From Thermoplasmatales archaeon ex4572_165 (GTDB lineage Archaea; Thermoplasmatota; E2; DHVEG-1), in assembly GCA_002254885.1 (NCBI GenBank), contig NJDG01000007.1, positions 1 to 33,494 on the forward strand: a DNA stretch of 33,494 nt, given 5' to 3'. Shown piece by piece: positions 1 to 33,494 of the stretch. Positions within the stretch are counted from its first letter, which is position 1, and every line of letters begins with the position of its first letter. Below the pieces are notes generated by a model that worked only from the letters and a program-made list of their open reading frames with translations, was not told the DNA's origin and ran no database searches. A program made the translations under genes and the position numbers.

Positions 1-60
1 GGAGAAAAACATATTGGATATTTGCGTATCAGAAAATGGTTACAAGACCATAAACTCTAA
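1..60 (+). CDS. C-terminal end of an unidentified protein (partial)
   Basis: Frame 1 is open from the window edge and encodes 19 residues ending in KWLQDHKL before a TAA at 58-60. Its stop overlaps the TAG of the convergent rdgB gene through the shared bases CTAA at 57-60, the same arrangement as at 16704-16707. That tight convergent ending makes a real gene end plausible, but 19 residues are too few to name a family. Confidence 0.4.
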   Translation, partial: GEKHIGYLRIRKWLQDHKL

Positions 61-632
61 TTTTTCATAAATTTTTTTTCATTGAGGAAATTATAGAGTT
101 TTTCTAATGATTTCCCCCGATGTGAAAACTGATTTTTTTCAGAAGTATCCATCTGCGCAAATGTTCTATCTGAACCATCGGGAATAAAAATAGGATCATA
201 TCCAAAACCCTGCGAACCTTTTTCTTCTTTGAGTATTTTTCCGAGGCATTCTCCTATAAAAAAATGTGGATCACCCTTTGGTTCTGCATAGGCAAAAACG
301 CTTCTAAAAACTGCTGTACATTTCAATGTATTAGCCAATAAATCAAGAATTCCCTGTAAACCTATGGTATGATATACATATGAAGAATAAACCCCTGGAA
401 AACCCTGCAACCCATCAATAAAAATCCCTGCATCCTCTAAGATGAACCCATGATCTATTCCCTGTTTTTGAATATGAGTTACACCATAAGCTGCAACATC
501 TTCAAGCGTATCTGTCTGTATCTCAGGATAACCCAAGTTTTTTTGTCTGATGTTAATTCCAAGTGGTCTGAATTTTTCTGTTGCCTCATGCACTTTTCCC
601 TTATTTCCCGTGATAAAATAAAGTGTATTCAT
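57..632 (-). CDS. rdgB: XTP/dITP pyrophosphatase (RdgB/HAM1 family)
   Basis: This is a house-cleaning nucleotide pyrophosphatase that hydrolyses non-canonical purine triphosphates such as XTP, dITP and ITP to monophosphates, keeping them out of DNA and RNA. The 191 residues match the usual family length. Visible motifs are the N-terminal ITGNKGKVHEA (family T/SGNxxK), LEDAGIFIDGLQGFPGVYS (the acidic metal-binding loop followed by the FPG motif), and GFGYDPIFIPDG, then FSHRGKSLEKL near the C-terminus, where the family has a conserved S-HR. The start ATG overlaps the bud32 stop by four bases (ATGA, 629-632), so it is probably translated by coupling from the kae1-bud32 message. Clustering of this NTPase with KEOPS genes is seen in other archaea as far as I recall. 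The family assignment is firm. Confidence 0.95.
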   Translation of the reverse strand: MNTLYFITGNKGKVHEATEKFRPLGINIRQKNLGYPEIQTDTLEDVAAYGVTHIQKQGIDHGFILEDAGIFIDGLQGFPGVYSSYVYHTIGLQGILDLLANTLKCTAVFRSVFAYAEPKGDPHFFIGECLGKILKEEKGSQGFGYDPIFIPDGSDRTFAQMDTSEKNQFSHRGKSLEKLYNFLNEKKFMKN

Positions 633-1255
633 CGATATCTTCCCCTTTTTACTATATCCTCTATTTTCTTTTTTACCCGTTTGATATCCCCATGATACTC
701 TTTTTCATAGCCCTCTAAGACAAACTCAAAATCATTGGCATTCTTTGAATGTGTTGATTCCATTGCCTCCATGAGAACATGTAAATCAACACCCTTGGAT
801 TCCAGTTCATGATTGATCTCACCTAGGCCAAAATCAATAAAAAAAACCTTATTATCTGATAATATCATATTTGAAGTTGTAATATCGCCATGAATAAGAT
901 CATTGTTATGCAGTCGTGCAATATTTTTCCCAATCATAATACAAAGATCCTTACGTTTCTTTTTATCTATGGTATCAAAGATATCTTTTACTCGATCCCC
1001 CTTGATATAAGACATTGTGATAATACCATTTGTTAGATCAACATCAAATAAAGAGGGTACACAAACTCCTTGTTTTCTTGCTAGATGAATTAATTTTGCT
1101 TCTTCTTTTGTCCGGGATGATATCAATACTTCATCTATTTCTTTAATGCGGTAGGTTTTCTTGATCCTATGTTTCTTAACAACCGTTTTAGAAAGAAACG
1201 TTGATAGGATTATTTTTGCCTCAGCTCCTTGATAAATAAGTTTTTCATCATTCAT
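629..1255 (-). CDS. bud32: KEOPS complex kinase/ATPase Bud32
   Basis: Bud32 is the small atypical kinase (PRPK/piD261 family) that acts as an ATPase in the KEOPS complex during synthesis of the tRNA modification t6A at A37. The 208-residue protein has the short GAEAKI nucleotide loop near residue 10, the catalytic IHGDITTSNMIL loop (D124, N129) and the metal-binding IDFGLG (D141). It ends in the basic tail KKIEDIVKRGRYR typical of Bud32. In several euryarchaea it is fused to Kae1. Here it is a separate gene whose ATG overlaps the kae1 TGA (1252-1255), and its own TGA overlaps the rdgB ATG. Kae1 and Bud32 are thus made from one message in near-equal amounts, consistent with their direct contact in KEOPS. 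Confidence 0.95.
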   Translation of the reverse strand: MNDEKLIYQGAEAKIILSTFLSKTVVKKHRIKKTYRIKEIDEVLISSRTKEEAKLIHLARKQGVCVPSLFDVDLTNGIITMSYIKGDRVKDIFDTIDKKKRKDLCIMIGKNIARLHNNDLIHGDITTSNMILSDNKVFFIDFGLGEINHELESKGVDLHVLMEAMESTHSKNANDFEFVLEGYEKEYHGDIKRVKKKIEDIVKRGRYR

Positions 1256-2244
1256 CGCCAGCTCACATCCACCATATCCGTTCGAAATCTTTGATCGATG
1301 CCTGTATCTTCAAGCATCATACGAATTCCACTCTGATACATCACAAGACCAAGCCATGCAATCATTGCACCATTATCTATACATAGATCAATTCTAGGTG
1401 CAAAACATCTTGCATCCCGTTCTTTTGCCATTTCTTCCACCATCCCTCGTAATCTCTGATTAGCAGCAACACCACCACCCAGTAAAACCTCTTTTTTTTC
1501 AAGTTGAGCCATCGCTCTTTCCGTAACCTCAGTTAATGCAGCAAACGTTGTCTCCTGTATAGAATAACAAACATCTTCAACTGTTTCACCATTTTTATAG
1601 TATTGTTGAGCAGCAGTCAATAGACCTGAAAACGCAATATCCATCCCTTTGATACTATAAGGCAATGGCAGATATTTTCTGCCCTTTTTTGCATATTTTT
1701 CAATGACCGGGCCACTTGGGAATGGTAACCCTATGGTTCTTCCAAATTTATCTAAACAATTGCCAATACCAATATCAAGAGTCTCACCAAACACCCTGTA
1801 TTTCCCTTCTGCAAAAGCAATAACTTGGGTGTTAGCACCAGACGTATACAACAAAACCGGGTCATCACAAGAATCTATTGTTCCTCTACCAATCTCCAAA
1901 TGAGCAACACAATGATTTACACCCATGATTGGTTTTTCAAGCTGTAATGAAAGAGTTCTAGCAGCGGTTGCCGCCGTTCTTAGGCAAGGACCTAGACCCG
2001 GGCCCTGTGAAAAAGATACTAGATCAATATCTTTAAAATCGATTTCTGCTTTTTTCATTGAATCTTTGATTACATCTGCAACATATTTTGCATGATGATT
2101 AGCAGCTTCACGAGGGTGAATACCACCAGATTCAGGATGAAATGTTTTTATCATATTTGATAATACAATACAGGCATTATCTTTGTTTTCGACTATTCCT
2201 ATTGCAATGCTATGAGCAGTTCCCTCAATACCTAGGCTTATCAT
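1252..2244 (-). CDS. kae1: KEOPS complex tRNA threonylcarbamoyltransferase Kae1 (TsaD/OSGEP family)
   Basis: Kae1 transfers the threonylcarbamoyl group from TC-AMP to A37 of ANN-decoding tRNAs. The 330 residues are full length for the family. Seen directly: the N-terminal LGIEGTAHS, the IHPREAANHHA motif at residues 42-52, the metal-binding VNHCVAH at 109-115 (H111 and H115), the nucleotide-binding SGANTQVIAF, CLDKFGR, LLGGGVAANQRLR and IDNGAMIA. The gene begins a three-gene overlapping unit with bud32 and rdgB. A TATA box lies about 35 nt before the ATG, so the message has a very short leader. It follows ileS with a 61-nt gap that holds this promoter. Confidence 0.97.
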   Translation of the reverse strand: MISLGIEGTAHSIAIGIVENKDNACIVLSNMIKTFHPESGGIHPREAANHHAKYVADVIKDSMKKAEIDFKDIDLVSFSQGPGLGPCLRTAATAARTLSLQLEKPIMGVNHCVAHLEIGRGTIDSCDDPVLLYTSGANTQVIAFAEGKYRVFGETLDIGIGNCLDKFGRTIGLPFPSGPVIEKYAKKGRKYLPLPYSIKGMDIAFSGLLTAAQQYYKNGETVEDVCYSIQETTFAALTEVTERAMAQLEKKEVLLGGGVAANQRLRGMVEEMAKERDARCFAPRIDLCIDNGAMIAWLGLVMYQSGIRMMLEDTGIDQRFRTDMVDVSWR

Positions 2245-2274
2245 GTTTTACAATTAAATGGAAAAAAACATTTG

Positions 2275-2283
2275 TTTATAAGG
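2275..2283 (-). promoter_or_regulatory. TATA box for the kae1-bud32-rdgB unit
   Basis: Reading the minus strand, CCTATAAAC lies in the 61-nt gap after ileS, centred about 35 nt before the kae1 ATG. Archaeal transcription starts about 25 nt after the TATA centre, which gives a leader of roughly ten bases and no room for a strong ribosome site. Confidence 0.6.
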
Positions 2284-2305
2284 AATTTGGTAGAAAAAAA
2301 AGAAA

Positions 2306-5300
2306 TTATGATGAGGGAGATATCGCTATTGATATTTCATCATCATCAATCGTCCATGTTTTAACAAGAGATCCTTCTTGCTTTGAGCTGAATTGAATGT
2401 CTTTTGATCGAGTTTCCTCTTTAACATAACCTATCCATGAATCAAGCATCTTTTTGTTATCTTCATTTAGATGAATAATTATCTCTATCTCTTGTTCCAC
2501 ATCTAAATCTAGTTCCTTTCTCATAGATTGAATACGTCTGACAACCTCACGACAGAAACCTTCTGCTTTAAGCTCATCAGTTAATATTGTGTTCATAAGA
2601 ATAATGATACCGCCTGTTTCAGTTCGGGCAATACCCTCTTTTTCTTTTTCAACAACCTCAAAATCATCTATGTTTAAAGAAATTTCTTCACCATCAATAT
2701 CAACATTATATGATCCTTTTTCCAATATCTCTTGATATAGCTTATGTTTGTCAAGGGTTTCAAGAACTTTGGATACAATTCCTGCTTTTTCCTTAAACCG
2801 TGGTCCGATTACCGCAAAATTTGGTTTTAGCTCTTTATCCATATAGCCATCAGTATTTTGCTGGTACTTAATTTCCTTAACATTGATTTCCTCACGTAAC
2901 AGCTCAACAAGACCTTTTATGGAATCTTCTGTTTCTTTTGAACATATAAGAATTGCTTCTGATAAAGGATATCTAACCTTAATACCAATTTTTGATCGAA
3001 GAGCCCTTCCCACTTCAACAAGATCTCGTATCTGCTGCATTCCCGATTCAAGGTCATCATCAATAAATTCCATATTTGTCTTTGGATAATTGCATAGATG
3101 AATACTTTCTTTCATATCACCAGATCGAAGATTCTGATACATCTCCTCAGAAATAAAAGGAGTAAATGGAGCTAGCAGTTTAATAAGACTAAGAAACATC
3201 TCATACATTGTTGTGTATGCTGCTAACTTATCTTTTGTTTTTTCCTCAACCCATAGTCTTTTTCTTGAACGACGAAGATACCAGTTAGATAGATCATTAA
3301 GAAGGAATTGTTCGATGATTCTAGCGGCCTTATGAATCTCAAAGCTTTCCATATGTGTTTCTACCTGTTTGATGAGCCGGTGAAACCTGCTATGGATCCA
3401 TTTATCAAGACCTGACCAGTGAACTTTCTCCACACAATCAGACTTTGGATCAAATGAATCAAGAGAAGCATATGTAGTAAAAAAATTATAAGAATTCCAT
3501 AGCGTTAAAATAAAACGAGCCAGAGTCTCTTTAACTGCCTCCTCATAGAACCTGGTTGAATTCCAAGGAGCATTTGCAGAAAAAAGACTAAACCCAATGT
3601 CAAGACATTGTTATAACATGGCTTGTTGAAAAGCACAGTTGATATTGCAAGTAGCGAGTAGAACCATCCACGTGTTTGATCTAATGCTTCACTGATAAAA
3701 TCCACAGGATGATTATCATGAAAGACCACCTTGTTTTCAAATGGATAATGCCATTGAGCAAAGAATGCAGCTCCTGAATCATACCAACAATCAATAACCT
3801 CTGTTTCCCGTATCATACGACCTTTACATTTAGGACAGTTGACTTCTAAATCATCAACAAATGGCTTATGAAGATCATAATCCTCTGAAAAATCTTTGCT
3901 TAACTCACGTAACTCATCAACACTACCAACACATATCTCATGTTTACATGAATTGTTCTCACATCTCCATATTGGAAGGGGTGTACCCCAATACCGGCTT
4001 CTGGAAAGAGCCCAGTCTTTTACATCACGTAAAAAAGATCCAAATCTACCCTCCTTTAAATGAGGAGGATACCAATTGATCTTATCATTATTATCTAATA
4101 GATCCTTTTGTACTTTTGACATTGCAATAAACCATGATTCCATAGCATAATACAACAATGGTGAATCACATCGCCAGCAAAACGGATATTCATGCTCATA
4201 TTCCTTTACCCCTTCTAAAAGTCCTTTGTCCTCTAAATGTTTAATGATTTTAGGGTCTGCATCTTTTACAAACTCTCCCTTCCAGAGCGTTACACTTTCT
4301 TTAAAGGTTCCATTTTGTTTTACTAGTTGAATTACAGGTAGATCATTTTGCATACCTACTTTATAATCATCTTCCCCAAATGCTGGTGCTATATGAACGA
4401 TACCTGTTCCATCATCCATAGTTACAAAATCTGCACAAATTACAAACCATGCTTTTTTCTCTGGTTTTTCAAATGAAAACAATGGTTCATACTCAATTCC
4501 CATCAGTTCTTTTCCTTTGAATCCATCAAGAATCTCATATTGTTGACCTTTGAGAAGTACAGCTGCTCTATCCTCACCTAGGATCATCTCTTCACCATGA
4601 ATCCGGATTTTAATATAGGATTCATCTGGATGCACAGCCAAAGCAACATTAGATATAAGAGTCCATGGAGTTGTGGTCCATGCAAGAAAAAAGGTATCTT
4701 CATCTTTCAATTTGAATTTTACAAAAATAGATGGATCTGTGACAGTTTTATATCCCTGAGCCACCTCATGAGCAGAAATGGGTGTACCACATCTTGGACA
4801 GTATGGAACTACCTTATGACCCTTGTAAAGCAGTTTTTTCCCCCATGCCTTCTTCAAAGACCACCATACTGATTCAATATAATCATTTTCAAGCGTGATA
4901 TAAGGATGATCCATATCCACCCAAAAACCAATTCGTTCCGATAGTTTAACCCAAGCATTTTCATAGTTGAATACACTTGATCTACATTCTTCATTGAATT
5001 TTAAGACACCATAGTTTTCTACATCCTGTTTTTCCTTAAGGCCAAGTTTTTTTTCAACCTCAATTTCAACAGGTAAACCATGAGTATCCCATCCAGCCTT
5101 ACGCAAGATATAATGATCATTCATGGTCTTATGTCGTAAAACAAGATCTTTTACTGCTCTCGTAAGAACATGACCTGGATGAGGCATTCCATTTGCAGTT
5201 GGAGGACCTTCAAGAAATATGTAGGGTTTACTGTTTTTTCGCTCATCAATTGATTTCTGAAAGATATTGTTTTTTTTCCAGAATTCAAGAATGTTAGATT

Positions 5301-5343
5301 CTATGTCCTTGGGATTATATTTTTGTGATGGTGCTGAAATCAT
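2306..5343 (-). pseudogene. ileS: Isoleucyl-tRNA synthetase, disrupted by deletion of the KMSKS region and frame change
   Basis: IleRS charges tRNA-Ile. The N-terminal part (5343 to about 3586, 586 codons) is normal class I IleRS: HIGH-type HPGH at residues 55-58, the CP1 editing domain, zinc-type cysteines (CPRCG, CPKC) and DQTRGWFYSLL. After NVLTLGLV the frame is lost. Normal sequence resumes in another frame at 3580 (SANAPWNSTRFYEE) and runs to the stop at 2306, including the tRNA-binding C-terminal domain. Only five bases (3581-3585, part of a T6 run on the coding strand) separate the two parts. Archaeal IleRS has about 35 residues there, with the KMSKS loop and the GADALRWYL segment. The pieces sum to 1010 residues and adding 35 gives a normal length near 1045. 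This is either a true inactivating deletion or an assembly or consensus error. An intact gene elsewhere would decide. Identity is certain; the cause is not. Confidence 0.93.
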
Positions 5344-5350
5344 ATTTTAA

Positions 5351-5356
5351 ATCACC
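5351..5356 (-). promoter_or_regulatory. Ribosome binding site of ileS
   Basis: The minus strand reads GGTGAT, a full match to the anti-SD core ATCACC of archaeal 16S rRNA, seven bases before the ATG at 5343. It fixes the ileS start and shows that translation initiation signals are intact despite the damage inside the gene. Confidence 0.65.
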
Positions 5357-5434
5357 AATAATTAATCTTACTATTTGATTTTTTTATCCAACATAAGATA
5401 AGAGTATTTAATTTATTTCCAAAAAATATGCTAA

Positions 5435-6748
5435 TTAATAGTTACGAATATCTGTTGCTTTCATTATCTCACGAAGAAATGATGTAGCATAACATCCTTT
5501 CTTTAAATCAAATTCTAAACGTACTTGCTTCATATCAGGGTTCAACGAGTCCTTTTCTATTTGATAAGAAACATTTTCTAATGGAGTATAAACCCCTCTT
5601 CGGGTTCCCATTGATGATGCAAGAGGTAGTTTTGGGATTATAAAATCTCTTTTATCAATTGATTCCTTTTCAAAAATCGATTCTTCGATCTCACCCATCT
5701 CTCCTTTTGAAAATTCTGTATTAGCACCTATTAGAACGCTACTTACTACTGCTTTCCCTCGTTTTATCTGTTTATTGACTTTATCTAAATTATTTGAGTT
5801 TACCTGAAAATAGTTTTCTGTGTTTTTCTCTTCTCTAATTTCAGTAACCGTATCGCCAATCACTGCCTGATTAAGAGGGAGGCCCATGGTGATTCTTCGA
5901 CTAAGCATCTTGTTAAATAAATATGATTGATATGCATAGACAAACATAGTTATCAGATTCTTAGGTAATTCCTTTAATGCTCCAACAAAATCATCAGGAT
6001 GCACCTGTAAATGATTCAACATTGCCTTTTCATAATTTAGATATGAGGGGAAACTATGAAATGCTGCTTTAAAGTCATTTGTTTCACTTAGTTGTTTTCT
6101 TTGCTGATATGAATGTATATCCTCATGTTCATCTAGAAAAATAAGATATGTCATTACTGCCCCTTCAAAATCATCCTGTACAATCTTTTTACCTACAATA
6201 TGAGTGATTGGTCGGATAATTCCAAATCTTTGAATACCAAAAAAGTTTGGAAAACCACCTATATCCTGCAATGGAGTAATGATATCTTTTAAATTCTGTT
6301 CTGTTTTTTCAGAAGAAATATTTCGAATGCAGATATTGAAATGATTGCCCTTTAAATTACCAAGAAATAATTTCTCAGAAGATAAATAAATATCAGAAAT
6401 TGTGACATCCTTTATGGAGAGTTGCTGTATCTTTTCAACAGAGACATCATAAAATGAAAAAAGTTGAGTGCTTACTGCCCTTTTATCTTTTGTTCCAGCA
6501 AAATGAATTCTTTTCCTAGATACCTGAAGATTTTTTCCAATTGTTCGAACTAACTGATTTGTTTCCCAATTCTTTGATTTAATTGTTGCTATGCAAAAGG
6601 GTCCTTTCTCATCATGTTTTGGATGAGAAAAACGTTCTTCTACAATAAAATCCTCAGGAATAGATCTAAGTTTCCCGCCAATCCCCAAAGTTTCTGTATA
6701 AAATGTTTCAAGACCAACATTTTGTTCTTCTTTCAAAACTGATTTCAT
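5435..6748 (-). CDS. truD: tRNA pseudouridine synthase TruD (Pus7 family)
   Basis: TruD/Pus7 enzymes isomerise uridine 13 of tRNA to pseudouridine; archaeal members can also act on U35 of tRNA-Tyr. The 437-residue length suits the archaeal form. The catalytic motif FAGTKDKRAVSTQ places the aspartate nucleophile at D88. The family motif NFFGIQRFG follows near residue 200, and the N-terminal IPEDFIVEER is the usual TruD opening. A long central insertion (roughly 220-340) corresponds to the TRUD domain. It lies 15 nt after rpoL on the same strand with no clear ribosome site, so it is probably the last gene of a csl4-rpoL-truD message. Confident. Confidence 0.95.
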   Translation of the reverse strand: MKSVLKEEQNVGLETFYTETLGIGGKLRSIPEDFIVEERFSHPKHDEKGPFCIATIKSKNWETNQLVRTIGKNLQVSRKRIHFAGTKDKRAVSTQLFSFYDVSVEKIQQLSIKDVTISDIYLSSEKLFLGNLKGNHFNICIRNISSEKTEQNLKDIITPLQDIGGFPNFFGIQRFGIIRPITHIVGKKIVQDDFEGAVMTYLIFLDEHEDIHSYQQRKQLSETNDFKAAFHSFPSYLNYEKAMLNHLQVHPDDFVGALKELPKNLITMFVYAYQSYLFNKMLSRRITMGLPLNQAVIGDTVTEIREEKNTENYFQVNSNNLDKVNKQIKRGKAVVSSVLIGANTEFSKGEMGEIEESIFEKESIDKRDFIIPKLPLASSMGTRRGVYTPLENVSYQIEKDSLNPDMKQVRLEFDLKKGCYATSFLREIMKATDIRNY

Positions 6749-6763
6749 AATAGTAAAAAAAAA

Positions 6764-7054
6764 TTATTTAGAGGGTATTGCCTTGTTAAGTTCTTTTTTG
6801 AAGTCGCCTGTGACCTTTTTCACCTGTTTCAATGATTCTTTTATTACCTTAACGGGATCTTTTTTTGATCCTTTTATTAATCGAACAAATAATCTTCTAT
6901 ATGTATCATTTGGATGATCTGTTTCAATTGTTGCATATTCAACATCTTTAATTCTTAAAAGTTCCTGTACAAGTGGGTTTAGAAGTGTTTCATTTTCACC
7001 TTTCACTTTTATCTTAATTTGTCTTTTTGTACTTTCTATAACTTCTAATTCCAT
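6764..7054 (-). CDS. rpoL: DNA-directed RNA polymerase subunit Rpo11 (RpoL)
   Basis: This is the archaeal homologue of eukaryotic RPB11, which pairs with Rpo3 (RpoD) to form the alpha-like assembly platform of RNA polymerase. The 96 residues are the usual size. Seen directly: a beta-strand N-terminus with the family core LLNPLVQELLRIKDVEYA, then a TDHP motif (family DHP), then a KDPVKVIKESLKQVKKV helix like the alpha-subunit dimer helix. A GGGGA ribosome site is seven bases before the ATG. It is 43 nt downstream of csl4; I recall the csl4-rpoL pair from other euryarchaea. Confidence 0.9.
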   Translation of the reverse strand: MELEVIESTKRQIKIKVKGENETLLNPLVQELLRIKDVEYATIETDHPNDTYRRLFVRLIKGSKKDPVKVIKESLKQVKKVTGDFKKELNKAIPSK

Positions 7055-7097
7055 TCTTATTCCCCATTCTTATTTTAATTCATTTTTAATTAAATAA

Positions 7098-7667
7098 TTA
7101 TAATTTATTTAGATCATAGCTGCCATAATCTTCTGCAATTTTTCTTCTTTCTTTATGGCCACAATTCTCACATTCTAAACCATTATCTGTTTTCTTTAAA
7201 GATTTCTTGCATTTCTGACATATAGATTTGATTGCGCCAAACTCTTTTCCTTTTGTTGATAATTGAATACTAGGTGAGCTCTGAATTACTTTTGCCCGGA
7301 TAACATCCCCAATTGAATACTTTTCCTCAGGTGATTTTACATATCCATCAGAAATTTCTGATACATGAATTGTTCCATTGGTATCTCCTGAAATCGCCCG
7401 GTTTTTTTGAGTAACATGAAAGACTTCCGCAATCACCATCATTGATCTTACACTTGATGCATATGCTAAGACAACATCCCCCTTATTCACAAGAATTGGA
7501 ATGCTAGTCAAAGGTTTTACAACAGCCATTCGTCCTTTTTCATCAACCTCATAAGAACCCATACGATTTGCACGAATAATGCCATCTTCTTCAAAAGTTC
7601 CATCACCAGATAGCAATTCTTCTGATGTGGAAAGTTTATCACCGGGAAGTACAATATTTCCTGTCAT
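7098..7667 (-). CDS. csl4: Exosome RNA-binding cap protein Csl4
   Basis: Csl4 is one of the two RNA-binding proteins that cap the archaeal exosome core (Rrp41-Rrp42) and feed RNA into the 3'-5' exonuclease channel. The 189 residues show the three expected parts: an N-terminal domain beginning VLPGDKL and including AVVKPL, a central S1 domain (about 65-145: GDVVLAYASSV, GTIHVSEIS, IGDVIRAKVIQ), and a C-terminal zinc ribbon with CQKC and CENCG pairs near residues 153-173. A promoter upstream separates it from lhr, so it probably heads a csl4-rpoL-truD operon linking RNA decay, transcription and tRNA modification. Confidence 0.94.
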   Translation of the reverse strand: MTGNIVLPGDKLSTSEELLSGDGTFEEDGIIRANRMGSYEVDEKGRMAVVKPLTSIPILVNKGDVVLAYASSVRSMMVIAEVFHVTQKNRAISGDTNGTIHVSEISDGYVKSPEEKYSIGDVIRAKVIQSSPSIQLSTKGKEFGAIKSICQKCKKSLKKTDNGLECENCGHKERRKIAEDYGSYDLNKL

Positions 7668-7713
7668 TTATTAACCAATATCCTTTTTTTTAGGATTATG
7701 GCAATAGTCATAT

Positions 7714-7724
7714 GATTTTAAATC
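7714..7724 (-). promoter_or_regulatory. Probable TATA box for csl4
   Basis: GATTTAAAATC on the minus strand lies about 50 nt before the csl4 ATG, in the 99-nt gap after lhr. A short ATCC/GGAT hairpin with an A-rich loop (about 7680-7695) would lie at the predicted transcript start. Position and composition fit an archaeal promoter, but the leader would be longer than for other genes here. Confidence 0.4.
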
Positions 7725-7766
7725 TTGTGGTCTTAATTATGGTTAAACTAAGGTTATTGTACTGTT

Positions 7767-10613
7767 TTATGCATCCCAAAAACCTCTGGTTTGAGCATAC
7801 TTTATCTCAGCTTTATGGATATCTTTGATAAGGTCATATAATGTGTCTTTGTTTCTTTGAAGATCCACAGGGTCATATCGCCTCAGTAAACGTGCAGCAG
7901 TATCTGGGCCAATACCTCTCCCCATTAATGTTATCAACGCAGGTTTTCCATAGGACAATATAAGACTTGCGTTTTTATATAATCGTTTTATCTCCTTCTT
8001 ATCAGCATCAGTTGTTTTCTTTTTCTTTAATACATCCATTTCATTTTCACGATACTGCGGAAGAGCAGCGATTTTTATTGCATCGCATTTTGGACAGATG
8101 GGATGTGAAGGTGCGTTTTTGATATGTACATGCCATTTTTTTGTACAATTTATACATGCAAGAGTAATACGAGTTTCTTCGATACGATTTTTTAAAGCCT
8201 TTAAAATTATCCTATCTGCTCTTTGTGGTGCCATCAACCCCTTTATTGTTTCCATACCAGCTAGGCCAATGGGAGATAATTTTTGTATCACAAGTGTTAT
8301 GTTACCGTCTTGTATTTGTTGAAAAATATATTTAGCATGTAAAATATCCATACGTTCCCAAATTAATTTATCAAGTGCCTCATCAAAAATAGGGGTATGA
8401 TCAAATAAAGTAAACAATTTTTTAATTCCAATGTTTTTATAATCAAAATCTTTTCTTAAAGCTCCAAATTTTCTAGCAGCATGTACCAACTGCCATCGTA
8501 TAAATGTTGAATTTTTCAACATTGTTGAAAGTAAATATTCAAGAGAATCAGCAGATGTCGAAAAAAATAGATCCTTTATTTTTTCAGCTGACATCCTATA
8601 TGGAAGCTCCAAATGAATACGATATGCATCATTTGTTATTCCAACACTTTCACCAATTGATTGTGCTAATAATGCAGAAAGAATACGACCAATAGTTTCA
8701 TTTACCTTAGTACCACAACATCCATTGATAATAAGATGTCTATTTTCAACTTCAAGAGTAAAAATTTTGTCAGATGGAACAATAAGGTTTTTTTCTTTTT
8801 GATTTTTAATCTGGTTTTTTATTTCATCTAATGTTTCTATGTTGCAAGGATAATCTGGAAGATCTTGATTGTGGTCAATTAATCGTCTTAACTTGCCAAC
8901 CTCCATTGCTACATCAAAAGGAACTGGGATATCTTCACCAGTCCAAGATGGTGCTTCTCCAAGCTCTTGATCAGGGGCAATCAATACTTTTTCTTCCTCC
9001 ATCTGAATTATTTTCCATGGCCTTCCACTAAGAATAAACCTTTGCCCTTCAACTCCCATGTTTAAAACAAATCGTTCATCAAGCTTTCCGACATTTTTTC
9101 TTGAAGAAATATCCACAGCAACAAAAAATTTTTCATCAGGAATCATTGAGATATTATCCAAAAAATAATTCCTTGAATTTCTTCTTTTACCTAGATATCC
9201 ATTTTCATACCAGATGCTTCTTTGTCTAATAAGCTGGTCAACGATTTCATGAAAACGTTTTTCTTCTAAACTAGAAAAAGGATATGATCTTTTTAAGATT
9301 TGAAATAATGTTTCTTCATGGATGCGACCGGTTGCTAGACTAGTTGAAATTATCTGATTACATAATACGGACAATGGATTTTTTCGTACTGAGGATACTT
9401 CAAGCTCCCTTGCAAGTGTTTTTCGTGCAATAACTAGTGATTCAGCTAGATCCTCAGGCGTAGTTGAAATAATAACTCCTTTTGATGTTTTTCCAATACG
9501 ATGCCCAGATCGTCCAATTCGCTGAACAATTCGAGTTACTTCTCTGGGTGAATTATATTGAATGATAAAATCTGTATCGCCAACATCAATTCCCAGTTCA
9601 AGAGACGATGTACATATCAGGGTTTTTAACTCGTTAGATTTAAACTGATCTTCTGCTTCAATTCTTGCATGTTTTGATAAAGATCCATGATGAACACCTA
9701 TAGGATAACCCGGAGCCCAAATATGAAATCTTGAAGAAAGAATCTCAGCACCATCACGAGTATTTGTAAAAAATAGTGTAGAAACATGATCATCAATAAG
9801 AGTTTTACATCTTCTAAGAGCCGCAAAAGACCTTGGATCAAGAGTTAATCGAGCAGATTCTACAAAATCCCGTTCCTCCACCTTTGGCATTTCAACAGTC
9901 AGATCAATCTTTTTAATTGCATCAATTGAAACTGTTTTAACCGGCCTAAAAATGTTTTCTTTACACAAACCACCCAGATACCTTGCTACTTCTTCTGGTG
10001 CTCCAACCGTTGCAGATAAACCTATTCGTTGGAAACTATGGGATTTTTGTTTTGTTAACTGTTCCAATCGTTCTAATGCAACTGCTAACTGTGCACCACG
10101 TTCATCATGTGCAAGTTCATGTATCTCATCAATTATCACCCATCTGACCTTATGAATATGTGAACGAAGGTTTTTTCCCACAAAAAGAATTTGAAATGTC
10201 TCAGGGGTTGTTATTAACATATCCGGAGGTTTTCTTGATTGTTTCACCCGTTCACTCTGAGTTGTATCACCATGTCTAACGGCAACAGAAATATTCAAGG
10301 ATTCCCCCCATGAAATAGTTCTTTTCAACATATCTCGATTTAATGCACGAAGAGGAGTTATATAAAGAATTGAGTTTCCAACCTCTTTTGAAAAAGCCTG
10401 ATTTTTTTCTTTTTGTTTTAGAAATTCATGAAAAACTGGAAGTAAAGCAGATTCTGTTTTTCCATGACCAGTTGGAGCAATAAGAAGAACATGAGATCCC
10501 TTTATTATCTCTGGAACAGCTTTTTTTTGAGGTTCAGTTGGGTTTAAAATCTGTTTTTCTTTTAAAATCTGTTGAATTTTTGGATGAAGCTTAGAAAAAA
10601 CTGTTGTATTCAT
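7767..10613 (-). CDS. lhr: Lhr-type superfamily 2 ATP-dependent helicase
   Basis: Lhr helicases are 3'-5' SF2 translocases acting on branched DNA and DNA:RNA hybrids, implicated in recombination and repair. The 948-residue protein has motif I APTGHGKT (46-53), motif II DEIH (162-165), motif III SAT (200-202) and motif VI QRIGRSGHRIG near 365. The Lhr-specific winged-helix and beta-sheet region follows. The C-terminus carries a zinc finger (CINC ... CPKC, about 815-840) and a helix-hairpin-helix-like segment, MGRGIGPDTAARLLRRY (about 900). The ATG is the first codon of a clean reading frame. A metallophosphoesterase of the type often found beside lhr lies two genes upstream, with a small membrane protein between. 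Assignment is firm; the exact substrate is unknown. Confidence 0.95.
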   Translation of the reverse strand: MNTTVFSKLHPKIQQILKEKQILNPTEPQKKAVPEIIKGSHVLLIAPTGHGKTESALLPVFHEFLKQKEKNQAFSKEVGNSILYITPLRALNRDMLKRTISWGESLNISVAVRHGDTTQSERVKQSRKPPDMLITTPETFQILFVGKNLRSHIHKVRWVIIDEIHELAHDERGAQLAVALERLEQLTKQKSHSFQRIGLSATVGAPEEVARYLGGLCKENIFRPVKTVSIDAIKKIDLTVEMPKVEERDFVESARLTLDPRSFAALRRCKTLIDDHVSTLFFTNTRDGAEILSSRFHIWAPGYPIGVHHGSLSKHARIEAEDQFKSNELKTLICTSSLELGIDVGDTDFIIQYNSPREVTRIVQRIGRSGHRIGKTSKGVIISTTPEDLAESLVIARKTLARELEVSSVRKNPLSVLCNQIISTSLATGRIHEETLFQILKRSYPFSSLEEKRFHEIVDQLIRQRSIWYENGYLGKRRNSRNYFLDNISMIPDEKFFVAVDISSRKNVGKLDERFVLNMGVEGQRFILSGRPWKIIQMEEEKVLIAPDQELGEAPSWTGEDIPVPFDVAMEVGKLRRLIDHNQDLPDYPCNIETLDEIKNQIKNQKEKNLIVPSDKIFTLEVENRHLIINGCCGTKVNETIGRILSALLAQSIGESVGITNDAYRIHLELPYRMSAEKIKDLFFSTSADSLEYLLSTMLKNSTFIRWQLVHAARKFGALRKDFDYKNIGIKKLFTLFDHTPIFDEALDKLIWERMDILHAKYIFQQIQDGNITLVIQKLSPIGLAGMETIKGLMAPQRADRIILKALKNRIEETRITLACINCTKKWHVHIKNAPSHPICPKCDAIKIAALPQYRENEMDVLKKKKTTDADKKEIKRLYKNASLILSYGKPALITLMGRGIGPDTAARLLRRYDPVDLQRNKDTLYDLIKDIHKAEIKYAQTRGFWDA

Positions 10614-10679
10614 AGTAATTACTTACTTTTAATGTAAATAGAATGAAATTAAAAAGATTTAGGAGATAAATTTTTCAGC

Positions 10680-10856
10680 TTAGTTAATTGCTTTATAAAA
10701 TATCATCCCCATTCCAAACCATGTGATTGTAAGAATGTAAAACAATGCATTCATAAAACCAGAAACGGCTCCTATGAATATTAATAGTAAAGGAAGTAAC
10801 ATCAATAAAAATATTGTTATTGCGCCCATTGTATCTTCGTTTAATGAAATGTCCAT
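10680..10856 (-). CDS. Small membrane protein of 58 residues, unknown function
   Basis: A short frame encodes MDISLNEDTMGAI and then two closely spaced hydrophobic helices (ITIFLLMLLPLLLIFIGAV and a second centred on NALFYILTITWFGMGMIFY). This makes a hairpin membrane protein with a charged N-terminus. The frame could begin at a TTG at 10865, but GAGGT at 10866-10870 lies nine bases before the ATG at 10856, so the ATG is preferred. A TATA box at 10911-10923 gives it its own promoter. It sits between the metallophosphoesterase and lhr on the same strand. I do not recognise a family. The combination of TATA box, ribosome site and membrane-like composition supports a real gene. Confidence 0.6.
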   Translation of the reverse strand: MDISLNEDTMGAITIFLLMLLPLLLIFIGAVSGFMNALFYILTITWFGMGMIFYKAIN

Positions 10857-10910
10857 ATTATTCAAACCTCTAAATTGTTATTTATTGAACTTTTTTTGAT
10901 AATACTCCTA

Positions 10911-10923
10911 CAATATTTAAACC
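10911..10923 (-). promoter_or_regulatory. TATA box for the small membrane protein gene
   Basis: GGTTTAAATATTG on the minus strand is centred about 60 nt before the ATG at 10856. It gives a predicted leader of about 35 nt that includes the GAGGT ribosome site at 10866-10870. It overlaps the end region of the upstream metallophosphoesterase gene. Confidence 0.5.
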
Positions 10924-10929
10924 TTCACA

Positions 10930-11673
10930 TCATTTATTTCTTAATTGTTTAAGAGTCCCAATGCTAGTTCCATCCAATAAATAAATTTCAGCTTTTTCTT
11001 CTACTACTAAATTATCAATGGGGCCGACAATACCCTCGACATTAACTGCACTTCCTCCACAAAGTGGGTTAAAAACAGGCAAAATCACCATGATCATATC
11101 AAGATTATATGATTTATATCTCTCTTTAACTGAGTCAATGTTAATAGGAGTTTTAATCCAACAAGGTTCATAACTATTATAACCTAGTCGATCAGTAAGT
11201 CTAACTGTTGGATGAGTATGGCCACAGAAAACATATTTACTCTGCATGATCTTTTCACTAGGCCAACGATGACCATGGATAAAACCACAGATATCTTTTT
11301 GATATCCATCTGACCCATGAATAATAATATTATCTGGAACCATCGTATTGATACTTCCATCATGATTACCAGGAATAATATGGATTTTTGCATAACTTTG
11401 CAATCTTTTTAAAAATTCAAATAGATGCTTTTTCTCATAAAAAGGTGTTGAAGGTATAGAATGTTTAATATCTCCTAAAAGGATTATTTCTTTTGGTTTA
11501 TATTCATCATACATCTCCTGTATCATAGATTCCATTTGACTTATTTTTGAATCTGCATATACACCATATTCACGAAGTTCATTTTCAATTCCAATATGCA
11601 GATCAGATAATACAAGTGCTTCAAATTGAGGGATGAAAAGTGCGGGTTTGTTTGATATTGGCTGAAAAAACAT
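10930..11673 (-). CDS. Metallophosphoesterase (ICC-like, COG1407 type)
   Basis: This is a calcineurin-like two-metal phosphoesterase. The 247 residues show all the metal-binding motifs in order: SDLHIG (D24, H26), LLGDIKHS (about 66), PGNHDG (about 110), HGHRWP and CGHTHP (about 133-152). The C-terminal part ends in a beta-rich piece with DGTSIGTLKQL. The layout matches the predicted phosphoesterases of COG1407, a group often encoded beside Lhr helicases, and lhr is indeed close by here. That suggests a role in nucleic-acid processing or repair, though the substrate cannot be read from sequence. It follows the 537-residue membrane protein gene by 26 nt and has no clear ribosome site. Confidence 0.88.
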   Translation of the reverse strand: MFFQPISNKPALFIPQFEALVLSDLHIGIENELREYGVYADSKISQMESMIQEMYDEYKPKEIILLGDIKHSIPSTPFYEKKHLFEFLKRLQSYAKIHIIPGNHDGSINTMVPDNIIIHGSDGYQKDICGFIHGHRWPSEKIMQSKYVFCGHTHPTVRLTDRLGYNSYEPCWIKTPINIDSVKERYKSYNLDMIMVILPVFNPLCGGSAVNVEGIVGPIDNLVVEEKAEIYLLDGTSIGTLKQLRNK

Positions 11674-11699
11674 CTACATTCAAAACTAAGCTAGTGTTT

Positions 11700-13313
11700 T
11701 TATATCATTGCATTAAATGGATTGAACAACAATAATACAACATTGATTAACATTGTAAGATAAATTGCAACAATAGGCCATATAAATAGATAAGTAGCAC
11801 CTTTAAAGAAATGGCGATAAGTCTTATCAAAACCAAAAAATGATAAGAGTTTTGATACAATAATACCAATGGGTAATGCTGCAAATAAAAATCCCAAAAC
11901 CCATAAGACACATTGAATTAATAAAAAAACTCCTGCAATCATTGTAAAACCATTTAATGATATTTCTTGAAAAAAACTGATACCAAATTGATGTTGAACC
12001 ACAGAGTTTAGCAAAACAAATGCAATGATGAAACCTGCAATATGGATAATTATTGATATGTAATGTATTTTTTTATCATTGATAATATATTTTTTATCTT
12101 GTTTCTTTAAAAAAAACTTGAAAAGAATTAAACTAATTATAGCACCGATCCAAAATATTATTGGAAAAATCGGTAATCCAACCCCATTTTCTGATGTTGC
12201 TGCTTGTGATGAATAGAAATGATCACCTAGAAAAATCAATGAATAATCTGCATCAACCAATACACCTGATTCTGAACTGCTTATCGTTGCCTGATCAACC
12301 CTTGTGAAACCAAAGTTTTCAAAAGAGTTACTTACTCCCTCGATTTTAACGTTTTCTGAATGATTAACAAAAATAATTCCACCATTTAACATTGATGAAA
12401 GACTCGTTATAAATTGTAATCCTCCATCATTTTCTGAGATAAATGGAATATTATTCATATCGAAATCTTCACCCAGTTCATCAACATGTTGTATCATAGC
12501 CATTATGTTTGGTGTCTTCTCAGAAGGACCTATTTTACATTGAATTGTTGATTCTTTTGATGAACTATCTAATGGAAGAATGTGGATTGGTGAATATTCA
12601 ACGATCTGGAAATAATTATTATCTAAGTAAAGCATACTTTGAGATTCATGATTATTCCAAATTTCCTCACCGGTTGAAGAAAAAATTTTTATTTCACCCT
12701 CATCTGAAAATGAGTATATGATGATATGATCTTCATTGTAATCATATGATGCTGTTGAATTTTGTTCAGATAAATAAAAAAATGAATTCACCGATTCAAA
12801 ACCTTCAAATGGCAATGATATGAAACCAGTAAAACATGACTCCTCGTTGAAATCATATTGAATTGGATTATCTGATGTACCAATTAAGAACAACCCATTT
12901 GAAAGGGATATAGATACATCTGAAAAATATCTAATTTCACCAACAATGTCCATCATATCTTCTAATTCAATTGAACCCATTATTTCATTTGGTATTATCG
13001 TAATATTTGAAATATCTGCTATTGTACTTGAACCAATTAATGGAAAAACATGTAAATTCTCTAATAAATCAGAATCTATATATGATGATACAATTGGATT
13101 ATCTGCTAATTCTTGAACTGATCCAAATAACTCATCGTTTTTTATTCCATAAAATGTTCCACTAACATCAGTTTTTCCTAAACTAAAAAGCATACTATTA
13201 GGCGATACAGTTGTTTGCATACCATAATTATTTTGATTTTCAGCAATTCCAGTCAAAGAAAACAAAGCAATAAAACTAATGCATCCCAACACTATGACGA
13301 TACGATTCATCAT
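11700..13313 (-). CDS. Exported membrane-anchored protein of 537 residues, unknown function
   Basis: I do not recognise the family. The protein opens with a signal-peptide-like stretch (NRIVIVLGCISFIALFSLT). About 350 residues of polar beta-rich sequence follow, with asparagine-rich possible glycosylation sites. Four hydrophobic helices lie in the last 170 residues (around FPIIFWIGAIISLILFKFF, IIIHIAGFIIAFVLL, MIAGVFLLIQCVLWVLGFLF and LFIWPIVAIYLTMLINVVLLL). Most of it should therefore face outside the cell, with a C-terminal membrane bundle separated by a short basic loop (KKQDKKYIINDKK). It begins 19 nt after the nnr stop, with AGG before the doubled ATG, and is probably co-transcribed with nnr. 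No catalytic motif is visible. Confidence 0.75.
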   Translation of the reverse strand: MMNRIVIVLGCISFIALFSLTGIAENQNNYGMQTTVSPNSMLFSLGKTDVSGTFYGIKNDELFGSVQELADNPIVSSYIDSDLLENLHVFPLIGSSTIADISNITIIPNEIMGSIELEDMMDIVGEIRYFSDVSISLSNGLFLIGTSDNPIQYDFNEESCFTGFISLPFEGFESVNSFFYLSEQNSTASYDYNEDHIIIYSFSDEGEIKIFSSTGEEIWNNHESQSMLYLDNNYFQIVEYSPIHILPLDSSSKESTIQCKIGPSEKTPNIMAMIQHVDELGEDFDMNNIPFISENDGGLQFITSLSSMLNGGIIFVNHSENVKIEGVSNSFENFGFTRVDQATISSSESGVLVDADYSLIFLGDHFYSSQAATSENGVGLPIFPIIFWIGAIISLILFKFFLKKQDKKYIINDKKIHYISIIIHIAGFIIAFVLLNSVVQHQFGISFFQEISLNGFTMIAGVFLLIQCVLWVLGFLFAALPIGIIVSKLLSFFGFDKTYRHFFKGATYLFIWPIVAIYLTMLINVVLLLFNPFNAMI

Positions 13314-13332
13314 AAACCTAAAAAAAGTGTTA

Positions 13333-14793
13333 TTATAAATACCTTTTCAAAACTTCAGGTATATTTTCAATTACATCTGTTGCACACATTCCATAGGAAT
13401 ATTTTTTAAAGGCAATATTCCCTGCTTCTCCATTGATAAATGCTGCAATTCTCATTGCATTAATCAATGACGTATGTTTTGAAAGTAATCCTACAATAAT
13501 ACCTGCGAGAACGTCGCCGGTTCCACCTACCGTCATAGCTTCATTATGAATCATGTTTAACCTTGTTATTTTTCCATCACTAATAACATCAGTTGGCCCT
13601 TTTACAAAAATTCCAATTTCTAATTTTTTTGCCCAATTTTCTACTTGTTCTATCTGATTTTCTAAATCCGTTTTCAAAGTTTCACTTGAAAATTCATGAA
13701 ATTCCTTTGCATGAGGCGTTATTATTGCATTACTTTTTCTTAATATTTCATGGTTGGTGGAAAGAGCAGTGATTCCATCAGCATCAACAATAACAGGTAT
13801 TTTATTTTTAGAGAGAAAATCAACTATGATTTTCACAGATTCAATTGTTTCAGATGATAAACCTAGACCCGGACCTATTAATACAGCATCAACCTTTAAA
13901 CAAAGTTTTTTGATGAGATCAGTATCCGCAGGTGAAAGATAATCCTCGGAGTTTAATTGTCTTACAATTATATTTGGAGAGAATGCTGCAACAGTTGACA
14001 TGATATTTTTTGGAACTGCAATCGTAACAAGATCTGCACCCACCCTATAAGATGCAAGTGCACTTAGAACAGGTGCTCCTATATATGGGCCGCCTCCTAT
14101 GATTAGAACACGACCGTTTTGTCCTTTATGTGATTGTTTTTTTGGTCTTGGATAATATTCAGAAAGCTCACCTGGCCCAACATAAATTGATGCTTTTTCT
14201 GGAATTCCAATCGATCTTACATGAATTTTTCCACAAACATTTTCATCCATTCCTTCTTTTTTATCATGAAATGTGATAGTATGATGTGGCATAATTGTTG
14301 TATTAAGTCCCATTCCTGTTGGTACATCACATGAAATTATGGTTTTATCTTTTGAATTATTTATTTTTTGAACTATTTTATCATATGGCTCTCGAAGATT
14401 TCCTGTTAGTCCAATTCCAAGCATTGCATCAATAATGATTGTGTTTTTTTCAAGTATTGAATCTATTTTAGATAGAGATCTAACATCATATATTTTTAAT
14501 GGTATTTGTTTTAGTTTTGTAAAATTCATCTGAGAAATCGAGGTATGAATCTGTTTTTCTTCTCCAACTAAAAAAAGTGATACAGGATGATTTTTTGAAA
14601 GATATCGTGCAGCTACAAAACCATCCCCTCCATTGTTCCCCAGTCCACAAAAAATTGATATCAATGGATCTGTAAAGTTATCTTCGATAAATATAGCAAG
14701 TTGCCTTCCTGCTTCTTCCATTAGTTTTTCTTGAGGGGTTCCAAAAAATTCAGCATTTTTGTCTAATACTTTAACTTCTTTACCCTTGATCAT
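13333..14793 (-). CDS. nnr: Bifunctional NAD(P)HX epimerase/dehydratase
   Basis: Nnr repairs hydrated NADH and NADPH. The N-terminal YjeF domain epimerises the R form of NAD(P)HX and the C-terminal YjeF/carbohydrate-kinase-like domain dehydrates the S form at the cost of ADP or ATP. The 486 residues include the epimerase motifs CGLGNNGGDGFVAARYL (about 45-62) and DAMLGIGLTG. The dehydratase motifs are GGGPYIGAPVLSAL (about 233), GPGLG, VDADG, ITPHAKEF and the nucleotide-loop GGTGDVLAGI near residue 430. The two-domain fusion is usual in archaea. It is divergent from nac across a 73-nt gap with a TATATATA element that lies 25-34 nt before its ATG, so the message may be leaderless. Confidence 0.95.
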   Translation of the reverse strand: MIKGKEVKVLDKNAEFFGTPQEKLMEEAGRQLAIFIEDNFTDPLISIFCGLGNNGGDGFVAARYLSKNHPVSLFLVGEEKQIHTSISQMNFTKLKQIPLKIYDVRSLSKIDSILEKNTIIIDAMLGIGLTGNLREPYDKIVQKINNSKDKTIISCDVPTGMGLNTTIMPHHTITFHDKKEGMDENVCGKIHVRSIGIPEKASIYVGPGELSEYYPRPKKQSHKGQNGRVLIIGGGPYIGAPVLSALASYRVGADLVTIAVPKNIMSTVAAFSPNIIVRQLNSEDYLSPADTDLIKKLCLKVDAVLIGPGLGLSSETIESVKIIVDFLSKNKIPVIVDADGITALSTNHEILRKSNAIITPHAKEFHEFSSETLKTDLENQIEQVENWAKKLEIGIFVKGPTDVISDGKITRLNMIHNEAMTVGGTGDVLAGIIVGLLSKHTSLINAMRIAAFINGEAGNIAFKKYSYGMCATDVIENIPEVLKRYL

Positions 14794-14816
14794 ACCAAAA
14801 CCTATAACAATTCTCA

Positions 14817-14828
14817 GTGTATATATGC
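14817..14828. promoter_or_regulatory. Symmetric TATA element between divergent nnr and nac
   Basis: GTGTATATATGC lies between the two divergent starts. It is 25-34 nt before the nnr ATG (14793) and about 40-48 nt before the nac ATG (14867), a distance that leaves room for the nac GGAGG site at 14853-14857. The near-palindromic core could be read in either direction. A second AT-rich stretch (14840-14851) is an alternative for nnr. Confidence 0.5.
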
Positions 14829-14866
14829 TTCGAATATTACATTAAAATATTTGGAGGAAACAAAAT

Positions 14867-15208
14867 ATGCTTCCAAGAGGTATGAATCCTAAGCAAATGA
14901 ATCAAATGATGCGTAAACTAGGGATTAACGTAAAAGACGTGAAAAATGTTGAGAAAGTTATTATTCAAACTGATACAAAAGAATACGTTTTTTCCGATGC
15001 AGAAGTTACTATTATGAATGCCCAGGGTCAGAAAACATTTCAAATAGTTGGCAACCCCGTTATAAATAGTCGTAAGGAAGAAATCCCTAATGATGATATT
15101 AATTTAATAGTTGATCAAACTGGGAAGACTTTTGAAGAAGCAAAAGAGGCACTTGAAAAAACTCAAGGAGATATTGCTGAGGCGATTCTTTTACTAACTC
15201 AACAATAA
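14867..15208 (+). CDS. nac: Nascent polypeptide-associated complex protein (archaeal NAC)
   Basis: Archaeal NAC forms a homodimer that binds ribosomes and shields emerging chains. The 113 residues have the expected two parts. The NAC beta-barrel covers about residues 25-65 (NVEKVIIQTDTKEYVFSDAEV then GQKTFQIVG). A C-terminal UBA domain covers about 78-113 (VDQTGKTFEEAKEALEKTQ, then DIAEAILLL). A strong GGAGG site nine bases before the ATG (spacer 14858-14866) fixes the start. The N-terminal MLPRGMNPKQMNQMMRKLG is the usual methionine-rich archaeal NAC opening. The zinc-ribbon gene 31 nt downstream probably shares its transcript. Confidence 0.95.
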   Translation: MLPRGMNPKQMNQMMRKLGINVKDVKNVEKVIIQTDTKEYVFSDAEVTIMNAQGQKTFQIVGNPVINSRKEEIPNDDINLIVDQTGKTFEEAKEALEKTQGDIAEAILLLTQQ

Positions 15209-15239
15209 TTTTAATATTGTTTTTATCATATACAATGAC

Positions 15240-15356
15240 ATGAGAAAAAGAAGATGTCAGAAATGTCGATCTCTTGTTTCAGAATGTGACCTTTCAAATC
15301 ATCAAAAATTTGGACTCATTTGTAAAAAATGCTATGATACTTTAAATAATAAATAA
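15240..15356 (+). CDS. 38-residue zinc-ribbon protein
   Basis: A short frame starting ATGAGAAAAAGA encodes a basic peptide with the cysteine pairs CQKC (residues 6-9) and CKKC (about 28-31), plus a lone cysteine at 16. Two CxxC knuckles about 20 residues apart are a typical zinc ribbon, and MRKRRC at the front is nucleic-acid-binding in character. It lies 31 nt after nac on the same strand and ends in a run of AAT/AAA codons before TAA at 15354-15356. Archaea have many such tiny zinc ribbons of unknown role. I cannot name this one. A coding origin is likely because the cysteine spacing is orderly and the composition matches known small ribbons. Confidence 0.6.
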   Translation: MRKRRCQKCRSLVSECDLSNHQKFGLICKKCYDTLNNK

Positions 15357-15459
15357 AAAAATGTATAAATAAGTATCATAAATGACATAATTATATATTT
15401 TTAACCGATATTTTTTATAATAGAATTTGATACATGATTTCAAGCAGGTGATAATATCA

Positions 15460-15984
15460 ATGGCTCGAAAAAGCGAAAAACAAATAAAAAAAGATGAAAG
15501 CAAAATTCTTACAGCATTAAAACAAAACGCTCGAGGCAGTATCGAAGAAATCGCAAAAAAATATCATTTTTCCAGACAAAAAGTATGGAGAATCATAAAA
15601 AGATTAGAAGAAACAAAAGAAATATGGGGATATTATACTGTTGTTGATGAAGAGAAACTTGACAGGAAAAGATTTATCATCCTAATAAAAAGATCAACTG
15701 AACCTATTGATAATGCCATAAACAAAATCATTGATTTAACACTCCATGAAAAAGGAGAAAAAATAGGAATTGAAGTGGAATCAAGCAGTTATCTTCATGG
15801 TCGATATGATTGGATGTTTATCATAACTGCTGATGATATGAAAGCTGCAAAGCGATTCAGTAATCTCCTAGTCAAAGAATATCAAATGTGGATTAATGAA
15901 ATCCATATAATCGAAGATATTTTTTCATTAAAAAAATGTGGAATTATAAATCCAAATTCAGAAAAATTGAAAGATTTTTTCTAA
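15460..15984 (+). CDS. AsnC/Lrp-type transcriptional regulator
   Basis: This is a DNA-binding regulator of 174 residues. The N-terminal winged helix-turn-helix (about 10-62) includes ILTALKQNARGSIEEIAKKY and then FSRQKVWRIIKRLEE, the Lrp recognition-helix layout. The C-terminal part, with HGRYDWMFIITADDMKAAKRF around residues 115-135, resembles the effector-binding RAM-like domain. AGGTGAT at 15446-15452 precedes the ATG at 15460. The frame also opens earlier from a TTG, but the ribosome site supports the shorter protein. It is single and flanked by oligo-T downstream. Its targets are unknown. Autoregulation is usual in the family but no operator is evident. Confidence 0.85.
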   Translation: MARKSEKQIKKDESKILTALKQNARGSIEEIAKKYHFSRQKVWRIIKRLEETKEIWGYYTVVDEEKLDRKRFIILIKRSTEPIDNAINKIIDLTLHEKGEKIGIEVESSSYLHGRYDWMFIITADDMKAAKRFSNLLVKEYQMWINEIHIIEDIFSLKKCGIINPNSEKLKDFF

Positions 15985-16003
15985 AAAATTTAATTTACTT
16001 TCA

Positions 16004-16018
16004 TTTTTTTCTTTTTTT
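16004..16018 (+). terminator. Oligo-T terminator after the Lrp-type regulator
   Basis: Two runs of seven T separated by one C (16004-16010 and 16012-16018) lie 20-35 nt after the regulator stop. Runs of five or more T on the coding strand are the usual archaeal termination signal. Confidence 0.5.
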
Positions 16019-16046
16019 ATATTTATCTATCAAGATATGAAATAAA

Positions 16047-16056
16047 ATATATAAAC
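16047..16056 (+). promoter_or_regulatory. TATA box for the HAD hydrolase gene
   Basis: ATATATAAAC is centred about 29 nt before the ATG at 16081, which predicts a transcript beginning within a few bases of the start codon (leaderless). Confidence 0.65.
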
Positions 16057-16080
16057 CATTTCTTTTTTCTACATACCTCA

Positions 16081-16707
16081 ATGAATACGGTATTAATCTT
16101 TGATTATGATGGCGTAATCGTCGACTCACTTGATATATTTATGAAACTATTTATCAATGCATGTAAAGAAAATGGATGGAAAGAAATCTCATCAAAACAA
16201 GATTTCCTCTCATTGTTTAATGGAAATATGTATGAAAAAATGATGAAACTTGGGATGACAAAACAAGACATTCTATCAATTGTTCTTTTGGTAAAAAAAG
16301 GTTTATTGAACAATCTGGAAAAACTCCCGCTTTTTCCAAAAATGAAACAAACATTAATAGATCTTTCAAATCAACATACAATATGCATTTCAACCTCAAA
16401 TGACACATCAATTGTAAAAAAATTTTTAAAAATCAATCAAATATACTGTTTCAATCAGATTTATGGATCTGATATAAATCACAGTAAAATCAAAAAAATT
16501 GATATGATTAAAAAGAGATATCCTGCAGATAACTATGCATATATCGGAGATACCATAGGAGATATTGAAGAAGGGAAAAAAGCAAATGTTATTACAATTG
16601 CTGCAACATGGGGATGGCATTCAAAAGAAAAACTGAAACAAAGCAATCCAGATCATATTATAGACTCCATTGAAGATCTACCCCAGATTGCTTCATTAAT
16701 CAACTAA
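16081..16707 (+). CDS. HAD-superfamily hydrolase, phosphoglycolate-phosphatase-like
   Basis: This is a haloacid-dehalogenase-fold phosphatase of 208 residues. Motif I is FDYDGVIVDS with nucleophile D8 and acid/base D10, motif II is STSND (about 101), motif III uses a lysine in HSKIKKIDM (about 140), and motif IV is YIGDTIGDIEEGKKA. A helical cap lies between motifs I and II (about 15-80), as in subclass IA enzymes such as phosphoglycolate phosphatase. The substrate cannot be deduced. Its TAA shares CTAA (16704-16707) with the TAG of the convergent aminotransferase, so neither has space for a private terminator. Confidence 0.88.
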   Translation: MNTVLIFDYDGVIVDSLDIFMKLFINACKENGWKEISSKQDFLSLFNGNMYEKMMKLGMTKQDILSIVLLVKKGLLNNLEKLPLFPKMKQTLIDLSNQHTICISTSNDTSIVKKFLKINQIYCFNQIYGSDINHSKIKKIDMIKKRYPADNYAYIGDTIGDIEEGKKANVITIAATWGWHSKEKLKQSNPDHIIDSIEDLPQIASLIN

Positions 16708-17924
16708 GCAACGATTTTTTTTAATCTTTCATCAACAACAGAACCAAGCCGTTTAATACCTTCCTCAATTTTATCATCAGATGAATATGAAAAATTCAAT
16801 CGAAGAGATCTAGCACCACCATCATCAACATAAAATGCTTTTCCATGCACATATGCAACTTTATGTTTTATAGCATCTAGAAACATTGTTTCAGTATCAA
16901 TTCCATCTGGAAATGTAACCCAAGTGAACATTCCACCTTTTGGTCTATTACAAGTATAACCCTCAGGGAAATATCGTTCAATTGATTTAATCATGATATC
17001 TCTTTTTGGTTTATACATCTCGCAGATTTTCATGATGTGAAGGTCTAAGGAACCCTGCCGCAAGAACTCATTTACAATATACTGAGTAAATGTATTTGTA
17101 CATAGATCAAGAGCTTGTTTGCATATTATCATTTTCCTTGTCAATTCAGGTGATGCAACAGTCCATGCAAGTCTAAAACCCGGAGCAAGAATCTTTGAAA
17201 ATGTTGACATATAGATAACACGACCCTCATCATCAAATGCTTTTATTGGTTTAATATGTTTGATATCATATGCAAGTTTTCCATATGGATCATCTTCAAT
17301 GATAACAAGATCATATTCATTTGCAATATCAATTAGTTGTTTTCTTCGTTTTTCAGACATGACCACCCCTGCAGGATTTTGAAATGTGGGGACTGTGTAT
17401 ATGAATTTTGGAAGAATGTTCTCTTTTAATAATTCAACAATTTTATCTTCAAGAATATCTACCACCATCCCATCTTCATCTAGAGGGATACCTTTAAGAT
17501 AACACTCATAACTTTTGAATGCGTTAATTCCCCCTAAATAAGTTGGAAGACCAACAATTGCAGTATCACCCGGATTCAAAAACAATTTTCCAACAGTATC
17601 TAATGCCTGTTGTGACCCATTTGTAATTATGATATTTTCTTCGGATATGTCTTTCATTCCCTCTTTAAGTGAACGCTCTGCAATTTGTTTTCGTAATTCT
17701 TGAACTCCTTGCGTGGTTCCATATTGTAAAGCCGCTGCACTATGATTTTTCATTATATCTGTGGCAATGCTAGTTAAATCATCTTTTGGAAATGACTTTG
17801 GATTTGGAAGTCCTCCTGCAAAGGAAATGATTTCTGGATCCTGGGCAACCTTTAACAATTCTCGAATAACAGACTTTCTCATTTTTCCGGCTCTATCTGA
17901 ATATAGACGCTCAATATTGGACAT
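16704..17924 (-). CDS. PLP-dependent aminotransferase, class I/II (COG1167 type)
   Basis: This fold-type I aminotransferase resembles the 2-aminoadipate/aromatic aminotransferases of the LysN/ARO8 group. The frame could start at 17948, but GGAGGT lies ahead of the ATG at 17924, giving 406 residues starting MSNIERLYSDR. Visible motifs are SFAGGLPNP, YGTTQGVQELR, ITNGSQQALD, PTFQNPAGV (PLP-ring asparagine), EDDPYGKL (aspartate to the pyridine nitrogen), STFSKILAPGFRLAW (Schiff-base lysine) and the substrate-carboxylate arginine in RLNFSYSS. The MocR-type DNA-binding domain is absent, so it is an enzyme only. The amino acid substrate (aminoadipate, aromatic or branched chain) cannot be settled from sequence. 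Confidence 0.9.
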   Translation of the reverse strand: MSNIERLYSDRAGKMRKSVIRELLKVAQDPEIISFAGGLPNPKSFPKDDLTSIATDIMKNHSAAALQYGTTQGVQELRKQIAERSLKEGMKDISEENIIITNGSQQALDTVGKLFLNPGDTAIVGLPTYLGGINAFKSYECYLKGIPLDEDGMVVDILEDKIVELLKENILPKFIYTVPTFQNPAGVVMSEKRRKQLIDIANEYDLVIIEDDPYGKLAYDIKHIKPIKAFDDEGRVIYMSTFSKILAPGFRLAWTVASPELTRKMIICKQALDLCTNTFTQYIVNEFLRQGSLDLHIMKICEMYKPKRDIMIKSIERYFPEGYTCNRPKGGMFTWVTFPDGIDTETMFLDAIKHKVAYVHGKAFYVDDGGARSLRLNFSYSSDDKIEEGIKRLGSVVDERLKKIVA

Positions 17925-18012
17925 TATGTAAACCTCCAATTGATTCAATCTTATTTTCTTTTAAAGAATTTTCGTAAAAAACTAGATAAAGAATTATGTG
18001 TTTAGTGATACA

Positions 18013-18201
18013 TTATTTTTTATCAGGCCAGAAAATTTTGCGAAGCGGCTCATTAAAAGCAGGTAATGTTTCAATTGTATCCATATCAATATTGAAACGA
18101 TGCATGACATGAAGCGCAATATCCTCATCAGAAGTTAAAAAACTAGCATCATTTGAAAATAATTCTTCCAAATTATTGATTTTACGTACATCTTCATCCA
18201 T
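18013..18201 (-). CDS. Small acidic protein of 62 residues, unknown function
   Basis: The frame starts MDEDVRKINNLEELF and ends FNEPLRKIFWPDKK. It is rich in Asp and Glu, has no cysteine, no membrane segment and no recognisable motif, and is probably alpha-helical. A TATA box at 18231-18240 lies about 34 nt before the ATG, giving a leaderless message, as for other genes in this window. That is the main reason to accept it. It is transcribed divergently from the sugar nucleotidyltransferase gene and lies downstream of no obvious partner. The aminotransferase start is 88 nt further along the same strand, so the two could be co-transcribed. Confidence 0.6.
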   Translation of the reverse strand: MDEDVRKINNLEELFSNDASFLTSDEDIALHVMHRFNIDMDTIETLPAFNEPLRKIFWPDKK

Positions 18202-18230
18202 AATATCACAACATCATACCATTCATTTCA

Positions 18231-18240
18231 CATATAAAAC
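18231..18240 (-). promoter_or_regulatory. TATA box for the 62-residue acidic protein gene
   Basis: GTTTTATATG on the minus strand is centred about 34 nt before the ATG at 18201. The rest of the 154-nt divergent gap is AT-rich. The opposite strand has TATA-like stretches at 18307-18318 and 18323-18334 that could serve the nucleotidyltransferase gene. Confidence 0.5.
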
Positions 18241-18370
18241 TTTCTAATAATCAAAATATCTCACTTTTAATAAAAAATAAAAATAAATTATTTGTTTTTC
18301 CACCCATAAAATATTTATTACCAATTATTATACTCACCTCATTAAACAATATCATATGGTGAAATTAAGG

Positions 18371-19399
18371 ATGGAAGCAATTATTTTATCAGGCGGATTT
18401 GGAACCCGATTAAGGCCTTTAACATATACACGAGCAAAATCATTATTACCTATTATGAATAAACCCATGGTATCCTATTTAATTGAAATGTTACCCGATT
18501 CCGTGGATACGGTAATTCTTGCTGCAAATTATAAAAAAATTCAATTAGAAGAATATTTTGAAACCTCAAACACAAATAAAACAATTATCGTAAATGATGA
18601 ACCAAAACCTCTAGGAACTGGTGGAGCTGTAAAGTTTGCTGAAAAATATCTATCAGATGAATTTTTTGTATTAAATAGTGACATTATATGTTCATTGAAT
18701 CTATCAGATATGATGACGTTTCATCGAAAACATGATGCTGTTTCGACCATTTCACTTTGGCCCGTTGAAAATGTCTCAGAATTTGGTGTGGTAGAAATTC
18801 AAAAAAATGGAAATATTACAAAATTTGTTGAAAAACCAAAACAGGAAGACGCACCATCTAACCTAATCAATGCAGGAGCATACTTCCTTGAATCTTCTAT
18901 CCTTGATTACATTGAAAACGGCAGATTAATCTCAATGGAAAAAGAAATTTTTCCTCAGATCATAACAGATACAGAAAGTTTTTATGGATATCAATTCAAA
19001 GGATATTGGATGGACATTGGAAGAATAAGAAGTTATCTAGATATCCATCAAGATCTCCTTATAAAACAAAATAAGAATAATCATTTTGGTAATAATATTG
19101 TAAACAATGGGATTGTAAATAAAACAACGGTTGGAAATGATGTGGTTATTGGTAAAAACTCAAAAATTGAAAAAAGTATAATCCTAGATAATGCAATAAT
19201 TGAAGATGATGCCATCATATCAAATAGTGTCATAGGTGAAAATTGTACGGTTTGTTCAAAGAGTCAACTTTCATGGGTTGTCGTTGGAGATAATGAACAG
19301 ATAAGCGCAAATACCATTGAGGAAAATAAATCTTTTTGGACTCAAGAAATACCAAAAGAATTTCCAAAAAAACAAATTGGAAATGTCATTGGTGAATAA
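18371..19399 (+). CDS. Sugar-phosphate nucleotidyltransferase (GDP-mannose or NDP-glucose pyrophosphorylase type)
   Basis: The enzyme joins a sugar-1-phosphate to an NTP to make an activated sugar. The N-terminal Rossmann-like domain has the signature ILSGGFGTRLRPLT, then KSLLPIMNKPM (the lysine of the active site), GTGGAV and LNSDII (metal aspartate). The C-terminal 90 residues form left-handed beta-helix hexapeptide repeats (TTVGNDVVIGKNSKIEKSII and onward). The frame opens at 18356, but GGTGA at 18358-18362 sits eight bases before the ATG at 18371, and MEAIILSGG is the normal family opening, so 342 residues is preferred. A phosphohexomutase follows 68 nt later. Together they would supply nucleotide sugars for glycans or glycosylation of surface proteins. 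Nucleotide and sugar specificity are not determined. Confidence 0.9.
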   Translation: MEAIILSGGFGTRLRPLTYTRAKSLLPIMNKPMVSYLIEMLPDSVDTVILAANYKKIQLEEYFETSNTNKTIIVNDEPKPLGTGGAVKFAEKYLSDEFFVLNSDIICSLNLSDMMTFHRKHDAVSTISLWPVENVSEFGVVEIQKNGNITKFVEKPKQEDAPSNLINAGAYFLESSILDYIENGRLISMEKEIFPQIITDTESFYGYQFKGYWMDIGRIRSYLDIHQDLLIKQNKNNHFGNNIVNNGIVNKTTVGNDVVIGKNSKIEKSIILDNAIIEDDAIISNSVIGENCTVCSKSQLSWVVVGDNEQISANTIEENKSFWTQEIPKEFPKKQIGNVIGE

Positions 19400-19467
19400 G
19401 AATTTCCTAAAATGGTTTGTAATGTAATTAAAAAATAATTTCAAACAAAATAATGAGGGTAAATAAT

Positions 19468-20844
19468 ATGATAAAAATTAATCCTACAATATTTAGATCA
19501 TATGATATTCGTGGAATATATCAAAAAGATATCGATCAAAATATTTTTTATGAAATAGGCCTATCAATTGGAACATATATAAAAGAAAATCTTAAAGGAA
19601 CATCATTAACAGTAGGTAATGATATTCGAAAAACAAGCGAATCATTATCATATGCTTTTATCTCCGGAGTAACATCAACAGGCGTTAATGTTATAAGCAC
19701 AGGTACCTCCTCATTTGGTCAAACCTTGTTTTATGGATGGAAAAATAATCATGATCTAATTAGCTTTATCACCGCAAGTCATCTGCCTGCTGATTGGAAT
19801 GGAGTGAAATTTTATTATGGTGATGGAGTTGGACTTCCAGAAGAAGAATTAATGAAAATACGAGATATAACCCTCCAGAAACAATGGGAATTAGGAACTT
19901 GGAAAAACAGTGGAAGCATACAAAACTGTTATCCTGCACCATCTTATAAGGATTTTTTAATTGAACGTTTCAGCTATAAGAAAACCATACGAGTAGCTGT
20001 TGACTGTGGTGGTGGAAGTATGACACTATCTGCACCCGATGTTTTAGATGCAGCAGGTCTTACAGTAATTCCTGTATATTGTGACCCAGATCCATTATTT
20101 TCTGTTCGACCTTCAGATCCAAAACCTGAAAATCTTTCTACACTTGTTAAAACCGTAATAAAAGAAAAATGTGATTTTGGAGTCGCTTTTGATGGAGATG
20201 GTGACCGCTCAGTTATTGTAGATGATAAGGGAAATATCCTTTCAGCAGATCAAACAGGAATTATCATTGGAACTTATGGCCTTAACAAAAAAGATGGTAC
20301 AATCATTGTAAATGTTGAATGTTCAAAAGCAGTAGAAGAACAACTCAGCCCGCTTGGTTTTTCGATTAAACAAATTCAAGTTGGACATACATTTCTAACA
20401 CTACATGCAAAAAAAGAAAAAGCACCTCTTGGTATTGAATCATCAGGTCATCTGATTATTCCATCATATTTCCTGTTTGATGATGCCCTTATCATTCCTT
20501 TAAAAATCGCTGAAATACTTGATAAAAGCTCAAAAAAATTATCGACTATACATGAAGAGATTCCTATTTATCCAAGAAAAAAAGTTGAAATATCTTGCGA
20601 TGATGAAATCAAGTTTGATGTAATTTCTAATCTTAAAGATAAGTTGTCAAATGAATATGATGATGTAAATACTCTTGACGGTATTCGTGTGGAACTTGAA
20701 CATGGCTGGGCTCTAATTAGAGCATCAAATACAAGCCCTATAATTCGTTTAACCGTTGAAGCAGATACAGCATCCCAGATTAATGAGATTGCAAAAAAGT
20801 TTCAAAATGAGACAGAAACATGTATCAAAGATACTATATCATAA
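19468..20844 (+). CDS. Phosphomannomutase/phosphoglucomutase family protein
   Basis: This alpha-D-phosphohexomutase interconverts hexose 6- and 1-phosphates through a phosphoserine. It has 458 residues and four domains. Seen: RSYDIRGIY near the start, the active-site serine in TASHLPADWNGVKFY (S104), the metal loop FDGDGDRSVIVDD, the sugar-binding GIESSGHL and the phosphate-binding RASNTSPIIRLTVEA at the C-terminus. The active-site loop reads SHLP where most relatives have SHNP, a mild deviation. An earlier in-frame ATG at 19453 overlaps the GAGGGT ribosome site that serves the ATG at 19468, so the later start is chosen. The gene is paired with the nucleotidyltransferase just upstream, so its product is likely that enzyme's substrate. 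Confidence 0.92.
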   Translation: MIKINPTIFRSYDIRGIYQKDIDQNIFYEIGLSIGTYIKENLKGTSLTVGNDIRKTSESLSYAFISGVTSTGVNVISTGTSSFGQTLFYGWKNNHDLISFITASHLPADWNGVKFYYGDGVGLPEEELMKIRDITLQKQWELGTWKNSGSIQNCYPAPSYKDFLIERFSYKKTIRVAVDCGGGSMTLSAPDVLDAAGLTVIPVYCDPDPLFSVRPSDPKPENLSTLVKTVIKEKCDFGVAFDGDGDRSVIVDDKGNILSADQTGIIIGTYGLNKKDGTIIVNVECSKAVEEQLSPLGFSIKQIQVGHTFLTLHAKKEKAPLGIESSGHLIIPSYFLFDDALIIPLKIAEILDKSSKKLSTIHEEIPIYPRKKVEISCDDEIKFDVISNLKDKLSNEYDDVNTLDGIRVELEHGWALIRASNTSPIIRLTVEADTASQINEIAKKFQNETETCIKDTIS

Positions 20845-20865
20845 ATGTTAATGTAAAAGGTTTTA

Positions 20866-21594
20866 CTATTGAATATTTGTTAACATAATTGTTAAAATAC
20901 CATCAATCATAGTTTCTAATTTCATACCATTATTGTTATAATCCTCTAGATGGGGTACATGAATAAAACCCATCGGAGTTTTAATGTTACTTTCAGTCAA
21001 ATAAAATAATGTTTCATAAAACACTGCATTACAAACATATAATCCTGCTGAAAAACTAATGGATGCTGGAATATCATTATTTTTTAAATCCTCAAACATG
21101 TCCTTTATATCTAACCTAGTTGGAATAATAAATGGGCCGCCCCTTTTTAACCTTTGAAATGTTTGTAAGGGCTGATTATCAGATACGTTAAACTTTAAAT
21201 TTATACTTAAAGCTTCAAGTGTGATTGAATCGCAATTTGAATCTAAACCTAAACATATGATCAAAGAGGGATCAAGATTTTTAATATCCCCTTGTATAAG
21301 TAATGGTGCTTCAATAAAATCAACGGGTAGAATGCGACCTATAATTGAATAATTTTGAATCATTGTTTGATTCAATTCATTAACAATACTCTCAGAGGGA
21401 TTTACAGAATAATTAAAAAATGGTGTAAATCCTGTAATATAAATAATATTATTAGATTTTATTTCGATTTGATTTAAATCTGAATCTGAAATCTCTGCAT
21501 GTATGATAACCTGATGAGGAAAAAGAAAAAATAAAATCAATAAAAATATCAAAAAATGTAGATACTTCTGATTAAATAAAATATAATTGACCAT
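20866..21594 (-). CDS. Exported pyroglutamyl-peptidase I-like cysteine peptidase (C15 family)
   Basis: Family C15 enzymes remove N-terminal pyroglutamate and are normally cytoplasmic. This 242-residue protein adds about 35 residues with a hydrophobic helix (HFLIFLLILFFLFPHQVII) that acts as a signal peptide or anchor. The peptidase core follows: TGFTPFFNYSVNPSESIVNE (family GFxPFxxxxxNPS), LPVDF, ICLGLD, then the likely catalytic glutamate E127 in SITLEALSIN, cysteine C188 in SAGLYVCNAVFYETL, and histidine H212 in GFIHVP. The Glu-Cys-His triad is complete, so activity outside the cell is plausible. It lies 95 nt after the ASST-like gene on the same strand and converges on the mutase gene. The substrate is unknown. 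Confidence 0.82.
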   Translation of the reverse strand: MVNYILFNQKYLHFLIFLLILFFLFPHQVIIHAEISDSDLNQIEIKSNNIIYITGFTPFFNYSVNPSESIVNELNQTMIQNYSIIGRILPVDFIEAPLLIQGDIKNLDPSLIICLGLDSNCDSITLEALSINLKFNVSDNQPLQTFQRLKRGGPFIIPTRLDIKDMFEDLKNNDIPASISFSAGLYVCNAVFYETLFYLTESNIKTPMGFIHVPHLEDYNNNGMKLETMIDGILTIMLTNIQ

Positions 21595-21688
21595 TAATTA
21601 ACTAATATAATAAAATGAGTATATTAAATTAATTGACTGTTATCAGGGGTTATATTGTATTTAACAAAAATGATTATAATAATTATTA

Positions 21689-23569
21689 TCAATTTAGATA
21701 TCTTAATACGAATTTTCCAAACACTAAATGATCGTTCAAGATTCCTTTATACTCTTTGTCAATAATAACTCTTACCCCATAATTAAATATCTCAAAATCA
21801 AAAGGCGTAACACTTAGATATACTAATTTATCTGAAAATAAACTTATTTCATTTTCTTTTACGGTTCTACTATCAACTTTTCCCAATAAAAAAACCTGTA
21901 ACCCTTCAACTGTTATATTTAATGGTTCTGATAAACCACTCAATAAACCTTTCATATTTTGAGCAATTACCGTTATTTCATATGTTCCTGGTTCATTCCA
22001 CATATGTGATGAAACTCCCATTCTACCTGAGTTAAAAGGACCAATCCATCCAGAGTTTGTTCCATCTCCCCAATCAAACCAATATATAATATTTCCATCA
22101 TCTGGATCAGTTGTAACCGTAGAAAACGTATATTCCTGACCTGTTTTTATGTTAGTTTCACCAGTTGGTCTATCAGGCGGAAGTGGATTTTCGGTCCGAA
22201 ATTCCCCAATACCCTCATAACCCAAGGTATATCGCTTTATTTTAAAAACATCTTTTAAAGGATTAAATAAGGGATATTGATTTTGATATTCCCATACTGT
22301 TTCTTTATTAGATGATACTTCAAAAAAATATCCATCATCACCCTCACATATCAACGTATTACCATTTGAGATACGTTGAGCACTAGAAATATGGTTAGAG
22401 TAAAAATCTGTTTTTTCTTCTGCTGTATATGTCCAAACAAGATCAAAAGGTCCAAATCTTCCAGATTCGCTGAAATAATATTGGTATTCATTTTCAAGAG
22501 GAGGATTTATTTCATCAATTGAAGAATACGTTCCTTGAGGCCTATGTGGCCCATTATTAAAAATTAGAATGTTCCCTTCACCTGGCATTCCTTCATCTAT
22601 CCAATTTGCATCATGCTGGAAATATAACTCTCTATCTTCAGATGTTCCTTTATCATAGGTTTCTGGATTTCCCCACCTATATAAGATATCACCACCCTTT
22701 CCACTTATTCCCCCTTCATGAGACATAGATTGACTTGTTGTAGTACTATGATCAATAATCCAAATTTCATTATAATTTCTAACACTTAATAAAATTTGAT
22801 CAAGTTTTTCATTATAATCAATCGAATTTATATGAAAATTATCCGGATTTAATACCGTTTCATCAATTTCAAAATTAATATCAACAAGTTCAGGGTGTTC
22901 TGAGACAATCCCATAATTGTTTTTTGATGAATCATAATCTTGAATTAGATGATCCCATAGATGCCATTCCCATACAATTTCTCCCCCATATGTATCATCT
23001 GGTTTTATTTCAATAATATGTTCTGATGCTAAGTATGTCCATGGGAATTTTTCAGGGTTTTTCCCCGCAGAAAGAACCTCATCACTTGTAATTAATTCCC
23101 ATGCAATTAAAAGAATATTTCCATTAGGCAATACTTCAATATCATGATGAAGGCAAACATTTGAATCCGAGTAATCAAATTCCCATATAAGAGATCCATT
23201 CCAATTAAACATTTCCAATCTGCCAGTAAACCCACCAAATGGGAATATTGGATTTGGATACGTTGAACATGATCTAACTAGATTTCCATTTTTCAATAGC
23301 TCAATTCCAAGACCTTGAATATTATTACTTTCCCATCGATTAATCAATGTTCCATCATTTTTCATAAGATATATTTGTTTTCCATATTCTGGACCAAATA
23401 GAGTGTAACCTTCTAATGACTGATTATGAATAGAAGAAATTTCATAGTTGTTGTTTTGATTTGAGTTAGATAAAAAATTTTGATTTTTTGTATCTGAAAG
23501 TACCTGAATACTAAAAGATGAAAGGAAAATTATGAAGATTAAACCAATTGCATAGAATTTGCATTTCAT
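21689..23569 (-). CDS. Secreted arylsulfotransferase-like (ASST) protein with PKD domain
   Basis: The 626-residue protein starts with a signal peptide (FYAIGLIFIIFLSSFSIQVLS). Residues about 50-450 carry the repeats of the arylsulfotransferase beta-propeller family: HHDIEVLPNGNILLIAWE (from 141), FHINSIDYNE, ILLSVRNYNEIWIID, QHDANWI, ILIFNNG and SAQRISNGNTLICEG. A PKD domain occupies about 465-556 (DPDDGNIIYWFDWGDGTNSG, then YEITVIAQN). The last 70 residues form a separate beta-rich domain with DKEYKGILNDHLVFGKF. There is no C-terminal membrane helix. Bacterial ASSTs move sulfate between phenols, but archaeal members have no proven activity and the propeller may be only a scaffold. It is divergent from the beta-helix lipoprotein. 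Confidence 0.8.
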   Translation of the reverse strand: MKCKFYAIGLIFIIFLSSFSIQVLSDTKNQNFLSNSNQNNNYEISSIHNQSLEGYTLFGPEYGKQIYLMKNDGTLINRWESNNIQGLGIELLKNGNLVRSCSTYPNPIFPFGGFTGRLEMFNWNGSLIWEFDYSDSNVCLHHDIEVLPNGNILLIAWELITSDEVLSAGKNPEKFPWTYLASEHIIEIKPDDTYGGEIVWEWHLWDHLIQDYDSSKNNYGIVSEHPELVDINFEIDETVLNPDNFHINSIDYNEKLDQILLSVRNYNEIWIIDHSTTTSQSMSHEGGISGKGGDILYRWGNPETYDKGTSEDRELYFQHDANWIDEGMPGEGNILIFNNGPHRPQGTYSSIDEINPPLENEYQYYFSESGRFGPFDLVWTYTAEEKTDFYSNHISSAQRISNGNTLICEGDDGYFFEVSSNKETVWEYQNQYPLFNPLKDVFKIKRYTLGYEGIGEFRTENPLPPDRPTGETNIKTGQEYTFSTVTTDPDDGNIIYWFDWGDGTNSGWIGPFNSGRMGVSSHMWNEPGTYEITVIAQNMKGLLSGLSEPLNITVEGLQVFLLGKVDSRTVKENEISLFSDKLVYLSVTPFDFEIFNYGVRVIIDKEYKGILNDHLVFGKFVLRYLN

Positions 23570-23813
23570 GAAAACATATCAACCTTTGATGTTTTTTTAT
23601 TTAATTAATTATAATTTACATACTATAATTAATTTTTGACATACAAAATAAGGTTTTAAAAACTAATCAATATTTAATAAAGCGTAAAATATTAATGATT
23701 CCTCTTACTTTATATTCTATTTATGAAACAAGAAAAATGTAATAATATTATGATAAACATCATTGAGTACTGCATTTTCAACTTGAATAATACACAATAA
23801 ACAAATTTGACAA

Positions 23814-23824
23814 TATATTTAAAT
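23814..23824 (+). promoter_or_regulatory. TATA box for the beta-helix lipoprotein gene
   Basis: TATATTTAAAT is centred about 24 nt before the ATG at 23842. That predicts a start of transcription at or next to the start codon. The rest of the 272-nt divergent gap (23570-23841) is very AT-rich and shows no other recognisable feature. Confidence 0.5.
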
Positions 23825-23841
23825 CATGGAGCTAGAAAATT

Positions 23842-24738
23842 ATGGGTAAAAAAAAAGTATTATTCATCATTAATCTATTTTTAATAATTTCACTTTTCCA
23901 TGGTTGTATATCTCAAGAAATAAAAGAAAATCATGTTTCTCAAATAAAAATTTTTTACGTTGATATAAATGGTTTTGAAAATTATACATCAATTCAAGAC
24001 GCAATAAACGACGCATCTGACAATAGCACAATCCATGTATCAAATGGAACATATCAAGAACAAATAATTATAGATAAAAAAATACATCTTATCGGATCAG
24101 ATCCAAAAAAAACAATAATTGACGCAGATTTTACTGATGATGCTATCATCATTAAAGCAGACCATACAATCATTGAAAAATTTACAATCACACATAGTGG
24201 AAAAATTGGGTATCCCTACTATAATTCAGCTCTGTACATCACTTCAAATGATACCACAATAAAAAACAATATCATTACAAATAATACAAATGGAATTTAT
24301 ACTTATAGATCATCAAATAATATATTCGAAAATAACTCAATTTTATCAACAACAGATTATGGGTTATACATAGAAGTTTCATCAAATAACTCCATTAAAA
24401 ATAATAAGTTTTCCCTCAATAATTATTGTTTAAAAATTAAAAATTCAATAAATTGTACTATTATTCAAAATCAGTTTTTTAATAGCATTCATGGCATGTA
24501 TTTTTGCTGCGGATCAAAACATAATATGGTGTATCATAACACTTTTGTTAATAATAGCAAATGGCATTGTGATGATCAAGTTGGAGATAATTATTGGTGT
24601 AATGAGATTATAAAACGAGGAAATTACTGGGACGACTATACCGGCATTGACCAAAATGGTGACGGAATAGGAGATTCTTTTTACAATATTTCCAAAATTG
24701 GAAAACCTGATTATTATCCTTTAATAAACAAAATCTAA
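23842..24738 (+). CDS. NosD-like right-handed beta-helix surface lipoprotein
   Basis: The 298 residues begin with a hydrophobic leader ending in LFHGC (about residue 22), a probable lipobox cysteine for membrane attachment. The rest is a right-handed parallel beta-helix of about eight coils built from NNxI repeats (NDTTIKNNIITNNTNGIY, SSNNIFENNSI, SNNSIKNNKFSLNNYCLKI). It ends in the archaeal NosD-type closing motif YWDDYTGIDQNGDGIGDSFY and then DYYPL. The family includes the copper-carrier NosD and carbohydrate-binding CASH-domain proteins. Genomes of this kind hold many copies with no known ligand. Asparagine-rich coils offer many N-glycosylation sites. Confidence 0.85.
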   Translation: MGKKKVLFIINLFLIISLFHGCISQEIKENHVSQIKIFYVDINGFENYTSIQDAINDASDNSTIHVSNGTYQEQIIIDKKIHLIGSDPKKTIIDADFTDDAIIIKADHTIIEKFTITHSGKIGYPYYNSALYITSNDTTIKNNIITNNTNGIYTYRSSNNIFENNSILSTTDYGLYIEVSSNNSIKNNKFSLNNYCLKIKNSINCTIIQNQFFNSIHGMYFCCGSKHNMVYHNTFVNNSKWHCDDQVGDNYWCNEIIKRGNYWDDYTGIDQNGDGIGDSFYNISKIGKPDYYPLINKI

Positions 24739-24890
24739 AAAATAAATATTAATTTTCATTATCGAATTATATGAAAAAAAAATTCCTTTGGGAGCCATCA
24801 TACTTGCAAGCAAAAAATATACAACATAATTTATTATACATGATATCCTATTACAAAAAAAAAAATCATTAAATATAATATGTGATCAAC

Positions 24891-25307
24891 ATGAATGAGG
24901 AAGAAGAATTTCAACAATATGCAGGATTAATGGAATATTACAAAAATCAACTTACCGCAATAGAACAACAATTTTCATTTTTACAATCAACAATCAATAA
25001 TTACTCACAAGCAAAAATCACCATTCAAAAAATGAAAGATGCGAAAAAAGGAACGGAAATCCTTGTTCCCATCGGTGGAGGAACATTTACATTTGCAGAA
25101 GCAACAAATACATCTAAGATTTTGACAGATGTAGGATCCGGTATTGTTGTAGAAAAAACACCCGAAGATTCAATTAAAATTCTTGATAAAAGAATTGAAA
25201 TGTTACAAAAAAACCAAGAATCAATTACTGCTATGTCTCAGCAAATTAACAGCCAAATGGAAGAAATATCAAAAAAAGCACAAGAAATTCTAAAAAAGAA
25301 TCAATAA
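24891..25307 (+). CDS. pfdA: Prefoldin alpha subunit (GimC alpha)
   Basis: Prefoldin is the jellyfish-shaped hexamer (two alpha, four beta subunits) that captures unfolded proteins and hands them to the group II chaperonin. The 138 residues form two long coiled-coil helices (about 1-50 and 85-138) joined by the beta-hairpin segment GTEILVPIGGGTFTFAEA ... ILTDVGSGIVVEKT, typical of the alpha class. The frame can be read from a GTG at 24882, but GTGATC there resembles the ribosome site for the ATG at 24891, so that start is preferred. ftsY follows 28 nt later; the pfdA-ftsY pair is conserved in many archaea. Confidence 0.93.
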   Translation: MNEEEEFQQYAGLMEYYKNQLTAIEQQFSFLQSTINNYSQAKITIQKMKDAKKGTEILVPIGGGTFTFAEATNTSKILTDVGSGIVVEKTPEDSIKILDKRIEMLQKNQESITAMSQQINSQMEEISKKAQEILKKNQ

Positions 25308-25335
25308 GCTATTTAGATGATTTCTAGGTATTATC

Positions 25336-26553
25336 ATGTTTAAATTTCTTAAAAGAAAAATAAAAAAATTTGAAGATCAGCTCGAAACTGAATTGGATCA
25401 ATCCATAAAAGAGGAACTCGAGAACAAAATAGAAGAGGAATCATTTCAAACGGAAGAAATACCAATTCAGCAAGAGGAGAAAATTAAACCAGATAAAATA
25501 GAGATACCTGAAAAACAACCAACATCCATTCAAACTGAGAAAAAAACTGAATCGTTACGTGAGCAACGACGTAAAAAAAGGATGCAAGCACGCGATAAAC
25601 GTGATAAAGAAATAGACCAACAAATAGAACAAAGCATCAAATCAGAGCTTAAACATACCCTAGAAACAAGAAAATCAATAGAAAAAAGTTTTACAAAACA
25701 TGCCAAAAAAAGTATTATCAGTGATGAAAAACTTGATGATCTTTTATGGGGACTCGAAGTAGATTTACTTGAATCTGATGTTGCTTATAGTGTTATTGAA
25801 TCGTTAAAAAACGATATTAAAGAAGAATTAAAACAGGCATCTTTTTCAAAGGGCAAAATCAATGAAATCATAGAACAGGTCCTTAAACATGCAATCTCTC
25901 ATGTTTTAAAATCAAATAATTTTGATTTTGATGAATTTCTGATAAAAAGTGAAAAACCATTAACCATTATGTTTGTTGGTGTAAATGGAAGTGGGAAAAC
26001 ACTTTCAATTGCTAAAATGGCAACAATGCTTAAAGAAAAAGGTTTTTCAAGTGTAATGGCTGCTGGTGATACCTTTCGAGCAGGAGCTATTGAACAACTT
26101 GGAATCCATGCTAAAAATATTGGTGTAAAAATCATTAAACATGGCCCGGGTGCTGACCCTGCTGCTGTTGCATATGATGCTATTGAACATGCAAAAGCAA
26201 AACATAAGGATGTAGTCTTACTTGATACAGCAGGTCGTATGCAAACAAATATTAATTTAATGGATGAAATGGCTAAGATTAAACGTGTTGCTCAACCTGA
26301 TCTCATTCTCTTTGTGGGAGATGCATTAGCAGGAAATGATGCGGTTGAACAAGCGAAACGATTCAATGAAATCGTTGGAATAAATGGTGTAATCCTTACT
26401 AAGGTTGATACTGATGCTAAGGGTGGAAGTGCTCTTTCTGTTGCTTATACCATAGGAAAACCATTGCTCTTTATTGGTGTTGGTCAAGAATATAATGATC
26501 AAATTGAATTTGATGCTGAATGGATGATTAAGAATATCTTCTCTGAAAATTAA
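25336..26553 (+). CDS. ftsY: Signal recognition particle receptor FtsY
   Basis: FtsY is the membrane-associated GTPase that docks SRP-ribosome complexes. The 405 residues begin with a highly charged region (about 1-115, many Glu, Lys and Gln) corresponding to the acidic A domain. Then come the four-helix N domain (DLLWGLEVDLLESDVAYSVI) and the GTPase G domain. Visible motifs are GVNGSGKT (G1, about 215), DTFRAGAIEQL, LLDTAGRMQTN (G3), TKVDTDAKGGSAL (G4 plus closing loop) and FIGVGQEYNDQIEFD. It is translated just after pfdA with AGGT ahead of the ATG. Confidence 0.96.
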   Translation: MFKFLKRKIKKFEDQLETELDQSIKEELENKIEEESFQTEEIPIQQEEKIKPDKIEIPEKQPTSIQTEKKTESLREQRRKKRMQARDKRDKEIDQQIEQSIKSELKHTLETRKSIEKSFTKHAKKSIISDEKLDDLLWGLEVDLLESDVAYSVIESLKNDIKEELKQASFSKGKINEIIEQVLKHAISHVLKSNNFDFDEFLIKSEKPLTIMFVGVNGSGKTLSIAKMATMLKEKGFSSVMAAGDTFRAGAIEQLGIHAKNIGVKIIKHGPGADPAAVAYDAIEHAKAKHKDVVLLDTAGRMQTNINLMDEMAKIKRVAQPDLILFVGDALAGNDAVEQAKRFNEIVGINGVILTKVDTDAKGGSALSVAYTIGKPLLFIGVGQEYNDQIEFDAEWMIKNIFSEN

Positions 26554-26645
26554 TTCCCTATTAGTATCTTATATAAAATTATTTGATAAAAACACAATAT
26601 TTATAAATCTTTAAAATAACATTTTTAATATAAATATTATATTGT

Positions 26646-28283
26646 GTGAAGAAAATGGTGAAAAAATTCATTGTAACAGTTGTTGTCATTGTATTATTAG
26701 CATCCTTTCTGATGCCTCCTGTTATCTCACAAACTACATCACCCATAGATTCAAACCTAGGTCCTAATGCAGATCCTGGTGGGCCATACTATGGTAAAAC
26801 ATATCTTCCTCTTACTTTTGATGGATCAGATAGTTATGATTCAAATACCTCCATCATATCATTTACTTGGTACTGTGGTGAAGGAAATATTGAAACAGGG
26901 GAGATCACAAGTCATGTTTACAAATATCCTGGCACTTATACCCTTAGCCTTACAGTTGTAAATGAAAATGATATATGTGATACAGAATCCACTACTGTAA
27001 CAATAAGTGAAGATGATGATCCAAGTATATCTCTTCTTTCACCAGAAGATAACTCATTTTATTTTCATAATTTATTTTTATTTCCTTTAAATAAAACAAC
27101 AATCTGCATTGGCCCATGTACTATTACAGCGGATGCATTTGATGATGTTTCAATACAAAGAGTAGAATTCTATATAGATGATCAGTTAAAACATACTGCA
27201 TATGAAAAACCATATACAATGGACTGGAAAAGAGGATCATTTAAGCACACTATCAAAGCAGTAGCATATGATTCAGCAGGTAATTTTGATTCAATAGAGC
27301 AAGATGTATTCAAATGGAATTTCCATCCTTTACTACTGATATCAACACTTTTGTTATTTCAAAATGAAAACAACAATGATGTTTTTGATTGGTTTTCAAA
27401 TCAGGATTCAAGGACCAATACCATCCTTGATATAATCAAAAACATTGTTATATCAGATCCAAAAACAGATCCCTCATTACTTTCATTTCTACAATCACTT
27501 GAAGAAAAAATCAATCCAGATACAAACTCAAATATCCTAAATTTCCTTCAAAATCACCCAATAATAAAAAATAAATTCATTGAAAAATATCCTTTACTCT
27601 ACCTACTTCTCATCATTGACTCATATAAAACAGATGAAAAAACATCGATTATTAAAGAAAAACCAACTCTATCAATCATTCTAAGTGCAATAATTCTTTC
27701 ACGGTTAAAAAGCAGATCATCCGATAATCCAAGTATCTTTGACAATAATCCATTATCAAAAGAAACAAAACTTCTTGATTGGATCAATAATCATCCTCTT
27801 TTAACATTGGGGGCAGGAATCCTATTTACGTATCTAATATTAAATAGAAATATTGAACCTGTTTCTAGTATTGATGATACAACTAACAATCAGAATAGAT
27901 TACCTCACTCAAACCCTGGAGGGCCATACCAAGGTAATATTTACGAACCAGTTCTTTTCAATGCAGAAAAGAGCTATGATGAAGATGGGACAATAACTTC
28001 ATTTCATTGGGATTTTGGCGATGGAGAAACAGGTTCAGGAAAAACCACCGAGCATCAATATACAAAACCAGGGATTTATCTTGTCACTTTAACTGTAACG
28101 GATACCCAAAATGGAGAAGAATCCGACACCATACAAGTATCAATTACTGATGAAAAACCAAAATTAAATGATGAAGATAATCAAACGCTAATGAATCAAT
28201 TCGGGATTATATCTGGTGCTTTATCATCCATCATGATAGCAGGTTTAATAATGTTAAAATATAGGAGGGGATTTTTTGAATAA
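26646..28283 (+). CDS. Membrane-anchored surface protein with two PKD domains
   Basis: The 545 residues start with a signal peptide (KKFIVTVVVIVLLASFLMP). PKD domain 1 lies at about 40-120 (DPGGPYYGKTYLPLTFDGSD and on to TYTLSLTV). A Big-type Ig-like domain follows at about 125-215 (DDVSIQRVEFYIDDQLK). The mostly helical central region of about 200 residues has no known motif; hydrophobic patches at LLLISTLLLF and LTLGAGILFTYLIL could be membrane segments. PKD domain 2 lies at about 420-505 (NPGGPYQGNIYEPVLFNAEK, WDFGDGE). A C-terminal helix (IISGALSSIMIAGLIML) plus RRGFFE is a stop-transfer anchor. A GTG at 26646 or the ATG at 26655 may be the start. It overlaps the next gene by eight bases. 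Confidence 0.8.
   Translation: MKKMVKKFIVTVVVIVLLASFLMPPVISQTTSPIDSNLGPNADPGGPYYGKTYLPLTFDGSDSYDSNTSIISFTWYCGEGNIETGEITSHVYKYPGTYTLSLTVVNENDICDTESTTVTISEDDDPSISLLSPEDNSFYFHNLFLFPLNKTTICIGPCTITADAFDDVSIQRVEFYIDDQLKHTAYEKPYTMDWKRGSFKHTIKAVAYDSAGNFDSIEQDVFKWNFHPLLLISTLLLFQNENNNDVFDWFSNQDSRTNTILDIIKNIVISDPKTDPSLLSFLQSLEEKINPDTNSNILNFLQNHPIIKNKFIEKYPLLYLLLIIDSYKTDEKTSIIKEKPTLSIILSAIILSRLKSRSSDNPSIFDNNPLSKETKLLDWINNHPLLTLGAGILFTYLILNRNIEPVSSIDDTTNNQNRLPHSNPGGPYQGNIYEPVLFNAEKSYDEDGTITSFHWDFGDGETGSGKTTEHQYTKPGIYLVTLTVTDTQNGEESDTIQVSITDEKPKLNDEDNQTLMNQFGIISGALSSIMIAGLIMLKYRRGFFE
28264..28270 (+). promoter_or_regulatory. Ribosome binding site that sets a TTG start
   Basis: GGAGGGG lies five bases before a TTG at 28276 within the last codons of the PKD gene. 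It is the strongest such site in this part of the window and argues for TTG as the start of the downstream membrane protein rather than the ATG at 28303. Confidence 0.6.
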
Positions 28284-29115
28284 ACAAACACCTGATTTAA
28301 ACATGTATATTTTCCTTTTTATTCTCTATATGATTGAAATATTCTTCTTTTTCATTGGTTTCTTTACATCTGGACTATTCTACCATTATGGATTCAACCT
28401 TGGAAACATTTCAATAATGCTTATTATTGGTCTTTTTTTAATCCAAGGAATTACCATTTACAGCCTTTATCTATTATCTTATGGCATTATACAAAAAAAG
28501 AAATGGGCAAGAAAATTTACAATGTTTTTTCTCATATGGGCATCGTTATGGGCAATGTGGAGTATTTTAATCGGTAATAATATCATCCTAAATGCAATCA
28601 TTTTAATCTGTTACATCATGATGCTGTTTTACTTAACTTCTCCAACAGTTGTCAGTTATTTTTCAGAATTTTTCAAATATGGGAGATATATACTCTACAC
28701 CCGCATGGTCAAATTAAAAAGTGGAATAGTTCTTCCAATATTTTTTTTCAGCTCACATCACCCTCATAGTGGAATACGTACACAATTACCAAAAGGATAT
28801 ATGGTTAAAGAAAACCCAACATCACATATGCCATACCTGAAAAAAGAAACACAGAACCTATCAAAAAACGATACAACTTCTAAACCATCAACACATATTA
28901 AAAAGCCTGTTATTTATGTTGTAAATCATTCAAAAAATCCTAAATATTTAAAAAAATGGGCATGTCGAAGTAATCAACAAATTCTCAGTCAACATCAAAC
29001 AAAAAAAGAAGCATTGAAACATGCAAGAATCATTGCCCAAAAAAAGAAAGCGCGCATTCTTGTTCAAAATAATCATGGCAAGTTTATCTATGGTCTCAAA
29101 CCACGCATGAAATAA
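28276..29115 (+). CDS. Four-helix membrane protein with a C-terminal DUF2188-like domain
   Basis: The 279-residue protein has four hydrophobic helices in the first 135 residues (IFLFILYMIEIFFFFIGFF, IMLIIGLFLIQGITIYSLYL, MFFLIWASLWAMWSILIG, ILNAIILICYIMMLFYL). A basic linker of about 80 residues follows. The last 65 residues (from PVIYVVNH through TKKEALKHARIIAQKKKARI to HGKFIYG) fit the small DUF2188 fold by pattern: a strand pair, a Thr-Lys-x-Glu-Ala helix, and a final strand pair. DUF2188 is usually a free-standing small protein of unknown role. Its attachment to a membrane bundle is unusual to my knowledge. The gene starts at a TTG with a strong ribosome site and overlaps the double-PKD gene, so the two products are probably made together. 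Confidence 0.7.
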   Translation: MNKQTPDLNMYIFLFILYMIEIFFFFIGFFTSGLFYHYGFNLGNISIMLIIGLFLIQGITIYSLYLLSYGIIQKKKWARKFTMFFLIWASLWAMWSILIGNNIILNAIILICYIMMLFYLTSPTVVSYFSEFFKYGRYILYTRMVKLKSGIVLPIFFFSSHHPHSGIRTQLPKGYMVKENPTSHMPYLKKETQNLSKNDTTSKPSTHIKKPVIYVVNHSKNPKYLKKWACRSNQQILSQHQTKKEALKHARIIAQKKKARILVQNNHGKFIYGLKPRMK

Positions 29116-29154
29116 AAACAAATTATCATAGCAAAACATAGCAGAAATTGCACA

Positions 29155-29162
29155 TTTTTTTT
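29155..29162 (+). terminator. Oligo-T tract after the DUF2188-like membrane gene
   Basis: Eight consecutive T lie 40 nt after the stop at 29115, in a position expected for an archaeal terminator of the PKD/DUF2188 unit. Confidence 0.4.
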
Positions 29163-29268
29163 ATTAATTCAAGAAATGGAATATGATTGTATCGAAACCT
29201 GGTATCTCTTGTACAATAAATCCTTAATAAACAAAAAAACAAAATACTATTTTGAGGAATGATGAAAG

Positions 29269-29379
29269 ATGATAATAGCAGGACTTATATCAACAGAAGA
29301 TGAAGCAAAAGAAATTGAAAACATTAGCAAATGTTTCTTAATAGGAAAAAGAGCACGATTCTTAGCAAATCATATCTAA
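29269..29379 (+). CDS. Possible 36-residue peptide in a short transcription unit
   Basis: The gap 29116-29585 holds no normal-sized gene. It does hold a TATA-like CCTTAATAAAC at 29222-29232, GAGG at 29254-29257 and this frame (MIIAGLISTEDEAKEIENIS, ending RFLANHI), followed at 29396-29476 by a second tiny frame (MKTLQQKKKQNKR ... TWVNI). A run of eight T at 29491-29498 closes the unit. The peptide has no known motif. It may be a real small protein, a degenerate gene, or part of a non-coding RNA. No tRNA-like fold or C/D box pair was found in the same stretch. Confidence 0.3.
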   Translation: MIIAGLISTEDEAKEIENISKCFLIGKRARFLANHI

Positions 29380-29490
29380 AAAAAAAGTGAGCTTTATGAA
29401 AACCCTTCAACAAAAGAAAAAACAGAATAAAAGAAATACCCCTGATGAAATAGTAATTACTTGGGTAAATATCTAATTAAAACTAAAATA

Positions 29491-29498
29491 TTTTTTTT
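29491..29498 (+). terminator. Oligo-T tract closing the short unit
   Basis: Eight T in a row, followed by further T-rich sequence to 29540, lie 15 nt after the stop of the 26-residue frame and before the promoter region of the next gene. Confidence 0.4.
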
Positions 29499-29585
29499 AT
29501 CTTTTTGTCTAATTATTTTTGATTATTTTATTTTTTTAGTATTCATTTATTAATGATGTATCTATTCATCAATCATAGAGTTTTT

Positions 29586-30095
29586 ATGAAAATAAAAAAC
29601 CGCAATGAAGTTCTTTCCGACATCATTAAAGATGCAAAACACCACCCTAAAAATTGGAAAGCAGTTTTTGGTAAAGATACTAGTCAACTCAGTTCTGATT
29701 ATTACCTATTCCACCCTCATGTAGGATTATATTTTTTAAAAGAATATGAAAAAAATCCATATGTTCGTAAAGGTGTTGGTGGAAAAATCGCAAGACATGT
29801 AGATGATGATTTAGAGAAATCAATCATTAAATCGTCAAGTGATTTTGGTATTATACAGGGAGATATCCATAAAATCGCGTCAAATATCAGTAAAGGCATT
29901 CATCCAAACAACATTATAGATGCAGCAATAAAAGGTAAAGATATGGGTTTACGTATTCCTCTAAGAGGAAAAATATCTCATGAAAATGAATCATACAATA
30001 GTATTAAAGAACAGCTTAAATCTTCAAGAAAAAAGGTTGATTTCGCATTTGAAAAAATGGCAAAAAAAGAAGGTTTATATCAATCCTATGAATAA
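29586..30095 (+). CDS. Protein of 169 residues, unknown function
   Basis: I do not recognise this protein. It starts MKIKNRNEVLSDIIKDAK, is basic and mixed alpha/beta in character, and has no cysteines or membrane segments. Notable stretches are DYYLFHPHVGLYFLKEYEKN, GVGGKIARHVDDDLEKSI and IHPNNIIDAAIKGKDMGLRI. The aromatic- and histidine-rich first stretch looks conserved. An in-frame ATG also occurs at 29553, but CATTTATTAATG at 29544-29555 looks like the TATA box and would overlap that codon, so 29586 is preferred. It converges on trpS with 16 nt between stops and ends in an oligo-T tract shared by both. Confidence 0.7.
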   Translation: MKIKNRNEVLSDIIKDAKHHPKNWKAVFGKDTSQLSSDYYLFHPHVGLYFLKEYEKNPYVRKGVGGKIARHVDDDLEKSIIKSSSDFGIIQGDIHKIASNISKGIHPNNIIDAAIKGKDMGLRIPLRGKISHENESYNSIKEQLKSSRKKVDFAFEKMAKKEGLYQSYE

Positions 30096-30111
30096 AAAAT
30101 GAAGATTTTTT

Positions 30112-31431
30112 TTATTCAACAATAAATTTATCAATGATTTCTCCTGCGTGTTTCCTCTTTTCATCAATATCTAAAAGAAGACGCTCCATCATTTCTGCGG
30201 CAAGTTTCTTACAATTCCCACACATTTGAGAACCATTCTTACAGGATTGATAAATTTCTTGAAGTTTATTATCATCCTCAATCAAATGATACATCATAAG
30301 CTCATAAACCATACATTCATCAGGTTTACCGCCATCTTTTTTCTGCTGCTCCAAGGTAACTGCACCACCAGTTTTTGCACGCATTATCTTCTTTTTAGCA
30401 ACCTTGGGATCATCTGATAAAAAAATAGCGCTTTCAGATTTCGAAGAAGACATTTTACCCCCATTTAAACCAGTCATAAAACGATGAAATGTTGCAGCAG
30501 GTGGAAGAAAACCATAACCATCAAACATTGGTTCTGTTTTAGCTAGAGTATTATCAATCATCATGATTTGATCTTCTATTGCATCATCAATATAAATTGC
30601 CTTATATTCGGTTATTTTGTTTAATTGTTTAAAACCAAGATTTCTAATTATTTTTTCTGCATGATCAAGCAAAACAGATACATCCTCATCAGGCTTTACA
30701 AAAACACCAATTTTATTATCCTTTGTTCTTTTTACATTAAAAATACGATGAGCCTTAGCTACATCCCTACATAATCTAATATGAGGATCCTGATCAACAC
30801 CAACAGGTACAAGAACAGGTCTGATACCACCAAATTCCTCAAGTTGAACATGTAAAATATCACCAGTTTGAATTAATGGTGCTAACACATGAGTCATATT
30901 TGTAGAACCATCAAATCCATATGTTGCTATCATCTGCGACCAATTAACCTTCCTACCCAGTAAAAATGCTAAATCCTTCACATGTTGATTCTTAGATTGA
31001 AAATAAATAGAGCATTTCTCTGGTTTAAGACCAAGTGCAATATAATTTTTAATATACTCCTCAATTGCAAGAGATCTTGTTTCCTTTAAAGAATACCCAC
31101 GTGTGCCATAAGATTCAATATCTGCCACAGCAATAAAAATATCCGCACCGATACTCTGATAATAAATAACCTCATCAATAATCATCTTATGCCCAAGATG
31201 CATTTTACCAGAAGGCATTAATCCAGTAAGAATCGCCCAAGGCTTCTGATTATTGACTGCGTCAAGAATCATCGAAAAATCTCTTTGACCAAAAACAATA
31301 CCTCTACGAAGAAGTCTATGAGGGTTTTGAAGATTTTTCCAATGATTATCAGAAAAAACACCAATACCAAATTCATCACGTAGACGGGCATAATCTTGAT
31401 AAGTCGATGAACTCCATGGATCAATTTGCAT
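30112..31431 (-). CDS. trpS: Tryptophanyl-tRNA synthetase
   Basis: TrpRS charges tRNA-Trp. The 439-residue protein is the archaeal/eukaryotic type. Seen: GLMPSGKMHLGHKM with the HIGH-equivalent HLGH (about 70-75), VPVGVDQDPHIRLCRDVAK in the tryptophan/AMP pocket region, LNGGKMSSSKSESA with the KMSKS-equivalent loop (about 325), and a C-terminal anticodon-binding helical region. CGNC near the end may bind metal. GGTTGAT lies just before the ATG and a TATA box lies at 31477-31486. It is monocistronic and faces the 169-residue unknown gene tail to tail. Confidence 0.95.
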   Translation of the reverse strand: MQIDPWSSSTYQDYARLRDEFGIGVFSDNHWKNLQNPHRLLRRGIVFGQRDFSMILDAVNNQKPWAILTGLMPSGKMHLGHKMIIDEVIYYQSIGADIFIAVADIESYGTRGYSLKETRSLAIEEYIKNYIALGLKPEKCSIYFQSKNQHVKDLAFLLGRKVNWSQMIATYGFDGSTNMTHVLAPLIQTGDILHVQLEEFGGIRPVLVPVGVDQDPHIRLCRDVAKAHRIFNVKRTKDNKIGVFVKPDEDVSVLLDHAEKIIRNLGFKQLNKITEYKAIYIDDAIEDQIMMIDNTLAKTEPMFDGYGFLPPAATFHRFMTGLNGGKMSSSKSESAIFLSDDPKVAKKKIMRAKTGGAVTLEQQKKDGGKPDECMVYELMMYHLIEDDNKLQEIYQSCKNGSQMCGNCKKLAAEMMERLLLDIDEKRKHAGEIIDKFIVE

Positions 31432-31476
31432 ATAATATCAACCCTGAAAAACAAAAACAGTTACAAAAACCTTCCC

Positions 31477-31486
31477 ATAATAAAAA
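31477..31486 (-). promoter_or_regulatory. Probable TATA box for trpS
   Basis: TTTTTATTATG on the minus strand is centred about 50 nt before the trpS ATG, leaving a leader of about 25 nt that includes the GGTTGAT ribosome site. Confidence 0.45.
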
Positions 31487-31529
31487 GAATGAGAGAGGAT
31501 GAAAAAGGGGGCAAAAAATATGAAAAAGA

Positions 31530-31646
31530 TTATTCATCAAGTAAGATATTGGTTAACTGTTCAATGAACGAATCAGCAAACATAGGAGAATAAGCAGGTT
31601 CAAAATGATCGATATAATCTTCATTTTTTTCTTTCATCCTCATCAT
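31530..31646 (-). CDS. Possible 38-residue acidic peptide gene
   Basis: The 376-nt gap between trpS and the RNase P RNA contains a minus-strand frame starting MMRMKEKNEDYIDHFEPAYS and ending LTNILLDE. It is acidic, ordered-looking and has a good archaeal TATA box (31678-31690) about 37 nt upstream, with a GAAGGG purine tract before the first ATG. Starts at 31643 or 31637 are also possible. No family is recognised. A short frame in AT-rich DNA can occur by chance, so the promoter is the chief support. The rest of the gap holds the two divergent promoters and nothing else recognisable. Confidence 0.4.
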   Translation of the reverse strand: MMRMKEKNEDYIDHFEPAYSPMFADSFIEQLTNILLDE

Positions 31647-31677
31647 CCCTTCACATTTCCAATTTTATCAACCATAG

Positions 31678-31690
31678 TTTTTATAGATTT
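31678..31690 (-). promoter_or_regulatory. TATA box upstream of the 38-residue frame
   Basis: AATCTATAAAAAC on the minus strand is among the best TATA matches in the window. Transcription would start near 31657, about 11 nt before the first ATG of the small frame. It is divergent from the RNase P RNA promoter about 95 nt away. Confidence 0.5.
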
Positions 31691-31775
31691 CCTGTTAAAA
31701 TACCAAAAAAAGAAAAATCAAAGAGAAATGATGGCATTAAATAAAACAAAGTTTGAAAAGAATAATAATGAAAAA

Positions 31776-31785
31776 GATTTTAAAG
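31776..31785 (+). promoter_or_regulatory. TATA box of the RNase P RNA gene
   Basis: GATTTTAAAG with a purine-rich BRE-like stretch before it (GAAAAA) is centred about 27 nt upstream of the predicted 5' end of the RNA at 31806-31808, the normal archaeal spacing. Confidence 0.55.
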
Positions 31786-31805
31786 TGTTTTAAACTCTGG
31801 ATGTT

Positions 31806-32112
31806 TTGTTGGGAGTAGGTGGACAGCTCACGGCCTTGTGCTGAGGAAAGTCCTCCCTCGCTCTGGACTGGGGACCTACACAAGTAGGAGAGGCGGGAGC
31901 CTCTGCAGAGGAGCAGAAACGACACAGCCCATGAAATATGCAATGATACAAGTCTGTTGTTGAGGTCTTTATGGGATTTGATGAAACGGCCAATCTGCCC
32001 CTGGAGCAAGCCTAAACAGTGGACATCAGTTGTCCAGACTGCCCCACAGGTAAGGCGCCTAGTAGAATGCTGTCTTAAAACAGAAGGAGGCTTACGGCCT
32101 ACACCCAGCTCT
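31806..32112 (+). ncRNA. rnpB: RNase P RNA (archaeal)
   Basis: This is the catalytic RNA that removes 5' leaders from pre-tRNAs, with archaeal protein partners (Pop5, Rpp30, Rpp21, Rpp29, L7Ae). The universally conserved elements are present and in order: GAGGAAAGTCC (CR-I, 31843-31853), CAGAAACGACACAG (CR-II/III region, about 31914-31927), and ACAGAAGGAGGCTTACGG (CR-V, 32080-32097), whose pairing with CR-I forms helix P4. The 5' GTTGGGAGTAGG (31808-31819) pairs with CCTACACCCAGC (32098-32109) to form P1 with one mismatch, which fixes both ends at about 302 nt. A CAGCTCAC/GTGCTG hairpin after P1 fits P3. It is far richer in G and C than its surroundings, as for structured RNAs in AT-rich genomes. 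Short frames here on either strand are not genes. Confidence 0.95.
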
Positions 32113-32131
32113 TTTCAACTAAGCCTCATCC

Positions 32132-32138
32132 TTTTTTT
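32132..32138 (+). terminator. Oligo-T terminator of the RNase P RNA
   Basis: Seven T follow the 3' strand of P1 by about 22 nt, consistent with archaeal termination and later 3' trimming of the RNA. Confidence 0.55.
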
Positions 32139-32211
32139 CCAAAGTTCTCCTTAATAAACTTAATTTACGTTTTTGTTAGTCCCCCCCAAAGTCCCAAATG
32201 CTTGGTAATAG

Positions 32212-32284
32212 GTAGCATAACCTTGTTAAAATTCTAGGATTTCTTATCAGTTTTTTTCATTTTATCGATGAGTTTATATGCTAC
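32212..32284. repeat. Inverted repeat before the transposase overlapping its TATA box
   Basis: GTAGCATA (32212-32219) and TATGCTAC (32277-32284) are perfect eight-base inverted repeats 57 bases apart. The right arm overlaps the TATA-like GTTTATATG (32272-32280) that sits about 30 nt before the transposase ATG. It may be an operator or a hairpin in read-through RNA that hides the start, but short matches can arise by chance. Confidence 0.3.
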
Positions 32285-32308
32285 AAACATATAACCTAAA
32301 TTGGTAAT

Positions 32309-33494
32309 ATGGTACGGGAATTACCTGGATGGGTATTGAAGCATAAAAAGAAGGGTATTGCTATCGAGAAGCGAGGTAATAATTACTATGCAAGTAGAAT
32401 AACCTCTGTTTGGAATCCTTCAAAGGGACGGGCTCAGAAGAAGACGTTGGAGTATCTTGGTAAAGTTACTCCTGAGGGAATAGTTCCGCCGAAGCATAAA
32501 CGGAAATTGAGGGTTGGTGGTATACTTGAAGCTGGTCATTTCATTTTTTTAGAGAGGTTTATTAATAATATATCGGAGCCGTTGATGGAGAGTTTTCCGG
32601 ATGATTGGTCTAGTATTCTTTCTGCGGCTTGTATTAGACTTTGTTATCAGGAGCCTCTTTCAAGGTTGAAAATTCGTCATGATACGAGTCTGTCAGCTCG
32701 TTTTTGGCCTGCTGCTGCTCTTAGTAAGAATAGTTTGACTAGTTTGCTTCCTCGTATTGGTAGGCAATGGGAAACACAGAAAGAGTTTTTCTCTTATATT
32801 TCTAAGGATGAGGGTCATATGGCTATTGATCTTACTCATTTTTTTAGTGATAGTAAGAATATTTCTTGGTTGGAGATTAGTCGTAATCCTGAGGGTATTT
32901 GGCGTCCTCAATTGGAGCTTTTGTTGATGTGGGGTACTACGAGTCATACTCCGGGTTTTCTTAAGTTGCTTCCTGGTGCTACGCATAGTGCTAAATCTAT
33001 TGCAAATGCAATTAAGGAATCAAAGATACAGAATGTTATTGCTATAATGGATAAGGGTTTTTACAGTAAGGTTAATGTTGAATATCTTGAAGGTGAAGAG
33101 ATTCAATATGCTATTGCGCTTAAGCGTGATCTTTCAATAATTAAGCATACAGCTATATCGAAATATAGGGAGTATTTTCACTATAAAAAACATGCTCAAT
33201 GGTGGCGTTGCACAGATCTTGGTTCTGGACGAATGGTCTATCATTTTTTGGATAAGACTCTTGCAGATAATGAGGAATCAATGAGGAATCATCATACTTA
33301 TCTCTTGTTGACAAAGGAAAAGCTACTAAAACAAGTTACAATAAATTGAAAAAAAGATTTGGGACATTGTCCATTATCACAGATACTGGACTACCTGCCA
33401 GAGATGTATACAAATTATATAAGGAACGAAGAGAAGTTGAATATGCTTTTGAAGCTTTCAAAAAAACCCTCAGATCAGATGTCACATGGATGAG
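32309..33494 (+). CDS. IS4/IS1634-like DDE transposase, 3' incomplete, with a -1 frameshift
   Basis: The protein opens MVRELPGWVLKHKKKG with a basic N-terminal region, then YYASRITSVWNPSKGRAQKK typical of this group. The first catalytic aspartate is probably D174 in MAIDLTHFFSDS and the second D248 in IMDKGFYSKVN. The zero frame stops at 33349 after LLLTKEKLLKQVTIN. In the -1 frame, the normal continuation (KGKATKTSYNKLKKRFGTL, then ITDTGLPARDVYKLYKERR) runs open to the window end and contains the catalytic glutamate region REVEYAFEAFKKTL. The shift falls at ACAAAGG (33311-33317), where a Lys-tRNA could slip from AAG back to AAA. This is either a mutation, a sequencing error, or programmed frameshifting. 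The C-terminus lies outside the window. Confidence 0.85.

Follow-up and report, generated by a model that had tools for sequence, protein, structure and literature searches.

The deletion in ileS, the gene for isoleucyl-tRNA synthetase (IleRS), is very probably no feature of the organism but an error of local assembly in a draft genome built from short reads, as judged from sequence comparisons. The assembler or scaffolder would have fused the two flanks of ileS while omitting 100 nt between them, and the same omission would have affected at least three further conserved genes of the genome. The gene is located in the window, i.e., the whole stretch of 33,494 nt that was analyzed, which belongs to a draft genome of 55 contigs (1.20 Mb, 72.86% complete, 0.09% contamination). 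This genome was rebuilt from its stretches to 1,203,003 of 1,203,468 bases, with 465 bases of contig C37 left out.

In the window, ileS extends over positions 2306–5343 of the minus strand, and IleRS is encoded in two frames (Table 1). The 5' frame is unbroken as far as NVLTLGLV, with the final GTC at 3588–3586. After five T's (3585–3581), the 3' frame restarts with SANAPWNSTRFYEE from position 3580 downward. Relatives have 35 codons between the two parts, among them those for KMSKS and GADALRWYL. In a nucleotide alignment with 32 relatives, the window had a single gap at the junction; on balance exactly 100 nt were lost, which shifted the frame. The earlier note had estimated the loss at about 100 nt with remainder one on division by three, and had described the frame change between the two parts; both descriptions were accurate. 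The loss of the KMSKS loop, which it had also claimed, was borne out: the loop was present in 32 of 32 aligned relatives and is missing at 3581–3585 of the window's ileS.

Both flanks were found to be conserved, as had been stated from the sequence. The 5' part matched TIGR00392 with E = 4.5e-209 (profile positions 4–604) and the 3' part matched positions 642–855 of the 861 of this profile. In addition, the 5' part was matched by Pfam tRNA-synt_1 (E = 1e-105) and by the IleRS structure PDB 8c8u_A (query 12–585 versus chain 11–582), and the 3' part by Pfam Anticodon_1 and DUF5915. The HIGH-type motif and the class I core of IleRS are present, while a single open frame through the anticodon-binding domain is not kept owing to the frame change at the junction. 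The remainder of the gene is intact and free of stops and other frame damage. Since a break at this site was found in none of 59 related genomes, the break in ileS is far beyond chance. A search of phage records with the ileS region gave no match.

Table 1. Parts of ileS in the window and comparable lesions in other genes of the genome.
Feature	Position	Strand	Description
ileS 5' part	3586..5343	-	586 codons; HIGH-type motif (PHPGH), editing domain, catalytic core as far as NVLTLGLV
ileS junction	3581..3585	-	five T's where relatives have 105 nt (35 codons, including KMSKS and GADALRWYL)
ileS 3' part, other frame	2306..3580	-	end of catalytic domain, anticodon-binding domain, C-terminal DUF5915 domain, stop
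Out-of-frame tail FFLQMLLGIQPGSMRRQLKRLWLVLF	3505..3585	-	read-through of the ileS 5' ORF up to a stop
rfcS (replication factor C small subunit)	C36:~9888 (L155)		103 nt lost, ELNAS to SLTND, including the DEAD box of Walker B
FlaI/TadA-type pilus ATPase	C3:~45630 (L039)		about 182 nt lost, Walker A gone
Fusion of succinyl-CoA-ligase and citryl-CoA-lyase-like parts	C43:~5855 (L162)		311 nt lost, CoA-ligase core

The lesion was not confined to ileS. The one-contig genome G003, a relative from the same family, served as reference with ORFs from 940 kb, about half its proteome. Among 376 genes of the window's genome with a good match to these ORFs, a large internal loss combined with a frame change was observed in four: ileS, rfcS, the FlaI/TadA-type ATPase gene and the citryl-CoA-lyase-like fusion gene. 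In the reverse test of 364 genes of the window's genome versus G003 DNA, no comparable loss was found in G003. Taken alone, 4/376 versus 0/364 is a modest contrast. When 40 relatives were searched for each of rfcS, the ATPase and the fusion gene, the genes were uninterrupted or present as fragments at contig ends; the one exception noticed was a degenerate paralogue of the ATPase in G004, whose frame is broken although no segment is missing. None of the four loss lengths is divisible by three, and core sequence was removed in all four genes (KMSKS, Walker B, Walker A and the CoA-ligase core); therefore, the four copies as assembled could not work. Frame-breaking lengths in four of four genes are what one would expect if selection had never acted on the events.

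Since no archaeon can replicate its DNA without RfcS or translate without IleRS, a living cell with only the cut copies of rfcS and ileS is not credible. The statement that no other frame damage is seen in core genes applied to those in the window and failed genome-wide, where rfcS, the pilus ATPase and the citryl-CoA-lyase-like fusion carry lesions of the same kind and thereby indicate an assembly error. As anticipated for such an error, unrelated genes of one assembly showed the same type of lesion and their relatives did not. Four unrelated conserved genes damaged alike in one draft assembly implicate the assembly itself. Of the three readings that had been offered for ileS, that of a consensus or assembly error has by far the strongest support.

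Independent signs of misjudged gap sizes, which an assembly error would likewise lead one to expect, were found in short N runs and a duplicated flank. The assembly contains N runs of 14, 16 and 27 nt, and the 14-N run in contig C18 has an identical 13 nt on either side, i.e., an unmerged overlap. The gap size at this site is wrong since both flanks carry the same 13 nt; the N runs show scaffolding in which gap sizes were misjudged. Two long N runs, C29:54328–56973 (2646 nt) and C13:14326–15015 (690 nt), may be scaffold gaps or withheld sequence.

Conserved DNA common to co-occurring relatives or to strain variants may have tangled the assembly graph; contigs would have broken off at the tangled segments and would then have been joined over a misjudged gap. 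In ileS and rfcS, the loss struck DNA that ranks among the best conserved of the gene: 5 of 97 and 4 of 87 scored windows, respectively, reach as high a score. By comparison, 37 of 97 windows reach the score of the 311-nt segment, which marks no peak of conservation. Thus, conservation as a cause of the losses would be partly supported, by two of the three segments tested (ileS and rfcS), whereas the 311-nt segment is ordinary. Judged against the relatives, the overlaps at the junctions would range from 0 to about 6 nt, and apparent overlaps of this size do not single out one mechanism.

The search of the genome for another ileS, which the earlier note had proposed, was carried out. In the bin, no second IleRS was found, the other matches being at the ValRS/LeuRS level, and the lost ileS segment as query matched solely its own flank and a ValRS-like gene. 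Likewise, tblastn on the rebuilt genome gave no second location for this segment, and the lost pieces in general were not found elsewhere in the bin, where paralogues such as ValRS were the only matches. At 73% completeness this exclusion is not absolute: a second IleRS gene could lie in DNA missing from the bin while the window's copy decays. Such a second gene can scarcely be believed in, however, since each relative has one IleRS, with other matches at ValRS-level similarity, since the intact remainder of the window's ileS argues against decay, and since rfcS and the other cut genes would be left unexplained. Replacement in progress, as suggested earlier, is unsupported, as no other IleRS gene was present in the bin. 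It is just as hard to credit that the segments are truly missing from the chromosome at all four genes and that the unassembled 27% supplies intact products through additional gene copies or through pieces acting in trans. Overall, it is very unlikely that ileS is being replaced or that a living strain does without KMSKS.

A real deletion in part of a mixed population, i.e., in a minority strain or dead lineage whose path was chosen by the assembler, is improbable. A composite sequence can arise from a strain mixture, and a short CTT or TCTT that appears, from the relatives, to have been shared at the ileS junction would fit a deletion by replication slippage. However, independent rare events in four unrelated conserved genes would be required, all in one consensus, and two of these genes (ileS and rfcS) are normally essential. 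Losses at short overlaps are also known from whole-genome amplification, and if the draft were a single-cell genome, which its 0.09% contamination and partial completeness would suit, template switching could have deleted short segments before sequencing. This origin is likewise improbable: random chimeras would not favor the best-conserved DNA of a gene, where two of the three tested losses lie, and amplification chimeras are usually outvoted in an assembled consensus.

Further candidates for damage were encountered in the genome. When codon usage was scanned for additional frame breaks, 50 candidates emerged; they were not counted because many resemble ordinary gene neighbors with unusual start codons, e.g., uvrC-uvrB. 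Tandem duplications, considered as another sign of error, were dropped, since they mostly keep the frame and are not raised over G003. In-frame TAA stops in a glycosyltransferase-like gene (C22:1053–1055) and a sirtuin gene (C9:48215–48217), which may be single-base errors or real pseudogenes, and single-base frameshifts at C37:~3285 and in C40 were kept out of the assembly-error argument. At the contig end in the window, a DDE transposase gene (32309–33456, plus strand) is frame-shifted around 33270–33300, where the 11-nt AATGAGGAATC is tandemly repeated, either by natural duplication or by another assembly join. An archaeal RNase P RNA (RF00373, 188 bits) lies just upstream at 31811–32106 (plus strand). 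On contig C6 (L042, 6842–10342), UvrB carries a large intein in its Walker A loop (GVTGSGK / TFTMAH), which contains LAGLIDADG and helix-turn-helix domains (Pfam).

Of the conserved genes tested in this draft genome, about 1% have catalytic segments cut out, and motif losses, pseudogenes and gene splits in it are not to be taken as biology without the reads. Were the deletion real, it would be startling to find an essential synthetase that lacks its KMSKS loop. The gap in ileS is almost certainly not a real biological feature, and its value is that of a quality warning on the draft genome.

In comparison with class I IleRS of the MupA/eukaryote-like type (TIGR00392; PDB 8c8u, 1ile), both halves of the window's ileS match along nearly the whole length; unlike these, the assembled gene is devoid of the KMSKS loop and the following helix, and its frame is broken. 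Blunt losses of 100–311 nt as in the window's genome are not specifically described in the excerpts considered of a report on local assembly and scaffolding errors in MAGs (Chen et al. 2020, PMC7111523). According to these excerpts, the errors were identified there by read support, whereas those in the window's genome were judged from sequence comparison. The same excerpts report Ns inserted despite overlapping flanks as an error type of IDBA-UD and CLC assemblies, which the 14-N run in C18 with its 13-nt duplicate resembles. As in the errors described there, the gene sequence appears to have been corrupted at unsupported joins.
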